Below are positions 1 to 64,000 of a stretch of DNA of 64,000 nt, piece after piece. The position numbers and the translations under genes were made by a program. Source of the DNA: Endobacter medicaginis (GTDB lineage Bacteria > Pseudomonadota > Alphaproteobacteria > Acetobacterales > Acetobacteraceae); contig NZ_JACHXV010000005.1 in assembly GCF_014192375.1 (NCBI RefSeq), positions 124,001-188,000 of the forward strand. The letters are read 5' to 3'. The notes below the pieces were generated by a model. The model saw only the letters and a program-made list of their open reading frames with translations. It did no database searches and was not told where the DNA came from. The stretch's first letter is position 1. Each line of letters begins with the position of its first letter.

Positions 1-235
1 TGTCGGCGCCAAATCCGAGATCTACCGGCTGATCGACGCGCAGGCGCAGCGCGGGCTCGGCGTGGTGGTGATCTCGTCGGATCTGCCGGAGATCATCGGC
101 ATCTGCGACCGCGTGCTGGTCATGCGCGAGGGACGGCTGGTCGGCGAGGTGCGCCCCGAGCCCGACCCGCAGACCGGCGCGCGGGCGCTCAGCTCGCGCA
201 GGATCATGCAATTCGCGGCCGGTCTGGCGGCCTGA
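1..235 (+). CDS. Sugar ABC transporter ATP-binding protein, C-terminal end (partial)
   Basis: The frame opening at base 2 encodes the last 77 residues of an ABC ATPase and stops at 233-235; the start lies left of the window. Visible are the [11 protein letters not shown] stretch after Walker B and the switch region [10 protein letters not shown], where Ser replaces the usual H-loop His, as is normal in the second ATPase domain of RbsA/MglA/XylG-type proteins. In that family the subunit drives uptake of a monosaccharide through the permease. The permease and binding-protein genes follow at once (15 and 26 nt gaps), so this is one import operon. The sugar cannot be named from this fragment. Confidence 0.85.
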
Positions 236-250
236 AGGAGCCTTGCGGAC

Positions 251-1327
251 ATGACCGCCGACACGATCGACTCGCTGCCGCCGACCAACGCCGCCGGCAT
301 GGTCGACCCGCCGCCCCGACCCGAGGATCGACCCGGGGGCGGTGCCGGCCTGTCGGAGCGCCAGGTCCGCATCCGCGCGATGCTGCAATCGCTCGGCATG
401 CTGCCGGTGCTCGTCCTGCTGGCGATCGGTTTCCACCTGTTCGGCGGCCACCGCTTCCTGACCGGCGAAAACCTCTCCATCGTCGCCCAGCAGGCCTCGA
501 TCAACACCGTGCTCGCCGCGGGCATGACCTTCGTCATCCTCACAGGCGGCATCGATCTCTCGGTCGGCTCGATTCTTGCTGCCGCGGCGATGGGCGCGCT
601 GATCGTGTCGCTCTGGCCCGGCTGGTGGGCCGCGCTCGCCATCCCGGCCGCACTCGCCATCGGCTTGCTGATTGGTGTGATCAACGGCTCGCTGGTCGCG
701 CTGGTCAAGCTGCCGCCCTTCATCGTCACCCTGGGCACGCTCACCGCGATCCGCGGCGTGGCAAGGCTGATGGGGGCCGACAACACCGTCTTCAATCCCG
801 ACCTCGCCTATGCCTGGATCGGCAATGGCGGCATCCCGGTCGGCAGCCTGACCGTTCCGTGGCTGGCGGTGATCGCGCTGGCGGTGATCGTGGTGTCGTG
901 GTTCGTGCTGCGCCGCACGGTGCTCGGCGTGCACATCTATGCCGTCGGCGGCAACCCGGCCGCCGCGCGTCTGTCGGGCATCTCGGTGACCGCCGTGCTG
1001 CTGTTCGTCTATGCCGTCTCGGGCGGGCTCGCCGGCCTGGGCGCGGTGATGGCCTCGGCGCGGCTGTACGCCGCCAACGGGCTGCAGCTCGGCCAGAGCT
1101 ACGAGCTCGACGCGATCGCCGCCGTGATTCTCGGCGGCACCTCCTTCGTCGGCGGTGTCGGCTCGATCTGGGGCACGCTTGTCGGTGCGCTGATCATCGC
1201 CGTGCTGACCAACGGGCTGATCCTGATCGGGGTGTCCGACATCTGGCAGTTCATCATCAAGGGCCTGGTCATCATCGGTGCCGTGGCCCTCGATCGCTTC
1301 CGCCAACAGGGCGGCGCACGCACGTAA
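251..1327 (+). CDS. Sugar ABC transporter permease (RbsC family)
   Basis: 358 aa, close to the usual 320-350 plus a hydrophilic N-terminal extension of about 50 residues. The rest is a series of hydrophobic helices typical of the BPD_transp_2 permeases. The conserved segment TGGIDLSVGS sits near residue 97 and G-rich helices near the end read GGTSFVGGVGS. It would form the inner-membrane channel with the upstream ATPase. An AAGGAG ribosome-binding site overlaps the stop of the upstream gene. Family assignment is firm; ribose is not proven, because the same fold serves xylose, galactose, inositol and others. Confidence 0.92.
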   Translation: MTADTIDSLPPTNAAGMVDPPPRPEDRPGGGAGLSERQVRIRAMLQSLGMLPVLVLLAIGFHLFGGHRFLTGENLSIVAQQASINTVLAAGMTFVILTGGIDLSVGSILAAAAMGALIVSLWPGWWAALAIPAALAIGLLIGVINGSLVALVKLPPFIVTLGTLTAIRGVARLMGADNTVFNPDLAYAWIGNGGIPVGSLTVPWLAVIALAVIVVSWFVLRRTVLGVHIYAVGGNPAAARLSGISVTAVLLFVYAVSGGLAGLGAVMASARLYAANGLQLGQSYELDAIAAVILGGTSFVGGVGSIWGTLVGALIIAVLTNGLILIGVSDIWQFIIKGLVIIGAVALDRFRQQGGART

Positions 1328-1353
1328 AACGAGAACAAGAGGAAACGACCGCC

Positions 1354-2295
1354 ATGTTCAAGACCCTGCTCCGCATCGGCAGCGCACTCGCGCTGTGCGC
1401 GGGGGCTGCCCTGCCGGCTCATGCGGACGGCAGGAAACTCACCACCGTCGGCATCTCCGTCGGCTCGCTCGGCAACCCCTATTTCGTCACCCTCGCCAAG
1501 GGTGCGACAGACGCCGCGCACGCGCTCGATCCGTCGATCCGCGTCACCGCGGTCTCGGCCGATTACGACCTTAACAAGCAGTTCACCCAGATCGACAACT
1601 TCATCGCCTCCGGCGCGCAGCTCATCCTGCTCAACGCGGTCGACCCCAAGGCGCTCAAACCCGCCATCGCCCGTGCCAACAAGGCGGGCGTGATCGTCGT
1701 CGCCGTCGATGTCGCCGCCGACGGGGCCAACGCCACCGTGCAGACCGACAATGTCGCCGCCGGCCGCATCTCCTGCGCCTACCTTGCCGACGCCATCGGC
1801 CACAAGGGCAACGTCATCATCGAGAACGGCCCTCAGGTCTCCGCCGTCATCGACCGCGTCAATGGCTGCAAGGAGGCGCTCGGCAAGGATAATGCCGTTC
1901 ACATCCTCGACGCCGCCCAGGACGGCAAGGGTTCGCGCGACGGTGGCCTCGCCGTGATGCAGAGCCTGCTGGTGCGCTTCCCCGAGGTCGCCGGCGTGTT
2001 CACCATCAACGACCCGCAGGCGATCGGCTCCGACCTCGCCATGCGCCAGGCGCACCGCACCGGTATCAAGATCACGTCTGTCGATGGCGCCCCCGACATC
2101 GTCTCGGCGCTCAAGCACGGCGGCGCCATCATCGCCTCCGCCTCGCAGGACCCCTATGCGATGGGCAGACTGGGCTTCACCACCGGCCGCGACATCCTCG
2201 ACGGCCACCCGCCCGCGCAGACCGTCACCCTGCTGCCGCCCAGGCTGGTGACCCAGCAGAACGTCGCGTCCTATGTCGGCTGGACGGATCACTGA
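1354..2295 (+). CDS. Sugar ABC transporter periplasmic substrate-binding protein
   Basis: 313 aa with a clear Sec signal peptide (MFKTLLRIGS start, hydrophobic core, cleavage likely after AHA near residue 24). The mature part is a Peripla_BP_4 / RbsB-like two-lobed binding protein: VGISVGSLGNPYF opens lobe 1, and a DAAQDG segment and the NDPQAIG turn follow. The ATG at 1354 is chosen because it starts the signal peptide and has AGAGGAAA upstream; longer open frame to the left has no homology-like content. It is the last gene of the import operon and delivers the sugar to the permease. The ligand is not deducible from sequence alone. Confidence 0.92.
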   Translation: MFKTLLRIGSALALCAGAALPAHADGRKLTTVGISVGSLGNPYFVTLAKGATDAAHALDPSIRVTAVSADYDLNKQFTQIDNFIASGAQLILLNAVDPKALKPAIARANKAGVIVVAVDVAADGANATVQTDNVAAGRISCAYLADAIGHKGNVIIENGPQVSAVIDRVNGCKEALGKDNAVHILDAAQDGKGSRDGGLAVMQSLLVRFPEVAGVFTINDPQAIGSDLAMRQAHRTGIKITSVDGAPDIVSALKHGGAIIASASQDPYAMGRLGFTTGRDILDGHPPAQTVTLLPPRLVTQQNVASYVGWTDH

Positions 2296-2470
2296 GACCG
2301 GTCGCAGGGGCGCTGCCCCTGCACCCCGGCAGGAGGCTCGGCCTCCTGCACCTCGGTCCATGAGAAAAAGGGGATGGGCTTGCCCATCCCCTTTTTCTCA
2401 TCAAACGGGATCGCAAAGGGCTCAGCCCTTTGCCGGGGGTGCGGGGGCAGCGCCCCCGCGCCGGTCTCAG
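2292..2470. repeat. GC-rich multi-hairpin intergenic element (copy 1), bidirectional terminator candidate
   Basis: The gap between convergent rbsB-like and argG genes is folded throughout. Outer arms CTGAGACCGG (2292-2301) and CCGGTCTCAG (2461-2470) include both stop codons. Inside lie GCAGGGGC/GCCCCTGC (2304-2322), GCAGGAGGC/GCCTCCTGC (2329-2349), a perfect 20-bp-arm hairpin with a 2-nt loop (2360-2401), GCAAAGGGC/GCCCTTTGC (2413-2433) and GCGGGGGC/GCCCCCGC (2441-2459). Related elements lie at 50511-50640 and 57570-57722. The central hairpin has A and T runs and could end transcription from both sides. Confidence 0.8.
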
Positions 2471-3708
2471 AGCGCGCCGCCCCGACGGCCCACCATGGCG
2501 CCGAGGCGCAGGCGGAGGGCGTTGAGCTTGATGAAGCCCTGGGCGTCGACCTGGTCGTAGGCGCCCTGGTCGTCCTCGAAGGTGACGACGCGGGTGTCGT
2601 AGAGCGAGTTGGGGCTTTCGCGGCCGGTGACGATGACGTTGCCCTTGTAGAGCTTCAGCCGCACGCGGCCGGTCACGCTGTGCTGGCTCTCGTCGATCAG
2701 CGCCTGCAGCATGCGACGCTCGGGACTGAACCAGAAGCCGTTGTAGATCAGCTCGGCATAGCGCGGCATCAGGCTGTCCTTGAGGTGGCCCGCCTCGCGA
2801 TCCAGCGTGATGGTTTCCATGTTGCGGTGCGCGGCGAGCAGGATGGTGCCGCCGGGGGTCTCGTAGATGCCGCGCGACTTCATGCCGACGAAGCGGTTTT
2901 CGACCAGGTCGAGGCGGCCGATGCCGTTCTCGCGGCCGAGCGCGTTGAGCTTCGTCAGCAGGGCGGCGGGGGAGAGGGCTTCGCCGTTGATCGCCACCGG
3001 GTCGCCATGGACGAAATCGATGCTGATCTCGGTGGCGCGGTCGGGGGCGGATTCGGGCGAGATCGTGCGCTGGAACACGATCTCGTCGGGCGGGGAGGCG
3101 GGGTCTTCGAGGATCTTGCCCTCGGAGGAGGAGTGCAACAGGTTCGCGTCCACGCTGAACGGCGCCTCGCCGCGCTTGTCCTTGGTGACGGGAATCTGGT
3201 GGGTCTCGGCGAATTCGAGCAGCTTCGTGCGTGAAGTGAGATCCCATTCGCGCCAGGGAGCGATGACCTTCACGTCGGGCTTGAGCGCGTAATAGCTCAG
3301 TTCGAAGCGGACCTGGTCGTTGCCCTTGCCGGTCGCGCCATGGGCGACGGCGTCCGCACCCACGGCCTCGGCGATCTCGATCTGGCGCTGGGCGATCAGC
3401 GGGCGCGCGATGGAGGTGCCGAGCAGGTACTGTCCCTCGTAGAGGGTGTTGGCGCGGAACATCGGAAAGACGAAGTCCTTCACGAAGGTCTCGCGCAGGT
3501 CCTCGACGAAGATCTCCTTCACCCCGAACATCTCGGCCTTGCGGCGCGCGGGTTCGAGCTCCTCGCCCTGGCCGAGATCGGCGGTGAAGGTGACGACCTC
3601 GCAGCCGTAATGCTGCTGCAGCCACCGCAGGATCACCGAGGTGTCGAGGCCGCCGGAATAGGCGAGCACCACCTTCTTGACGTCACGATGTTTCGGCGGG
3701 CTGCTCAC
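2467..3708 (-). CDS. argG: Argininosuccinate synthase
   Basis: 413 aa, normal for the family (about 400). It joins citrulline and aspartate with ATP to give argininosuccinate, the seventh step of arginine synthesis, in the cytoplasm. The ATP pyrophosphatase loop SGGLDTS is at residues 18-24; further family landmarks are [13 protein letters not shown] and the substrate-contacting [13 protein letters not shown] take the GTG at 3708 (protein starts VSSPPKHRD...): the conserved domain begins right after it, and upstream sequence to 3897 overlaps a terminator and is not protein-like. It converges on the sugar ABC operon and shares the hairpin element at its 3' end. Confidence 0.97.
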
Positions 3709-3762
3709 GGGCTGCGGTCTCCTGTTGGCCTGGCTTGCGCATCTAGCACCCGTGACCCTAAC

Positions 3763-3791
3763 AAAAAAGCCCGGGCCGAAGCCCGGGCTTT
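3763..3791 (-). terminator. Rho-independent terminator after cyoD
   Basis: Perfect 11-bp stem AAAGCCCGGGC / GCCCGGGCTTT (3766-3776 and 3781-3791) with loop CGAA. Read on the minus strand it is followed by a run of six U (A-run 3763-3768), 25 bp past the cyoD stop. It should end the cyoABCD transcript just before the argG promoter region. Confidence 0.85.
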
Positions 3792-3815
3792 CGTGTTGTG
3801 CCGAAGAAGGGTCGT

Positions 3816-4223
3816 TCAGCCGGGCGAGTTGATCGCCTGGGCGGGGGTCATCTTCGTCATGTCGGTCATGTTGTCGGCGATGTTGCGCATGATCCACAGC
3901 GAGCCGATCAGGATGATCGCCACCACCATGACCGCGAAGCCGAACGAGACCAGCGTCCAGCGCTGGTCCGGGGCGAAGTTGAGATGCAGGAAGAAGCCCA
4001 GGTGCACGAACACCTGGATGATGGCGAGGGCGACGATCGCAGACACGATCGTGCCGCGCGAGAAACCGCCGTGCATGACCATCCAGAAGGCGGCGACCGT
4101 GAGGATCACCGACAGGATGAAGCCGATCGCATAGGAGGTGACCGAGCCGTGATGCGCGCCGGCATCATGGCTGGTGTGGCTCTCGCCGGCGTGGAGGTCC
4201 TTGGCGGAAATCGGGGTGGCCAT
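3816..4223 (-). CDS. cyoD: Cytochrome o ubiquinol oxidase subunit IV
   Basis: 135 aa with three hydrophobic helices (about residues 30-50, 60-80, 92-112), the usual size and topology for CyoD, preceded by a His-rich cytoplasmic N terminus. It is a small non-catalytic subunit thought to help assembly of the CuB-containing subunit I. The ATG at 4221-4223 overlaps the cyoC stop by one base (TGATG), so translation is probably coupled. Last gene of cyoABCD, followed by a strong terminator. No cyoE (heme O synthase) follows here, unlike in Escherichia coli. Confidence 0.93.
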
Positions 4224-4837
4224 CACAGCACTCCCATCAGGTAGACGACGGTGAAGACGCAGATCCAGACGATGTCGAGGAAGTGCCAGAACAGGCTGAG
4301 GCAGGCGAGCCGGCTGATATAGACCGCGTTGAGCGGCTTGCCGAGCACGGTCATCTGGAACATCAGCGTGGCCATCCAGATCAGCCCGAAGGTGACGTGA
4401 CCGCCGTGGGTGCCGACCAGGGTGAAGAACGCCGACAGGAAGGCGCTCTTGTCGGGTCCGTGGCCTTCGGCGATCAGCGAGGAGAACTCGCGGATTTCCA
4501 TGCCGATGAACCCCGCGCCGAACAGGAAGGTGATCGCCAGCCATGCCAGCACCGCCGGCTTGCTGCCCCTGTGGGCGGAGAGCATGGCGAAGCCGTAGGT
4601 GACCGACGAGAACAGAAGGAACGCCGTCTCGATGCCGACATCCTTGAGATCGAAGATGTCGCGCCCGGTCACGCCGCCGGCGAACTGGTCGTGCAGCACC
4701 GCGAACCCTGCGAACAGGGTCGCGAACAGCACGCAGTCGGTCATCAGGTAGAGCCAGAAGCCGAAGACCTTGGTGGCGCCGGCTTCCTCGTGGTGGTGGT
4801 CGTGCGCGTGGTGAGCGCTCGCCGACTCAGTCAGCAT
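4223..4837 (-). CDS. cyoC: Cytochrome o ubiquinol oxidase subunit III
   Basis: 204 aa, heme-copper oxidase subunit III family, five predicted membrane helices, with a short His-rich N-terminal tail. The ATG at 4837 ([10 protein letters not shown]...) fits the usual subunit length better than the in-frame ATG 45 nt upstream, which lies inside cyoB. It overlaps cyoB by 11 nt and cyoD by 1 nt. Subunit III carries no metal; it stabilises the oxidase. The motif [14 protein letters not shown] around residue 145 is characteristic of the family. Confidence 0.95.
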
Positions 4838-6827
4838 AGTGCTTCTCCGAAGCAAGGGCGTCGATGCGCGCGTAATGCGCATTCTGGATACGGGCCACCT
4901 CGTCGGGCTGCACGTAGTAGTCGATGTCGTCGTTGCAGGTCTTGATGATCAGCGTGAACATGATCCCGAGCAGGCCGATCGCGGCGAGCCAGAAGATCGA
5001 CCAGATCAGCGCGAACCCCATCACGCCGGCGAAGATGCCGATGAACAGCCCGGCCGCGGTGTTCTTGGGCATGTGGATCGGCTGGTAGTTGTCACGGGTG
5101 TGGAAGATGATCTCACCGCGGTTCTTCGCCGTCCACAGCGGCTCGGCGCTGTCGACTTCCGGGATGGTGGCGAAGTTGTAGAACGGCGGGGGCGAGGAGA
5201 CCGCCCATTCCAGCGTGCGGCCGTGCCACGGATCGCCGGTGACATCGGCCAGCTCAGCGCGGTGGCGGATCGACACCACGATCTGTACCAGCTGGCAGAT
5301 GATGCCGCACATGATCAGCACGGCGCCGAACAGCGCGATGTGCATCCACGGCGTGTAGGCCGGGTTGTCATAGTGCTGCATGCGGCGCGTCGCACCCAGG
5401 AAGCCGAGCACATAGAGCGGCATGAAGGCGAAGTAGAAGCCGGTCAGCCAGAACCAGAACGCCCGCTTGCCCCATTTCTCGTCGAGCTTGAAGCCGAACA
5501 CCTTGGGGAACCAGTAGGTCACGCCGGCGAGGTAGCCGAACACCGCGCCGCCGATGATGACGTTGTGGAAGTGCGCGATCAGGAACAGCGAGTTGTGCAG
5601 CACGAAGTCGATGCCCGGCACGGCGAGCATCACGCCGGTCATGCCGCCGATCGAGAAGGTGACCATGAAGCCCACGGTCCACAGCATCGGGGTCTGGAAC
5701 GTCACCCGCCCGCCATAGATGGTGAACAGCCAGTTGAAGATCTTCACGCCCGTGGGCACGGCGATGATCATCGTCGCGATGCCGAAGAAGGCATTGACGT
5801 TCGCACCCGACCCCATGGTGAAGAAGTGGTGCAGCCAGACGATGAACGAGAGCACGGTGATGGCGATGGTCGCCCACACCATGGAGGTGTAGCCGAACAG
5901 CCGCTTCTGCGAGTAGGTCGAGGTGACTTCCGAGAACACGCCGAACGCCGGCAGGATCAGGATGTAGACCTCGGGGTGACCCCACACCCAGATGAGGTTC
6001 ACATACATCATCTGGTTGCCGCCCAGCTCGTTGGTGAAGAAGTGGAAGCCGAGATAGCGGTCGAGCGACAGCATCGTCAGCGTCACCGTCAGCACCGGGA
6101 ACGCGGCCATGATCAGCACCGAGGTGCACAGGATCGTCCACACGAACACCGGCATACGGAAAAAGGTCATGCCGGGCGCACGCATCTTGAGGATGGTGAC
6201 GAAGAAGTTCACACCCGTCAGCAGCGTGCCGATACCCGAGATCTGGAGTGACCAGATCCAGTAGTCGACACCGACATCCGGACTGAACTGGATGCCCGAG
6301 AGCGGCGGGTATTCGAGCCAGCCGTTACGGGCGAAGGCGCCGAGCGCGAGCGAGAGGTTGATCAGACCCACGCTGACCGCGGTGAGCCAGAAGCTGACCG
6401 AGTTCAGGAACGGGAACGCCACGTCGCGCGCGCCGATCTGCAGCGGGGTCGCGATGTTCATCAGCCCGATGACGAAGGTCATCGCGACGAAGAAGATCAT
6501 GATCGTGCCGTGCGCCGAGAAGATCTGGTCGTAGTGCTCGGGCGGCAGGTAGCCCTTGTGTCCGGGCCCGGCGAGGGCCAGCTGGCTGCGCATCATGATC
6601 GCATCGGCGAAGCCGCGCAGCAGCATCACGAAGGCGACCACGATATACATCACGCCGATCTTCTTGTGATCGACGGAAGTGAGCCATTCCGTCCACAGAT
6701 AGCCCCAGGCCTTCGCCTTGGTGACCACCGCGAGCACGGCCAGCACCACCAGCCCCATGAAGGCCACGGCGCCGAGCTCGATCGGATTGTCGAATGGAAT
6801 GGATGACCAGTTGAGTTTGCCGAGCAT
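4827..6827 (-). CDS. cyoB: Cytochrome o ubiquinol oxidase subunit I
   Basis: 666 aa heme-copper oxidase subunit I, the catalytic subunit reducing O2 to water with ubiquinol and pumping protons. Residue numbering coincides with Escherichia coli CyoB: heme ligands H106 and H421, heme o ligand H419, CuB ligands H284 (in WGHPEVYI), H333 and H334. The quinol-site residues R71, D75, H98 and Q101 are also present, which argues for quinol rather than cytochrome c as electron donor. It begins four nt after cyoA stops and overlaps cyoC by 11 nt. Full length and apparently intact. Confidence 0.98.
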
Positions 6828-6831
6828 GACC

Positions 6832-7842
6832 TTAGTTCCCCATGCCTGAATGGCCGCTCATGCCAGGCATCGTCTCACCCGCCGGTGCAGCATCCGCACC
6901 ATGCATGGCGTCACGCATCGCCTCGCCCTTGCCCATGAATTTGTCGATGTAAGCCTGGAAAGGATTGCCCTCGACCGAACCGAAATAGGTCGCCGGGACC
7001 GCGATCGTCGGCTTTTCCAGCTCTGCGATTGCACCGGCGTCGAGTGCCCGCCCGCTGGCGCGGACATGGTCGAGCCAGGTGTCGAAATCGGCCGGAGTCG
7101 CGGTGGCGATCGCGTTGAAGTGCATGTCGGAGAAGCCGTCGCCGCTGAAATTCGCCGACTGGCCGAAATAGGTTCCGGGCTTGTTGGCGATCAGATGAAG
7201 CTGGGTCTTCATGCCGGCCATCGCATAGATCTGCGTGCCGAGCTGCGGGATGAAGAACGAGTTCATCACGGTGTCGGAGGTGATGACGAAATCGACCGGC
7301 CGGTTCACCGGAAAGGCGACCTCGTTGATCGTCGCGACATGCTGCTCGGGGTAGATGAACAGCCACTTCCAGTCGAGCGCGACCACTTCGACCTCGAGCG
7401 GCTTGTTCGCCGCGGCCGGATCGGGGACCACGCCGGCCTCGGCGGTGGTCAGCGGCCGGTAAGGGTCGAGCGAGTGGGTCGTCTCGAAGGTGATGTAGCC
7501 GAGGATGGCGATGATCAGGCAGGGCACCGCCCACACCGTGATCTCGATCGCCGTCGAGTGATGGAAGTCGGGCAGGTAGCGCGCGCGGGTGTTCGAGGCG
7601 CGGTAGTGCCAGGCGAACCACAGCGTCAGCACGATCACCGGCACCACCACCAGCAGCATCAGGCCGACCGCGGTGAAGATCAGTGTACGCTCGGCCTCGC
7701 CGACCGCACCCATCGGGTTGAGCACGCCCTCGCACCCGCCCAGGGGCAGGGCGAGCGACAGCAGTGCCGCCGGCGACACGCGCCGCAGCACCCCGCCTGC
7801 GGGCACCCTCCCTGCTCTGCCAGAACCCGGTGTCAGCCTCAT
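6832..7842 (-). CDS. cyoA: Cytochrome o ubiquinol oxidase subunit II
   Basis: 336 aa, first gene of cyoABCD. A lipoprotein signal is visible (ALPLGGC, Cys at residue 37), then two membrane helices (about 50-75 and 95-115) and a periplasmic cupredoxin domain. The CuA cysteines of cytochrome c oxidases are missing: the equivalent stretch reads [14 protein letters not shown]. This is what is expected of a quinol oxidase. The C-terminal 40 residues are Met/Gly-rich ([15 protein letters not shown]). The divergent small gene at 8077 shares the 234-bp upstream region, which should hold the cyo promoter. Confidence 0.96.
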
Positions 7843-8076
7843 GTCTCAGCCTCGTCGCTTGCTGGTGATCGCCGCTCCGCCTCAGGGAGACGGTTGACGG
7901 CACCGAAAAAAGGCAGCTTTCCTACCTAATCCCATCGCTGGTTGTTCTGCGTCCCGGACGGGAACGCGTCAAGCCGCCGCCCCTTGCTGCGGAAACCCGC
8001 AACTGTACCGATCGTAGAACAGTTTCCACGGCCCTGTTGCGGCAAGGCCACGCCCCCCTTGCAGGAGACCCCCGAC

Positions 8077-8232
8077 ATGCTGGCTGTCACCTTGGCTCTC
8101 ACGCTCATCGTCGTCGTGATCGCGGCAATCGCGGTGGTCTCCGCTCTGCGCGCCCGCCTGGGCGACGGGCGGCCGCATGTCACGGTCGTGCAGGAGGACG
8201 CCGACGGCGTCATGGAGGTCAAGCGCGAGTAG
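8077..8232 (+). CDS. Small single-span membrane protein, function unknown
   Basis: 51 aa. ATG at 8077 has GCAGGAGA eight bases upstream. Residues 4-24 form one strongly hydrophobic helix (LTLIVVVIAAIAVVSAL), followed by a positively charged border (RARLGDGR) and a polar tail ending EVKRE. It sits divergently next to cyoA and ends 13 bp before the convergent rlmN stop. I do not recognise a family. Placement beside the oxidase operon suggests, but does not show, a link with respiration. The good ribosome-binding site and tight fit between neighbours support it as real. Confidence 0.6.
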   Translation: MLAVTLALTLIVVVIAAIAVVSALRARLGDGRPHVTVVQEDADGVMEVKRE

Positions 8233-8245
8233 CGACAGTCGCTGC

Positions 8246-9508
8246 TCACGCGACCGGCTCCGCTCCGACCGGTATGCCGCGCTGCCGGCGGCCCTCCGTG
8301 CGAAGCTGCCCACACGCGGCGAGGATGTCGCGCCCGCGTGGCGTGCGGATCGGCGAGGAGAACCCCGCCTCCATGACGATATTGGCGAATTTCTCCAGAT
8401 TGCGCGGTGTGCTCGGCTTGTAGCTGCTGCCCGGCCAGGGATTGAACGGGATCAGATTGACCTTTGCCGGCAACCCGGCGATCAGCCGCACCAGCGCGCG
8501 CGCCTCCGCCTCGGAATCGTTGATCCCGTCGAGCATGATGTATTCGAAGGTGATGCGCCGCGCGTTCGAGGCCGCCGGATAGCGCCGGCAGGCGGCGATC
8601 AACTCGCGGATCGGATATTTGCGGTTCAGAGGCACCAGCTCGTCGCGCAGATCGTCGGTGACCGCATGCAGCGAGATCGCCAGGTTCACGCCGAGTTCCT
8701 CGCCGCAGCGGTCCATCATCGGCACCACGCCCGAGGTCGAAAGCGTGATGCGACGGCGCGACAGCGCGATGCCCTCGTTGTCCATCACGATGCGCATCGC
8801 ACGCGCGACATTGTCGTAATTGTAGAGAGGCTCGCCCATGCCCATCAGCACGATGGTCGACAGCAGCCGCGGCGTCTCGCCCTTCGGGCTCGGCCACTCG
8901 CTGTAGCGGTCGCGCGCCGCCATGAACTGGCCGACGATCTCGGCCGGACCCAGATTGCGCACCAGTGCCTGGGTGCCGGTATGGCAGAAGCGGCACGACA
9001 GCGTGCATCCCACCTGTGACGAGATGCACACCGCGCCGCGATCCTCGCGCCGGTCGGGAATGTAGACGGTCTCCGCCTCCTGCCCGTCACGGAAACGGAA
9101 CAGCCATTTGCGGGTCTCGTCGCGGCTGGTCTGTTCGGTGGCGATCTCCGGCCGCCCGACGATGAAATGCTCGGCCAGCCGCGCCTGCAGCGGCCTGGCG
9201 ATCGAGGTCATCGTGGCGAAATCGGTCGCGCCCTGATGATAGATCCAGTGCCAGAGCTGCTTGGCCCGGAACGGCTTCTCGCCGATCTCGGCCAGCGCCG
9301 CTGCCAGCTCCTCGCGGCTCAGCCCCACCAGATCGCGCCGACCGTCGGCGGTGCGCGCCGCCGGCGGGGCGAACAGGGCCGACTTGGCCAGGATCCGAGC
9401 GCGTTCCGCCTCGCCGAGCGAGGCAGCCTCGCGCGAGTCCCGCACGCCTGCGTCGGCCGGCCGTCCCACGCCGCTGTCGATCACATCCAAACCGTACCCT
9501 CTCGTCAT
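8246..9508 (-). CDS. rlmN: Dual-specificity 23S rRNA A2503 / tRNA A37 C2-methyltransferase
   Basis: 420 aa radical-SAM enzyme that methylates C2 of adenosine 2503 in 23S rRNA and A37 in some tRNAs. The 4Fe-4S cysteines C168-x3-C172-x2-C175 are in [24 protein letters not shown] and the [15 protein letters not shown] helix are typical; the resolving Cys lies in DILAACGQL near the C terminus. The start at 9508 is preceded by GAGGAAC. Sequence further upstream is open but not homologous. The N terminus is about 30-40 residues longer than in Escherichia coli RlmN, with a non-conserved start, so a later start is possible. Confidence 0.93.
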
Positions 9509-9734
9509 CACAAGCCTGTGTTCCTCGCTGCCATGGCGGCCGTGAGGTTGCACCGGCGCTCCTTGCGCAATAGCCGCTGACGCCCGTTTTTTCCAATCAA
9601 TTCGGCCCGGAGTTCCGGTCGCGACGACGTCTCCGATCGTACGGTCCGCGCTCACGAAGCGTCGTGAACCGTCACAGGATTGCCACGTTCTCGTTGTGCT
9701 TTCGGTGCAGCACTTCGGCGCAGGGGAGGGTGGC

Positions 9735-9881
9735 ATGGACGATCTGGAATACAACGCCAAGCTCGAGGAACTCGATCATCTGCTGAACGACGACGTGGTC
9801 GAGATGGAGCCCAGCCGGGTCTGGTCTCTGCTTCTCGAGGTCTCGCAGCATGATCTCGGCGGTTTCGAAGCGCGCGCCTGA
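9735..9881 (+). CDS. Short acidic protein of unknown function
   Basis: 48 aa from the ATG at 9735, which has GGGGAGGG just upstream. The protein is acidic and helical-looking ([18 protein letters not shown], then a [13 protein letters not shown] helix). It converges on tlyA, leaving 5 bp between stops. I recall similar short alphaproteobacterial proteins with an ELDxLLND core, sometimes labelled release-factor-like, but I cannot confirm that and assign no function. Strong ribosome-binding site and coding-like composition support it. Confidence 0.6.
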
Positions 9882-9886
9882 GCGTT

Positions 9887-10627
9887 TCAGGGCGCGTAGC
9901 TCGCGCCCAGGATGAACTCGCGATTGCCTTCCGGGCCGGTGATCGGGCTCTCGACGATCCCCTTCACCGTCCAGCCCGGCAAGCCACGCCACCACGTCTC
10001 GATGGTGGCGCAGACTGCCGCATGAACGGCCGGATCGCGTACCACGCCCTTCGCGCCGACCTGGCCCGGACCGGCCTCGAACTGCGGTTTGATCAACACC
10101 GCCGCCCAGGCACCCGGCGCACACAGCGCCAGCCCCGCCGGCAGCACCGTCCGCAGCCCGATGAAGCTCGCATCGCACACCAGGCAGCCGATCGGGTCGG
10201 CGATGACCGATGCATCGAGCGTGCGCGCGTTGGTCTTCTCCAGAACCACCACGCGAGGATCCGAGCGCAGCTTCCAGGCGAGCTGCCCATGCCCGACATC
10301 GACCGCATGGACCTTGGCCGCGCCGCGGGCGAGCAGCACATCGGTGAATCCGCCCGTCGAGGCGCCGATATCGAGTCCGATCCGCCCCTCGGGCGACAGG
10401 TCGAATGCCGACAGGGCGTGATCGAGCTTCAGCCCGCCGCGCGACACCCAGGGATGATCCTGACCGCGCAGGGTGAGGGGGGCGTCCTCGGCCAGCAGGT
10501 CGCCCGCCTTGGCGACCCGCTTCTCGCCGGTGAACACCAGTCCGGCCAGGATCAGTGCCTGCGCACGCGCCCGGCTCTCGACCAGACCGCGGGTCACGAG
10601 CATCTGGTCGGCGCGGATCTTGGCCAA
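9887..10627 (-). CDS. tlyA: TlyA family rRNA 2'-O-methyltransferase / putative hemolysin
   Basis: 246 aa. An S4 RNA-binding domain fills about residues 1-60 (MLVTRGLVESRARAQALI) and an FtsJ/RrmJ-type SAM methyltransferase domain follows: WVSRGGLKLDHAL, then LDIGASTGGFTDVLL as the SAM loop near residues 83-97. The family methylates ribosomal RNA ribose in mycobacteria; the hemolysin label is historical. It lies downstream of ispA on the same strand, separated by a 122-bp hairpin repeat. In many alphaproteobacteria dxs lies between ispA and tlyA; here it does not. Confidence 0.92.
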   Translation of the reverse strand: MAKIRADQMLVTRGLVESRARAQALILAGLVFTGEKRVAKAGDLLAEDAPLTLRGQDHPWVSRGGLKLDHALSAFDLSPEGRIGLDIGASTGGFTDVLLARGAAKVHAVDVGHGQLAWKLRSDPRVVVLEKTNARTLDASVIADPIGCLVCDASFIGLRTVLPAGLALCAPGAWAAVLIKPQFEAGPGQVGAKGVVRDPAVHAAVCATIETWWRGLPGWTVKGIVESPITGPEGNREFILGASYAP

Positions 10628-10629
10628 TT

Positions 10630-10749
10630 ACTCTTCTTGTTCTGAAAAAAAGAACACAACAAGACTTCTACCCAAAGAAGGATGCGCGCACCCGCACGCA
10701 TTCGTCCAGCGGATCGAAGTTTCTTGGTTCTTTTTTTCAACAAGGAACA
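10630..10749. repeat. AT-rich hairpin repeat (family 2, copy A)
   Basis: This fills the entire ispA-tlyA gap. The left half CTTCTTGTTCTGAAAAAAAG and the right half with TTCTTGGTTC ... AAGGAAC resemble the copy at 39861-39931 (same order: TTCTTxTTCTGAA...GAA, AAGAC, AAGTT, CTTGGTTCTTT, GAAC). Both halves can form hairpins, less perfect than in the other copies, and a 45-bp GC-rich stretch separates them. The ispA stop codon abuts its right edge. Confidence 0.7.
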
Positions 10750-11667
10750 TCAGCTCTTGCGCTCGACCATATGCACGGCCAGCGCCCGCAGCGCATCCGC
10801 CTCCGGCCCGAAGCTGCCCAGATGCGCGACCGCGGCCTGCGCCAGCCGCAGCGCCTCGGCACGCGCGCCGTCGATGCCGAGCAGGCTGACGAAGGTGGAC
10901 TTGCCGGCGGCGAGGTCCTTGCCGGCGGTCTTGCCCAGCACCTCGGCCGGGGCGGTCGCGTCCAGCACGTCGTCGGCCACCTGGAAGGCGGTGCCGATGT
11001 CGCGGCCATAGGCGAGCAGGCTGTCGCGTACCGCGACCGGCGCATCGGCGAGGATGGCGCCGGCCTCGGCGGAGAAACGGATCAGCGCGCCGGTCTTGAG
11101 CGCATGCAGGCGTCGCACCTGGTCGAGATCGAAGCGTGTCTTCTCGCCCTCCATGTCGATCATCTGCCCGCCAACCATGCCGTCCGCGCCCGAAGCGAGG
11201 GCAAAGGCGGTGATCAGCCGGCAGCGGACCGCCGCATCCTCCGCGGTGGCGGCATCGGCCAGCACCTCGAAGGCGCGGGTCTGCAAGGCGTCGCCGGCGA
11301 GGATCGCGGTGGCCTCGTCGAAACGGCGGTGACAACTCGGCTGGCCGCGGCGCAGGTCGTCGTCGTCCATTGCCGGCAGGTCGTCATGCACCAGCGAGTA
11401 GGCGTGCAGCATCTCGACCGAGGCCGCCGCCCGCAGCGCACCCGAGCGGGGCGCGCCGCACAGCGCCGCGCCCTCGACGATCAGGAAGCCGCGCAGACGC
11501 TTGCCCCCGCCGAGGGCCGCGTAGCGCATCGCCTCCACCACGCGCCTCTCAGGGCCGGCCGGCAGCGGCAGCAGGGCCGCGAGCACCGTCTCGATCTCGC
11601 GCGCGGTCTGTGACAGTCGCGCACCCAGCTCGAGGCGCGCACCAGGTTCGGCCAGGGTCTGATTCAT
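10750..11667 (-). CDS. ispA: Polyprenyl synthase, farnesyl diphosphate synthase type
   Basis: 305 aa trans-isoprenyl diphosphate synthase. It condenses IPP with DMAPP and GPP to give farnesyl diphosphate, the precursor of squalene, hopanoids, undecaprenol and quinone tails. The first Asp-rich motif DDLPAMDDDD is at residues 95-104 and the second, VADDVLD, near 230. GGGKRLRG around residue 53 binds the diphosphate. The ATG at 11667 overlaps the xseB stop by 4 nt, the usual alphaproteobacterial xseB-ispA pairing. Product chain length is inferred from family and context. Confidence 0.93.
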   Translation of the reverse strand: MNQTLAEPGARLELGARLSQTAREIETVLAALLPLPAGPERRVVEAMRYAALGGGKRLRGFLIVEGAALCGAPRSGALRAAASVEMLHAYSLVHDDLPAMDDDDLRRGQPSCHRRFDEATAILAGDALQTRAFEVLADAATAEDAAVRCRLITAFALASGADGMVGGQMIDMEGEKTRFDLDQVRRLHALKTGALIRFSAEAGAILADAPVAVRDSLLAYGRDIGTAFQVADDVLDATAPAEVLGKTAGKDLAAGKSTFVSLLGIDGARAEALRLAQAAVAHLGSFGPEADALRALAVHMVERKS

Positions 11668-11942
11668 CGTGCGCCTCCCTGCGCGCCGAACGCGGCCTGT
11701 CCACCGGGCTCGTCGTGGAGGCTGACCGAACCGTCCTGGGCGACCACGATGGCCGCCATCCGCGTCTCCGCCTCGGCGAGCTTCGTCTCGCAATGCCTGC
11801 GCAGGGCCGCGCCGCGCTCATAGGCGGTGATCGCGTCGTCGAGCTTCTGCTGGCCGCCCTCCAGACCCCGCACGATGCGCTCGAGCTCGGCAAGCGCGTC
11901 CTCGAAGGACAGGCGGGCGATATCGGCGTGCGGCTCGGGCAT
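11664..11942 (-). CDS. xseB: Exodeoxyribonuclease VII small subunit
   Basis: 92 aa. The conserved core SFEDALAELERIVRGLEGGQ followed by LDDAITAYERGAALRRHCETKL is diagnostic for XseB, which forms long helical stalks with XseA in the single-strand exonuclease. The C-terminal 25 residues (GSVSLHDEPGGQAAFG...) are a non-conserved tail. ATG at 11942 has a GGAG upstream. It overlaps ispA by 4 nt, so the two are probably translated together. xseA is not in the window. Confidence 0.95.
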   Translation of the reverse strand: MPEPHADIARLSFEDALAELERIVRGLEGGQQKLDDAITAYERGAALRRHCETKLAEAETRMAAIVVAQDGSVSLHDEPGGQAAFGAQGGAR

Positions 11943-12011
11943 CGGTAGAGAACTCCAGACAGTCAGCAGCCCGGGGCATAGACCCTGGGCCGGGCGTTGC
12001 CAAATCCTCGC

Positions 12012-12263
12012 TCAGTCCTCGCGGCGACGGATGACGAAGGTAAAGACGCCCGCTTCCTCGCCGACCGAGATCAGCCGGTGGCCGGTCTCGCGACAGAAGG
12101 CGGTGAAATCGCCCGGGGCGGCGCGGTCGGTCGCCAGCACGCGCAGCCGCGCGCCGGGACCGAGCTCGCGCAGGCGGCGGTTGGCCTTGAGCACCGGCAG
12201 CGGGCAGGCGAGGCCGCGCAGGTCGAGGATCGTGTCGGCAATCGGGAGGGCGGGCGTGGTCAT
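12012..12263 (-). CDS. TusA-like sulfurtransferase / SirA family protein
   Basis: 83 aa. The family hallmark LDLRGLACPLPVLKANRRL holds the CPxP motif with the active cysteine at residue 20. TusA proteins carry sulfur as a persulfide for tRNA thiolation, molybdopterin or other sulfur chemistry; which role applies here is unknown. It is probably first in a minus-strand run with xseB (69 bp away) and diverges from the ROK kinase gene with 103 bp between starts. Confidence 0.88.
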   Translation of the reverse strand: MTTPALPIADTILDLRGLACPLPVLKANRRLRELGPGARLRVLATDRAAPGDFTAFCRETGHRLISVGEEAGVFTFVIRRRED

Positions 12264-12366
12264 GACGGCGCACGATCCGGCAATTTCCCCGCCGCGTCCA
12301 TTGCTCTAGTCTCGGCGCAGCTAGAGACGCCACCGGGCCAGGGGCGAAGAGGGAGTACGAGACAGG

Positions 12367-13341
12367 ATGGCGCGCAGCAGCAGCGATGTCGATTTCCGCG
12401 CGGGGATCGATTTCGGCGGGACCAAGATCGAGATCGCCGCCCTGGGCCGCGACGGCACCACGCTGATGCGCCGGCGGGTGCCCAACCCGGGCTCCTACGA
12501 GGCGGCGATCGTGGCGATCGTCGGCCTCGTCGAGGGTGCGGAGGCGGAGATCGGCGGCCGCGCCTCGGTCGGCATCGGCATTCCCGGCGCGATCAGCCCC
12601 GATAGCGGGCTGGTGAAGAACGCCAACTCCACCTGGCTCAACGGCAAGCCGTTCGGGCATGACCTCTCCGAGGCGCTGGCGCGCGAGGTGCGGGTCGAGA
12701 ACGATGCCAACTGCTTCGCGCTGTCAGAGGCGGTGGACGGTGCGGGTGCGGGTTACCGCACCGTGTTCGGCATCATCCTGGGCACCGGCATGGGCGGCGG
12801 AATCATCGTCGATCGTCGGCCGCTGAGCGGTCCGCACCATATCTGCGGCGAATGGGGTCATGTGCCGCTGCCCTGGCCGAACGAGGCCGACATGCCGTTC
12901 CCGAAATGCTTCTGCGGCAATTCCGGCTGCATGGAGCGCTATCTGTGCGGCTCGGCGCTGGCCGAGGATTGCGACGGGCCGGGCCATCGCGATGCCAAGG
13001 AGATCCCCGCCCGTGCCGAGGCCGGCGACGAGCGCGCCATCGCCGCACTCACCCGCCATGCCGACCGTCTGGCGCGCGGCATCGCCATGCTGGTCAACAT
13101 TCTCGATCCCGATGCGATCGTCATCGGCGGCGGGCTGTCGAACATGAGCCATCTCTATGCGCAGGTGCCGGAACTGGTCGCCCGCAACGTCATCAGTCCG
13201 CGCTTCACCACCCCGATCCTGCGCAACCTGCACGGCGACAGCTCCGGCGTGCGCGGCGCGGCGTGGCTGTGGGGGGCGGACGGACCGAAGGCGGGGGCCT
13301 CCGAGCCGGTCGGCACCGTCTCTGCGCCGAAGACCGTCTGA
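12367..13341 (+). CDS. ROK family sugar kinase (fructokinase / N-acetylglucosamine kinase type)
   Basis: 324 aa. Motifs in order: phosphate-1 loop GIDFGGTKIEIA (about residue 16), VENDANCFA (about 113) with the catalytic Asp region, GTGMGGGII, CGEWGHVPLP, and the zinc-binding CFCGNSGCMERYLCG (about 181-195), then GGGLSN at the adenosine site. ROK kinases phosphorylate free hexoses with ATP in the cytoplasm. The zinc motif spacing fits the Mak/NagK branch, so fructose or GlcNAc are the likely substrates, but this is inference. The downstream polymerase gene overlaps or abuts its end. Confidence 0.9.
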   Translation: MARSSSDVDFRAGIDFGGTKIEIAALGRDGTTLMRRRVPNPGSYEAAIVAIVGLVEGAEAEIGGRASVGIGIPGAISPDSGLVKNANSTWLNGKPFGHDLSEALAREVRVENDANCFALSEAVDGAGAGYRTVFGIILGTGMGGGIIVDRRPLSGPHHICGEWGHVPLPWPNEADMPFPKCFCGNSGCMERYLCGSALAEDCDGPGHRDAKEIPARAEAGDERAIAALTRHADRLARGIAMLVNILDPDAIVIGGGLSNMSHLYAQVPELVARNVISPRFTTPILRNLHGDSSGVRGAAWLWGADGPKAGASEPVGTVSAPKTV

Positions 13342-14687
13342 CGCAGGCCCCTCGCATCGGGCCGCCGCCCGGGCCGGTCACGGTCCTCTGCCGGGCCTGC
13401 TTTCACTTCTGGCGGGAGCAGCAGGGTGCGCCCGTGCGCTGCCCGCGCTGCGGCCGGTCCCGGCTGGTCGCACATCCCGAGCTCGACCGGCTGGCGGTCG
13501 CGCATGTCGATTGCGACGCCTTCTACTGCAGTGTCGAGAAGCGCGACCGCCCGGAGCTGGCCGACCGGCCGGTGATCGTCGGCGGCGGCAGTCGCGGCGT
13601 GGTGAGCTCGGCCTGCTACATCGCGCGCATGCGCGGTGTGCGCAGTGCGATGCCGATGTTCACCGCGCTCGCCGCCTGTCCCGATGCGGTGGTGATTCGG
13701 CCTGATTTCGCCAGTTATGCCCGAGTCGCGCGCTCCTTGCGCGCGATGATGGAGGCGCTGACTCCGCTGGTGCAGCCGCTGTCGATCGACGAGGCGGTGC
13801 TCGATCTTTCTGGAACCGAGGCGCTGCATCGCGCACCCCCGGCGGTGATGCTGGCCCGTCTCGCCGCCCGCGTCGAGGCGGAGGAGCGAATCACGGTCTC
13901 GATCGGGCTGAGCTCGAACCGCCTGCTTGCCAAGCTCGCCGCCGGGATCGACAAGCCGCGCGGTTTCGCCGTGCTGGGCAGCGAGGCGCCGCACTGGCTG
14001 GCCGCGCGCGGCGTGCGCACCCTGCCGGGCATCGGCCCGGCCCAGGAACGTGCGCTCGTGGCGCGCGGCTTCACCACGCTCGGCCAACTCCAGGCGCTGG
14101 GCCCGCGCGAGGCACAGTCGCGTCTGGGCCCCGACGGCCCGGCGCTGGTGCTGCGGGCGCGCGGGATCGACACCAGGCGCATCGATCCCGCGCGGGAGAC
14201 GAAATCGGTCAGTGCCGAGACCACCTTCGATCGCGATCTGCGCACGCTGCCGGCACTGGAGGCGGAGTTGTGGCGGCTGTGCGAGCGTCTCGGTGCGAGG
14301 CTGCGTGACAAGGATCTCGCCGCGGGCGGCGTGGTGCTCAAGCTCAAGACCGCCGCCTTCCGTAGCCGCACCCGCACGCAGCGCCTGCATGCGCCGACCC
14401 GCCTGCCCGACACATTGTTCGCCACCGCCCGCAAACTGCTCGCCCGCGAGATCGACGGCACCGAATTCCGCCTGATCGGCATCGGTGCGGCGCCGATCCG
14501 GCCGGGCGCGGAAGCCGATCGCGCCGACCTGTCCGACCCGGCGCTGCCGCGTCGCGTGGCGACCCAACAGGCGATCGACGCACTGCGCCTGCGTTTCGGC
14601 GCGGCGGCGGTGGGGCGCGGACGTGGGCTGGGGGATACGGGCACGGGGGGCGCACGCACCGGGGATGTCAAGACCGAGCCAAGGTAA
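13269..14687 (+). CDS. dinB: DNA polymerase IV with N-terminal zinc ribbon
   Basis: Y-family translesion polymerase. The palm has VDCDAFYCSVEKRD and the catalytic LSIDEAVLD; helix-hairpin-helix TLPGIGPAQERAL and a little-finger domain follow. Before the palm there is a C-x2-C...C-x2-C ribbon (CRAC, about 15 residues, CPRC). The start is uncertain: the recognisable protein begins near 13375, yet the only usual start codons in frame are GTGs at 13263 and 13269, inside the ROK gene; a CTG lies at 13338 over the ROK stop. Overlap or a rare start codon would couple the two genes. The C terminus is low-complexity Gly/Arg/Thr. Confidence 0.88.
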   Translation: MGGGRTEGGGLRAGRHRLCAEDRLTQAPRIGPPPGPVTVLCRACFHFWREQQGAPVRCPRCGRSRLVAHPELDRLAVAHVDCDAFYCSVEKRDRPELADRPVIVGGGSRGVVSSACYIARMRGVRSAMPMFTALAACPDAVVIRPDFASYARVARSLRAMMEALTPLVQPLSIDEAVLDLSGTEALHRAPPAVMLARLAARVEAEERITVSIGLSSNRLLAKLAAGIDKPRGFAVLGSEAPHWLAARGVRTLPGIGPAQERALVARGFTTLGQLQALGPREAQSRLGPDGPALVLRARGIDTRRIDPARETKSVSAETTFDRDLRTLPALEAELWRLCERLGARLRDKDLAAGGVVLKLKTAAFRSRTRTQRLHAPTRLPDTLFATARKLLAREIDGTEFRLIGIGAAPIRPGAEADRADLSDPALPRRVATQQAIDALRLRFGAAAVGRGRGLGDTGTGGARTGDVKTEPR

Positions 14688-14715
14688 CACCACGACATTC
14701 ACAGGTTTGACATTT

Positions 14716-14771
14716 GTTGCCCTGCAAAAAAACCGCCAATTTCGCGCCAGTGAATTGACGTTTAGGGCAAC
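14716..14771. promoter_or_regulatory. Inverted repeat upstream of the YceI gene
   Basis: GTTGCCCT (14716-14723) and AGGGCAAC (14764-14771) are perfect 8-bp arms 40 nt apart, each next to a TTGAC motif (14707-14711 and 14755-14759). This lies in the only AT-richer stretch between dinB and the YceI gene and could be an operator or a weak stem. No protein partner is indicated. Confidence 0.3.
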
Positions 14772-14811
14772 CTGCGGAACACCTTGTCTGAAGTATTGAC
14801 TGATTTCACGG

Positions 14812-15396
14812 ATGGGCCTCATGACACGGACCTCGACGTTTGCCCGCTTCCTCTCGGCCAGCCTGCTTGCCCCGACGCTGCTCGCTGTCCCGGCCCTGGC
14901 CGCGCCGATCACCTTTCCCCTCGATCCCGGCCATTCGCAGGTCAAGCTGACCGGCTACGGCGTCGGCTTCATCCCCAACAGCGGCGCCTTCCACGACTAC
15001 AAGGGCACGCTGACCATCGACCCGGACAATATCAATTTCTGCAAGGTCAACCTGGTGATGCAGGTCAAGAGCCTTGACATGGGCATGGTGACCAGCACCG
15101 TGCTGGCCAAGGACTTCATGGACCCCGACACCTACCCGACCAGCTCTTTCACCGGCGCGTGCAAGCCCGGCGCCGATGGCCCGGTGCTGGCCGGCGACCT
15201 CACCGTGCACGGCCAGACGCATCCGTTCGAGCTGCAGGTCACGTTCAAGGACCATGTGCTGACCAATTCCGGCACGTTCAAGCGGTCGGAATGGGGCATT
15301 ACCGGCCATCAGGGCATGATCGGCAACGCGACCAAGGTGACAGTCATCACCCATCTGCCCGACAGCATCGTCTTCAAGAACGATCCCAATAACTGA
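14812..15396 (+). CDS. YceI family periplasmic lipid-binding protein
   Basis: 194 aa. A signal peptide (hydrophobic LSASLLAPTLLAVPALA) should be cleaved after ALA near residue 30. The rest is the YceI beta-barrel: FPLDPGHSQVKLTGYGVGF, a long strand series, then LTVHGQTHPFELQV and the closing SEWGITG. Structural work on this family shows an isoprenoid or fatty acid in the barrel. Start could be the ATG at 14812 or at 14821; both keep the signal. Its last 23 bp overlap the convergent hypothetical gene. Confidence 0.92.
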   Translation: MGLMTRTSTFARFLSASLLAPTLLAVPALAAPITFPLDPGHSQVKLTGYGVGFIPNSGAFHDYKGTLTIDPDNINFCKVNLVMQVKSLDMGMVTSTVLAKDFMDPDTYPTSSFTGACKPGADGPVLAGDLTVHGQTHPFELQVTFKDHVLTNSGTFKRSEWGITGHQGMIGNATKVTVITHLPDSIVFKNDPNN

Positions 15397-15970
15397 TCCG
15401 CGCGGTCGGGTGGGGCGGTCCGGCTGCGTGAGCGGCCGTTGTCGTCCACCCGGCCAGCCCGTGGCCGTGGCGGCTGGTGCGCGCCGCGGTGCCGCCATCC
15501 CCGGCAGAAACGCCGGTCGATGTCGTGGAATCGGTCGTCGTTTCGTCCGGGTCGGCGGTATCGTCGGCGGATGTCTGCTCGTTATCGGCCTGCGAAACGG
15601 TGGAATTCGTCTCGCTGTACGACGCGCTGACTGTGCTCATCATCGCCTGTGTCGCGGCGAACTGAGCCGGGACCACCGTCTTGAGATAGCGGGTCTGCGA
15701 CATGCTGGCGTCGTTGTAGGCGGCCAGGCGCGCATCTTTCGACGCGCCGGGGTCGCTGATGATCGCGGTGTCTGTCGCAAGCCTGGCCGAAAGCTGCTGA
15801 TAGGCCGTCTGTGCGGCATCAGACAGCGTGACTGTATCGACGCTGGTGCTGGCATGGAGCGATCGTTGGCGATCGCGGGTCGCCTGCGCTGAAGATGAAC
15901 CAACCGGCGCGGCCACGCCGCCGCCGGATGGCGCGTTCGCCCCGACAGGCATTGCGGCCATGATGGTCAC
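15374..15970 (-). CDS. Hypothetical Ser/Thr/Ala-rich protein
   Basis: 198 aa from a GTG at 15970 with ACGGAG seven bases upstream. N-terminal 30 residues are Ala/Gly/Pro-rich with no signal peptide; the middle (about 40-115) is helical with VDTVTLSDAAQTAYQQLSA and ARLAAYNDASMSQTRYLKT; residues 115-165 are a Ser/Thr/Asp tract (TADPDETTTDSTTSTG); the end is His/Pro/Gly-rich. The DTVTLSDAAQ phrase recalls proteins exported by the flagellar system, but this is only a resemblance. No family recognised. Codon use looks coding; the opposite strand lacks a credible alternative. Confidence 0.6.
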   Translation of the reverse strand: MTIMAAMPVGANAPSGGGVAAPVGSSSAQATRDRQRSLHASTSVDTVTLSDAAQTAYQQLSARLATDTAIISDPGASKDARLAAYNDASMSQTRYLKTVVPAQFAATQAMMSTVSASYSETNSTVSQADNEQTSADDTADPDETTTDSTTSTGVSAGDGGTAARTSRHGHGLAGWTTTAAHAAGPPHPTARISYWDRS

Positions 15971-16017
15971 CGGCGTGCTCCGTTCCGATCTCCGCCACGA
16001 TCCTGACGGAGAATTAG

Positions 16018-17346
16018 TTAATGCGAGGTTAACGCGGCGTCGGTGAGCGCGGGGTCGAACACGCGCGTCTCGCCCTGGCTGGGCTCGGGGCGGATGCCGA
16101 GCAGGGCCGCCAGCAGCGCATAGACATCCACGTTGGGGAATTCCGGCAGCACCGAGGCGGGGCGGAAATCCGGCCCGTGTGCCAAGAACAGTGCTGCCAT
16201 CTCCGGGTCGGCGATGTCATAGCCATGCGCGCCGCCATCGCTGTCTTCCAGCTGGCTCGGACGCTCAGCGATCACCCAGCCCGATCCGGCGAGGCAGAAG
16301 AACGGCAGCACGCGCGGATTGCTCCCGAAATCGAGTCGCTTCGGGATGTCCTGCCGTCGCCAGCACTGCATGTGCGCGTGCGGCGCGAGCAGGATGCGCG
16401 CCACCTTCGCCTCGCGCCCCTCGCGCGGGCGGATATCGGCGATCGGCCCGTCGGTGAGGATGTCGGCGCTCGAACTTCCCAGCATCTGGTCCAGCCGGAT
16501 CACCTGACCCCGCGGGACCGCCTCCATGCCGTGATCCGACACCACGACGATATCGATCCTGTCGAGCAGGCCACGCGCCCGCAGCCCTTCGACCAGCCGG
16601 CCGAGGGCCGCGTCCACGCGCCGGATCGCATCGTTCACTCCGCTGCTGTCCGGCCCGTCGCGGTGGCCGGCGGAATCGACGCCTTCGAAATACAGCGCCA
16701 GCAACCCCGGCCGCGTGCCGTCATCCGGCGCATCGAGCCAGTGCAGCACCGTATCCACACGAGTCGCATAGGCTGCATGGCCGTCATATTCACTGCTCGC
16801 CGCCGGCAGGATGCCGTGATTGGGCGTCGTCGAGCCTGGCCAGAACTCGATGGCACTGCGCACGCCCTGCCGTGCCGCGGTGACCCAGATCGGTGTCGCC
16901 TCCTGCCACCAGAACGGCTCGTGCACCGCCCGCGCATCGTCGATCTCGAAGCGATGCGACGGATCGGCGGGGTCTTCCATCCGGTTGGAGATCACCCCGT
17001 GATGATCTGGATCGAGTCCGGTGACCAGCGTGGTGTGGTTGGGAAATGTGATCGACGGAAACGCCGGCCGCATCGCCACCGCCCGCGCGCCTCCCGCCGC
17101 CAGCGCCGACAGGGTCGGTGTCAGCCCGCGATCGAGATAGTCGGCCCGGAACCCGTCGATCGACACCAGCAGCACCGTGCGCCTCGGCGGATGGTCGCCG
17201 GGGCCGCGTGCGGCCAGTTCGTTGGTCGCGCATCCTGCCAGCAGCAGCGCCAGGGTGGCGAGCAGCCCGGCGCGTTGCCGCCGGTGCGGCTTTGCATCCC
17301 TCCTCCGGTGGGCCAGAGTGCCTGGCGCAAGCAAGGATCCCGGCAT
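16018..17346 (-). CDS. Ectonucleotide pyrophosphatase/phosphodiesterase-like lipoprotein
   Basis: 442 aa alkaline-phosphatase superfamily protein, NPP branch. A lipobox LLAGC puts the lipidated Cys at residue 39. Metal and nucleophile motifs are present: VSIDGFRADY (Asp ligand), PSITFPNHTTLVTG (Thr nucleophile), GVDSAGHRDGPDS, VVVSDHGM, and GAHGYD near the end. It should hydrolyse phosphodiester or pyrophosphate bonds on the periplasmic side. The ATG at 17346 has AGGAGA upstream; that ATG and the start of the divergent peroxidase gene share one CATG, so each ribosome-binding site lies inside the other gene. Confidence 0.88.
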   Translation of the reverse strand: MPGSLLAPGTLAHRRRDAKPHRRQRAGLLATLALLLAGCATNELAARGPGDHPPRRTVLLVSIDGFRADYLDRGLTPTLSALAAGGARAVAMRPAFPSITFPNHTTLVTGLDPDHHGVISNRMEDPADPSHRFEIDDARAVHEPFWWQEATPIWVTAARQGVRSAIEFWPGSTTPNHGILPAASSEYDGHAAYATRVDTVLHWLDAPDDGTRPGLLALYFEGVDSAGHRDGPDSSGVNDAIRRVDAALGRLVEGLRARGLLDRIDIVVVSDHGMEAVPRGQVIRLDQMLGSSSADILTDGPIADIRPREGREAKVARILLAPHAHMQCWRRQDIPKRLDFGSNPRVLPFFCLAGSGWVIAERPSQLEDSDGGAHGYDIADPEMAALFLAHGPDFRPASVLPEFPNVDVYALLAALLGIRPEPSQGETRVFDPALTDAALTSH

Positions 17347-18274
17347 GTCTTCTCCTGTGCCCCAGCCCGTCGCCGCTCCGCTGAGCCGGGCGGCGATCTT
17401 CCTGACCCTGACTCTCGGCGACGGCCCGGATGTGGACAAGACCGTCCGTGCGCTGTGCGCCGATCTCTCCGGCATCAAGCGCGCTGTGGGCTTCCGTGAC
17501 CTCCATGGGGCGCTGTCCTGCGTGATGGGCTTCGGCGATGCCGCCTGGCGGCGGCTGTTCCCGGACGCGACGCCGAAGGACCTGCATGCCTTCCGCCCCA
17601 TCGACGGTGTTCACCACGCCCCAGCCACACCGGGCGACATCCTGCTGCATCTTCGCGCCACACGGATGGATCTGTGTTTCGAGATCGCGGCCCAGCTCAT
17701 GGAGCGGCTCGGCGGGGTCAGCAGGGTCGTCGACGAGGTGCATGGCTTCAAGTATTTCGACGACCGCGACCTGATCGGCTTCGTCGACGGCACCGAGAAC
17801 CCGACCGGCCCGGCGATCGACGCTTCCGTGCTGATCGGCAACGAGGATCCGGGCTTTGCGGGTGGCTCCTGGGTCATTACCCAGAAATACCTCCACGACC
17901 TGCCCGCCTGGAACGCCCTGCCGGTCGAGACCCAGGAGAAGATCATCGGGCGTCGGAAGCTTTCCGACATCGAGCTGCTCGATGACGTCAAACCCTCCTA
18001 CGCACACAACGCGCTGACCTCGATCAGCGACGAGCACGGCAATCCGCTGCAGATCCTGCGTGACAACATGCCGTTCGGCGAGATCGGGCGCGGCGAATTC
18101 GGCACGTTCTTCATCGGCTACGCGCGCGCTCCCGGCACGATCGAGCGGATGCTGGACAACATGTTCATCGGCAACCCGCCCGGCAATCATGACCGGCTGC
18201 TGGATTTCAGCCGCGCGGTGACGGGCAACCTCTATTTCGTGCCGACCGCCGATTTCCTCGACGCGGTCGGCTAG
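17345..18274 (+). CDS. Dyp-type heme peroxidase (YfeX-like)
   Basis: 309 aa, close to Escherichia coli YfeX (299). The diagnostic GFVDGTENP carries the distal catalytic Asp; the proximal His is in KPSYAHNAL and the heme Arg in LQILRDNMPFG. No Tat or Sec signal, so a cytoplasmic enzyme. Family members oxidise dyes and porphyrinogens with H2O2; the physiological substrate is unsettled. Start at 17345 (MSSPVPQPV) has AAGGA upstream and matches the YfeX N terminus; it overlaps the divergent phosphodiesterase start by 2 bp. Confidence 0.93.
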   Translation: MSSPVPQPVAAPLSRAAIFLTLTLGDGPDVDKTVRALCADLSGIKRAVGFRDLHGALSCVMGFGDAAWRRLFPDATPKDLHAFRPIDGVHHAPATPGDILLHLRATRMDLCFEIAAQLMERLGGVSRVVDEVHGFKYFDDRDLIGFVDGTENPTGPAIDASVLIGNEDPGFAGGSWVITQKYLHDLPAWNALPVETQEKIIGRRKLSDIELLDDVKPSYAHNALTSISDEHGNPLQILRDNMPFGEIGRGEFGTFFIGYARAPGTIERMLDNMFIGNPPGNHDRLLDFSRAVTGNLYFVPTADFLDAVG

Positions 18275-19184
18275 GGGCGCAAGCCTGTCGCCGGACGACC
18301 CTACCGCTCCGGCCGCGTCCAGCCTGGCGGCCGCCACAGATGGCCGAGCCGGTCCGCCCACCGGCCGGGCCGGGCGACGTCGCGCCACATCGCGACGAAC
18401 TCGTGCAGGTTGACGGCGAGCGGGTTGCGCATCCCGCCTGCCACCGCGCCACCGCGCCACCGAGATGGCGCGGTGGCACGATGCCGTATTCGACCGGGAC
18501 GGTCTCCGCGACGTAGGTGCCGAACCAGCGATCGAAGATGACGATCATGCCGCCGTAATTGCGGTCAAGATAGCCGGCGTTGCGCCCGTGATGCACGCGG
18601 TGGTTCGAGGGCGTGTCGAAGACATATTCGATCCAGCCCGGCAGGCGACCGACCGACTCGGTGTGCACGAAGAACTGATAGAACAGGTCCACGCCGTAGA
18701 GCAGGAACACCACACCCGGCGGCACGCCGAGCCACACCAGCGGCAGGAAGAACAGCCACCAGCCGGTCACCGGATACAGCACGCCCTGTCGCATCGCGGT
18801 GGAGAGATCCATCCGCGTCGAGCTGTGATGCACGACATGCGCGCTCCAGAACCAGCGGATCCGGTGGCTGGCGCGATGGAACCAGTAATAGCAGAACTCG
18901 ACGCCGAGCATGATCGGCAGGACGGTCCATCCCGTCACCGGAATGTCGAACAGCCGGAAGCGATAGACCAGCAGCGATGCCGCGCCGACGAACAGGATAT
19001 GGGCGCCGATATCGGCGATCTGGTACAGGCCACCGAGATTGGCATTCAGCAGCGCCTCGCCCCAGTCGTAGCGGACCCGGCGGCCCCGGCCGCGCATGAT
19101 CTGATACTCGATGGCGAAGCTGATCAGCAGGATCGGCGTGACGGAAACGAGCAGGACGCTCTTCCAGTCCACGTCATCGCCCAT
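18207..19184 (-). CDS. Sterol desaturase / fatty acid hydroxylase family protein, C terminus frameshifted
   Basis: Integral-membrane di-iron oxygenase family: several helices, histidine boxes HRASH, HVVHH and HRVHH, and NYGGMIVIFDRWFGTY. After GIVPPRHLGGAVA the frame turns into Arg/Ser-rich sequence with no family likeness. The expected end (GMRNPLAVNLHEFVAMWRDV..., closing LWRPPGWTRPER, stop 18300-18302) lies in another frame. Two full tandem copies of CCACCGCG at 18441-18456 sit exactly at the switch, and removing one restores a continuous protein. Read as is, the gene runs 68 bp into the convergent peroxidase gene; the repaired version ends 25 bp short of it. Start taken at 19184 (MGDDVDWKS); an earlier start is possible. 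It may work with an altered tail, be inactive, or reflect an assembly error. Confidence 0.75.
   Translation of the reverse strand: MGDDVDWKSVLLVSVTPILLISFAIEYQIMRGRGRRVRYDWGEALLNANLGGLYQIADIGAHILFVGAASLLVYRFRLFDIPVTGWTVLPIMLGVEFCYYWFHRASHRIRWFWSAHVVHHSSTRMDLSTAMRQGVLYPVTGWWLFFLPLVWLGVPPGVVFLLYGVDLFYQFFVHTESVGRLPGWIEYVFDTPSNHRVHHGRNAGYLDRNYGGMIVIFDRWFGTYVAETVPVEYGIVPPRHLGGAVARWQAGCATRSPSTCTSSSRCGATSPGPAGGRTGSAICGGRQAGRGRSGRVVRRQACAPSRPRRGNRRSARNRGCPSPRG
18441..18476. repeat. 8-bp tandem repeat inside a perfect hairpin
   Basis: CCACCGCG occurs at 18441-18448 and 18449-18456 and continues as CCACCG at 18457-18462. The second copy opens an 11-bp inverted repeat, CCACCGCGCCA (18449-18459) with TGGCGCGGTGG (18466-18476), loop CCGAGA. 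Both features favour replication slippage, and the duplicated unit coincides with the frameshift in the desaturase-like gene. Confidence 0.85.
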
Positions 19185-19317
19185 GGCCCAGTGCAGCAGG
19201 TGCCGCACGCCTGCGAGGGATACATCCGGCACCGCGTACCTCCCGACCGGGCGGTCTTGCCGCCGCTCCGGTCCACAAGTCCGCACCCTGTCACAGGAGC
19301 AGACCGCGGATCATGCT

Positions 19318-20454
19318 CTAATTCGCGACCCGGACGCGACCGGATTGTGGCCTGTATGCGGGCTCGAAACGATCCTTCAGCCGCAGGAACGGGCGTTCGA
19401 CGACATGATAGGACAACGCCGCCATCGCGATGCTGAGCGGGATCGACGCCAGCACCTTGAGCTGGAGATGCGGATCCATCCGCAGATGCACCAGCAGGGT
19501 GAAATGCCACAGATAGATGCCGTATGACCATTTGCCGAGCAGCACCAGCGGCGGCAGCGACAGGACCCGGCCGAACCGGCTCCCCGGGCGCTGGCTGAGG
19601 CTCAGGATCACCACGGCGGCGCACAGCCCGATGCCAAGCATCGTGCAGCTCAGCGCGAACGGGTCCGATGGCGCGCCGCGCAGCACGAACACGGCAATCA
19701 GTCCCACCGCCAGCGGCCAGGCCCGCGCCAGCGCCCCGACACTCTCGCGCGCGGCGCCGTGCTGCACGAGCCATAGCGACAGCGCGCAGCCGATCAGCAA
19801 CTGGTCGGCCCGCGCATCGAAGCCGAAATAGACACGTGCGAAATCCGGCGCCGTCAGCAGCAGATGCGTGCGCCAGAGGGCGATGGCGACGATCGCGCCG
19901 CCAAGTGCGGGCAGCCGCCACCGCGCCCCCAGCCGGGTCAGGCCGAGCAGCAGCCAGGGCCACAGCAGGTAGAACTGTTCCTCGACGGCCAGTGACCAGG
20001 TGTGCCCCAGCGTCGTCCACGAATGGTAGTTCGAGGACGCGCGCAGGACATCCATCGTGTAGGTCAGCGCCGCCACCGCATCCCACACCGGATGCGCACT
20101 GCCCGCGCCCATGAAGCGCGTCATCAGCAGATCGCCGATCACCATGAACACCAGCGCGGGCATCAGGCGCAGGGCGCGGCGCAGATAGAACGCGCCGAGA
20201 TGGATCGAGCCGCGCTCGCGCAGTTCCCGCATCAGGATCGAGGTGATCAGGAAGCCGCTGAGCACGAAGAAGATGTCGACACCGACATCCCCGCCCGGAA
20301 ATCGCCGGTTCGAGACGTGCACGAGCATCACCAGCCCGACGGCGACCGCCCGCAGCCCGTCCAGCGCCCGGACATGGCCGCGAAGCGGCTCGGTGGTCTG
20401 CGGCGCTCCGGAGGTGCAGGATGAGGCGACGCTGGACAACGGGGCGATTTCCAT
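19318..20454 (-). CDS. Acyltransferase 3 family membrane protein (OafA-like)
   Basis: 378 aa with about ten hydrophobic helices. It begins the family core with RALDGLRAVAVGLVMLVHV, where the catalytic His is expected, then FFVLSGFLITSIL, HTWSLAVEEQFYLLWP and, near the end, SYGIYLWHF. These proteins transfer acyl groups from the cytoplasm to sugars of lipopolysaccharide, exopolysaccharide or peptidoglycan. No polysaccharide genes are adjacent, so the acceptor is unknown. The first 28 residues are a Ser/Thr-rich cytoplasmic extension. Transcribed from its own region upstream of the desaturase-like gene on the same strand. Confidence 0.9.
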   Translation of the reverse strand: MEIAPLSSVASSCTSGAPQTTEPLRGHVRALDGLRAVAVGLVMLVHVSNRRFPGGDVGVDIFFVLSGFLITSILMRELRERGSIHLGAFYLRRALRLMPALVFMVIGDLLMTRFMGAGSAHPVWDAVAALTYTMDVLRASSNYHSWTTLGHTWSLAVEEQFYLLWPWLLLGLTRLGARWRLPALGGAIVAIALWRTHLLLTAPDFARVYFGFDARADQLLIGCALSLWLVQHGAARESVGALARAWPLAVGLIAVFVLRGAPSDPFALSCTMLGIGLCAAVVILSLSQRPGSRFGRVLSLPPLVLLGKWSYGIYLWHFTLLVHLRMDPHLQLKVLASIPLSIAMAALSYHVVERPFLRLKDRFEPAYRPQSGRVRVAN

Positions 20455-20602
20455 CCGACAGCAATGTGACGCAGCAATGTGACGCGAATTCGAGACGTTA
20501 TCTCAGGTGGAAAATATCGTCGTAAATTAGAGACATTGCAATCACGGAATGCACCGGCCGGCCCATGGCCAGACCGGCGGCGTCTTTCCCGGCTGGCGTC
20601 GC

Positions 20603-22384
20603 TCAGCCCTTGACCATCTTCGGCGGCAGCTCGACGCGCAGCGACAGCTCCTTGAGCCGCTCGGGCGCCACCGGGGCGGGCGCGCCCATCATCAGGTCCT
20701 CGCCCTGCTGGTTGAGCGGAAAGAGGATCACCTCGCGGATGTTCGGCTCGTCGGCGAGCAGCATCACCATCCGGTCCACGCCCGGGGCCGAGCCGCCATG
20801 CGGCGGGGCGCCGAAGCGGAAGGCATTGAGCATGCCGCCGAACCGGGCCTCGACCTCGCTCGCCGGGTAGCCGGCGATCTCGAAGGCGCGGATCATGATG
20901 TCGGGGCGGTGGTTGCGGATCGCGCCCGAGGACAGCTCGATGCCGTTGCACACGATGTCGTACTGGAAGGCCTTGATGGTCAGCGGATCCTGCGAGTTCA
21001 GCGCCTCCAGCCCGCCCTGCGGCATCGAGAACGGATTGTGGCTGAAATCGATCAGCCCGGTCTCCTCGTTGAGCTCGTACATCGGGAAGTCGACGATCCA
21101 GCAGAAGCGGAAGGCGTCCTTCTCGATCAGGTCGAGCTCGGTGCCGATGCGGGTGCGCACGGCGCCTGCGAATTTCGCCGCCTCGTCCGGTTTGCCGGCG
21201 GCGAAGAACACCGCATCCCCCGGCTCGAGCCCGCATGCGACGCGCAGGCGTTCGGCACGATCGGCCTCGAGGTTCTTCGCGATCGGGCCCTTGGGGCCGT
21301 CGGCGGCGAACTGGATGTAGCCCAGCCCCCCGGCGCCCTCGCCGCGTGCCCAGTCGTTGAGCTTGTCGAAGAAGCCGCGCGGCCGGTCGGCCGCACCCGG
21401 GGCGGGGATCGCACGCACGATGCCGCCCGAGGCGGCGATCTTGGCGAACAGCCCGAAGCCGGAGCCGGCGAAATGCTCGGTGACGTCGACGATCTTCAGC
21501 GGGTTGCGCAGGTCGGGCTTGTCGGAGCCGTAGAGACGGAGCGCCTCGTCGTAGGGGATGCGCGGGAAGGCGCCCTCGGTCACGCGGCGGCCGCCGCCGA
21601 ACTCGCTGAACACCCCGGCCATCACCGGCTCGAGGGTGGCGAACACGTCCTCCTGCGTGACGAAGCTCATCTCGAAATCGAGCTGGTAGAACTCGCCCGG
21701 GCTGCGGTCGGCGCGCGAGGCCTCGTCGCGAAAGCACGGCGCGATCTGGAAATAGCGGTCGAAGCCGGCCACCATCGCCAGCTGCTTGAACTGCTGCGGT
21801 GCCTGCGGCAGGGCGTAGAACCTGCCGGCATGGATGCGCGAGGGCACCAGGAAGTCGCGCGCGCCCTCCGGCGACGAGGCGGTCAGGATCGGGGTCTGGA
21901 ACTCGGTGAAGCCCTGCTCGATCATCCGCCGGCGCAGCGAGGCGATCACCTGCGCGCGCAGCATCATGTTGCGATGCACCTTGTCGCGGCGCAGGTCGAT
22001 ATAGCGGTATTTCAGCCGCAGCTCGTCGGGATAGTTCTCCGCGCCCGCCACCTGCAGCGGCAGCACGTCGGCGGCCGACTGCACCGAGACCTCCTTCGCG
22101 CGCAGCTCGATCTCGCCGGTCGGCAGCTTCGCATTGACGGTCGCACCTTCGCGAAGCACCACCTCGCCGGTGACGGTGATCACGCTCTCGACGCGCAGAT
22201 GCTCGACCTGCGGCAGCAGCGAGGGCGGAAACACGATCTGGGTGATGCCGAAATGGTCGCGCAGGTCGATGAACAGCAGCCCGCCATGATCGCGCTTGCT
22301 GTGCACCCAGCCCGACAGCCGGGCGACGCTGCCCGCTTCGGTGGCGCGCAGGGCGCCGCAATCATGGGTACGGTAGGCGTGCAT
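20603..22384 (-). CDS. aspS: Aspartyl-tRNA synthetase, probably non-discriminating
   Basis: 593 aa class II synthetase of bacterial type, with OB-fold anticodon domain (1-110), catalytic core with motif 2 [22 protein letters not shown] insertion domain and motif 3 [11 protein letters not shown]. Start at 22384 ([13 protein letters not shown]) matches the family; two upstream in-frame starts do not. The anticodon-domain loop reads KRDHGGLLF with His33; in Pseudomonas aeruginosa AspRS the equivalent His31 and a neighbouring Gly mark enzymes that also charge tRNA-Asn. If so, GatCAB must finish Asn-tRNA here. Stand-alone gene, divergent from rnd. Confidence 0.97.
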
Positions 22385-22485
22385 CGGGCGGGTCCTGACG
22401 AGAATGGTCATGAATCGGAGCGGACCCGGAGGAACACGCCGCGTGCGGCTTGTGTCAAGCCACACAGGCGTTAGATGTGACCGCC

Positions 22486-23673
22486 ATGTCCCGTTCTCCC
22501 CGTCCGCGATTCCCCGACCCCGTCCTGATCACCGACAGCCGCGCCCTCGCCGAGCTGTGCGAACGTCTTGCAGGCGAGCGCTTCGTGACGGTGGACACCG
22601 AATTCATGCGCGAGCGCACCTACTGGCCGGAGCTGTGCGTGGTGCAGCTCGCCGGCGAGCGCGAGGTCGCGGTGATCGACGCGCTCGCCGCGGGGCTCGA
22701 CCTCGCCCCGCTCGCCGCCCTGTTCGACAACCCGGCCGTCACCAAGGTGTTCCACGCCGCGCGGCAGGACCTTGAGATCTTCCTGCATATCTTCGGCCGG
22801 CTGCCCAACCCGCTGTTCGACACCCAGGTCGCGGCGATGGTGGCCGGCTTCGGTGACCAGGTCGGCTATGACGGTCTGGTCGGATCGCTCACCGGCGGCC
22901 AGATCGACAAGGCCAACCGCTTCTCCGACTGGTCCGCCCGGCCGCTCACCGCGGCACAGATCGCCTATGCCGCCGCCGACGTCACGTGGCTGCGCGAGGT
23001 CTACACGCGACTGCTGGCCCGGCTCGCCGCCGACGGCCGTGCCGACTGGGTGGCCCAGGACATGGCGGCCCTCGCGCAGCCCACCACCTACCGCCCCGAT
23101 CCGTTCACCCTGTGGGAGAAGCTGCGCCCGCGCACCGGCAACCGCCGCATGCTGGCGGTGCTGCGCGCGCTTGCCGCCTGGCGCGAGCTCGAGGCGCAGA
23201 AGATCGACATCCCCCGTCAGCGCCTGCTCAAGGACGAAGCCCTGCTGGAGATCGCCGCCACCCTGCCGTCGGATGCCGCCGCCCTGACGCGCGTGCGCGG
23301 CGTCGGCCGCGGCTTCGCCGAGGGGCGCCACGGCGCTGCCCTGCTGGCCGCGATGCAGGACACGCTGGCGACGCCGGAAGGCGAGTGGCCCGCCCCGGCC
23401 CGCAACAAGGACGGTCCTCGCCCGTCGCCGGCTTTGGTCGCGCTGCTCAAGGTGCTGCTGGCCGCCAATGCCGAGGCGCATGGTGTCGCACCCAAGCTGC
23501 TCGCCAACGCCGAGGACATCGACCGCCTCGCGACCGAGGACCACCCCGACATCGCCGCCCTGCACGGCTGGCGTTTCGAGCTCTACGGACGGGACGCGCT
23601 GGCGCTCAAGAGCGGCGAGCGCGCGCTGGCCGTCGATGGCCGCAAGATCGTGCTGGTGGCGCGACCCTCCTGA
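22486..23673 (+). CDS. rnd: Ribonuclease D
   Basis: 395 aa. The DEDD exonuclease residues are visible: [15 protein letters not shown] (Asp, Glu), [10 protein letters not shown] (Asp) and [11 protein letters not shown] (Tyr and Asp of motif III). One HRDC domain follows around residues 220-290 ([17 protein letters not shown]) and a second, weaker repeat near 310-390. It trims 3' ends of tRNA precursors. Start at 22486 ([12 protein letters not shown]) is the first Met before the domain. Divergent from aspS with about 100 bp between starts. Confidence 0.95.
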
Positions 23674-23808
23674 TTCGCAAGCCCCGAATCGCGTCGACGA
23701 CGCAGTTGTCCCCAGCTTCCACCCTGTTCCACCACAACCAGCCATTGTAGCTGTGATCGCCCGTGGTCTACACTTCATCTAGTGGCCAGACCGAGGGAGG
23801 AATACCAG

Positions 23809-24384
23809 ATGGAGTGGACCGAGGAGACGATCCAGCGACTTCGCGCCCTCTGGCAGGAGGGCCACTCGACTGCCGAGATCGGTCGGCGGATGGGGATCAG
23901 CAAAAATGCCGTGGTCGGCAAGGCGCATCGGCTCGAGCTGCCGGCGCGACCCTCGCCGATCCGTCGCGAGTCCACGCCCCGCCCGCCGCGTCCCGCAACG
24001 CCTCGCCCCGCCGCCGTCAAGCCGGCGCCCCGTCCGGCGGTGGCGCCCGTCGCCGAGCGCCCTGCGCCGCGCCCGCAGCCCGCGTCGTCCGCGAGCAATG
24101 TCGTGACGATGCTGCGCGCTCCCGCCGCCCCGGCCGAGAATCGCGCCCCCGCCGAACCGCGCCGCGCCGACCCCTTCGACCCCGGTCCCCGCGCCGAGGA
24201 ACGCGCCGAGGCGCGGGCGGAACGCTCGGTCCGCCGGCTGACCTCCTGCTGCTGGCCGCTGGGTGAGCCCGGCACCCGCAGCTTCCGCTTCTGCGGCTGC
24301 GAGACGGTGCCGGGCAAGCCTTACTGCCTCGAGCACGCCCAGCTGGCCTATGTCCGCATCAAGGACCGCCGCGAAATCGCCTGA
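23809..24384 (+). CDS. gcrA: GcrA cell-cycle regulator
   Basis: 191 aa. The N-terminal helix-turn-helix WTEETIQRLRALWQEGHSTAEIGRRMGIS, then NAVVGKAHRL, is the GcrA signature; a long Pro/Ala/Arg-rich linker follows; the C-terminal domain has CCWPLG, FRFCGCETVPGKPYC and LEHAQLAY. In Caulobacter GcrA binds sigma-70 RNA polymerase at promoters methylated by CcrM (GANTC) and drives cell-cycle genes. The family is essentially alphaproteobacterial and so helps place the organism. Start at 23809 is chosen over 23782 because GGGAGGA is correctly spaced and conservation begins at MEWTEE. Confidence 0.95.
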   Translation: MEWTEETIQRLRALWQEGHSTAEIGRRMGISKNAVVGKAHRLELPARPSPIRRESTPRPPRPATPRPAAVKPAPRPAVAPVAERPAPRPQPASSASNVVTMLRAPAAPAENRAPAEPRRADPFDPGPRAEERAEARAERSVRRLTSCCWPLGEPGTRSFRFCGCETVPGKPYCLEHAQLAYVRIKDRREIA

Positions 24385-24388
24385 ACGG

Positions 24389-24532
24389 GAAAATCGGCTC
24401 TGGCGGCCATCCGACGGCGATCCGCTGCGCTTCGGTGCTCACGGCCCGTCAGGCCGCTCCGCTCCGATGCTCGCGGATCACCGACGGGCGGCGGCGCAGT
24501 GCGCCGCCTCTGACTCGCCAGAACCGATTTTC
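24389..24532. repeat. 144-bp imperfect inverted-repeat element between gcrA and its terminator
   Basis: Outer arms GAAAATCGGCTCTGGCG (24389-24405) and CGCCAGAACCGATTTTC (24516-24532) match at 16 of 17 positions. Inside are GGCGGCGCA/TGCGCCGCC (a 19-bp palindrome around 24490-24510) and GC-rich text repeating TGCGCTTCGGTGCTC-like phrases. Nothing suggests a gene. It may be an intergenic mobile hairpin element or a long 3' structure for gcrA mRNA. Confidence 0.6.
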
Positions 24533-24567
24533 GCAGCGGTGTTCGGCGAGGCGATGATTTTTCCATA

Positions 24568-24600
24568 AAAAACCCGCCCGGGCGGTCCGGGCGGGTTTTT
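24568..24600. terminator. Bidirectional rho-independent terminator
   Basis: AAAAACCCGCCCGG (24568-24581) and CCGGGCGGGTTTTT (24587-24600) form a perfect 14-bp stem with loop GCGGT. There is a U-run on both strands (T24596-24600 on plus, the A-run from 24567 on minus). It lies between the convergent gcrA and bactofilin genes and should stop both. Confidence 0.9.
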
Positions 24601-24617
24601 CGTGTCGGCCGCGAACG

Positions 24618-25157
24618 TCAGACCGGGGCGGGCGCGGGGGCTGCGGCGGGGGAGGGGGCTTCGGAGGGGGTGCGCGCGGGCTCGGCCGGCTTCGGGGCGT
24701 CGCCGGTGATCATCTCCAGGTGGCCGCTGACCTGGCCGCCATCCTCGACCTGGAGGCGGCGGCACTTGGCGGTGCCGATCAGCCGGCCGGTGGCGCGCAC
24801 GATCAGATTGCCGCGCGCGGTCAGCGTACCGTCGATGGTGCCGGCCACTTCCGCATCCTCGACCTCGACCGCACCACGGAACACGCCGCCCTGCGCGACC
24901 GAGAGCTCGGCGGCGGCGATCAGGCTCGATTCGACGGTGCCCTCGACCACCAGGCGCTCGGCGTCCTGCACCGTGCCCTGCACGCTGATGCCGCGGCCCA
25001 CAACGAGCGTGCGACGCTCGTTCAGCGCCGGGCGGGGGGCGGCGGCGGCGCCCGGGATCGGGCCGCCGATCGGCGTGCCCGGCTGACGCGCGGCCGGGGT
25101 GGCCGGCGCGGGCGGGGTCGCGGGCGAGGGGGCGGCGGGGAACGGGGTGCGGGTCAT
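24618..25157 (-). CDS. Bactofilin family polymer-forming protein
   Basis: 179 aa from the ATG at 25157, which has AAGGAGA well spaced. Flanking tails are Pro/Ala-rich, and the central bactofilin beta-helix runs about residues 45-150 (RRTLVVGRGISVQGTVQDAERLVVEGTVE, then IDGTLTARGNLIVRATGRLIG). Bactofilins self-assemble into filaments that organise cell-wall enzymes, stalks or cell shape. The frame stays open upstream to 25373 with Pro/Thr-rich text including LFKKRQPP, which resembles the basic membrane-binding tip of some bactofilins, so a TTG start near 25313 is an alternative. Confidence 0.85.
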   Translation of the reverse strand: MTRTPFPAAPSPATPPAPATPAARQPGTPIGGPIPGAAAAPRPALNERRTLVVGRGISVQGTVQDAERLVVEGTVESSLIAAAELSVAQGGVFRGAVEVEDAEVAGTIDGTLTARGNLIVRATGRLIGTAKCRRLQVEDGGQVSGHLEMITGDAPKPAEPARTPSEAPSPAAAPAPAPV

Positions 25158-25640
25158 GACGGCTGTCTCCTTGGGCTCGGTCGGCCTGGTGTCCCCCCGG
25201 CCGGGGGGAGGCGTGGCTGCGGCGTCTTTCGGCGCCGTCGGTGTGTGGGACGCGCTGCCGGCCGGCGGCGAGGCCGGTGACGGTGACGCTGGCGGTTGGC
25301 GTTTCTTGAACAAGTGTACCCCGCTCGTACGTTCAGGCTGGTGCCAAGGACCGTGGCATCCGCCACCCGTCACCCGCCGGGATCGATCCGGACGGAAACG
25401 GGCCTCAGGCTGCGGATACCGCGATATCGGCGGCTTGCGCGGTGGCGCCTGACAACCGCCTTACACGGTCGCCATCGGCCTCACAAGCCGTCGCACCGGT
25501 CCGCCGCCGTCAATCCTGCGCCTCGGTTTGATTTCGTTATGAGCCTGCGCGATCAATTGCTTGCCGCATCGAGTTCGTGCCATGCGCGAACTGTGTCGGG
25601 CACACGACTTGCAGTGCTGCGCGCGGCTTGCCAAAGAGGC
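25158..25640. other. 483-bp divergent intergenic region
   Basis: This separates the bactofilin and PfkB kinase starts. The left 150-215 bp may be the N terminus of a longer bactofilin (Pro-rich frame open to 25373). The remainder holds no credible gene: plus-strand frames here are Arg/Ser-rich without conserved features, although one runs into the kinase. AT-richer text around 25528-25570 (TTGATTTCGTTATGAG...) is the best place for a promoter, but I see no clear -35/-10 pair. Confidence 0.5.
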
Positions 25641-26702
25641 ATGCATCCGACCGGAAGGCCCCGACCGTTGACCCAGACCACACCCTCATCGCCCGCGCGT
25701 TTCGATCTGCTCGGCCTAGGCAACGCCATCGTCGATGTCCTAGCGCCGGCGAGCGTGGAGACGCTGGCGGAATACGGGATGATCCCCGGCGCAATGAACC
25801 TGATCGACGCCGAGCGCGCCGAGCTTCTCTATGCCGCCCTGCGCGAGATGGCCGCCCGGCCGGGCGCGGGTCACGCCCTGGCGCAGAGCTCTGGCGGATC
25901 GGTCGCCAACAGCTGCGTGGCCGCGGCCGCGCTGGGCGCACGGGTCGCCTATCTCGGCACGGTGGCCGAGGACTCGCTGGGCGACATCTTCGCCGACGAC
26001 ATCGCGCGCGCCGGGGTGCATTTCCCCTCGGCGCGGCTGTCGGGCGCGGATGCGCGCGGCACGGCGCGCTGCATGATCCTGGTCGCCCCCGACGGCAGCC
26101 GAACGATGAACACCTATCTCGGCGCCTGCACGGCGTTCACCGAGGCGCAGGTCGACGAGGACATCGTCCGCGCCTCCGCCATCATCTATCTCGAGGGCTA
26201 TCTGTTCGACGATCCGGCCGCCAAGGCAGCGTTCAGGAAGGCGGCAAGGATCGCGCGGCAGGCCGGACGGCGCGTGGCGCTGTCGATCTCCGATCCGTTC
26301 TGCGCCGACCGTCATCGGGCCGATTTCCGGGCGCTGCTGGCCGATGTGGATATCCTGTTCGCCAATGAGCTCGAGGCGGAAAGCCTGTTTCAGACCGATT
26401 TCGAGGGCGCGGTACGCGCTGTCGCCTCGCTGCCGGTGGCGGTGCTGACGCGCGGCCCGCTCGGCAGCGTGATCCTGTCGGCCGGGGAGCGCATCGAGAT
26501 CCCCGCCCTGCCGACCGAGGTGGTCGACACCACCGGCGCCGGCGACGCCTATGCCGCCGGCTTCCTCGCCGGTCTCGCCGCCGGTCGGTCCTTGCGCGAT
26601 TGCGGCCTGACCGCCGCCGCGTGCGCAGCCGAGGTGATCTCGCATTACGGCGCGCGCCCGGAACGCGATCTGCGCGCGGAGGTGGCCGCCGCTATGGCCT
26701 GA
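25641..26702 (+). CDS. PfkB family carbohydrate kinase, adenosine kinase type
   Basis: 353 aa from the ATG at 25641 (AGAGGC close upstream). A TTG at 25668 with GGAAGG nine bases before it is an equally good start and gives 344 aa. Motifs: LLGLGNAIVDVLA (N-terminal), SSGGSVANSCVAAAALG (substrate glycine pair), AEDSLGDIF, NELEAESLF and the C-terminal signature VVDTTGAGDAYAAGFLAGL with the catalytic Asp. The GGSxAN motif and length fit the adenosine kinase branch common in alphaproteobacteria, which makes AMP from adenosine, but sugar kinases of this family look similar. Confidence 0.88.
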   Translation: MHPTGRPRPLTQTTPSSPARFDLLGLGNAIVDVLAPASVETLAEYGMIPGAMNLIDAERAELLYAALREMAARPGAGHALAQSSGGSVANSCVAAAALGARVAYLGTVAEDSLGDIFADDIARAGVHFPSARLSGADARGTARCMILVAPDGSRTMNTYLGACTAFTEAQVDEDIVRASAIIYLEGYLFDDPAAKAAFRKAARIARQAGRRVALSISDPFCADRHRADFRALLADVDILFANELEAESLFQTDFEGAVRAVASLPVAVLTRGPLGSVILSAGERIEIPALPTEVVDTTGAGDAYAAGFLAGLAAGRSLRDCGLTAAACAAEVISHYGARPERDLRAEVAAAMA

Positions 26703-26732
26703 GTGCCCCGTTTCGAAGTCCGGCGCCGGCCC

Positions 26733-26789
26733 GCACCCCCACCCGGCCTCCCATTTCAGCAGATTGTCGTGGGTGGCCGGGTGGGGTGC
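26733..26789 (+). terminator. GC-rich stem-loop after the PfkB kinase gene
   Basis: GCACCCCCACCCGGCC (26733-26748) pairs with GGCCGGGTGGGGTGC (26775-26789) with one bulge and a 26-nt loop, 31 bp after the stop. No U-run follows, so it may be an mRNA 3' stabiliser or a rho-assisted end rather than a classical terminator. The remaining 180 bp to typA must hold the typA promoter; I cannot point to it. Confidence 0.45.
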
Positions 26790-26970
26790 AGGCTGGTGCC
26801 GGACACGCAGGCGTGCCTTCAGGCACGTTTGCAAACGGCCACTGAGTTCACTTTAAGGGTGCAAATCGCGGCCTCGCACAGTATCTACCCCCGCATTACG
26901 CCCCCCGCGTGATGCACCGCAACATGCGCAGAGGGGCCGCAAAGACCGGCTTGGGGGCCACAGAATCCGT

Positions 26971-28800
26971 ATGGATATCCGCAACATCGCCATCATCGCG
27001 CATGTCGACCATGGCAAGACTACGCTGGTCGACCAGCTTCTGAAGCAGTCCGGCGCCTTTCGCGACCACCAGCAGGTGGCCGAGCGCGCGATGGACCGCA
27101 ACGATCTCGAGCGCGAACGCGGCATCACCATCCTGGCCAAGTGCACCTCGGTGGTGTGGAAGGATGTCCGCATCAACATCATCGACACGCCGGGCCACGC
27201 CGATTTCGGCGGCGAGGTCGAGCGCATCCTCAACATGGTGGACGGCGCGATCGTGCTGGTCGATGCCGCCGAGGGCGTGCTGCCGCAGACCAAGTTCGTG
27301 GTCGGCAAGGCGCTCGCGCGCGGGCTGAAGCCGATCGTGGTGGTCAACAAGATCGATCGCCAGGACGCCCGCGCCGACGAGGTGCACACCGAGGTGTTCG
27401 ACCTGTTCGCCGCCCTGGGTGCGACCGACGAGCAGCTCGACTTCCCGATGCTCTATGCCTCCGGCCGTCAGGGCTGGGCGGACGAGGAACTCGAGGGGGC
27501 CCGCAAGGATCTCTCGCCGATGTTCGATCTGGTGCTGCGCCACGTGCCCGCACCGGATCTGGACCGTGACGCGCCGTTCGCGATGGTCGCTTCCATCCTC
27601 GACTACGACAACTTCCTCGGCCGCGTGCTGACGGGGCGAGTCGAGCAGGGTCGCGCGAAGGTCAACATGCCGCTCAAGGTGCTGCGTCAGGACGGCACCC
27701 TGGTCGAGACCGGCCGGCTGACCAAGCTGATGAGCTTCCGCGGGCTGGACCGGGTGCCGGTCGACGAGGTCGAGGCGGGCGACATCATCGCCATCGCCGG
27801 CCTGACCGACGCCACCATCCCCGACACGGTCGGCTCACCCGAGATCACCGAGCCGCTCAAGGCGATCCCGGTCGATCCGCCGACCCTGACCATGACTTTC
27901 CGTCTCAATGACGGTCCGCTCGGCGGCCGCGAGGGCAAGAAGGTGACCTCGCGCCAGATCCGCGACCGCCTGTTCCGCGAGATCGAGGGCAATGTCGCGA
28001 TCAAGATCACCGAGAGCCCCGAGAGCGAGGCGTTCGAGGTGGCAGGCCGCGGCGAACTCCAGCTCGGCGTGCTGATCGAGACCATGCGCCGCGAGGGGTT
28101 CGAGCTGACCATCGGGCGTCCGCGCGTGCTGACCCGCACCGACGAGGCGACCGGCGAGCGCGAGGAGCCCTATGAGGAGGTCCTGGTCGATGTCGACGAG
28201 CCGTTCTCCGGCGTCGTGGTCGAGAAGATGAGCCTGCGGAAGGGACAGATGCAGGACATGCGCCCCTCGGGCGGCGGCAAGGTGCGCCTGACCTTCTCGA
28301 TCCCGTCGCGCGGCCTGATCGGCTACCACTCGGAGTTCCTGACCGACACGCGCGGCACCGGGATCATGAATCGCCTTTTCGACGGCTACAAGCCGTGGGC
28401 CGGGCCGATCGCCGGGCGCGTGAAGGGCTCGCTGATCTCGTCGGAGGACGGGGTCGCGGTGCAGTATGCGCTGTTCTCGTTGCAGGATCGCGGCGTGCTG
28501 TTCGTCGATCCGGGCGAGAAGGTCTATGTCGGCATGATCCTCGGCGAGCATTCGCGCGAGAACGATCTCGACGTGAACCCGGTCAAGGAAAAGAAGCTCA
28601 CCAACATCCGCGCCGCCGGCAAGGACGAGGCACTTCTGCTCACCCCGCCGCGCCGGATGAGCCTCGAGCAGGCGATCGCCTATATCGAGGATGACGAGCT
28701 GGTCGAGGTGACGCCGACCTCCGTGCGCCTGCGCAAGCGCTATCTGGATCCGCACGAGCGCAAGAAGGCCGAGCGCCGCACCGAGAGCGAGGTCGCCTGA
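26971..28800 (+). CDS. typA: Ribosome-associated GTPase TypA/BipA
   Basis: 609 aa, the expected size. G1 AHVDHGKTTL is at residues 10-19, switch I region RERGITIL, G3 DTPGHADFGGEVER, and G4 NKIDR. Domains II, III, V and the BipA-specific C-terminal domain (ENDLDVNPVKEKKLTN, then RMSLEQAIAYI) are all present. It is a translational GTPase that binds the ribosome and is needed for 50S assembly at low temperature and under stress. Stand-alone gene with its own strong terminator. Confidence 0.97.
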   Translation: MDIRNIAIIAHVDHGKTTLVDQLLKQSGAFRDHQQVAERAMDRNDLERERGITILAKCTSVVWKDVRINIIDTPGHADFGGEVERILNMVDGAIVLVDAAEGVLPQTKFVVGKALARGLKPIVVVNKIDRQDARADEVHTEVFDLFAALGATDEQLDFPMLYASGRQGWADEELEGARKDLSPMFDLVLRHVPAPDLDRDAPFAMVASILDYDNFLGRVLTGRVEQGRAKVNMPLKVLRQDGTLVETGRLTKLMSFRGLDRVPVDEVEAGDIIAIAGLTDATIPDTVGSPEITEPLKAIPVDPPTLTMTFRLNDGPLGGREGKKVTSRQIRDRLFREIEGNVAIKITESPESEAFEVAGRGELQLGVLIETMRREGFELTIGRPRVLTRTDEATGEREEPYEEVLVDVDEPFSGVVVEKMSLRKGQMQDMRPSGGGKVRLTFSIPSRGLIGYHSEFLTDTRGTGIMNRLFDGYKPWAGPIAGRVKGSLISSEDGVAVQYALFSLQDRGVLFVDPGEKVYVGMILGEHSRENDLDVNPVKEKKLTNIRAAGKDEALLLTPPRRMSLEQAIAYIEDDELVEVTPTSVRLRKRYLDPHERKKAERRTESEVA

Positions 28801-28801
28801 T

Positions 28802-28837
28802 CGAACGGCCCGCGGGCACCCGCCCGCGGGCCGTTCG
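28802..28837 (+). terminator. Terminator after typA
   Basis: Perfect 16-bp stem CGAACGGCCCGCGGGC (28802-28817) with GCCCGCGGGCCGTTCG (28822-28837), loop ACCC, followed by TCTTT. It starts right after the typA stop codon. Confidence 0.85.
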
Positions 28838-29051
28838 TCTTTCCGGCCGCACGGGATTTCAACTCTGTTACGAATGTAACGAAGCTGGTGCGAAACCGTC
28901 GGTCCGGAACACGGACTGACATATTTCGTCGCAATCCTGCCCGAGCTGCGCCCCATTCGGGGGCTTTAACAGGCGTCGGCCAGGTCGTGCCGAAAACCTC
29001 GTCGCCGCCTCCGACCAAAGAACCATTCGTACAGTCCCACGGAGACTTTCG

Positions 29052-29315
29052 ATGACCATCACCACCCGTCTTTCGGCCGCCCTGCTCTCGGTCGGCATGC
29101 TCGCCGCCGCGCCGGCCTTCGCCCAGACCGCCCCGGCCGCCGAGCCCGCCGCTCCGGCCGCCACCCCCGCCCCGGCCGCGACCCCGGCGCCCGCCGCGAC
29201 CCCGGAGGCCGCTGCTCCTGCCGAGAAGACCACCGGCAAGAAGAGCGCCAAGCATCATGGCGGCAAGAAGCACCACCACAAGATCGTGAAGTCGACCGGC
29301 GCGGCCCCGGAGTAA
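29052..29315 (+). CDS. Small exported Ala/Pro-rich protein with His/Lys-rich tail
   Basis: 87 aa. A clear signal peptide (LSAALLSVGMLAAAPAFAQ) should be cleaved after AFA near residue 24. Then come near-perfect repeats of PAPAAT (about residues 36-50) and a basic tail KKSAKHHGGKKHHHK. Mature protein would be about 60 residues, disordered and cationic. Layout resembles enterobacterial acid-shock protein Asr (signal, Ala-rich repeats, Lys/His-rich), which would suit an acid-tolerant host, but repeats make homology hard to prove. GGAGAC lies upstream of the ATG. The 250-bp gap before it holds the typA terminator and presumably this gene's promoter. Confidence 0.75.
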   Translation: MTITTRLSAALLSVGMLAAAPAFAQTAPAAEPAAPAATPAPAATPAPAATPEAAAPAEKTTGKKSAKHHGGKKHHHKIVKSTGAAPE

Positions 29316-29413
29316 TCTCCGAAAGCCTTTCCGATCGGTCTGATCCGGTCTGATGATCGCGCCCGTCCCGGACCTCCGGGGCGGGCGTTGTCGTTTCCTG
29401 CTATCGACATCCG

Positions 29414-30712
29414 ATGATCGCACGCATCGAGTCGGACCCGGCCGACAGTGGCCGCGCCCGTCTGCCCCCGCGCCTGCTGGCCACCATGATCGGCCTTGGC
29501 TTCGCTTCCGGCCTGCCGCTGTTCCTGACCAATCGGGTGCTTCAGCAATGGCTGAGCGAAAGCGGCCTGTCGCTTGCCGCGATCGGCGCGGTGGGCGTGA
29601 TCGGCCTGCCTTACGTATTGAAATTCCTGTGGGCGCCGCTGTTCGACCGCGCGCCGCCGCCGCCGTTCCGCGTTCTGGGGCGCAGGCGGGGCTGGCTGCT
29701 GCTGGCGCAACTCGGCGTCAGCCTGTCGATCGCCGCTATCGCCTGCGCCGATCCACGCCGCGACGCTGTCTGGCTGGTCGACGCAGCGGTCGCGCTCGCC
29801 TTCTTCTCGGCCAGCCAGGATATCGCCATCGATGCCTGGCGGATCGAGAGCTTCGCTCCCTCCCGGCAGACGGCCGCGCTCGGCCTGTATGTCTGGGGCT
29901 ACCGGATCGCCCTGGTGCTGGCCCTGTCAGGCACGATCTGGCTGGCTGTCGCCAATCCGCTCGGTTGGCACGGCGCCTATGCGGCGATGGCGCTGCTCAG
30001 CCTGTCCGGACCGGCGCTGTGCCTGTCGCTGCCCGAGCCTCACGCCCCCGCACACGTGAACGAGCGCCTGGTCGACGCATTGCGTCGTTCGGTGGCGGTC
30101 CCGTTCGCCGATCTGCTGCGGCGGCCTGCGGCGGTCCTGGTCCTCGCCTTCGTCGCCACCTTCAACCTTGGCACGCAGTTCGCCGATACGCTGGCGATCC
30201 CGCTCTATCACCGGCTCGGCTACGGCCACGACCAGGTCGCCGCCGCCATCGGCGTGCCGAACCTGATCGCCGCCCTGGCCGGGGCGGCGCTGGCGGGCGT
30301 GCTTGTCCGCGCCCTCGGGCTGGGCCGGGCGCTGGTGGGATGCACGCTGGTGCAGATGGCGTCGCTGTGCGTGTATTTCGTCCTGCTCGGCCGGCCGCCC
30401 TCGGGCGGGCTGCTGATCGCCAAGACTGTGATCGAGGAGCTGGCGGAGTCGACCGCGCAGACTGTATTTCTGTCCTACCTGTCGCTGCTCTGCGCGCGGG
30501 AGTTTGCCGCAACCCAGTATGCGCTGCTGTCGGCGCTGTCGGCACTCGGTTGGCGGACGCTTGCCGGTTCGTCGGGGGCGATCGCGGCCGCGATTGGCAT
30601 GCACGAATTCTACCTGTTCGCGCTGGCCTGCTGCCTGCCGTCGATCGCCCTGATGATGTACCTGCTGAGCCGGTTTCCCGCCGGGGTGCCGCCGCGCATC
30701 AGCGGAGGATGA
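29414..30712 (+). CDS. MFS transporter, AmpG-like
   Basis: 432 aa with about 12 hydrophobic helices. LGFASGLPLFLTNRVLQQWL near residue 30 and KFLWAPLFDR near 70 are hallmarks of AmpG permeases, which carry GlcNAc-anhydroMurNAc muropeptides into the cytoplasm for recycling; SASQDIAIDAWRIE near 135 is also typical. In this family the import is proton-driven. No ampC or ampD gene is adjacent. The nucleotidyltransferase at 39087 belongs to a cell-wall recycling pathway that would use the same muropeptides, which makes the assignment sensible. Substrate remains inferred. Confidence 0.88.
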   Translation: MIARIESDPADSGRARLPPRLLATMIGLGFASGLPLFLTNRVLQQWLSESGLSLAAIGAVGVIGLPYVLKFLWAPLFDRAPPPPFRVLGRRRGWLLLAQLGVSLSIAAIACADPRRDAVWLVDAAVALAFFSASQDIAIDAWRIESFAPSRQTAALGLYVWGYRIALVLALSGTIWLAVANPLGWHGAYAAMALLSLSGPALCLSLPEPHAPAHVNERLVDALRRSVAVPFADLLRRPAAVLVLAFVATFNLGTQFADTLAIPLYHRLGYGHDQVAAAIGVPNLIAALAGAALAGVLVRALGLGRALVGCTLVQMASLCVYFVLLGRPPSGGLLIAKTVIEELAESTAQTVFLSYLSLLCAREFAATQYALLSALSALGWRTLAGSSGAIAAAIGMHEFYLFALACCLPSIALMMYLLSRFPAGVPPRISGG

Positions 30713-30899
30713 ACATGCCGGCGATAGCTGCGCTCGGAAGCAGCGACACTGCGAAGGTCGCGACATGCAGCGAGGCGCTGATCAGCTGCGGGGCGACCAG
30801 CGGCGTCGGCATCCGGCGGCGGATGGCGGCGAGCACGTCGCGCGGATTGAGATCGAAGCCCGGGAGGGTGGCGGCCCCATGAGTGGCGAGGGTGGTCAT
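30699..30899 (-). CDS. Small putative membrane protein, function unknown
   Basis: 66 aa. ATG at 30899 has AGGAG nine bases upstream (CAGGAGTTCACCGAC). The N-terminal half is polar (GFDLNPRDVLAAIRRRM) and the C-terminal third is hydrophobic (HVATFAVSLLPSAAIAGMFIL), possibly one membrane helix. It overlaps the convergent AmpG-like gene by 14 bp. No family recognised. An AT-rich stretch at 30955-31000 lies just upstream and could carry its promoter. Confidence 0.5.
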   Translation of the reverse strand: MTTLATHGAATLPGFDLNPRDVLAAIRRRMPTPLVAPQLISASLHVATFAVSLLPSAAIAGMFILR

Positions 30900-31022
30900 G
30901 TCGGTGAACTCCTGAAGGACGTTGGTCCTGCCGGGCTCTATGCAGCCACCGTGCCAGTTTTATAAAGCATTGTAATTAAATGGAAAATAACGATGCGTGG
31001 CGCGTCCGTCGGCAGGTTGTTC

Positions 31023-31073
31023 CTCGGAAGTGGCCAAATCGACCTCGATATGGTCGAACAGGCCACTTCCGAG
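31023..31073. terminator. Long stem-loop after the SDR gene
   Basis: CTCGGAAGTGGCC (31023-31035) pairs perfectly with GGCCACTTCCGAG (31061-31073); an inner stem TCGACC/GGTCGA (31039-31044, 31052-31056 and flanking base) extends it. It sits 7 bp past the SDR stop codon on the minus strand. There is no U-run, so termination is plausible but not certain. To its left, 30955-31000 is markedly AT-rich. Confidence 0.6.
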
Positions 31074-31080
31074 AGTCGTC

Positions 31081-31971
31081 TCAGCCGGCCTCCAGCATCA
31101 GCTCCGCCAGGTCTTCCAGCAAACCCGCGCCGACCGGCGTCCAGCTCAGGCGTTCACGGGTGATCCTGCTCGTCGCCGGGAGGTCGAAGGTGGCGAATCG
31201 CGCCATATGGCCGAAGAACCCGTCGGTCTCCGCGGGCGTCAGCGATTTCACCGGCAGATCCAGCCGCGCCGCGAGCGTGCGCACGATGTCGGCCATCTTC
31301 ACCCCGGTCTCGGCCACCGCGTGCCAGACCGCGCCCGGCGCATCGTGCTCGATTGCCAGCCGGTACAGCCGCGCGACGTCGGCGACCGCCGCCGCAGAGA
31401 AGACGTTGCGGCCCTCGCCGACCATCGCGCAGGCGCCCCGGGCGCGGAACACCTCGATCAGCGGGGTGATCAGGCCCTGCTTGCGGCGGTCATGCACTTG
31501 CGGCAGGCGCATCACCGACGCCTTGATCCCGTCCGCGGCCAAAGCGAGCGCGGTCTGTTCCGACACCCGCGGAAACGGGTGATCGGGGTCGATCCGGTCG
31601 CTCTCGGTCGCGGCCTGTCCCGGCGGGGCCATGCCGACCAGCCCGCCGGTCACCAGCAGCCGGCCGCCGGTGTCGCGCAGTACCTCCGCCATCGCCTCGA
31701 TCGCGCGCCGGTCGACCGCGCAGCTCTCGGCGAAATTCGCCCAGTCGTGGATGAAGCCGAGATGGATGACCGCGTCGGCCTGTGCCGCGCCCGTACGCAG
31801 GCTGTCGAGATCGCCGAGCTCGCCGCGCTGGATGGCAGCCCCCCTGGCCCGCAGCAGGGCGGCCCCGGCCTCGGAACGGGCCAGGCCGAGCACCTGATGG
31901 CCGGCCGCCAGCAATTCGCCGACCGTCGGCAGGCCGATGAAGCCGGTGGCACCGGTGAGAAAGATACGCAT
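31081..31971 (-). CDS. NAD(P)-dependent epimerase/dehydratase family oxidoreductase
   Basis: 296 aa extended SDR. Rossmann motif TGATGFIG at residues 6-13, ARSEAGAALLRARG as second strand region, and the VIHLGFIHDWANF segment. The canonical YxxxK of the family is not evident in the expected region (RVSEQTALALAADGIK), so it may be a non-catalytic or atypical member; similar proteins are annotated simply as SDR or NAD-binding. It diverges from an XRE/MmyB-type regulator with 102 bp between starts, an arrangement in which the regulator often controls the oxidoreductase. Confidence 0.85.
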   Translation of the reverse strand: MRIFLTGATGFIGLPTVGELLAAGHQVLGLARSEAGAALLRARGAAIQRGELGDLDSLRTGAAQADAVIHLGFIHDWANFAESCAVDRRAIEAMAEVLRDTGGRLLVTGGLVGMAPPGQAATESDRIDPDHPFPRVSEQTALALAADGIKASVMRLPQVHDRRKQGLITPLIEVFRARGACAMVGEGRNVFSAAAVADVARLYRLAIEHDAPGAVWHAVAETGVKMADIVRTLAARLDLPVKSLTPAETDGFFGHMARFATFDLPATSRITRERLSWTPVGAGLLEDLAELMLEAG

Positions 31972-32036
31972 GACGAACCCCGTTCTGGTGGACCGGCTTC
32001 ATCTGGCGCGGGTGCGTATGCTATAAAATGGGGAAC

Positions 32037-32052
32037 ATTATCGTGGTATAAT
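32037..32052. promoter_or_regulatory. Palindromic operator candidate between SDR and regulator genes
   Basis: ATTAT-CGTGGT-ATAAT (32037-32052) is a perfect 5-bp-arm palindrome with a 6-bp centre, flanked by GGG at 32031-32033 and CCC at 32055-32057, and lies 22 bp before the GTG of the regulator. A TATAAAATGG stretch (32022-32031) beside it could be a -10 region. Its place in a GC-rich divergent gap suggests binding of the adjacent regulator. Confidence 0.5.
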
Positions 32053-32073
32053 GACCCATAGGCTGGAGGCCGG

Positions 32074-32922
32074 GTGAGGCAGCATCCCGACGGCGGCATG
32101 TGCCTTGGCACCTATCTGCGCGAGCGCCGTGCGCGTCTCGACCCGGCCGCACTCGGGCTGGCGAAGGGCCGCCGCCGCACGCCGGGCCTGCGGCGCGAGG
32201 AGGTGGCGCAGCGCGCCCATATCAGCCCGACCTGGTACACCTGGCTCGAGCAGGGGCGGGGCGGTCCGCCGTCGGCGGAGGTGCTCGACCGCCTCGCACA
32301 GGCGCTGATGCTGACCGAGACCGAGCGTGAACACCTGTTCCTGCTCGGATTGAACCGTCGTCCGGAGGTGCTGCTGCGCGATGGCGGCGGGGTGACGCCG
32401 CGCCTGCAGCGTGTGCTCGACGCGCTCGACCCGGTGCCGGCGATCATCCGCGGCCTGAGTTGGGACGTGCTGGCGTGGAACCGGGGTGCGACGGTGATGC
32501 TGGCCGATTACGGCGCGCTTGCGGCGAGCGAACGCAACATCCTGCGCACCCTGTTCCTCGATCCCCGCGCCCGGGCGATGCAGCCGGACTGGGCGGCGGT
32601 GGCGCGGCACGTGGTCGGCGCGTTCCGCATCGATGCCGCCCGCGCCGGGGCGGAAGCGCAGATGCGGCCGCTGGTCGAGGAGCTTTGCGCGCGCAGCGAG
32701 CTGTTTCGCCAATTGTGGAAGGTCAGCGAGGTGAGCGAACCGCCTGGAGAGATCGTCAAGACGCTCCACCATCCGCTTCTGGGCACGGTCGAGTTCGAAT
32801 ACTCGGTCTTTGCGGTCGAGGGCCGGCCCGATCTCGCCCTGGTGGTCTATCAGCCGCTCACCGAGGCGGTGCGGACCCGCCTCGGTGCCATCGTCGGCGG
32901 GTCGTCAGACCTTGTTGACTGA
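32074..32922 (+). CDS. XRE-type transcriptional regulator with MmyB-like ligand domain
   Basis: 282 aa from GTG at 32074 with GGAGG seven bases upstream (next ATG at 32098 would remove eight residues). N-terminal helix-turn-helix: LGTYLRERRARLDP, then RRTPGLRREEVAQRAHISPTWYTWLEQGRG, the usual opening of this family. The C-terminal MmyB-like PAS-type domain runs about 105-280 (AIIRGLSWDVLAWN ... HHPLLGTVEFEYSVFAV). Relatives repress divergently transcribed dehydrogenases and respond to small ligands such as fatty acids. The 3' end overlaps the convergent aldolase gene by 18 bp. Confidence 0.9.
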   Translation: MRQHPDGGMCLGTYLRERRARLDPAALGLAKGRRRTPGLRREEVAQRAHISPTWYTWLEQGRGGPPSAEVLDRLAQALMLTETEREHLFLLGLNRRPEVLLRDGGGVTPRLQRVLDALDPVPAIIRGLSWDVLAWNRGATVMLADYGALAASERNILRTLFLDPRARAMQPDWAAVARHVVGAFRIDAARAGAEAQMRPLVEELCARSELFRQLWKVSEVSEPPGEIVKTLHHPLLGTVEFEYSVFAVEGRPDLALVVYQPLTEAVRTRLGAIVGGSSDLVD

Positions 32923-33801
32923 CGCGTCGTAGATCTCGTCGATGACCTTGCCCAGGGTCGCTTCATACTCGGCGTCCGGCATGTCCTTCTTGAGATCGCT
33001 GATCAGCGCGCGCGAGAAGGAGGCGATCATCCGATGGTTCTGCTTGAGCCTGGCGCAGGCCTCGTCGAGCGGATAGCCGCCGGACAGTGCGACGACACGC
33101 ACCATGCGTGGGTCGGCGGCGATGTCGTCATACAGGTCCGGCACCTCGGGGATCGTCACCTTGAGCATGATGCGTGCCTCGGCCGGCAGCTTCTCGAGCT
33201 CCGCCTTGACCGCGTCGTGCAGGATCTGTTCGGCCGCCTTCTTGTCGGGGCTCTTGATCAGCACTTCCGGCTCCAGGATCGGCACCAGCCCGTGCTTCGC
33301 CACCTGGGCGCCGATCTCGAACTGCTGCGCGACGATCGCCTTGATGCCGCTTTCCGAGGCCAGCCGGATCACCGAGCGCTCCTTGGTGCCATACACGCCG
33401 AGCTTCGCCGCCCGCGCCAGCAGCTCGTCGAGCCCGGGCATCGGCTTCATCATCTGCACGCCGTCCGCCTCGGCCTCGAGACCCTTGTCGATCTTGACGA
33501 ACGGGATCACGCCCTTGGTTTCCCACAGATAGGTGGGGGTGGGGGTGCCGTTGACGGTGCCGTCCATGGTTTTTTCGAACAGGATCGCGCCGATCACCTT
33601 GTCGCCGGAGAAGGGCTTCGCAGTCATGATGCGCACGCGCATCTCGTGCATCAGGGCGAACATCTCGTCTTCCGACGAATACGCACTCTCGGGAATGCCA
33701 TAAAGCTTCAGCGCGCCGGGGGTGGAACCGCCGCTCTGGTCGAGTGCCGCGATGAACCCCCCTTTTTCTGCCGCCTGGGTCGCCATCGTTGCCGTACTCA
33801 T
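32905..33801 (-). CDS. Fructose-bisphosphate aldolase class I
   Basis: 298 aa, very similar in layout to the Staphylococcus class I aldolase: GFIAALDQSGGSTPGALK (residues 15-32), ILFEKTMD, FVKIDKGL, EPEVLIKSPDK and the Schiff-base lysine in RIMLKVTIPE (about residue 213), ending IYDASVNKV. It cleaves fructose 1,6-bisphosphate without a metal, in glycolysis and gluconeogenesis. It lies 116 bp downstream of dadA on the same strand but is probably separately transcribed. Confidence 0.95.
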   Translation of the reverse strand: MSTATMATQAAEKGGFIAALDQSGGSTPGALKLYGIPESAYSSEDEMFALMHEMRVRIMTAKPFSGDKVIGAILFEKTMDGTVNGTPTPTYLWETKGVIPFVKIDKGLEAEADGVQMMKPMPGLDELLARAAKLGVYGTKERSVIRLASESGIKAIVAQQFEIGAQVAKHGLVPILEPEVLIKSPDKKAAEQILHDAVKAELEKLPAEARIMLKVTIPEVPDLYDDIAADPRMVRVVALSGGYPLDEACARLKQNHRMIASFSRALISDLKKDMPDAEYEATLGKVIDEIYDASVNKV

Positions 33802-33917
33802 CGAGACCAGTCCTCCGGGTTAATTTCGTTCACGAACAGTATAGGCCATCGGCGTCGGACCGCATATCGGCCTTGATACTATCAGCACCGCAGCGCCGCG
33901 CGGGTTGCACGCTTCGC

Positions 33918-35195
33918 TCAACGGTAACGCCCGATCGCCAGATCCTGGTATTCGATGTTGGGCCGCTGTCCCGAGATCAGGTCGGCGATCAGCCGGCCCG
34001 AGCCGCATGCCATCGTCCAGCCCAGCGTGCCGTGGCCGGTATTGAGCCAGAGATTGTGATAGCGCGTCGCCCCGACAATGGGGGTGCCGTCCGGCGTGTT
34101 GGGGCGCAGGCCGGTCCAATACTGGCCTTTCGACAGATCGCCGCCGCCGGGGAACAGTTCGGAGAAAGATTTCTCCAGCGTCTCGCGGCGGTCCGGTGAC
34201 AGCCGCAGCGTCCAGCCGGTCAGCTCCGCCGTGCCTCCGATGCGGATCCGCTCGCCGAGGCGGGTGATCGCGACCTTGTAGGTCTCGTCGTTGACGGTGG
34301 AGGCGGGTGCGGAAGCGGCGTCGGTCAGCGGCAGCGTGAGCGAATAGCCCTTCACCGGATAGACCGGCACCTTGATGCCGAGCGGAGCGAGCAGCGCGGG
34401 GGTATAGGAGGCGAGTGCGACCAGATAGGCATCGCCGCGCACGATCTCGTCGCCGCTGCCCGAGTGGGTGGGGGTGGCGACGTGCACGCCCTCGATGCTG
34501 TGGCCGTCGCTGATCAGCGCGTGGATCGCGTTGTCGTAGCGGAACACCACCCCGGCCGCATGCGCCATTTCCGCGAGGTTGCGGGTGAACAGATGCGCAT
34601 CCCCGGTCTGGTCGCCCGGCAGGCGCAGGCCGCCGGAGAGCAGCGACTGTGTCCGCGCCAGTGCGGGTTCGAACCGGGTGATCGCCGCTGGGGTGAGCAG
34701 TTCGTGCTCGATGCCCGATTCGCGCAGGATCGCCATGTCCTCGGCGGCGTGCTCGAGCTGTGCCTGCGTGCGGAACAGCTGGATCAGCCCTTTCTGCGCC
34801 CCGTCATAGGCGATGCCGGTTTCCTCGCGTAGCGCGTCGAGGCAGTCGCGCGAATAGTCTGCCAGGCGCAGCATGCGCGTCTTGTTGCGGGCGTAGGCGG
34901 CGGGCGTGCAATTGGCATAGAGCTGCATCATCCAGCGCAGCATCGCCGGATCGGCGCGTGCACGGATCACCAGCGGCGCGTGCCTGGCCAGCAGCCACCG
35001 GATTGCCTTGCGCGGCAGGCCGGGCGCGGCCCAGGGCGTCGAATAGCCCGGCGAGACCTGGCCGGCATTGGCGAAGCTGGTCTCGAAGCCCGGCCCGTGC
35101 TGGCGGTCGATCACCACCACCTCGTGGCCGAGCTGGGACAGATACCATGCCGAGCTTACGCCGATCACGCCGGCGCCAAGGACGATCACCCGCAA
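33918..35195 (-). CDS. dadA: D-amino acid dehydrogenase
   Basis: 425 aa FAD enzyme of the DAO family. MRVIVLGAGVIG (FAD loop 7-12), HEVVVIDRQHGPGFETSFANAGQVSPGYS and the C-terminal GHGTLGWTMACGSGRLIADL match DadA. It oxidises D-alanine to pyruvate and ammonia and passes electrons to the respiratory chain at the inner membrane. The start is a TTG at 35195 with GAGGAG eight bases before it, reproducing the family N terminus MRV. It overlaps the alanine racemase gene by 10 nt, so L-alanine is racemised and then oxidised by one operon. Confidence 0.95.
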   Translation of the reverse strand: MRVIVLGAGVIGVSSAWYLSQLGHEVVVIDRQHGPGFETSFANAGQVSPGYSTPWAAPGLPRKAIRWLLARHAPLVIRARADPAMLRWMMQLYANCTPAAYARNKTRMLRLADYSRDCLDALREETGIAYDGAQKGLIQLFRTQAQLEHAAEDMAILRESGIEHELLTPAAITRFEPALARTQSLLSGGLRLPGDQTGDAHLFTRNLAEMAHAAGVVFRYDNAIHALISDGHSIEGVHVATPTHSGSGDEIVRGDAYLVALASYTPALLAPLGIKVPVYPVKGYSLTLPLTDAASAPASTVNDETYKVAITRLGERIRIGGTAELTGWTLRLSPDRRETLEKSFSELFPGGGDLSKGQYWTGLRPNTPDGTPIVGATRYHNLWLNTGHGTLGWTMACGSGRLIADLISGQRPNIEYQDLAIGRYR

Positions 35196-36394
35196 GAATT
35201 CTGCTCCTCTGCGTCGAGATAGATTCGCTGGTAACGTCGGCCGAGCCCGGTCAGCAGCTCGTAGCCGATGGTGCCGGCCGATTGCGCGACGGCATCGAGG
35301 CTGCGCTGCGGTCCGATCAGCTCCAGCGCGGTCCCCGCCGGCAGCTCCTGATGGCCGAGTGCGCTGATGTCGACGGTCAGGCAGTCCATCGACACGATGC
35401 CGACGATCGGCAGGGCGATCCCGGGCCGTTCCGGCCAGACCAGATGGCCGCGATTGGAGTTGCTGCGCAGGAACCCGTCCGCGTAGCCGATGCCCACGGT
35501 GGCGATGCGACTGGCCTGCGCGGTGCGCCACGTCGCGCCATAGCCCACCGCCGCGCCTTCCGGCACCACCCGGGTCTGGATCACCCGGCCATACAGCCGC
35601 ACTACCGGCCGCATCGGGTTCGGCCACCCGGGCGTCGGATTGCCGCCATAGAGCGCGATGCCGGGCCGGCACAGCTCGTACTGCACCGCCGGGCCCAGAA
35701 AGATGCCCGAGGAATTGGCGAGACTGCGCGGCACGTCCGGCAGGATCGCCGACAGTCCCGAAAGCGCATGCTCGAACGCCGCCGCCTGCGCGGCATTGGC
35801 CGGATGCTCGGGGATTTCCGCGCAGGCGAAATGACTCATCACCAGCGTGATCCGCACGCCGTCGAGCGGGGATGTGTCGCCGTCCTGCGCGTCGAGACGC
35901 AGGCGGAGGCGCTGGAGTTCATCGGGCGACAGGCCGAGGCGCGACATGCCGCTGTCGAGCTGCAGCGCGGCCGGCAGGTCGCGGCCCCGCCTGCGGCCTT
36001 CCGCCGCCCAGGCATCGAGTTGGTCGAGGCTGTTGAGCACCGGCCGGATGCCGGCCTCCGCGCACGCGCCTTCCAGCCCGGGCATCAGGCCGTTGAGCAC
36101 ATAGAGTGCGGCGCCGTCGCCGATCAGGTCGACGATCTCCAGCGCCTCGCCGAGCTGTGCGACGAAGAAGCTGCGCGCCCCGCAGGCGCGCAGGGCCGGT
36201 ACCACGCGCCTCGCACCGAGTCCGTAGGCATCGGCCTTCACCACCGCCGCCATCTCCGCGCCTGGCGCACGCTGCGCCAGCGTGCGCCAGTTGGCGGCGA
36301 TCGCGCCGAGATCGATTTCCAGCACGCCCGACACCGCGCTGACCCGCGTCTCCTTCTCGTCGAGCAGGGCGGGGTCGGGCGCCGCGCGAGGCAT
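35186..36394 (-). CDS. alr: Alanine racemase
   Basis: 402 aa fold-type III PLP enzyme. PLP lysine is K53 in VVKADAYGLGA; the second catalytic residue is the Tyr in GYGATWRT; MSHFACAEIP and GIVSMDCLTVD are further landmarks. It interconverts L- and D-alanine. Coupling to dadA suggests a catabolic DadX-like role, although a single enzyme may also serve the cell wall. The ATG at 36394 lies 8 bp after the reductase gene; a GTG about 60 nt further in is a possible alternative, since the first 20 residues are not conserved. Confidence 0.95.
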   Translation of the reverse strand: MPRAAPDPALLDEKETRVSAVSGVLEIDLGAIAANWRTLAQRAPGAEMAAVVKADAYGLGARRVVPALRACGARSFFVAQLGEALEIVDLIGDGAALYVLNGLMPGLEGACAEAGIRPVLNSLDQLDAWAAEGRRRGRDLPAALQLDSGMSRLGLSPDELQRLRLRLDAQDGDTSPLDGVRITLVMSHFACAEIPEHPANAAQAAAFEHALSGLSAILPDVPRSLANSSGIFLGPAVQYELCRPGIALYGGNPTPGWPNPMRPVVRLYGRVIQTRVVPEGAAVGYGATWRTAQASRIATVGIGYADGFLRSNSNRGHLVWPERPGIALPIVGIVSMDCLTVDISALGHQELPAGTALELIGPQRSLDAVAQSAGTIGYELLTGLGRRYQRIYLDAEEQNSCG

Positions 36395-36402
36395 GGGTGC
36401 GG

Positions 36403-37488
36403 TCAGGCTCCGGCCGCTTCCACGAGCGTGCCCGCCACGCCCGACGATGCGCCCCCCGGCACGCCCCCCGGAACGCCCTTGGAGGTCGAGTATTCGAAAT
36501 GCAGCGCGGTGTCGGGATGCACGATCGGATGGATCGCATGCGCCGCCATCGCCCCTTCGCTGAACCCCTGGAGGATCAGTTTCAGCTTGCCCGGATAGGT
36601 CGCGACATCGCCGATCGCGAACACGCCGGCGATCGCCGTCTCGCAGGTCGCCTGTGCGACCGGGATGTGATGGCGCTCGGCGTTCAGCGGCCAGGCGGCG
36701 AGCGGGCCGAGATCGGTCGACAGCCCGAAGAACGGCAGCAGCCGGTCGGCGTCGATCTGGCGGACCTTGCCGTCGAGATCGGCGACCGAGACCGCTTCCA
36801 GCGTGCCGGAGGTGCCGTGCAGCCCGTGGAGCTGGAACGGGACCACCTTCTCGATGCGCCCCTCCGCGGCGGCGGCCTCGAGCTGGGCGAGGCTTTCGGG
36901 CGCGGCGCGGAAACGGTCGCGGCGGTGCACCAGCCAGATCCGCTCGGCGATGTCCTTGAGCGACAGCGCCCAGTCCACCGCGCTGTCGCCGCCGCCGGCG
37001 ATCACGATGCGCCGGCCGCGGAAATCCTCCCGCCGGCGGACATAATACTGCACCGAGCCGGTGGCCTCGAACGCATCGAGCCCGTCCAGCGGCGGCCGGT
37101 TCGGCCCGAACGCGCCCGCGCCGGCCGCGATCACCACCGCCTTGGCGCGGATGACGTCGCCGCGGTCGGTGCCGAGGGTGAAGTCTCCGGCCTGCCCTTC
37201 GAGCCGCTCCACCCGACGGCCGAGCAGGCGCGGCACCGAGAACGGTGCGATCTGCGCCTCGAGTGCGGCCACCAGCGCGCCGCCCTCGATCGCCGGATGG
37301 GCGGGAATGTCGTAGATCGGCTTTTCGGGATAGAGCGCTGCGCACTGCCCGCCGGTCTCGCCGAGCGAATCGACGAGCACGCAGGACAGCCGCAGCATCG
37401 AGCATTCGAAGGCTGCGAACAGCCCGGCCGGCCCGGCGCCGATGATGGCCACATCGGCACCGATGCTGTGATGACCCGTTCCGCTCAA
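36403..37488 (-). CDS. Ferredoxin/flavodoxin-NADP+ reductase, thioredoxin-reductase-like type
   Basis: 361 aa. FAD loop IIGAGPAG (16-22), ETGGQCAALYPEKPIYDIPA, NADP loop IAGGGDSAVDW (about 162-172), IGDVATYPGKLKLI, and the type-specific HFEYSTSKGVPG near the end. It lacks the redox CxxC of thioredoxin reductase, so it belongs to the homodimeric YumC/TrxR-like FNR family. The C terminus after STSKG has a Gly/Val-rich extension. It is the first gene of an apparent operon with alr and dadA (8-bp gap); the link with alanine metabolism is not obvious. Confidence 0.9.
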   Translation of the reverse strand: MSGTGHHSIGADVAIIGAGPAGLFAAFECSMLRLSCVLVDSLGETGGQCAALYPEKPIYDIPAHPAIEGGALVAALEAQIAPFSVPRLLGRRVERLEGQAGDFTLGTDRGDVIRAKAVVIAAGAGAFGPNRPPLDGLDAFEATGSVQYYVRRREDFRGRRIVIAGGGDSAVDWALSLKDIAERIWLVHRRDRFRAAPESLAQLEAAAAEGRIEKVVPFQLHGLHGTSGTLEAVSVADLDGKVRQIDADRLLPFFGLSTDLGPLAAWPLNAERHHIPVAQATCETAIAGVFAIGDVATYPGKLKLILQGFSEGAMAAHAIHPIVHPDTALHFEYSTSKGVPGGVPGGASSGVAGTLVEAAGA

Positions 37489-37582
37489 GGAGCACTCCTC
37501 GCGATGTATCGACCTGTCCTGCGCGCAGGATGCCGCAAAACGCGCCGCCCCGCGAGGCCTTGCGACGTGACGGGCGCATCGC

Positions 37583-37611
37583 TATAACACTGAACCACAT
37601 GGTTCAGTGTT
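37583..37611 (+). promoter_or_regulatory. Promoter -10 and palindromic operator over the arsR-type start codon
   Basis: AACACTGAACC (37586-37596) and GGTTCAGTGTT (37601-37611) form a perfect 11-bp-arm palindrome with centre ACAT, which contains the start codon ATG at 37599-37601. TATAAC at 37583-37588 fits a -10 box, placing transcription start within a few bases of the ATG, and no ribosome-binding site is present. This indicates a leaderless or near-leaderless, autoregulated gene. Confidence 0.75.
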
Positions 37612-37943
37612 CGTCTCTCGATGCCTCGTTCGCGGCTTTGTCCGATGCGACCCGTCGGGGCGTCCTCGAGCAACTCGGTCGCGGCGATGCGTCGATCGGC
37701 GCGCTGGCCGGCCGTTTCGGTATGACGCTGACCGGCATGAGCAAGCATGTGGGCGTGCTGGAGCGGGCCGGGCTGGTGAGCACGCACAAGACCGGCAGGG
37801 TCCGCACCTGCCGGCTGGGCCCAATGCGCCTGGACCGGGAAGCGGCGTGGATCGACGCCTGCCGCCAGGTCTGGGCGGCGCGGTTCGACGCTCTCGACAC
37901 GCTCGTGACAGGTCTGGCCGAACGACAGGGAGAACGACAATGA
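37599..37943 (+). CDS. ArsR/SdpR-type winged-helix repressor
   Basis: 114 aa from ATG at 37599 (MVQCSSLDASFAALSD). The winged helix reads ATRRGVLEQLGRGDASIGALAGRFGMTLTGMSKHVGVLERAGLVSTHKTGR, typical of the ArsR subgroup that pairs with SRPBCC-domain proteins. No metal-binding CxC in the recognition helix. The longer frame from 37530 would run through the palindrome and is unlikely. Its stop overlaps the next ATG (ATGA), so the two genes form one unit that it probably represses itself. Confidence 0.9.
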   Translation: MVQCSSLDASFAALSDATRRGVLEQLGRGDASIGALAGRFGMTLTGMSKHVGVLERAGLVSTHKTGRVRTCRLGPMRLDREAAWIDACRQVWAARFDALDTLVTGLAERQGERQ

Positions 37944-38422
37944 CCGATATTGACCGGCCGACCACGGCCGAGCGCCTCTCGCCCACCGAGTTCGTCGTCA
38001 CGCGGCGCGTCGACGCGCCCGTGCAGGCTGTCTTTGCGGCCTGGGCGCAGCCGGAGCTGTTCCGGCAATGGTGGGCACCGGCCTCGTTCGGCGGCACCAT
38101 CCTGTCCTACGAGGCCGACATGCGGACCGGCGGGAGCTATCGCCTGGTGATGGCGCATCCCTCGCTGCCCGAGCCGATGGCGTTCTTCGGTCGCTATGTC
38201 GAGGTGGTCGCCGGGTCGCGCATCGTCTGGACCAACGAGGAAGCCGGCGAGCAGGGGCAGGTCACGACGGTGAGCTTCACGTCGGAGGGCGGCGCGACCC
38301 GGATCGTCGTGCATGAGCGCTACCCGTCCCCACAGGCGCTCGACGAGGCACTGGCCTCGGGCGCGACCAGCGGCTGGGGGGAGCAGTTCGCGCAGCTCGA
38401 CGCCCTGATCCCGACACTCTAG
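37940..38422 (+). CDS. SRPBCC family protein (AHSA1/START-like)
   Basis: 160 aa. FVVTRRVDAPVQAVFAAWAQPELFRQWWAP is the classic AHSA1-type opening and WGEQFAQLDALI the closing helix; the domain folds as a lipid- or ligand-binding helix-grip cavity. Function is unknown; pairs with an ArsR-type repressor are common and often act as ligand sensors or detoxification proteins. Overlaps the repressor gene by 4 nt (ATGA). Confidence 0.9.
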   Translation: MTDIDRPTTAERLSPTEFVVTRRVDAPVQAVFAAWAQPELFRQWWAPASFGGTILSYEADMRTGGSYRLVMAHPSLPEPMAFFGRYVEVVAGSRIVWTNEEAGEQGQVTTVSFTSEGGATRIVVHERYPSPQALDEALASGATSGWGEQFAQLDALIPTL

Positions 38423-38604
38423 AAGATGTTATGGACTTGCGGAGTCTGAGCCGAAAACCGTGCGTTTTCGAGCATCGAAGCGCAGCAAATGCGCGGTTTG
38501 CAGGCCTGAAAACGCGGGGTCATAAAACCCTCTAGATCGCCCCGTCTCCCGCGCCGCCGCGCTTGCCCGTTGCCCCCGTCGACCGGCCGGACCATCATCC
38601 GCCG

Positions 38605-39087
38605 ATGACCGACTCCGCGACGTCCTGTGCGCTGCCGTCCGAGGTGGCGACCGCGCAACTGGGCGCGGCGATTGCCGAGGTGCTGGCACCCGGCGACTGC
38701 GTGCTGCTCGACGGCGCGCTCGGTGCGGGCAAGACCGCGCTCGTGCGTGCGATCCTGCGCGGCCTGGCCGCCGATCCCGGGCTCGACGTGCCGAGCCCGA
38801 CCTTCACCCTGGTGCAGTCCTATGAGGTGCTGCATCCGCAGCACGGCCCCTTCACCGTCTCGCATTTCGACCTGTGGCGGCTGACCGGGCCGGACGGGTT
38901 GGAGGAACTCGGCTGGGACGATGCGCGTGAGGGCGTGGTGCTGGTGGAATGGCCGGAGCGGCTCGAGACCCTGCGCCCCGGACGCGCGTTGTGTATCCAT
39001 ATCGAACTCGGCGGCGAGGCCGAGGCGCGTGTGGTGCGGCTGTCGGGGGCGCCGATGCCGGCGATCCCGGCGATCTGGCCGCGCTGA
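38605..39087 (+). CDS. tsaE: tRNA threonylcarbamoyladenosine biosynthesis ATPase TsaE
   Basis: 160 aa. Walker A DGALGAGKTALVRAIL (about residues 37-52), SPTFTLVQSY switch region, FDLWRLTGPDGLEELGWDD and VLVEWPERL near the end are the TsaE set. It powers turnover of the TsaBD complex making t6A37 in tRNAs. Start at 38605 (MTDSATSC). It is immediately followed by the nucleotidyltransferase gene (1-nt overlap). In most alphaproteobacteria an AmgK-type sugar kinase lies between or is fused here; it is absent. The 182 bp upstream hold no gene. Confidence 0.93.
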   Translation: MTDSATSCALPSEVATAQLGAAIAEVLAPGDCVLLDGALGAGKTALVRAILRGLAADPGLDVPSPTFTLVQSYEVLHPQHGPFTVSHFDLWRLTGPDGLEELGWDDAREGVVLVEWPERLETLRPGRALCIHIELGGEAEARVVRLSGAPMPAIPAIWPR

Positions 39088-39851
39088 TGGCGGTCGCGAT
39101 GCCGAGCCGGGCGATGCTGCTCGCCGCCGGTCTGGGTCGGCGGATGCGCCCGCTGACCGAGACGCTGCCGAAACCGCTGCTGACGCTGCAGCGCCGCTCG
39201 CTGCTCGACCGCGCGCTCGACCGGCTCGCCGCCGCCGGGGTGTCGGAGGTGGTGGTCAATGCGCACTGGCACGCCGACCAGATCGCCACCCGCCTGGCCG
39301 CGCGCGAGGCCCGCGAGCCCGGGCATCCACGCATCACGCTGCGTCGCGAGGCGTCGCTGCTGGATACGGGCGGGGCAGTGCGCGCCGCCCTCGCCGAGGG
39401 GCTGTTGCCGGCGGAGGCGCCGTTCTTCATCGTCAACGCCGACAGCGTGTGGCTCGACGGCCCGATTCCCGTCCTGCACCGGCTGGCGCAGGCGTTCGAC
39501 CCGGCGCGCGAGGACAGCCTGATGCTGCTGACCCGCGGGGCGTTCGTCACCGGCAGCGCCTCGCCGCGCGGCGATTTCGCCCTCGATCCGCTCGGCATCC
39601 CGCGCCGACCGAAGGAGCGCGAGATCGTGCCCTATCTCTATGCCGGGGTGCAGATCGCCACCGCCGCCCTGGTCGCGGACATGCCTGCCGGGCCGTTCAG
39701 CCTCAATCTGGCCTGGGACCGTGCGCTGGAGGCGGGCCGGCTGCGCGGGCTGGTGCATGATTCGCTGTGGTTTCACTTCACCCGCCCGCTCGACCTGCCG
39801 GACGCGGAGAAAATGCTGCGTGACGCGGCCAATCTGGTGCCGACGACCTGA
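39087..39851 (+). CDS. murU: Nucleotidyltransferase, MurU-like (N-acetylmuramate 1-phosphate uridylyltransferase)
   Basis: 254 aa. The NTP-transferase signature AMLLAAGLGRRMRPLTETLPKPLL is near the N terminus; FFIVNADSVW gives the metal-binding Asp. In Pseudomonas MurU makes UDP-MurNAc from MurNAc-1-phosphate, bypassing fosfomycin-sensitive MurA. Assignment rests on the tsaE-murU-addB-addA synteny of alphaproteobacteria; the protein could use another sugar phosphate. Its usual partner kinase AmgK is not next to it. A hairpin repeat separates it from addB. Confidence 0.82.
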   Translation: MAVAMPSRAMLLAAGLGRRMRPLTETLPKPLLTLQRRSLLDRALDRLAAAGVSEVVVNAHWHADQIATRLAAREAREPGHPRITLRREASLLDTGGAVRAALAEGLLPAEAPFFIVNADSVWLDGPIPVLHRLAQAFDPAREDSLMLLTRGAFVTGSASPRGDFALDPLGIPRRPKEREIVPYLYAGVQIATAALVADMPAGPFSLNLAWDRALEAGRLRGLVHDSLWFHFTRPLDLPDAEKMLRDAANLVPTT

Positions 39852-39860
39852 GGTAGGGAC

Positions 39861-39931
39861 CTTCTTTTTCTGAAGAAAAAGAAGCAAAAAGACGTTTGAA
39901 AGTTCTTTGGTTCTTTCTTTCGGGAAAGAAC
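39861..39931. repeat. AT-rich hairpin repeat (family 2, copy B)
   Basis: Two perfect hairpins in tandem: CTTCTTTTTC/GAAAAAGAAG (39861-39884, loop TGAA) and GTTCTTTC/GAAAGAAC (39910-39931, loop TTTCGG), joined by AAAAAGACGTTTGAAAG. The first hairpin is identical to that at 46882-46905. It lies between murU and addB on the same transcript path and is strikingly AT-rich against its surroundings. Confidence 0.85.
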
Positions 39932-39944
39932 AATCAAGGCTGGC

Positions 39945-42926
39945 ATGCATATCGCGACCATCCCGTCGGGGGCACCTTTTCTTGATACGCTCGCCGCTGT
40001 CTGGCTGGCCGCGCCGGACGACCCGGGCGACGGGCTGATCCTGCTGCCGACGCGGCGTGCGGCGCGTGCTCTGGGCGAGGCGTTCCTGCGGGTAACGCAG
40101 GGGCGGCCGTTGCTGCTGCCGAGGATCGCGGCGATCGGCGGGCTGGATGACGAGTCGCTGGCACTGGGGTCGGGTTTCGGTGCGGATGTGCTGGCCTTGC
40201 CGCCGGCGGTCGAGCCGGTGCGCCGGTTGGCGGTGCTGTCGCGGCTGATCGATGCGCGCGAGCGGGCGGCGGGCCGGGCGCTGCCGCCGGATCTGGCCTG
40301 GCAGATGGCGGGCGAACTGGCGCGGCTGCTCGATGATGCGCAGCGCGCCGAGATCGATCTCGGGCATGCGCTGCGCGGCGCACTCGGCGAGGGGTTCGCG
40401 GCCGATTTCGCCGAGCACTGGCGGGTGACGCTGGAGTTTCTCGACATCGTCACCCGCTTCTGGCCCGACTGGCTGGCCGAACAGGGGCTGATCGACCCGG
40501 TCGAGCGGCAGATGCGCGCGCTGCGGCTACGGGCGCAGGCCTGGAGTGAGAGGCCGCCTCCGGGGCGGCTGGTCGCGGCGGGCATCTCGGTCACCAACCC
40601 GGCTTCGGCAGCACTGCTGGCGTCGGTCGCGCGCGCTCCGCAGGGCGTGGTGGTGCTGCCGGGGCTCGATCTCGACCTGACGGAGCGCGACTGGTCGGCG
40701 CTGGGCGAGACGCACCCGCAGGCCGATCTGCGGCGTCTGCTCGAAGCGCTCGGTGCGCGGCGGGAGGAGGTCGTCGCGTGGCCGGCATCGACGGTGGTCC
40801 CGCAGGGGCGGACGGCGCTGCTGCGTCAGGTGCTGCTGCCGGAGACCGGCCTGGGCGACTGGCTGGCCGATCGGGCCCCGGCCGAGCTTGCGGGAGTGTC
40901 GCGGATCGAGGCGGCGGATGCCGAGGAGGAGGCGCAGGCGATCGCGCTCGCACTGCGCGACGCGCTGGAGATCCCGGGGCGACGGGCGGCGCTGGTCACG
41001 CCCGATCGCGCGCTCGCCGCACGGGTGGTGACCGCGCTGGGACGCTGGTCCGTGCATGTCGAGGATTCGGTCGGCGAGCCACTTTCCGCCACGCCGCCGG
41101 CGGTGCTGATCCGGCTGCTGCTGGAGGCGGTGAACGAAAGCTTCGCGCCGGTGCCGCTGCTCGCCCTGCTCAAACATCCCCTGGTCACGCTCGGGCTCGG
41201 CGCGGCGTCATGTCGGGCGCTGGCGCGGCGGCTGGAACTGGCCTGCCTGCGCGGGCCGCGCCCGGCGCCGGGGCTGGCCGGGCTGCGGGCGGCGCTGGCG
41301 GCCTCGCGCCAAGGCGACGATCCTGCACTGGTCGGGCTGATCGACCGGCTCGAGCAGGCGGTTGCACCGCTGCTCGGCTGCGCGGAGGGGGAACTGGCGA
41401 CGCTGCTCACCGCCGTGATCGAGGCGGCGGAGGCGCTGAGCGTATCGGACGGTGGCGGGCTGTGGTCGGGCGAGGAGGGGGCAGCACTCTCGGCCGCGCT
41501 GGCGGCGCTGATCGGCGAGAGTGAGTGGCTGCCGCCGATGCGCCGCGATTCGCTGGGGCGGTTCCTCGACACGGCCCTCGTGCCTCAGACGGTGCGCACA
41601 CGGCGCGCATTGCGCGGGCGCGGCGTGGCGGCGGAGCATCCGCGGCTGTTCGTCTGGGGGTTGCTGGAAGCGCGGCTGCAGAGCGTGGACATGGTGATTC
41701 TCGCCGGGCTGGGCGAGGGGGTGTGGCCGGCGGCGACCGATCCGGGTCCGTGGCTGAGCCGGCCGATGCGCAGCAGCTTCGGGCTCGATTCGCCGGAGCG
41801 CGCGGTGGGCGCGGCGGCGGCGGATTTTGCTGCCCTCGCCTGTGCCGCGCCCGAGATCGTGCTGTCGGTGTCGCGCCGTCGCGAGGGGGCGCCTCTGGTG
41901 CCGTCGCGCTGGCTGGTGCGGCTGGATGCGTTCCTCGCCGGGCGCGGGCAGGCGGTGCCGGCGCATCCCGCGCTGGGCTGGGCGCGCGCGCTCGACCGGC
42001 CGGAGGGGGGTGTCGCGGAGCCGGTCCGGCCGCCGCAGCCCTGCCCGCCGGTGGCGCTGCGGCCACGCACGCTCTCGGTCACCGAGATCGACACGCTCAA
42101 GGCCGATCCGTATGCGATCCACGCGAAGCACATCCTGCGCCTGCGCCGCCTCGACCCGCCGCAGCAGAGTGCCGATGCGAGCGATTTCGGCCAGATCGTG
42201 CATGAGGGGCTCGCGGACATCCTTGGCGACGGGCCGCGCCTGGCCGGGCTCGTCGCCGGTGCGGCGCCCGAGGCGGCGCTGGCCGAGGCGCTCGATGCGG
42301 CGCTGGCGGCGCGGCTGGCCGGCAATCCCCGTGTCTCGGCGGCACTCGGCGCGTGGTGGCGGCCGCGTCTGCGGCGCATCGCCGGGTGGGTGGCGGGGGC
42401 GGAACGCGACTGGCGGGCGGAGCTCGGCGTGACCGACACACGCACCGAGTGCCGGGGCGAGGTCCGCTTCACGCCGGCGGACGGGCATGCGCCCTTCACC
42501 CTCAGCGGCCGCGCCGACCGGCTCGATGTCACGCGGACGGGCGGCGTCGCGCTGCTCGACTACAAGACCGGCACGGTGCCGCAGGACAAGGATGTCGCCG
42601 CCGGCTGGATGTCGCAGCTTCCGCTGGAGGCGGCGATGGCGCTGCGCGGGGCGTTCGCCGGCGTCGCCGCGACCACCGTCGAGGCGATGGCGTACTGGAA
42701 GCTGTCCGGTGGCGAGCCGGCCGGCGAGTCGAAGCCGCTGAAGGGCGATCCGGGTGCGCTTGCCGAGGCCGCCTGGGAGGGGCTGCTGCGTCTGATCGCC
42801 GAGTATGACGATCCCGCACGCGCCTATCTGTCGCATCCGCGTCCCGGCCGCGAGCCACGCTATGCCGACTACCGGCAACTCGCCCGCCACGGCGAGTGGG
42901 CGGCGACGATCGGCGAGGCGTCCTGA
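39945..42926 (+). CDS. addB: Double-strand break repair protein AddB
   Basis: 993 aa, alphaproteobacterial AddB. It has an inactivated helicase-like N-terminal part (LILLPTRRAARALGEAFL), the middle with MVILAGLGEGVWPA and GPWLSRPMRS, and a C-terminal RecB-type nuclease domain with LSVTEIDTLKADPYAIHAK and the catalytic GVALLDYKTG (about residue 870). With AddA it resects double-strand breaks for RecA loading, replacing RecBCD. addA begins 2 bp after its stop. Frame is intact throughout. Confidence 0.95.
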   Translation: MHIATIPSGAPFLDTLAAVWLAAPDDPGDGLILLPTRRAARALGEAFLRVTQGRPLLLPRIAAIGGLDDESLALGSGFGADVLALPPAVEPVRRLAVLSRLIDARERAAGRALPPDLAWQMAGELARLLDDAQRAEIDLGHALRGALGEGFAADFAEHWRVTLEFLDIVTRFWPDWLAEQGLIDPVERQMRALRLRAQAWSERPPPGRLVAAGISVTNPASAALLASVARAPQGVVVLPGLDLDLTERDWSALGETHPQADLRRLLEALGARREEVVAWPASTVVPQGRTALLRQVLLPETGLGDWLADRAPAELAGVSRIEAADAEEEAQAIALALRDALEIPGRRAALVTPDRALAARVVTALGRWSVHVEDSVGEPLSATPPAVLIRLLLEAVNESFAPVPLLALLKHPLVTLGLGAASCRALARRLELACLRGPRPAPGLAGLRAALAASRQGDDPALVGLIDRLEQAVAPLLGCAEGELATLLTAVIEAAEALSVSDGGGLWSGEEGAALSAALAALIGESEWLPPMRRDSLGRFLDTALVPQTVRTRRALRGRGVAAEHPRLFVWGLLEARLQSVDMVILAGLGEGVWPAATDPGPWLSRPMRSSFGLDSPERAVGAAAADFAALACAAPEIVLSVSRRREGAPLVPSRWLVRLDAFLAGRGQAVPAHPALGWARALDRPEGGVAEPVRPPQPCPPVALRPRTLSVTEIDTLKADPYAIHAKHILRLRRLDPPQQSADASDFGQIVHEGLADILGDGPRLAGLVAGAAPEAALAEALDAALAARLAGNPRVSAALGAWWRPRLRRIAGWVAGAERDWRAELGVTDTRTECRGEVRFTPADGHAPFTLSGRADRLDVTRTGGVALLDYKTGTVPQDKDVAAGWMSQLPLEAAMALRGAFAGVAATTVEAMAYWKLSGGEPAGESKPLKGDPGALAEAAWEGLLRLIAEYDDPARAYLSHPRPGREPRYADYRQLARHGEWAATIGEAS

Positions 42927-42928
42927 GC

Positions 42929-45900
42929 ATGGAGCGCTCGTCCGCCCTCGCCGCGCAGTTCGCCGCGTCCGATCCGCTGGCCTCGGTGTTCGTGTCCGCC
43001 TCCGCCGGCTCGGGCAAGACCAAGCTGCTGATCGATCGGCTGCTGCGTCTGATGCTGCCGCGGCGCGATGCTGCGTCCGGCCGGGTGGTGGCGGGTGCCG
43101 CGCCGACGCGGATCCTGTGCCTGACCTACACCAAGGCGGCGGCGGCCGAGATGGCGATCCGGCTCAATCGCGAGCTTGGCGGCTGGGTGACGCTGGACGA
43201 TGCCCGACTTGACGAGGCCCTAGGCAAGCTCGGCGCGCTGCGTGGGCCGGCCGGGCGGGCGGCGGCGCGGGCGCTGTTCGCGCAGGTGCTGGACCTGCCG
43301 GGCGGCATGCGCATCCAGACCATCCACGCCTTCTGCCAGTCGCTGCTGCGCCGCTTTCCGCTCGAGGCGGCGATCAGCCCGCATTTCCGGCTGATCGAAC
43401 AGGGCGAATCGGAGCGCAGCCTGCACGAGGCGACCGATGCGGTGCTGGCGGGCGCGGTGGCCGGGATCGACGCGCTCGCGCCGCTGGCGGCGTTGCCGGG
43501 CTTCCGCGAGCTGATCGGCCTGCTGCGCTCGGCGCAGGCGCGGCTGCTGCCGGCCTTCGCCTTGCAGGGGCGCGGGGCGGAGCTGTTCGTTGCGGCCCTG
43601 GGCCGCGCGCTCGAACTGGCGGGTGGCGATCTTGCCAGCCTGCGCCTCTCCGCGGTCAGCCCGCCGGACGCGGACGGGCTGCGCGCCGCATTGATGGTGC
43701 TGTCGGAAAAGGGCGCCGAGGGAGGGCGGCGCATCGCGCTGGAGCTGCTCGACCAGCTCGCCCTGCCGCCTCAGGCGCGCGACTGGCCGGTCTGGCGCAA
43801 GGCGTGGCTGACCGAGAAGATGCAGCCGAAGAAGCCGCGTACGCTCGGCTACGAGGCGCTGGGCAGGAAGATCGACGGGCTGGCCGACACGCTGGGCATG
43901 GAGGCCGAGCGTGTCGCCTCCGCCCATGCCGCGCTGTGCGGGGCCGAGGCGGTGCGGCTGACCGGGCTGTTGCTGGCAATCGGCGAGCCGGCGCTGGCGG
44001 CGCACGGTCTCGCCAAGCAGGCGCGCGGTGCGGTCGAGTTCGACGACCTGATCGCCCGCACGCGCGACCTGCTGGAAGAACCCGGGGCGGCCTGGGTGCT
44101 GTTCAAGCTCGATGGCGGACTCGACCACGTGCTGCTCGACGAGGTGCAGGACACCTCCGACCTGCAATGGCAGATCGCCGGCGCGCTGACGGCGGATTTC
44201 TTCGCAGGCGCCGGCCAGCACGACGCGGCGTCGCCGCGAACGGTGTTCGCGGTCGGCGATTTCAAGCAGTCGATCTTCGGCTTCCAGGGGGCGGCCCCGG
44301 AGGCGTTCCGCGACTGGCGCGAGCGCTTCGAGCAGCGCGTCACCGGCGCCGGGCTGCTGTGGCGCCGGCCGGAGCTGGTGGTGTCGTTCCGCTCCACCCA
44401 GACCGTGCTCGACCTGGTCGACCGGGTGTTCGCCGATCCGGTCGCCGCCGACGGCGTCGCCGAGCCGGGCGAGCCGGTGCCGCGCCATCTTGCTTCCCGC
44501 GCCGGGGTGCCCGGCCGCATCGAGCTGTGGCCGCTGGCGCTGCCGCAGGATGAGGGTGAGCCGGAAAGCGAGGCGGACGTGGCGGACGGCCCGTGGCGGG
44601 CGCCGGGGGGCAATCTGCGCCGCATCACCCCGGTCGAGCAGCTTGCCGAGGCGCTGGCCGAGCGTATCGCCACCCGCATCGGCACGCCCGGCGCCGAGGG
44701 AAGGCCGATCACCGCCGGCGACATGCTGGTGCTGGTGCGGCGGCGTACTGCGCTGGACAGGCTGCTGCTGCGCGCGCTCAAGCGGCGTGGCGTGCCGGTG
44801 GTCAACCTGCTGCGCGCCGGGCTGCTCGACCGGCCGGCGGTGCAGGATCTGCTCGCCTTGTGCGACGTGCTGCTGCTGCCCGAGGACGATCTGTCGCTGG
44901 CCTGCGTGCTGACCAGCCCGCTCGGCGGGCTCACCGATGCGCAGATGATGGAGCTGGCGATGCACCGCCCGCCGGGGCGGACGCTGTGGGAGGAGCTGGG
45001 CCGACGGTCGGCCGAGCGCCCGGAATGGGAGGCGGCGCGGTCGTTCATCGCGCGCCTGCTCGGCCGGGTGGATTTCGACCCGCCGCAGGCGCTGCTGTCG
45101 GAGGCGCTGGCCGGGCTTGGCGGCCGGGCGCGGCTGTTGCGCCGGCTGGGACCGGAGGCGGCCGATGCGATCGACGAGCTGATGGCGGCCGCCCTCGCCT
45201 GGAGCACCACCCATCCGGTCTCGTTGCAGGGTTTCGTGCACTGGCTGCGCGAGAACGATGCCGAGACCCGCGCCGAGCCGGAAGCGGCCGGCGACGCGGT
45301 GCGGCTGATGACCGTGCACGGCTCGAAGGGGCTGCAGGCGAGCTGCGTGATCCTCGCCGACACCACCGGGCTGCCGGACAGGTCGAAGACCGGGCTGCTC
45401 TGGGCGACGCATGCGGCGGCGGATACGGGCTGGGATGCCGATGGGATCGGGCAGGCGCCGGCCGAGCTGCCGCTCTGGCTGCCCGGTGCGGCCTATGGGT
45501 TTCCCGCCGCCGACCGGCTGAAAGAGGCGGTCGCTGCCGCCGAATTGCGTGAATACAACCGGCTGCTCTACGTGGCGCTGACCCGTGCCGCCGACCAGTT
45601 GCTGGTCTGTGGCTGGCGCGGCACCGACAAGCTCGATCCGCGCTGCTGGTATGCCCGCGTCGCCTCGGCGTTCGAGGCGACGCCCGGGATCGAGCGCCGA
45701 GGGTTCGGCCTCTGGCCGGGGGAGGCACTCGCCCTGACCGATCCCGGCTGGCCGGATGTCGCCGAGGCCGCACCGCGCGCAGCGGCATCCGTGCCCGCCC
45801 CGCTGCCGGGCTGGCTGGGGCGCGCACCGCTCTGGCAGGCAGGTCCGCCGCCGGCCGAGCCGGCCTTGCCGCAGCCGCTCGCGCCCTCACGCCCCAACGA

Positions 45901-46489
45901 TGTCGCCTTCGGCCCCGCACCGGTGGCCGAATCGCCGCTGGCGCTCGCCGGCGGGGGGGAGCGGGGGCGTGACGAGGCGCGTCGTCGTGGCACGGCCCTG
46001 CATGCGCTGCTGCAATATCTCCCCGACCTGGCCCCGGCGATGCGCCGCGACGCCGCGCGCGCCTGGCTGGCCTCGCCGGGGCTCGATCTCGCCGGTGCTG
46101 CGGAGGGAATGATCGACGAGGCGCTGGCGCTGATCGACGATCCGCGTCTCGCCGGGCTGTTCGGACCCGGTTCGCGGGCCGAGCAGGCGCTTGCCGGCCG
46201 TGTCGGCGAGCTGGTCATCGCCGGACAGGTGGACCGGCTGGCGATCACGCCGGAGCTGGTGATCGTCGCCGATTTCAAGACCGGGCGGCGGCCGCCCGAG
46301 CGGCTCGACCAGGTGCCGGTCGCCTATCTGCGCCAGATGGCCGCCTATCGCGCGCTGCTGCGGGCGATCCATCCCGGCCGGCAGGTGCTGTGCTGGCTGA
46401 TCTGGACCGCGGGGCCGGAAGCGATGCTGCTCCCCGATCCGGTGCTCGACCGCCATGCGCCCGGCGCGGGGAACGCGACGCTTGATTAG
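42929..46489 (+). CDS. addA: Double-strand break repair helicase AddA
   Basis: 1186 aa UvrD/RecB-type helicase-nuclease. Walker A SASAGSGKTKLL starts at residue 23; motif Ia TYTKAAAAEM; motif II LLDEVQDTSDLQW; motif III GDFKQSIFGFQGA; motif V VHGSKGLQA; motif VI LYVALTRA. The RecB nuclease domain at the end has ALHALLQYL and LVIVADFKTG. Start at 42929, 2 bp after addB, is the first Met before the domain. Works as the 3'-5' motor and one nuclease of AddAB. Confidence 0.97.
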   Translation: MERSSALAAQFAASDPLASVFVSASAGSGKTKLLIDRLLRLMLPRRDAASGRVVAGAAPTRILCLTYTKAAAAEMAIRLNRELGGWVTLDDARLDEALGKLGALRGPAGRAAARALFAQVLDLPGGMRIQTIHAFCQSLLRRFPLEAAISPHFRLIEQGESERSLHEATDAVLAGAVAGIDALAPLAALPGFRELIGLLRSAQARLLPAFALQGRGAELFVAALGRALELAGGDLASLRLSAVSPPDADGLRAALMVLSEKGAEGGRRIALELLDQLALPPQARDWPVWRKAWLTEKMQPKKPRTLGYEALGRKIDGLADTLGMEAERVASAHAALCGAEAVRLTGLLLAIGEPALAAHGLAKQARGAVEFDDLIARTRDLLEEPGAAWVLFKLDGGLDHVLLDEVQDTSDLQWQIAGALTADFFAGAGQHDAASPRTVFAVGDFKQSIFGFQGAAPEAFRDWRERFEQRVTGAGLLWRRPELVVSFRSTQTVLDLVDRVFADPVAADGVAEPGEPVPRHLASRAGVPGRIELWPLALPQDEGEPESEADVADGPWRAPGGNLRRITPVEQLAEALAERIATRIGTPGAEGRPITAGDMLVLVRRRTALDRLLLRALKRRGVPVVNLLRAGLLDRPAVQDLLALCDVLLLPEDDLSLACVLTSPLGGLTDAQMMELAMHRPPGRTLWEELGRRSAERPEWEAARSFIARLLGRVDFDPPQALLSEALAGLGGRARLLRRLGPEAADAIDELMAAALAWSTTHPVSLQGFVHWLRENDAETRAEPEAAGDAVRLMTVHGSKGLQASCVILADTTGLPDRSKTGLLWATHAAADTGWDADGIGQAPAELPLWLPGAAYGFPAADRLKEAVAAAELREYNRLLYVALTRAADQLLVCGWRGTDKLDPRCWYARVASAFEATPGIERRGFGLWPGEALALTDPGWPDVAEAAPRAAASVPAPLPGWLGRAPLWQAGPPPAEPALPQPLAPSRPNDVAFGPAPVAESPLALAGGGERGRDEARRRGTALHALLQYLPDLAPAMRRDAARAWLASPGLDLAGAAEGMIDEALALIDDPRLAGLFGPGSRAEQALAGRVGELVIAGQVDRLAITPELVIVADFKTGRRPPERLDQVPVAYLRQMAAYRALLRAIHPGRQVLCWLIWTAGPEAMLLPDPVLDRHAPGAGNATLD

Positions 46490-46553
46490 CGCCGGTCGAG
46501 AGCGCATCTGATTCGGCAAACCGGGATCGCGATCCCAAGGAGTGATGACCGCC

Positions 46554-46880
46554 ATGAGCGAAAACACCGTCGCCGTGACCGACGACACGTTCGAGACCGA
46601 TGTGCTGAAGGCCGAAGGGCCGGTGCTGGTCGATTTCTGGGCCGAATGGTGCGGCCCCTGCCGGATGATCGCCCCGGCACTCGACGAGATCGGCGCCGAG
46701 TTCAAGGGCAAGCTGACCGTCGCCAAGGTCAATATCGACGACAACCCGCTCACCCCGAACAAGTATGCGGTGCGCGGCATTCCGACCATGATCCTGTTCA
46801 AGGACGGCAAGCCGGCGGCGACCAAGGTGGGTGCCGCACCCAAGAGCCAGCTCAAGGAATGGGTCAGAAGCGCGATCTGA
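46554..46880 (+). CDS. trxA: Thioredoxin 1
   Basis: 108 aa with active site WCGPC at residues 32-36, preceded by VLVDFWAE, and the cis-Pro in RGIPTM. Standard cytoplasmic disulfide reductase, kept reduced by TrxB (not in the window). The ATG at 46554 is 11 nt from AAGGAG and gives the family length; two starts at 46542 and 46545 are too close to it. Position after addA is conserved in alphaproteobacteria. A hairpin repeat follows the stop directly. Confidence 0.97.
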
Positions 46881-46881
46881 T

Positions 46882-46905
46882 CTTCTTTTTCTGAAGAAAA
46901 AGAAG
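46882..46905. repeat. AT-rich hairpin repeat (family 2, copy C), probable terminator region
   Basis: CTTCTTTTTC (46882-46891), loop TGAA, GAAAAAGAAG (46896-46905): identical to the first half of the copy at 39861, followed by the related text CATAAGGACTTCTG. It starts 1 bp after the trxA stop, in the gap to a convergent gene, and could end transcription from both sides. Only the first half of the element is present. Confidence 0.85.
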
Positions 46906-46975
46906 CATAAGGACTTCTGAATTTTTCGGGCGGTTCTGGAGTGGCTGGCGCCGGGTCCGAACCGCCCGATGTCAT

Positions 46976-48926
46976 TCAGAACGCATAATTTACACTTACA
47001 TTGCCGCCGTTATAGGTGGTGGTGCGGCCGGCGAAGCGGCCGAGATAGCCGATCTGCGCGCCCAGGCGCGGCGTCAAGTCGAGAGCGATGCCGCCCTGCG
47101 CCTCGCCCCAGCGTCGGTCGCCGGTGAAACCCGGCATGGCGAAGCGGCCATTGAGCGTCACCAGACCGGCCTCGACCGTGCGGGTCTCGGCGGCGAAATC
47201 CTGCACATAGGCGGCCTCCGCATAGGGGCGCATCGTGACACCGCGCAGCGTGATGCTGGCCTGCAGCCGCGCGCCGACGCTGCCGGGCAGGGACTGGCGA
47301 CGCTGGCGGCCGAACCACATCGCGGTCGCGTCGCTGCCATGTTCGGCATAGCCGTCGATGTCGGTGTCCATATAGGCCAGCGCGACGAACGGGCCGGCCT
47401 TGAGGGCCGAATTGCCGAACCACCAGCCGGCGGTGAGTGCGGACTGGAACGCGGTGCCGTGCGTCGTGCCCATCTCGGTGTGCATCAGCGGGCCGATCGC
47501 GAAGCGGCGCGAGATCGACGAGAAGCCGAGTCGCTGGGCGCCCACCAGGGCCGCGGCATAGAAGCCGCGCGGTGCGGCATACTGGCCGAACAGCGTGCCG
47601 CCGACGGTGTCGCTGTCGAAGGCCAGCGGGGCGGTGGCGGTATCCTGATGGCCGACCCCGCCGGTGACTTCCACGCCGAGACTGAACCCGCGCGGCAGGG
47701 TCTCGATCGCGCCCACGGTCATCGTTCCGGTCACCGCATGGGCGGTGGGCAGATAGGTCTGTCCGGCGACGCGCTGCACCACCCCGCTGCCGGCGGCGAA
47801 CAGGTGCAGGCCGGCGTGGGGACGGGCCTGGGTTGCCAGCAATTCGCCGAACACGGTGTCGCGCTCCTGGTCCAGGGCGGCGAGCGGCTGTTCGCCGAGC
47901 AGCGAGACGAGCTGCGGGGCGACGATCTCGGCGACGATCGCATCGGCGACGTAGCTGTGCACGGTCGAGGTCGGGTGCACGCCATCGGCGAACAGATAGG
48001 TGCTGGCGGCATTGGCCGCCGCAAGCGTCGAGGCGGTGCACTGGATCGACGAGCCGGTGGTGCAGGCGGTCTGGGTGGTGTTGGTGATGCCGAAGGCGGA
48101 CGGGTCGGCGACCAGTTCGTTGAACAGCGCATGCAGGTTCACCGCGATGACGCCAGACTGCGCTCCCGCCAGCCCCGTGTTGAGCGCGGTGTTGAACTGG
48201 CTCGACAGCAGGCTCTGCTCCGCGAGCGTGCCGGATACCAGCTTCTCGCCGTTGGCCGCGGAGATGGTGTGGCTGGTGTCGGGCACGTTGACGACGATGA
48301 TCGCCTTCGCGCCCGCCTGCTGAAGCCGCGCGACCAGGGCGGCCTCCTGGGTGCCGGCGGCGATCATCGCAGCCGAGGCCTGGGCGGGCGTCTCGACGGC
48401 GGACACGCCCTCGAGGCTGGCGATCAGCGCCGGCGACAGGCCTGTCGCGGCCGCGAACTGTCCGGCGGCGACGGCGGTGCCGTGATAGAACAGGTCGTTC
48501 GCGCCCGCCTCGACCCAGGTGAGTTGGTTGCCGGAGAGTCGGATGGGCGGCGAGATAGGCGGTGATCTCCTGCGTCTCGGTCGGCACGAAAGCGGCCTGC
48601 GCGGGTGCATTGTGCAGTACGCCGGCGCCGCCGACGGCGTAGTTCGTGCCGCCAAGCAGCGAGGCCTTCGTCGCCAGCCCGAAGGCCAGGCCGGTATCTT
48701 CGGCTGCGGTCAGGCCGGGATTGGTGGTGAAGCGGGCGATCCCACCGAGCCCGGCGAGGATCGCGTAGTCGCCGCCATCGCTGAGGCTGTCGCCGAAGAT
48801 GGTCTCGCCGGCGAAGGGGGTGGCCCGGCCGCTCGCGAGTGCGGGGGGCGATCCGGCCGCCAGCCCGGTCAGGCAGGCCGTGGCGGCGAGCAGGGCGCGG
48901 CGACGGGCCGCGATGATGGACGACAT
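46976..48926 (-). pseudogene. Autotransporter SGNH/GDSL esterase, disrupted by a frameshift
   Basis: The N-terminal frame has a signal peptide (ALLAATACLTGLAAG...) and esterase block I FGDSLSDGG (Ser47), plus NYAVGGAGV. From about 48540 the protein continues in the next frame: LSGNQLTWVEAGANDLF (block III), FADGVHPTSTVHSYVAD (block V, catalytic Asp/His), then a C-terminal autotransporter beta-barrel ending VSVNYAF with the required terminal Phe. One base too many (or two too few) near 48539-48545 separates the halves. Left unrepaired, translation gives about 127 correct residues, then Arg-rich sequence without barrel. Repaired length about 649 aa, normal for EstA/EstP-type lipases on the outer membrane. 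True mutation or sequence error cannot be told apart here. Confidence 0.85.
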
Positions 48927-49010
48927 GACGAAGCTCTCCCGGTCAATGCGGTCTGTGATGCCGCTTGAGACCGAGTTAGAGCCGATTGTCGCGCTTGCGC
49001 AATGGGATGG

Positions 49011-49643
49011 TCAGGCGAACGGATATGCGATGAAGGCCGCAGTGGCTTCCGCGCGTCGTGACAGGTCCGCGAGCGCCGGGTGGTCTGCGACGCTGACCAG
49101 GTCCGGCAGCCTTTCCCTGGCAAAGCGCCAGGCGACGGCGAGGCTGAGATCGGCCTGCATCGGCGCCGGGCCGAACAGCCAGTCGCGGGTGGCGGCCCAT
49201 GTGTCGAGATCGGCCTCGATCTCCCGCAGACCGCCATGGAGCTGGCCCTGCACGCGTTCGACCCAGGGGGCGTGACGCTTCTCCGCCGGGCGGAGATTGG
49301 CCTCGTAGACGAGCTGCACGGCCTTTTCACACACCGCCAGGGACAGCCCGACCAGTCTCTGGGCCCGCGCGTACGCAGGCAGGTCCAGAGGGTCGAGCGT
49401 GACCGCCATTCCGCGGGTCTGCGCCAGCCGGGTCGCATAAGCGAGGATCAGACCGGACTCCGCGATGGCCACGCCATCGTCGGTGATCAGGGTCGGCGCC
49501 TTGACCGTCGGATTGAGGGCGGCAAACGCGTCGTAATCGCGAAAGACCGACAGGGGCCGGTGTTCGAAGGGCAGTCCCAGCACGTGCAGCGACACGGCGA
49601 CCCGGCGCACATAGGGCGAGTCGAGCATCCCGATGAGCTGCAT
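49011..49643 (-). CDS. Glutathione S-transferase family protein
   Basis: 210 aa from ATG at 49643; a GTG at 49655 adds four residues and overlaps hpnK. N-terminal thioredoxin fold: MLDSPYVRRVAVSLHVLGLPFEH, then the cis-Pro region KAPTLITDDGVAIAESGLIL. The C-terminal helical domain has APMQADLSLAVAWRF. The likely glutathione-activating residue is Ser or Tyr in SPYVRR. Substrate unknown. It follows hpnK with almost no gap and so is probably co-transcribed with the hopanoid genes, but nothing known ties GSTs to hopanoids. Confidence 0.87.
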   Translation of the reverse strand: MQLIGMLDSPYVRRVAVSLHVLGLPFEHRPLSVFRDYDAFAALNPTVKAPTLITDDGVAIAESGLILAYATRLAQTRGMAVTLDPLDLPAYARAQRLVGLSLAVCEKAVQLVYEANLRPAEKRHAPWVERVQGQLHGGLREIEADLDTWAATRDWLFGPAPMQADLSLAVAWRFARERLPDLVSVADHPALADLSRRAEATAAFIAYPFA

Positions 49644-49644
49644 A

Positions 49645-50505
49645 TCAAGCCGCACCCCGCGCCGCGCGGCTCCAGTCGGTGCGGATCACCCCTGCCGCGT
49701 CGAAGGCGCCGGCAACACCGGGGTCGAGCAAGGTTGCGAGCTCGGTCTCGTGCTCGTAACCCGGCATCAGCCGCTCCAGCAGCGCATCGCGCCGCGTGGC
49801 GGGATGAAAATAGATCTCGCTGAGCCCGTCCGGCAGGGAGGCGGCGAGATCACGCACGCGCGGCGCGGTCATGTGGCCAGACCAGGCGATGCCGAAACAG
49901 GCATCGTTGGTTGTCAGCCGCGCGGCATGCGCCTGGGCGCGCAGCAGCCGGGTCCAGCGGCGCAGCAGCCCGGCGGGAATGGTGTTGCCCGGGCTCGCCC
50001 CGCCGCGACGCAGGGGGGCGGGTGGCTCCATCGGGATGCGCAGCGCGCGCAGCCCGTAGCGCCGGCCGATGCCGATCAGCATCCGTCCGACGATCGGGTG
50101 CAGATGCATGTGCTTGTGGGCGTTGGCGTGATCGAGCTTTAGCCCGGTGGCGGCGAAGGTGCTGAATTGCGCCTCGATCTCGCGCCGCATTTCCTCGCGG
50201 GCGAGCGGGCTGATCGCCAGCAACCGGGCGAGACCGGTCTGGTCGTGGCGGATGTCGCCCGAGTCGTCGGTGATCTTCGGCAGGCTGTGCGGCGCGCAGA
50301 CCGGCCGTCCGGCGACCGCCACCACATGCAGACCCACCTTCAGGTCCGGCATGCGCTTCGCCCGCTCCACCGCGTCGGCAGCGGCCGGGCCTGCGACCAT
50401 CAGGCTCGCGGTGCTTAGAAATCCGGCCTTGTGGGCCTGCTCGACGGCCTCGTTGACGCCTTCCGACAGACCGAAATCGTCGGCGGAGATGATGACGCGT
50501 TTCAT
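49645..50505 (-). CDS. hpnK: Hopanoid biosynthesis deacetylase HpnK (YdjC/ChbG family)
   Basis: 286 aa. Family metal site: ISADDFGLSEG (D9, D10) and LDHANAHKHMHLHP (about 125-138). In Burkholderia HpnK removes the acetyl group from the N-acetylglucosaminyl hopanoid made by HpnI, giving the free amine before HpnJ acts. Position hpnI-hpnJ-hpnK supports this. A 130-bp GC-rich hairpin element separates it from hpnJ. The extended loop with LRRGGASPGNTIPAG near residue 165 is a variable part of the family. Confidence 0.93.
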   Translation of the reverse strand: MKRVIISADDFGLSEGVNEAVEQAHKAGFLSTASLMVAGPAAADAVERAKRMPDLKVGLHVVAVAGRPVCAPHSLPKITDDSGDIRHDQTGLARLLAISPLAREEMRREIEAQFSTFAATGLKLDHANAHKHMHLHPIVGRMLIGIGRRYGLRALRIPMEPPAPLRRGGASPGNTIPAGLLRRWTRLLRAQAHAARLTTNDACFGIAWSGHMTAPRVRDLAASLPDGLSEIYFHPATRRDALLERLMPGYEHETELATLLDPGVAGAFDAAGVIRTDWSRAARGAA

Positions 50506-50510
50506 GAGTT

Positions 50511-50640
50511 CATCCGGGGCTCTGCCCCGGACCCCGCCAGGAGGCTGGGCCTCCTGGACCTGCCGAAATCGGACGGGGTCCAGGCGCACGGCGCCTGGCG
50601 GGGTGCGGGGCAGAGCCCTGCGAAAGCGCCAGCGCCGGGG
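50511..50640. repeat. GC-rich multi-hairpin intergenic element (copy 2), inside the hopanoid operon
   Basis: Hairpins: CCGGGGC/GCCCCGG (50514-50530), CCAGGAGGC/GCCTCCTGG (50537-50557), CCAGGCGC/GCGCCTGG (50580-50598), and a longer pairing ACCCCGCCAGG with CCTGGCGGGGT that encloses them. Shares the order of CAGGAGGC-type and GGGTGCGGGGC-type stems with copies 1 and 3 but lacks their central long hairpin. Fills the hpnJ-hpnK gap. Confidence 0.8.
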
Positions 50641-50645
50641 GTTGA

Positions 50646-52070
50646 CTACGCCGCGCTGCGTTCGCGCAGGAAGTGGAAGAACTCCACGCCCTCGCGCAGG
50701 CGGCGCTTCATCATCTGCGGGGAGCGCACCATCTCGTTGACGATGGAGGCGATTTTCGGCGCGCGGAAATAGAACTTCCGATAGAAGGTCTCGACGCTGT
50801 CGAAGATCTCGGTATGCGACAGATGCGGGTAGTGCAGCGGCGCGATCTGGATGCCGTGCTCGTCGATCAGTTCGGCGTTCGATGCATCCAGCCAGCCGTT
50901 CTCGGTCGCCTGCTTGTGCAGGAAGGTGCCGGGATACGGCGCGGCCAGCGAGACCTGCAGCGTGTGCGGGTTGATCTCTGTGGCGAACCGGATGGTTTCC
51001 TGGATGGTCTCCTTCGTCTCGCCCGGCAGGCCGAGGATGAAGGTGCCGTGGATCTTGATGCCGAGATCGTGGCAGTCCTTGGTGAACTGCTTCGCGACCT
51101 CGATGCGCATGCCCTTCTTGATGTTGTGCAGGATCTGCTGGTTGCCGCTCTCGTAGCCGACCAGCAGCAGCCGCAGGCCGTTGTCGCGCAGCACCTTGAG
51201 CGTCTCGCGCGGCACGTTGGCCTTGGCGTTGCACGACCAGGTCACGCCCATCTTGCCAAGCTCGCGGGCGATCGCCTCGGCGCGCGGCAGGTCGTCGGTG
51301 AAGGTGTCGTCGTCGAAGAAGAACTCGCGGACCTGCGGGAACAGCGTCTTCGCCAGCCGGATCTCCTCGGCCACGTGCTGCGGGCTGCGGGTACGGTAGC
51401 GGTGGCCGCCCACCGTCTGCGGCCAAAGGCAGAAGGTGCAGCGCGATTTGCAGCCCCGTCCCGTGTAGATCGAGATGTAGGGGTGCATCAGGTAGCCGAT
51501 GAAATAGTCCTCGATGCGCAAGTTGCGATGATAGACCGGGGTGACGAACGGCAGCGAGTCCATGTTCTCGATCATCGCGCGCTCGCGATTGTGAACGATC
51601 GTCCCGTTCGCATCGCGGAAGCTGATGCCGTCCACATCCTTGAAGTCGCGCCCGTCGGCGATCTCCTTGATGGTGAAGTCGAACTCGTTGCGGGCGACGA
51701 AATCGATCACCGGGGCACGCTCGAGGCTTTCGTTGGGCTGCACCGCCACCTTTGCACCCACCAGGCCGATCTTGAGCGAGGGCTTCGCGTCCTTGAGCGC
51801 CTGCGCGACCTTCACGTCGGAGGCGAAGGAGGGGGTGGAGGTGTGCATCACCACCAGATCCGAGTCCTTCGCGGCCTTGATCACCGGCTCCATGCCAAGC
51901 CGGGCCGGCGGGGCGTCGATCAGCACGCTATCCTTCACCAGGGCGGCCGGCTGCGCGAGCCAGGTCGGATACCAGAACGACTTGATCTCGCGCTTGGCCT
52001 GATATCGAGACCCTGCGCCGCCATCGAACCCGTCGAAGGAGGGAGGCTGCAGGAACAGGGTCTTCATCAT
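50646..52070 (-). CDS. hpnJ: Hopanoid biosynthesis radical SAM protein HpnJ
   Basis: 474 aa. An N-terminal cobalamin-binding-like domain (about 1-170) precedes the radical SAM core with C207-x3-C211-x2-C214 in RGCKSRCTFCLWP and the glycine-rich FILGLPGET. HpnJ is needed in Burkholderia for the cyclitol ether head group of bacteriohopanetetrol, attributed to ring contraction of the glucosamine unit. Starts with tandem ATGs at 52070 and 52067; hpnI stops inside them (4-nt overlap), so translation is coupled. Confidence 0.95.
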   Translation of the reverse strand: MMKTLFLQPPSFDGFDGGAGSRYQAKREIKSFWYPTWLAQPAALVKDSVLIDAPPARLGMEPVIKAAKDSDLVVMHTSTPSFASDVKVAQALKDAKPSLKIGLVGAKVAVQPNESLERAPVIDFVARNEFDFTIKEIADGRDFKDVDGISFRDANGTIVHNRERAMIENMDSLPFVTPVYHRNLRIEDYFIGYLMHPYISIYTGRGCKSRCTFCLWPQTVGGHRYRTRSPQHVAEEIRLAKTLFPQVREFFFDDDTFTDDLPRAEAIARELGKMGVTWSCNAKANVPRETLKVLRDNGLRLLLVGYESGNQQILHNIKKGMRIEVAKQFTKDCHDLGIKIHGTFILGLPGETKETIQETIRFATEINPHTLQVSLAAPYPGTFLHKQATENGWLDASNAELIDEHGIQIAPLHYPHLSHTEIFDSVETFYRKFYFRAPKIASIVNEMVRSPQMMKRRLREGVEFFHFLRERSAA

Positions 52071-53320
52071 ACGGGCGTCTTTCTCATCGAGCCGGCCGGC
52101 AGTGATGCCGTTCTGGTCTGTGTTGTGGCGGCAGTGCCGCGCGGTGGCAAGTCCGTCTCCGCCAGCGCAGTACTCGCATCACCTCTGCGCGCGATATGGA
52201 GCGTGTGTCCGCGCCATGCCACCCGTCTGGAGGTGAAACTGCCGGCCATCACCAGCGCCGACAGCACGTCGCGCAGCGGCAGCGCCCAGAACGGCGTGCT
52301 GGGCGGGGCGCCGGAGAGGCGGTCCGTCAGTCGTGCGCTCGCCCAGCGGAATGCCCAGATGCCGGCGAACCAGATCCAGACAGCCTTGTGGGCGGGGGCC
52401 ATCAGCAAGGCGAGGAGTGCGAAGGCGAGCGGAAGCTGAAGCACCGACAGCGCGTAGCCGACCGGCTCCTGGGTGCGCACGGTGCGGCCCCAGCGCAGCT
52501 CGTGGCTGAGCATTGCACCGATCGAGGCATCCGCGACGGTGGTGGCGACGATCACCGGTGCCAGGGCCACGCCCAGACCAAGCCCACGCACCCGTCGGCC
52601 GAGCTCTCCGTCGTCGGCGACATGGTCGAGCAGCCCCTCGAGCCCGCCGGTGCGGGTCAGGGTGGCGCGCGACAGCGCCATCGTCGCACCCAGACAGTCC
52701 TGTCGCCCGAGCCAGCGGGCGATCAGGTTGCCGGGAAGGAAATTGTGGTTGATCGGCCCTGCCGCAAGACGCTCGGCCAAGCCGGGCCGGGCCGGGCGCC
52801 CGTGATAGATGGTGGTCGCAAGGCCGATCCCGGGTGCGAGCACGGCCGTGATGACGCGGGCGATGGTATCGGGTGGCGCGTGGATGTCGGAATCCGAGAT
52901 CACCAGCCAGTCATGCCGGGCGGCCGGCAGCATGTTGATCAGATTGCCGATCTTGCCGTTGCCGGCATGCGGGGTGGGATCGATCACCAGCGCGATGTCG
53001 CGGTCCGGATGGGCGGCGATCAATGCCCGCGCCACCTCGATCGCCGGATCGGTCGGCGACTGCACGCCGAGCACGATCTGCATCGACGGGTAGTCCTGCC
53101 GCACCATCGATTCGAGCGCTGCGGCCAGCATCGGCTCGTTGCCGTACAGCGGTTTCAGTATGCTGACCGGCGGCAGGGCGGATGCGCGCGGCAGCCGCGT
53201 CGCGCGGTGAGCGAATCCGGCAAGGGCGGCGAGGCCCGCACCGGCCTGAAGACAGCCGAATACGGCAGCAGCGAGGGCCGCGCGAGCGAGCTCCGGCAGG
53301 ATGACGTCACTGCTCAGCAC
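52067..53320 (-). CDS. hpnI: Hopanoid biosynthesis glycosyltransferase HpnI
   Basis: 417 aa from GTG at 53320. GT2 family, ceramide-glucosyltransferase-like: PPVSILKPLYGNEPML (50-65), ISDSDIHAPP with the DxD-type metal site (143-145), ADDGELGRRV, LRWGRTVR for the Q/RxxRW motif, and C-terminal membrane helices. It adds N-acetylglucosamine to bacteriohopanetetrol. A TTG at 53401 would lengthen it into hpnM; I prefer the GTG, though its ribosome-binding site is weak. The C-terminal 35 residues are Arg/Thr-rich and not conserved. Confidence 0.92.
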   Translation of the reverse strand: MLSSDVILPELARAALAAAVFGCLQAGAGLAALAGFAHRATRLPRASALPPVSILKPLYGNEPMLAAALESMVRQDYPSMQIVLGVQSPTDPAIEVARALIAAHPDRDIALVIDPTPHAGNGKIGNLINMLPAARHDWLVISDSDIHAPPDTIARVITAVLAPGIGLATTIYHGRPARPGLAERLAAGPINHNFLPGNLIARWLGRQDCLGATMALSRATLTRTGGLEGLLDHVADDGELGRRVRGLGLGVALAPVIVATTVADASIGAMLSHELRWGRTVRTQEPVGYALSVLQLPLAFALLALLMAPAHKAVWIWFAGIWAFRWASARLTDRLSGAPPSTPFWALPLRDVLSALVMAGSFTSRRVAWRGHTLHIARRGDASTALAETDLPPRGTAATTQTRTASLPAGSMRKTPV

Positions 53321-53378
53321 GGACGCGCGCCCAACACCTCTACCTGTTCTTGCGAGACCGAACCAACGCGCGCTTGTC

Positions 53379-54023
53379 TTACGAGCCCGACAGGGCGGCA
53401 ACCTTTTTCTTCAGGCCGGCGATCAGTGCCGGCGCGCCGCCCTGTGCGAACTGCGCGGTGAAGTCCGAGCGCTGCACCGCCACCTGGCTGATGGTGCCGT
53501 CGAGCAGGACGTCGGTCGCCTGCCAGCCGGTCGGGCCCTGATGGACGACATAATTCACATCGGTGCCGCTGCCGCCGGACGTGATCTGGGTGTGGACGAG
53601 CTGTGCGCCGGGGATCGCCGCATAGGGCGTTGCGTCATGCACCTCAAGGCCGGTGTCGCTGCCGGCGGCGAAATTGGACAGGTAGCGCGCCACGGTGAAA
53701 TCATGGAACGCCGTCAGCAGTTCCTGTTTCTGGTCGGCGGGGATCGAGTTGTAACGCAGCCCGACCGAGGCCTTGAGCACCGCCGGCAGATCGAAGGCGC
53801 GGTCGATCAGCGGACCGACGATGGCGACGCGGGCCTTGTAGTCGCTGAGCTTCTCCGCTTTCGCGAGTCCGGCCGAAAGGGCCTGGAGCGGCGCGGTCAC
53901 TGCGTCGGCGCTCTCGGCGGCCAGGGCCGGAGCACAGAAAAGGCCCGGTGCGCCGACCAGGGCGAGACCTCCCGCGCCCGCACCCAGGACGATGGCACAA
54001 CGCAGGAGGCGGGGCAGGCGCAT
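53379..54023 (-). CDS. hpnM: Hopanoid-associated MlaC/Ttg2-type protein HpnM
   Basis: 214 aa with an N-terminal signal peptide (hydrophobic AIVLGAGAGGLALVGAPG, cleavage about ALA at residue 36). MlaC/ABC-toluene-resistance fold: VGLRYNSIPADQKQELLTAFHDFTVARYLSNF and the GPTGWQATDVLLDG segment. HpnM is a recurrent hopanoid-locus relative of the periplasmic phospholipid carrier MlaC, so it may move hopanoids between membranes, as an inference. Lies between dxs (21 bp) and hpnI on the same strand. Confidence 0.9.
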   Translation of the reverse strand: MRLPRLLRCAIVLGAGAGGLALVGAPGLFCAPALAAESADAVTAPLQALSAGLAKAEKLSDYKARVAIVGPLIDRAFDLPAVLKASVGLRYNSIPADQKQELLTAFHDFTVARYLSNFAAGSDTGLEVHDATPYAAIPGAQLVHTQITSGGSGTDVNYVVHQGPTGWQATDVLLDGTISQVAVQRSDFTAQFAQGGAPALIAGLKKKVAALSGS

Positions 54024-54044
54024 TGGTGGAAACTCCCGAGAAAT

Positions 54045-56066
54045 CTATGAGACCGGTGTGCTCAACGCGCGGTCGGCCCCTGCGGATGCCGCGTCCGCGT
54101 CGATGCCGAGGGCCGAGAGTGCCGCATGGGCGATGTCGCGCGCGGTCAGACCGGCTGCGGCGAGCTGGGCAGCGGGGGTGTTGTGGTCGATGAAGCTGTC
54201 GGGCAGCGTCAACGGCCGCACCTTGACGTGGTCGAGCAGCCCGGCATGGGCGAGATGATGCATGACCGCCGCGCCGAACCCGCCGGCCGCACCTTCCTCG
54301 ACGGTGATCACAACCGAATGCTCGCGGGCGAGCTGGTCGATCAGCGCCGTGTCGAGCGGCTTGGCGAAACGGGCGTCGGCGACACTGACCGGCAGGCCGC
54401 GCGCCGCCAGCAGTTCGGCCGCCTTCAGCGCCTCGTCGAGCCTCGTGCCGAGGCTCAGGATCGCCACCCCGCTCTGCTCGGTCGCCGGCTTGCGGGCCCT
54501 CACGATACGGCCGCGGCCGATCTCCCATACCTCGCCCGTGGCCGGCAGGGCGACGCCGTTGCCGTTGCCGCGCGGATAGCGGAACGCGATCGGCCCGCTG
54601 TCATGCGCGGCGGCGGTGGCGACCGCATGCACCAGCTCGCCCTCGTCGGCCGGCGCCATCACCGCGATATTGGGCAGGCAGGCGAGGTAATTGATGTCGA
54701 AGCTGCCGGCATGGGTCGCACCGTCCGCTCCCACCAGCCCGGCGCGGTCGATCGCGAAGCGCACGGGGAGGTTCTGCAGCACCACGTCGTGCACGACCTG
54801 GTCGTAGGCGCGCTGGAGAAAGGTGGAATAGATCGCGCAGAACGGCTTGAGGCCCTCGGTCGCCATGCCGGCGGCGAAGGTCACCGCATGCTGCTCGGCG
54901 ATGCCGACATCGAAGAACCGCTCGGGGAAAGTCTTGGCAAACTTGTCGAGACCGGTGCCGGACGGCATCGCGGCGGTGATCGCCACGATCCGGTCGTCGG
55001 CGCGGGCGGCGTCGACGAGGCTGTCGCCGAACACCTTGGTGTAGGTGGGCGGTCCCGGCGGGGTCTTGGCCTGCTCGCCGGTCACTACGTTGAACTTCGC
55101 CACCGCGTGGTATTTGTCGCCCGAGGCCTCCGCCGGCGCATAGCCGCGGCCCTTCTGGGTGATGACGTGCAGCAGCACCGGCTGGCGGTGGTCGGCCTCG
55201 CCGGGCGCCTCGCGCAGGTTGCGCAGGATCGGCAGCAGCTGGTCGAGATTGTGCCCGTCGATCGGGCCGACATAATAGAAGCCCATCTCCTCGAACAGGG
55301 TGCCGCCGGTGACGAAACCGCGCGCATGCTCCTCGACGCGCTTGGCGGTGCGCTCCATGCCAGGCGGCAGGCGACGGGCGACGCGGCCGGCGAAATCGCG
55401 CAGGGAGAGGAACTTGCGCGAGCTCATCAGCCGCGACAGGTATGCGCTCATCGCGCCCACCGGCGGCGCGATCGACATCTCGTTGTCGTTGAGGATCACG
55501 ATCAACCGCCCCGCGCCGGGCGCGGAGGAGTTGTTCATCGCCTCATAGGCCATGCCGGCCGAGATCGAGCCGTCGCCGATCACCGCGACCACATGGCGGT
55601 CGCGATAGGCCGGCTCCGTGGCACCGCGCAACTCCTGCGCCACAGCCATGCCGAGTCCGGCCGAGATCGAGGTTGAGGAATGGGCGGCGCCGAACGGGTC
55701 GTATTCGCTCTCCGAGCGGCGCGTGAAGCCCGACAGGCCGCCCGGCTGGCGCAGGGTGCGGATCCGGTCGCGGCGGCCGGTGAGGATCTTGTGCGGATAG
55801 GCCTGGTGGCCGACATCCCAGATGATGCGGTCGTCGGGGGTGTCGAACACCGCATGCAGGGCGACGGTGAGCTCCACCACGCCGAGCGAGGCACCGAGAT
55901 GGCCGCCCGTGACCGACACCGCATTGATGGTCTCGGCGCGAAGCTCGTCGGCGAGCTGGCGAAGCTGCTCGTTGGACAGGTTTCGCATGTCCGAAGGCAC
56001 GGTGACCCGGTCCAGAAGGGGGGTGAGCGATGCCGCCTTGGTCGCCGTCTTCGGGGTCTCGCTCAT
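54045..56066 (-). CDS. dxs: 1-deoxy-D-xylulose-5-phosphate synthase
   Basis: 673 aa. Thiamine-diphosphate motif [16 protein letters not shown] starts at residue 164; [13 protein letters not shown] at 86-98 is a DXS landmark; the pyrimidine domain has [16 protein letters not shown] with the catalytic Glu; C-terminal transketolase domain complete. It makes DXP from pyruvate and glyceraldehyde 3-phosphate, the entry to the MEP pathway. First gene of the dxs-hpnM-hpnI-hpnJ-hpnK-GST run. In many alphaproteobacteria dxs sits beside ispA; here precursor supply is wired to the hopanoid operon. Confidence 0.97.
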
Positions 56067-56376
56067 TCAACACGCTCCGTCCGCGGGGCGGGCGGTCGCT
56101 GCCGCCAACCCCATTTCGCGCCCACATGCCCCCCGGGGGCGATGGACGCAAGCGTCAGGTTAGCGTCAAACTGTCACGCAAGCCAAATCGCCCCGAGGCT
56201 CTGTGGCAAATCGGCGACAGGATCTGCACGATCCGCGGCCAATTGACCGCGCCGAGGCAACAATACCGTCCGGTCTTCATTTGACGCGGAGCAGCAAGCC
56301 GCCATATGCGTCTAATCTTGCCTGGAGCGCGATCGTGCCAAAGCGGCCGACTCCATGGAATCGACGAGGAGAGGTC
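56067..56376. promoter_or_regulatory. 310-bp divergent control region between dxs and hpnH
   Basis: No gene seen. It must hold promoters for the dxs operon (left) and hpnH (right). Best hpnH candidate: TTGACG (56281-56286), 18 bp, TATGCG (56305-56310), about 65 bp before the ATG. Near the dxs side, GCGTCAGGTTAGCGTCAAAC (56153-56172) repeats GCGTCA and is a possible protein site. A GAGGAGAGG ribosome-binding site precedes hpnH. Evidence for exact boxes is weak. Confidence 0.45.
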
Positions 56377-57567
56377 ATGGGCGTTCCGTTGAAGCAGGCC
56401 TGGAAAGTCGGATCCTACGTGATCCGCCAGCATCTGGCCGGCAACAAGCGCTACCCGCTGGTGTTGATGCTGGAGCCTCTGTTCCGCTGCAACCTCGCCT
56501 GCGCCGGATGCGGCAAGATCGACTACCCCTCCGAGATCCTCAACCAGCGCCTGTCCTATGAGGAGTGCATCCGTGCTTCCGAGGAATGCCCGGCCCCGGT
56601 GATCGCCATCGCCGGCGGCGAGCCGCTGCTGCACAAGGAAATGCCCAAGATCGTCGCCGAACTACTGCGCCGGGGCAAGTTCGTCTATCTGTGCACCAAC
56701 GCGCTGCTGCTCGAGAAGAAGATGGACGAGTTCGAGCCGGCGCCGAACTTCTCCTGGGACGTCCATCTCGATGGCGACCGCGAGATGCACGACAACTCCG
56801 TCTGCCAGGACGGCGTGTATGACCGCGCCGTCGCCGCGATCAAGAAGGCCAAGGCGCGCGGCTTCCGCGTCTCGATCAACTGCACCCTGTTCGACGGCGC
56901 CGAGCCCGAGCGCGTGGCGCGGTTCTACGACGACGTGATGGCGATGGGCGTCGACGGCATCATGACCGCGCCCGGCTATGCCTATGAGCGCGCGCCCGAC
57001 CAGGAGCACTTCCTCAATCGCCAGAAGACCAAGGAGTTGTTCCGCGGCATCCTGCGTCACGGCAAGGGCCATGGCTGGAAGTTCACCCAGTCGCCGCTGT
57101 TCATGAATTTCCTCGCCGGCAACGAGGATTTCCACTGCACCCCGTGGGGCAAGCCGACCCGTACCGTGTTCGGCTGGCAGCGCCCCTGCTACCTGCTCGG
57201 CGAGGGCTATGCGCCGACCTTCCAGGCGCTGATGGACGAGACTGACTGGGACAGCTACGGCACCGGCAATTACGAGAAATGCGCCGACTGCATGGTGCAT
57301 TCGGGCTACGAGTCGACGGCCGTGATGGCCGCCGTCAAACGCCCGATCCACACCGCGATCGTCGCCCTGCGCGGACCGAAGACCGAAGGCCCGATGGCCC
57401 CCGAGATCGACCTGACCCACCAGCGCAAGGCCGATTACGTCTTTACCGACATCGTCGAGACCAAGCTCGCCGAGATCCGCGCCGAGAAGGCTGCCTCCCG
57501 CAAGCCGGGCAAGCCTTCCGTCGCTCCCGTCGTGCGCAAGGTCGAGCCCGCCACCGCTGCGGAGTAG
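56377..57567 (+). CDS. hpnH: Adenosyl-hopene transferase HpnH (radical SAM)
   Basis: 396 aa. Radical SAM cysteines C38-x3-C42-x2-C45 in FRCNLACAGCGKIDYP, AIAGGEPLLHKE, and a C-terminal SPASM-like cysteine set (CYLLGEGY, EKCADCMVHSGYES). HpnH joins a 5'-deoxyadenosyl radical to diploptene, giving adenosylhopane, the first step of C35 hopanoid side-chain formation. Start at 56377 (MGVPLKQAW) has an excellent ribosome-binding site and matches the family. Divergent from dxs-hpnMIJK, so both arms of the pathway share one control region. shc and hpnG are not in the window. Confidence 0.97.
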   Translation: MGVPLKQAWKVGSYVIRQHLAGNKRYPLVLMLEPLFRCNLACAGCGKIDYPSEILNQRLSYEECIRASEECPAPVIAIAGGEPLLHKEMPKIVAELLRRGKFVYLCTNALLLEKKMDEFEPAPNFSWDVHLDGDREMHDNSVCQDGVYDRAVAAIKKAKARGFRVSINCTLFDGAEPERVARFYDDVMAMGVDGIMTAPGYAYERAPDQEHFLNRQKTKELFRGILRHGKGHGWKFTQSPLFMNFLAGNEDFHCTPWGKPTRTVFGWQRPCYLLGEGYAPTFQALMDETDWDSYGTGNYEKCADCMVHSGYESTAVMAAVKRPIHTAIVALRGPKTEGPMAPEIDLTHQRKADYVFTDIVETKLAEIRAEKAASRKPGKPSVAPVVRKVEPATAAE

Positions 57568-57569
57568 GT

Positions 57570-57722
57570 GCGGGGCTGCGCCCTGGCAGTCGGCTGGGCC
57601 TCCTGCACCTCGATATGCTGTAGAAGCAGGAAGGATGGGCCTTGGCCACCTTTCCTGCTTCCATAAATCGCGGGTGCAGGGGCCTGAGGCCCCTGCCGGG
57701 GGTGCGGGGGCGGCGCCCCCGC
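57570..57722. repeat. GC-rich multi-hairpin intergenic element (copy 3)
   Basis: Between hpnH and the CorC-like gene. A central hairpin with arms around GAAGCAGGAA (57623-57632) and TTCCTGCTTC plus inner GGCC-TT-GGCC corresponds in place to the long hairpin of copy 1. To its right, GCAGGGGCC/GGCCCCTGC (57676-57696) and GCGGGGGC/GCCCCCGC (57704-57722, the latter stem shared exactly with copy 1). To its left, GGGCCTCCTGCACCTCG is shared with copy 1. Confidence 0.8.
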
Positions 57723-57736
57723 GTTAGGATACCGAC

Positions 57737-59035
57737 ATGAATCTGCTGTCGGCATTTCTCGTCATCCTTCTTCTTGTGGTTCTCAATGCCGTGTTCGCCA
57801 TGGGCGAACTCGCACTCGTTTCGGTGCGTCGTGCACGGCTGGCGGTGCTGGTGCGCAACGGAGTGCCCGGTGCGACTCAGGCGGCCGCGCTGGCGGAGGA
57901 TCCGCACCGCTTCCTGCCCACGGTGCAGGTCGGCATCACCTTGGTCAGCATCATCGAGGGCACGTTCGGTGGTGCGAAGATCGGTCATCTGCTGACGCCT
58001 TATGTGGCGCGGGTGCCGTGGTTCGCGCCGTTTGCCAGCGAGATCGCGCTGGGTGTCACCGTGGTGGCGATCACCTATCTGATGCTGGTGCTGGGCGAGC
58101 TGGTGCCCAAGCAGCTCGCGTTGCGGCGTCCGGAGCGGATCGCGGCGGCGCTGTCGCGGCCGCTGGGGGTGTTGTCGAGGCTGACCGCTCCGGCGGTGTG
58201 GGTGCTGGGGCGGTCGTCGGCGCTGGTGCTGCGGGGATTCGGAATTTCTCGCATCGATCCGCAGACGGTGACGGAGGAGGAGCTGCGCGCGCTGATCGCC
58301 GAAGGGGCTGCGGCGGGGGTGCTGGAGACCGAGGAGCGGGCGATGATCGAGCGCCTGCTGAGGCTGGCCGACAAGCCGGTGCGGGCGATCATGACGCCGC
58401 GCAACGAGCTGGCCTGGATCGAACGCAACGCGAGCCGGCGCGAGATCGCACGGGTGATCAAGACGGTGCCGCATTCACGGCTGGTGGTGTGCGAGGGCGG
58501 CATCGACAATCCCGTGGGCGTGATCTGGGCCAAGGACATCCTCGACATGCTGCTCGATGGCGGCGACATCTCGATCAACGCGGTGCTGCGCCAGCCGGTG
58601 GTGATCCCGGAGACGATCTCCGCACTTGTGGTGCTGGAACGGCTGAGGGCGGACCCGCTGGGTCTGGCGCTGGTGCTGGACGAATATGGTGGCTTCGAGG
58701 GGCTGGTCACGGCGGCGGACGTGTTCGCCGCCATCGTCGGCCAGCCGCCGAAGCCGCATTCGCTGCTGCCGGAGGCGCCGGTGGAGGGGGCTCCGGCCGA
58801 ATTCACGCTCGACGGCACCGAGCCGATCGACGAGATCCGCGACCGGCTCGGCATCGAGAGCGTGCCGGCCGAGGGCACCTATCACACGCTGGCCGGGCTG
58901 GTGCTGGCATTGCTGCACCGCGTGCCAGCGACGGGTGACAAGGTCGCCTATGGCGGCTGGAGCTTCGAGGTGCTGGAAATGGATGGCCGTCGCGTGCAGC
59001 TCGTGCGTGTGGTGCGAGAGGCGCTCGCCGCCTGA
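57737..59035 (+). CDS. CNNM/CorC/TlyC family membrane protein with CBS domains
   Basis: 432 aa. N-terminal DUF21 membrane domain (about 1-195): FLVILLLVVLNAVFAMGELALVSVRRARL, then GITLVSIIEG and LVLGELVPKQLALRRPERIA. Two CBS motifs follow (IMTPRNELAWIERN, ... VVIPETISALVVLERLR) and a C-terminal CorC_HlyC domain (DEYGGFEGLVT, GTYHTLAGLVLALLHRVP). Such proteins are linked to Mg2+ efflux or homeostasis; the hemolysin name is historical. Stand-alone gene downstream of the repeat element. Confidence 0.92.
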   Translation: MNLLSAFLVILLLVVLNAVFAMGELALVSVRRARLAVLVRNGVPGATQAAALAEDPHRFLPTVQVGITLVSIIEGTFGGAKIGHLLTPYVARVPWFAPFASEIALGVTVVAITYLMLVLGELVPKQLALRRPERIAAALSRPLGVLSRLTAPAVWVLGRSSALVLRGFGISRIDPQTVTEEELRALIAEGAAAGVLETEERAMIERLLRLADKPVRAIMTPRNELAWIERNASRREIARVIKTVPHSRLVVCEGGIDNPVGVIWAKDILDMLLDGGDISINAVLRQPVVIPETISALVVLERLRADPLGLALVLDEYGGFEGLVTAADVFAAIVGQPPKPHSLLPEAPVEGAPAEFTLDGTEPIDEIRDRLGIESVPAEGTYHTLAGLVLALLHRVPATGDKVAYGGWSFEVLEMDGRRVQLVRVVREALAA

Positions 59036-59053
59036 GCGCGGGTTCGGTGCCGA

Positions 59054-60784
59054 TTATTTCAGGGCACGTCGAAGCACCTTGCCGACCGGCGTCTTGGGCA
59101 GCTCCTCGGTCCTGAACTCGACCGCGCGCGGCAGCTTGTAGCCGGTCAGCCGCTTGCGGCACCAGGCGAGGATCTCCTCCTCGGTGAGACTGGCGTCGCG
59201 TTTGACGACGATGATCTTGACCCGCTCGCCGGCCTTGGGATCGGGGACGCCGATCGCGGCCACCTCGCGCACGCCGGGATGGGCGGCGACGACGTCCTCG
59301 ATCTCGTTGGGGTAGACGTTGAAGCCCGAGACCAGGATCATGTCCTTGATCCGGTCCACCAGCTTGATCTCACCTCTCGCATCCATGATGCCGACATCGC
59401 CGGTGGCGAGCCAGCCGTCGCCGATCATCACCTTCGCCGTCTCGTCGTCGCGGTTCCAGTAGCCGCGCATCACCTGCGGACCGCGCACGCAGAGTTCGCC
59501 CGGCTCGTCGATCCCGGCCCAGCTTCCATCCTCGCGGCGCATGCGCACGTCGGTCGACGGGACCGGCAGGCCGATACGGCCCGTGAAGCCCATCTTCTCG
59601 GGATGGTCGAAATCGACATAGCCGATGGTGACCACCGGCGAGCACTCGGTCAGGCCGTAGCCCTCGACCAGCGGCTTGCCGGTCATTTTCTGCCAGCGCT
59701 CCGCGATGTCCTTCTGCGTTGCCATGCCGCCGGCCACCGTCAGGCGCAGCTTCGAGAAATCACGCGCGCAGAACTCGGAATTTTCGAGAAAGCTGGCGAA
59801 CAGCGTGTTGAGGCCGGCGAAACCGTCGAACTGCTCGTGCCTGAGCATCTTCTGCACGCGCTTCGTGTCGCGGGGATTTGCGATCATGATGTTGCGGCCA
59901 CCAATGCCGCCAAACATCAGCAGGTTCGCGGTCAGTGAATAGATATGATACAGCGGCAGCAGAGTGACGTTGGTGAAGACCTCGTTCCTGTCCAGACCCG
60001 CGGTCACCCAGGCCCGGCCCTGAAGGACGTTGGCGACGATGTTGCGGTGGGTCAGGATCGCGCCCTTGGCGACGCCCGACGTGCCGCCCGTGTATTGCAG
60101 GAAGGCGATGTCTTCGGGGCCGTTCTCGACAGGGCGGTAGTCCGCAGATTTGGCCGAGCGGCGCATCCTCGGCCAGGTGATGGCATCGTCGATGCTGAAT
60201 TTCGGTACCACGCGGGCGACGTGTTTCATCATCGCCGAGATGGCGACACCCTTGAGTCCGCCGAGCATGTCGCCCATCGCCGTGACGATGACGTGCTTGA
60301 CGTCAGTCCCGTCGCGCGCCTCGCTCAGCGTGCGGGCGAACATGTTCATCACCACGACTGCGACCGCGCCGCTGTCACGCAACTGGTGATTGAGCTCGGA
60401 CGCGGTGTAGAGCGGGTTGCAGTTCACCACGATCGCGCCGGCGAACAGCGTGCCGAACAGTGCGATCGGATATTGCAGGCAGTTCGGCATCATCAGCGCG
60501 ACGCGATCGCCGCGCCCGATCCCGCGCGACTGCAGGAAGGTGGCAAAGCGTTTCGCCTCGTCCAGAGCGTCGCCATAGCTCAGCGTCGAGCCGATGCTGA
60601 CATAGCCGGGACGGTCGGCGAACGTCCTGGAATCCGCCTCGTAAAGCGCGGTCAGTGACGGCCAGCGCGCCAGCTCGTCGTCGATCGTCTTCGGCACCGC
60701 GGGCGGATAGAACGCCGTCCAGAACCGCTCTGTCCAGAGCTCGTCGCCCTGCACGGGCGCGTTGTCGATCGCACTGCTGGTCAT
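59054..60784 (-). CDS. fadD: Long-chain fatty acid-CoA ligase
   Basis: 576 aa ANL-superfamily enzyme. AMP-binding motif LQYTGGTSGVAKGAILTH (residues 229-246), YGLTECSPVVT, GWLATGDVGIMD, DRIKDMILVSGFNVYPNEIED and the catalytic lysine in LPKTPVGKVLRR at the end. Activates fatty acids to acyl-CoA at the membrane. Start at 60784 (MTSSAIDNAP). Last gene of a four-gene run with thiolase, MaoC-type hydratase and large FabG (gaps 16-25 bp). Close to E. coli FadD in length (561). Confidence 0.93.
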   Translation of the reverse strand: MTSSAIDNAPVQGDELWTERFWTAFYPPAVPKTIDDELARWPSLTALYEADSRTFADRPGYVSIGSTLSYGDALDEAKRFATFLQSRGIGRGDRVALMMPNCLQYPIALFGTLFAGAIVVNCNPLYTASELNHQLRDSGAVAVVVMNMFARTLSEARDGTDVKHVIVTAMGDMLGGLKGVAISAMMKHVARVVPKFSIDDAITWPRMRRSAKSADYRPVENGPEDIAFLQYTGGTSGVAKGAILTHRNIVANVLQGRAWVTAGLDRNEVFTNVTLLPLYHIYSLTANLLMFGGIGGRNIMIANPRDTKRVQKMLRHEQFDGFAGLNTLFASFLENSEFCARDFSKLRLTVAGGMATQKDIAERWQKMTGKPLVEGYGLTECSPVVTIGYVDFDHPEKMGFTGRIGLPVPSTDVRMRREDGSWAGIDEPGELCVRGPQVMRGYWNRDDETAKVMIGDGWLATGDVGIMDARGEIKLVDRIKDMILVSGFNVYPNEIEDVVAAHPGVREVAAIGVPDPKAGERVKIIVVKRDASLTEEEILAWCRKRLTGYKLPRAVEFRTEELPKTPVGKVLRRALK

Positions 60785-60809
60785 TGCGGCAGCCCCTGTC
60801 CGATGGCGA

Positions 60810-62096
60810 TCATTTCTCGACCACGGCGACCACGCCCTGCCCCCCGGCCGCACAGATCGAGATCAGTCCGCGGCCGCCGCCGTTGCGATCGATCATCTTG
60901 GCAAGTGTTGCGAGAATACGTCCTCCGGTGGCCGCGAAAGGGTGGCCGGCGGCGAGCGAGCCGCCATGGATGTTGAGCTTCGTGCGGTCGATCGATCCGA
61001 GCGGCACATCGAGCTTGAGGCGTTCGCGCGAATAGACCGGGTCTTCCCAGGCCTTGAGCGTGCAGAGCACCTGGGCGGCGAAGGCTTCGTGGATCTCGTA
61101 GAAATCGAAATCCTGCAAGGTGAGGCCAAGCTTTTCGAGCATGCGCGGCACGGCATGGACGGGCGCCATCAGCAATCCCTCGTCGCCATCGACGAAATCC
61201 ACCGCCGCGGTCTCGCCGGTGCGCAGATAGGCCAGCACGGGCAGGTCGTGCGCGCGGGCCCATTCCTCGGAGGCCAGCAGAACCACCGAGGCGCCGTCGG
61301 TCAACGGGGTGGAATTGGCGGCGGTCAGCGTGCCGCCCGCGCGGTCATAGGCCGGCTTGAGCTTGGCCACCTTCTCGAGCGTGCTGTCGGGGCGGAGATT
61401 GTTGTCGCGGGTGAGGCCCTTGTAGGGCACGACGAGATCGTTGAGGAAACCGCTGTCATAGGCGGCGGCGAGATTGTGGTGGCTGGCGACTGCCAGCTCG
61501 TCCTGCGATTCCCGGCTGATTTCCCACCGCTTGGCCATCAGCTCGCAATGCTCGCCCATCGACAGGCCGGTGCGCGCTTCCGCATTGCGTGGCAGCTCGG
61601 GCTTGAGCAGCATGCCCGGGCGGACCTTCGACAGGGCGGCGAGCTTCTGCCCGGTGCTCTTGCCGCGATTGGCGCGCATCAGTGCGCGGCGGAATCCCTC
61701 GTTGACCGCCACCGGCGCGTCGGAGGCGGTATCCACGCCGCCCGCGATGCCGACATCGATCTGACCGAGCGCGATCTTGTTGGCGACCAGGATCGCCGCT
61801 TCCAGCCCGGTGCCGCAGGCCTGCTGCACGTCATAGGCCGGTGTGTCGTGTGACAGCGTGGTGGACAGTACGCTCTCGCGGGTCAGTGCGATGTCGCGGG
61901 AATGCTTGAGCACCGCGCCGGCGGCGACCTCGCCAAGGCGCTCGCCGTGCAGGTTGAACTTGTCGACCAGCGCCTGCAACGCAGCGGTCAGCATGTCCTG
62001 GTTGGACAGCTCGGCATAGGCGGTATTGGACCGTGCGAACGGGATCCGGCTGCCGCCCAGGATGGCGACGCGACGCGGAAGGGGGGCGCTGGACAT
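60810..62096 (-). CDS. Acetyl-CoA acyltransferase (thiolase, FadI-like)
   Basis: 428 aa. Acyl-accepting Cys94 in VQQACGTGLEAA, then NIHGGSLAAGHPFAATG with the catalytic His, HEAFAAQV, and the C-terminal Cys in CAAGGQGVVAVVE. Family members either cleave 3-ketoacyl-CoA or condense acetyl-CoA. The longer N-terminal part and loop region (GQKLAALSKVRPGMLLKP) resemble FadI, the anaerobic beta-oxidation thiolase. With the neighbouring reductase and hydratase it can form a full chain-shortening or chain-building cycle. Confidence 0.93.
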   Translation of the reverse strand: MSSAPLPRRVAILGGSRIPFARSNTAYAELSNQDMLTAALQALVDKFNLHGERLGEVAAGAVLKHSRDIALTRESVLSTTLSHDTPAYDVQQACGTGLEAAILVANKIALGQIDVGIAGGVDTASDAPVAVNEGFRRALMRANRGKSTGQKLAALSKVRPGMLLKPELPRNAEARTGLSMGEHCELMAKRWEISRESQDELAVASHHNLAAAYDSGFLNDLVVPYKGLTRDNNLRPDSTLEKVAKLKPAYDRAGGTLTAANSTPLTDGASVVLLASEEWARAHDLPVLAYLRTGETAAVDFVDGDEGLLMAPVHAVPRMLEKLGLTLQDFDFYEIHEAFAAQVLCTLKAWEDPVYSRERLKLDVPLGSIDRTKLNIHGGSLAAGHPFAATGGRILATLAKMIDRNGGGRGLISICAAGGQGVVAVVEK

Positions 62097-62115
62097 GAGT
62101 TCCTCGGTTCGATGA

Positions 62116-63009
62116 TCAGGCAGTGAAGGTCAGCAAGCCGCGCAGATGCGGCCTGGCGGCGGATCTGTCGCGCAGATCGAGGATGGTGGTGTCGCCGTCG
62201 ACGGTGGACAGCAGGATCTCGCTGCCCGGCAGGAAGGCCGGCAGCTTGAACGCCGTGTCATAATCGAGGGAGGTCACCGGTCGCGCGGGCAGCGCTGCGG
62301 CGAGGCAGCGTGCGGCGTTCCACATGCCGTGGATGATCGGCCGCTTGAAGCCGAGCAGGCGCGCGCCGATGCGCGAGGTGTGGATCGGGTTCGTGTCGCC
62401 CGACACCGCGGCGTAGCGCCGGCCGAGATTGGCGGCCAGACGCAGCCTGGCGAGGACACGCAGTGGCTGCGGACCCGGTGTCTGGCTCTGCTCGCGTTCC
62501 CCGGCCGGGTTGCGGACGCCGCGGACGAGGTACGTGGAGGTGCTTTGCCAGACCAGTTCGCCGCCACGGCGCGCCAGCGCCTCGACGATGAAGGCCTGGC
62601 CGCGCGGATGCGCCACAAAGCCGGCAAAACCCACCTCGATGTCCAGCGCCTCGCCGAACGAGAGCTTTGCGTGCTGGCGGATGCGGTTGCGCAGATGCAC
62701 AAGCCCGATCAGCGGATAGGGGAAATCGGCGCGCATCATCAACGCCATGTGCAGCGGGAAGGCGAGGATATGCGGCCAGGTCGGCGGCACCCCCTGCTCG
62801 GGCGCAAAGCCGCAGACGCGGGCATATTTCGTCGCTGCCCGTTCGTCGAGCCGTGTCTTCTCTCGCAGCAGACGGGTGGTGGGCAGGCTGGCGCCGGGAC
62901 CCGGCTTGCGGCGCAGGCTGCGAAGGCCGGCGAGCGCGATCTGGCGCGGCGTCGGCAGGTCCCTGATCACCTGCACGGGCGCGGCCAACAGGGAGGTTTC
63001 ACCGTCCAT
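62116..63009 (-). CDS. MaoC-like acyl dehydratase
   Basis: 297 aa double-hot-dog protein. The hydratase-2 motif is in YAAVSGDTNPIHTSRIGARLLGFKRPIIHGMW, about residues 200-230. The N-terminal half is a degenerate second hot-dog. Family members hydrate 2-enoyl-CoA to (R)-3-hydroxyacyl-CoA. ATG at 63009 is eight bases after GGAGAG; the ATG at 63015 is too close to it. It is 16 bp from the FabG-type gene, which makes matching stereochemistry ((R)-specific) likely. Confidence 0.9.
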   Translation of the reverse strand: MDGETSLLAAPVQVIRDLPTPRQIALAGLRSLRRKPGPGASLPTTRLLREKTRLDERAATKYARVCGFAPEQGVPPTWPHILAFPLHMALMMRADFPYPLIGLVHLRNRIRQHAKLSFGEALDIEVGFAGFVAHPRGQAFIVEALARRGGELVWQSTSTYLVRGVRNPAGEREQSQTPGPQPLRVLARLRLAANLGRRYAAVSGDTNPIHTSRIGARLLGFKRPIIHGMWNAARCLAAALPARPVTSLDYDTAFKLPAFLPGSEILLSTVDGDTTILDLRDRSAARPHLRGLLTFTA

Positions 63010-63025
63010 CTGCATCTCTCTCCGT

Positions 63026-64000
63026 TCAGGCGCCGAGCAGGCTCTGGCCGCAGACGCGGACCACCGCGCCGTTGATGCCGCCGCTGCCCGGATGGGCGAA
63101 CCAGGCGATGGTCTCGGCGACATCGACCGGCAGGCCCCCCTGGCTCATCGAATTCATCCGCCGTCCTGCCTCGCGGATCGCGAACGGGATCGCCGCCGTC
63201 ATCTGCGTCTCGATGAAGCCGGGGGCGACGGCATTGACCGTCACGCCCTCGGTCGCCGCCAACGGTGCGAGCTTGCCGACCGCGCCGATCAGTGCGGCCT
63301 TCGACAGCGCATAGTTGCTCTGGCCGAGATTGCCGGCAATGCCCGACAGCGATGAGACGAACACCACGCGGCCGTTCGGCCGGATAGCTTTCGCCACCAG
63401 CAGCTTCTCGGTGATGTGCAGGGGGGCGGCGAAATTCACGTCCAGCACGCTGTCCCATTGCGACGCGCTCATCTTGGCAATGGTCTTGTCGCGGGTGATG
63501 CCGGCATTGTGCACCACCACGTCGTAGCCGCCACGCCCGGCGGCATCGGCGGCGATCGCGTCCTGTGCGTCGGGGCTGGTGATGTCGAGTGCGAGCGCCG
63601 CACCGCCGAGGCGTTCTGCATGTTTGGCGAGTTCGCTGGCGGCGGGCGGAATGTCGAGCAGCACCACCTGGGCGCCGTCGCGGGCGAAGGTCTCGGCGAT
63701 CGACAGGCCGATGCCACGCGAAGCGCCGGTGATCAGGACCGTGCGGCCGGCCTGCGATCTGGCCGGGTCGGGCCGGTCGACCACGCCGGTCACCGGCACG
63801 CCGACGCGCACCGTCTGCCCCGAGACATAGGCCGAGCGGCCGGAGAGGAAGAAACGCAGCGTGCTGTCGAGCGAGGCCTCGCCGCCGGGCTTGAGCCAGA
63901 CGAGCTGCACCGCCACCGCGCGGCGCACCTCCTTGCCGAGCGAGCGGGTGAAGCCCTCCAGCCCGCGCTGGATCGCCGCCGCCTCGATGCTGTCGGCGTC
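63026..64000 (-). CDS. Large 3-oxoacyl-ACP/CoA reductase (FabG4-type SDR), partial at window edge
   Basis: C-terminal 324 codons are visible; the frame continues off the right end (reads DADSIEAAAIQRGLEGFTRS at the edge). SDR elements: TVLITGASRGIG, VVHNAGITRDKTI, FVSSLSGIAGNLGQSNYALSK with Ser, Tyr and Lys, and the C-terminal GGINGAVVRVCGQSLLGA. About 110 residues precede the SDR domain in the window, so it is the high-molecular-weight FabG type (usually about 450 aa) with a degenerate N-terminal Rossmann domain. These reduce 3-oxoacyl-CoA with NADH. First visible gene of the fatty-acid operon. Confidence 0.92.
   Translation of the reverse strand, partial: DADSIEAAAIQRGLEGFTRSLGKEVRRAVAVQLVWLKPGGEASLDSTLRFFLSGRSAYVSGQTVRVGVPVTGVVDRPDPARSQAGRTVLITGASRGIGLSIAETFARDGAQVVLLDIPPAASELAKHAERLGGAALALDITSPDAQDAIAADAAGRGGYDVVVHNAGITRDKTIAKMSASQWDSVLDVNFAAPLHITEKLLVAKAIRPNGRVVFVSSLSGIAGNLGQSNYALSKAALIGAVGKLAPLAATEGVTVNAVAPGFIETQMTAAIPFAIREAGRRMNSMSQGGLPVDVAETIAWFAHPGSGGINGAVVRVCGQSLLGA

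Follow-up and report, generated by a model that had tools for sequence, protein, structure and literature searches.

The hopanoid locus of Endobacter medicaginis, contained in a window of 64,000 nucleotides of contig NZ_JACHXV010000005.1, raises the question of what a GC-rich hairpin element is doing between hpnJ and hpnK, and of how such a structure arises. The first-pass annotation had proposed that a member of a repeat family interrupts an otherwise tightly packed operon at this point, with hpnI and hpnJ overlapping and hpnK nearly touching the glutathione S-transferase (GST) gene. Gene names assigned from NCBIfam and Pfam profiles (Table 1) agree with this compact arrangement: hpnI and hpnJ overlap by 4 nt, and hpnK and the GST gene touch or overlap, depending on the start codon. 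The interruption was likewise borne out, the spacer holding a strongly folding composite palindrome at 50514-50621, and the assignment to a repeat family is upheld by two further copies within the window. By eye, the Shine-Dalgarno sequence of hpnK is only a weak GGA, located at the edge of the element.

Table 1. Genes of the hopanoid locus, parts of the hpnJ-hpnK element and further copies of the repeat, in window positions.
Feature	Position	Strand	Profile, score or remark
GST-fold gene (glutathione S-transferase)	49011..49655	-	PF13417
hpnK, downstream of the element	49645..50505	-	TIGR03473, 345.8 bits
hpnJ-hpnK intergenic spacer, 140 nt	50506..50645	-	hpnJ stop 50646-50648, hpnK ATG 50503-50505
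Half-unit A-B: hairpin A (GGGGC-nnn-GCCCC), ACCCC linker, hairpin B (CAGGAGGC-nnn-GCCTCCTG)	50514..50562	+	R1, 71.5 bits, the row being itself among the 18 training rows of R1
Short centre (CCGAAATCGG) of the hpnJ-hpnK copy	50563..50574	.
Inverted half-unit B'-A'	50575..50621	-	R1, 40.2 bits; outside the R1 training rows
hpnJ, upstream of the element	50646..52070	-	TIGR03471, 828.6 bits
hpnI	52067-53401		TIGR03472
HpnM	53379-54023		TIGR03481 at 133.5 bits, under the cut-off of 160.1
Complete second copy, lying between two convergent genes	2305..2458	.
Third copy in the window, occupying the gap between two + genes	57575..57721	.

The element consists of two inverted half-units, each with two hairpins, flanking a centre; in larger copies of the family this centre is itself a long palindrome, different in each copy. 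The predicted fold of the RNA at 50500-50650 reached -102 kcal/mol, against a mean of -73.4 for shuffled sequences (z -6.28; none of 200 shuffles as low). Hairpin B of the inverted half-unit differs in sequence yet remains self-complementary (CAGGCGC..GCGCCTG). The outer arm of the copy between convergent genes (TGAGACCGG/CCGGTCTCA) covers both stop codons, while the third copy has mutually unmatched outer flanks and a weak left half (nhmmer E 0.0004) that was missed by the covariance model R1. No T-run was seen by eye after the hpnJ-hpnK element on either strand of 50506-50645, so the element lacks this mark of an intrinsic terminator. It was not recognised as a known RNA family, Rfam giving no match up to an E value of 1 in 48000-53000. 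The number of hairpin modules varies within the family, a copy at L303 showing by eye three hairpins per side instead of two. In another copy (L269:2001-2132), the centre holds GTAGCCTTA, the reverse complement of its own left flank TAAGGCTAC, perhaps through fold-back copying.

R1 was built from alignment A2, comprising 18 paralogous half-units of the Endobacter medicaginis genome; four rows with 7-bp stems (at window position 50577, L004, L022 and L023), misaligned in the first alignment, A1, of 22 rows, were excluded from both. The model found 49 half-units in this genome, forming 34 elements (15 paired and 19 single). This makes the arrangement BIME-like, with two inverted palindromic units and a spacer in many dispersed intergenic copies. 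Across the 18 half-units, 97.8% of cells pair, compared with 45-57% in slid controls, and 31 cells changed on both sides against 9.5 in shuffles (0 of 500). Two of five measures of covariation fail to exceed shuffles: there was no excess of pairs changed on both sides (6 vs 4.4; 61 of 500) or of pair types (11 vs 10.8; 312 of 500).

The half-unit was present in 62 of 100 Acetobacteraceae genomes, Endobacter medicaginis included, in a sample of one genome per genus with at most 60 candidates scored in each, so that counts saturate. A class sample, with stricter filters and at most 31 candidates scored per genome (31 units were recovered in Endobacter medicaginis), returned it in three of 190 genomes, namely Endobacter medicaginis, G191 (1 match) and G311 (13 matches). 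G311 belongs to another family of the class, and its matches (L288, L290-L293) could reflect transfer or parallel origin. Neither the half-unit motif string nor a description of the family had a match among the titles and abstract openings of the literature collection searched. A second, AT-rich hairpin repeat (CTTCTTTTTCTGAAGAAAAAGAAG) also lies close to gene ends in the window (10630-10672, 39858-39900 and 46879-46921); by eye, L242 and L244 have related sequences between hpnJ and hpnK, and so does one site in the genus of G075 (L342).

The placement of the 34 elements relative to genes was judged with a simple codon-usage gene caller made for this analysis. Eighteen lie in codirectional gaps, 11 in convergent and 2 in divergent ones, 2 were called intragenic and 1 was unplaceable; three of the 29 codirectional or convergent elements overlap a called gene (L259, L272, L286), and one of the 34 abuts a start codon (L285). 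The family tends to lie directly behind stop codons. Free room of at least 30 nt was available in 14 of the codirectional or convergent gaps, and in 11 of these 14 the element follows a stop codon at a distance of 0-12 nt, compared with a mean of 2.06 and a maximum of 9 in 100,000 random placements in the same gaps, the 12-nt limit having been picked after the distances were seen and convergent gaps being scored by the nearer stop. The three others are L285, at 418 nt, L275, at 37 nt, and the copy behind hpnJ, which begins 24 nt past the hpnJ stop, more distant than most copies. Other copies are found inside the fabD-fabG and pyrB-pyrC pairs, and another separates an rmuC-like gene from an L11 gene. 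At L284:2165-2190, the outer arm seems by eye to reach over the start codon of the next gene downstream, which the folded RNA would therefore hide.

This location bears on the possibility that ribosomes stall at the stop codon and lower the yield of the upstream protein, an effect cited for E. coli REPs that lie no more than 15 nt from a stop (excerpt of PMC12306157). Most copies, at 12 nt or less from a stop, would lie within reach of such an effect; the hpnJ copy, however, starts beyond the 15-nt range, and we regard stalling as quite improbable here.

The junction was then compared among relatives, using hpnK loci drawn from two collections with some duplicates. The genes hpnJ and hpnK adjoin at 146 of 170 hpnK loci; 37 of these gaps are under 30 nt (at least one, the 16 nt of L230 in G075, being mis-measured and really an element running into both frames), 100 are of 30-250 nt and 9 are longer. 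In favour of the first-pass annotation, the spacer in relatives is no single conserved non-repeat sequence, its length running from -4 to 1172 nt (146 loci) and the 100 spacers of 30-250 nt falling into 41 sequence clusters. Their folding is stronger than that of shuffled sequences, with a mean z of -2.61 and 17 of the 41 clusters below -3. Strict intrinsic terminators were detected in 7 of the 41 clusters, which take in 34 of the 100 loci, whereas shuffles gave 0.18 (maximum 1); this too favours the annotation, as some relatives do break the operon at hpnJ-hpnK. A looser terminator count gave 11 of 41 clusters against a shuffle mean of 7.85 and maximum of 11, which is not significant. Relatives likewise have wide gaps between hpnI and hpnJ, with a median of 91 nt at 101 loci (vs 72 for hpnJ-hpnK), so hpnJ-hpnK is not the sole loose joint.

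A rival explanation is that selection maintains the element between hpnJ and hpnK as a functional RNA, a terminator or attenuator, its paired changes being ordinary compensatory evolution. The unrelated strict terminators and the strong folding in the same gap are consistent with it, as is the position of elements directly behind stop codons. However, the element has no U-tract, its unit is repeated throughout the genome and the family, copies occur within the fabD-fabG and pyrB-pyrC pairs, and 37 of the 146 resolved junctions are shorter than 30 nt (at least one, L230, mis-measured). Selection alone would also not easily give the inverted copy of a host spacer, matching at 22 of 22 nt, that is described below. 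Overall, this explanation appears unlikely.

A scan with the covariance model covered 70 of the 170 hpnK loci, those left out being mostly from Acetobacter, Komagataeibacter and Gluconobacter, and placed a half-unit inside the hpnJ-hpnK gap at ten. These are the locus of the window genome, that of G055 (L047), five of Gluconacetobacter (L079, L090, L095, L096, L097), L030 and L133, which have identical spacers and of which L133 is from Tanticharoenia, and that of G075 (L230). In the last of these (L230:1660-1820), the hpnJ frame ends within the element and hpnK apparently begins within it, so that the final residues of one protein and the first residues of the other seem to be encoded by the element. 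Half-units were also observed just downstream of hpnK at L026, L027 and L126, in two relatives and Gluconacetobacter diazotrophicus.

The two arms of a copy often match each other beyond the shared core, and the matching is specific to the copy. In 16 copies of the Endobacter medicaginis genome, outer flanks scored 6.56 within the same copy and 4.47 when swapped (0 of 20,000 permutations), three of the 16 scoring under their swapped mean. In eight copies of G075 and G056, the corresponding values were 9.56 and 7.04 (p 0.00045); 12 of 20 fetched copies were tried for this set, and four of the 12 were dropped with the right-hand hairpin unmatched by the pattern. In G056, G075 and their congeners, the 8 nt adjoining the core belong to the family consensus. 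With these excluded, 13 copies of these genomes scored 13.73 against 8.02 when swapped (0 of 20,000), and with 12 nt excluded 11.65 against 7.49 (p 0.00015), the set being those copies of L177-L196 and L294-L336 found whole by the pattern with 45 nt on both sides. Copy-specific arm identity reaching into the host flank, as expected of template switching, is thus present at the level of the family; it is not evident in the hpnJ-hpnK copy, which has no clear outer arm (4.5 vs a swapped mean of 3.57). Several family features are therefore not seen in the hpnJ copy, given its unclear outer arm and its distance from the stop.

Mirroring of host sequence can extend into genes. At convergent gene pairs, the mirrored part includes by eye both stop codons at window 2293-2475, L271, L272 and L261. 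An inverted host copy forms one outer arm at three filled sites, and two of these include the last codons and stop of the gene. At the junction of an ABC-ATPase and an acetyltransferase gene (site 3), the right flank in G340 is the reverse complement of the left at 22 of 22 positions beyond the core; the match is 18 of 23 in G341 and 12 of 12, continuing further with a gap, in G075. At L333, 30 of 32 nt are mirrored, spanning the last codons and stop of the upstream gene, and sisters conserve these on that side. The dnaN end is mirrored at the dnaN-recF site of G075 (flank score beyond the consensus 19.0 vs 6.6 swapped). The filled dnaN-recF copy of G142 (L310) lacks an inverted host arm, and the inverted host copy is therefore not an obligate by-product of insertion.

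Orthologous sites were compared by searching 200 nt of one flank of ten G075 copies in seven genomes of its genus, G075 included. At eight of the ten sites, at least one congener was without the unit within 350 nt; at L180, one of the eight, the sister bears another palindrome instead, and the sisters L302 and L338 contain decayed, sub-threshold units. Such elements thus turn over between sister species in this genus. Site 3 carries the element in G075, G340 and G341 and a plain 33-nt spacer in G337. Compared with this empty spacer, the left flank gave 17, 14 and 12 in the three species, and the right flank, read forward, 3, 4 and 3. The right arm is accordingly the copy at this junction, because the G337 spacer resembles the left flank and the right flank mirrors the left. 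At site 3, both arms have changed together between species. Among 115 pairs followed there from G075 to G340, 75 were the same, 9 changed on one side, 18 changed on both sides, 9 were broken and 4 were gapped; from G075 to G341, 13 changed on both sides and 30 were broken, and the other four directed comparisons gave 8-17 and 11-26, respectively. Over all six, broken pairs thus numbered 9-30 of 105-118, vs 8-18 changed on both sides.

Turnover of this kind could also be the work of a transposase. One alternative is that an ordinary DDE transposase, with a preference for positions immediately after genes, moves the element as a MITE, and that the inverted host copies arose later by accident. 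Inverted ends are present, near-identical copies including the centre occur at separate G056 loci (L192, L193, L189), and many units in G056 and G075 have the same score; sites without the unit in sister species would also follow from such movement. However, by-eye inspection of filled and empty pairs showed no direct target duplication, and the copy-specific arms reach into host sequence. No mobilising enzyme was found in the search for an autonomous relative, which used PF01797. We consider a MITE of this type improbable, if less so than ribosome stalling.

A second alternative is that a RAYT (Y1) transposase mobilises the element as a REPIN/REP; the inverted pairs of GC-rich hairpins between genes do resemble REPINs and BIMEs. 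The Y1 family PF01797, to which RAYTs belong, is without a match in the Endobacter medicaginis genome, so the RAYT gene expected of a REP/REPIN system was not found there. Of the 100 family genomes, 12 have a PF01797 match, including 5 of the 20 with at least 40 units (G032, G048, G075, G090, G095) vs 7 of the 80 others (Fisher p 0.06); the remaining 15 high-copy genomes, Endobacter medicaginis and 14 more, are without one. The four weak matches among these five have RAYT-like N-termini, judged by motif. At the five Y1 loci of high-copy genomes, however, a unit never borders the Y1 gene on both sides: one unit lies 118 nt away in G075, G048 has a pair some 0.6 kb away from the open frame, and there is no unit around the Y1 genes of G032, G090 and G095 (in G090, within 2.5 kb). 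The Y1 genes with RAYT-like N-termini at L368 and L370, from two high-copy genomes, are followed by other palindromes resembling REPs of their own. REP palindromes are defined by a terminal GTAG or CGTC (excerpt of PMC3733652), and such an end is absent from the aligned half-units of the Endobacter medicaginis genome; GTAG stands beside hairpin B' in several G075 copies. RAYT mobilisation is disfavoured, and we hold it to be very unlikely.

Our preferred explanation, held with moderate confidence, is that the element is a BIME-like palindromic repeat, restricted to this lineage, in which each arm of a copy can be copied from the other, probably through template switching at replication, a process reported to be capable of creating and maintaining hairpins (excerpt of PMC8794818). 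Fold-back template switching during replication would copy one arm onto the other, keeping each copy self-complementary, and would sometimes carry the adjoining host flank to the far side. A bolder version, which we advance tentatively, is that a mobile or self-renewing palindrome family settles directly behind stop codons and mirrors the end of the host gene onto its own far side by fold-back copying, each copy thus making a giant hairpin from the gene that precedes it. If arms are indeed copied from each other, paired stem changes here are no proof of a selected RNA. If the mirroring reading is true, these elements could write new 3' UTRs, stop codons and even protein ends and starts, as at hpnJ-hpnK in G075.

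The first-pass annotation had also suggested that hpnK and the GST gene are expressed at a different level from the genes upstream. REP elements stabilise upstream mRNA. By analogy, the very stable multi-hairpin after hpnJ may block 3' exonucleases and stabilise the upstream hopanoid message, which would leave hpnK-GST somewhat lower; a strong hairpin without a U-tract should protect the upstream message more than terminate transcription. An effect on hpnK and GST expression is a plausible prediction, and the first-pass interpretation as a whole is partly supported, the missing U-tract weakening it. The family provides dozens of natural replicates per genome, together with filled and empty sister sites, for testing how template switching builds palindromes, and it is also suited to testing what a giant hairpin directly after a stop does to operon expression.

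Among known systems, the element resembles an intrinsic terminator as a GC-rich hairpin directly 3' of a gene, and some relatives have terminator-like hairpins with T-runs between hpnJ and hpnK; unlike a terminator, it is without a U-tract, repeated, roughly symmetric and found inside operons. Its anatomy is BIME-like: an excerpt of PMC3733652 describes REP/BIME sequences as short palindromic units, often in inverted pairs, intergenic and near or overlapping gene ends, with sub-families having alternative complementary stem residues. However, the marks that define REP/REPIN elements were looked for and were absent, the double-hairpin half-unit being about 49 nt without the GTAG/CGTC end and the Endobacter medicaginis genome being without a RAYT match; the family differs further in its long copy-specific central palindromes and inverted copies of host flanks. 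Template-switch palindromes, as portrayed in excerpts of PMC8794818 and, for mitochondrial coding palindromes, PMC6649704, share with the family identical arms within a copy, arms that change together and perfect stems of arbitrary sequence. Unlike these palindromes, the element is tied to a repeated core family with many sites per genome, behind stops. The copy-specific arms and inverted host copies of the family fit an origin by replication template switching.
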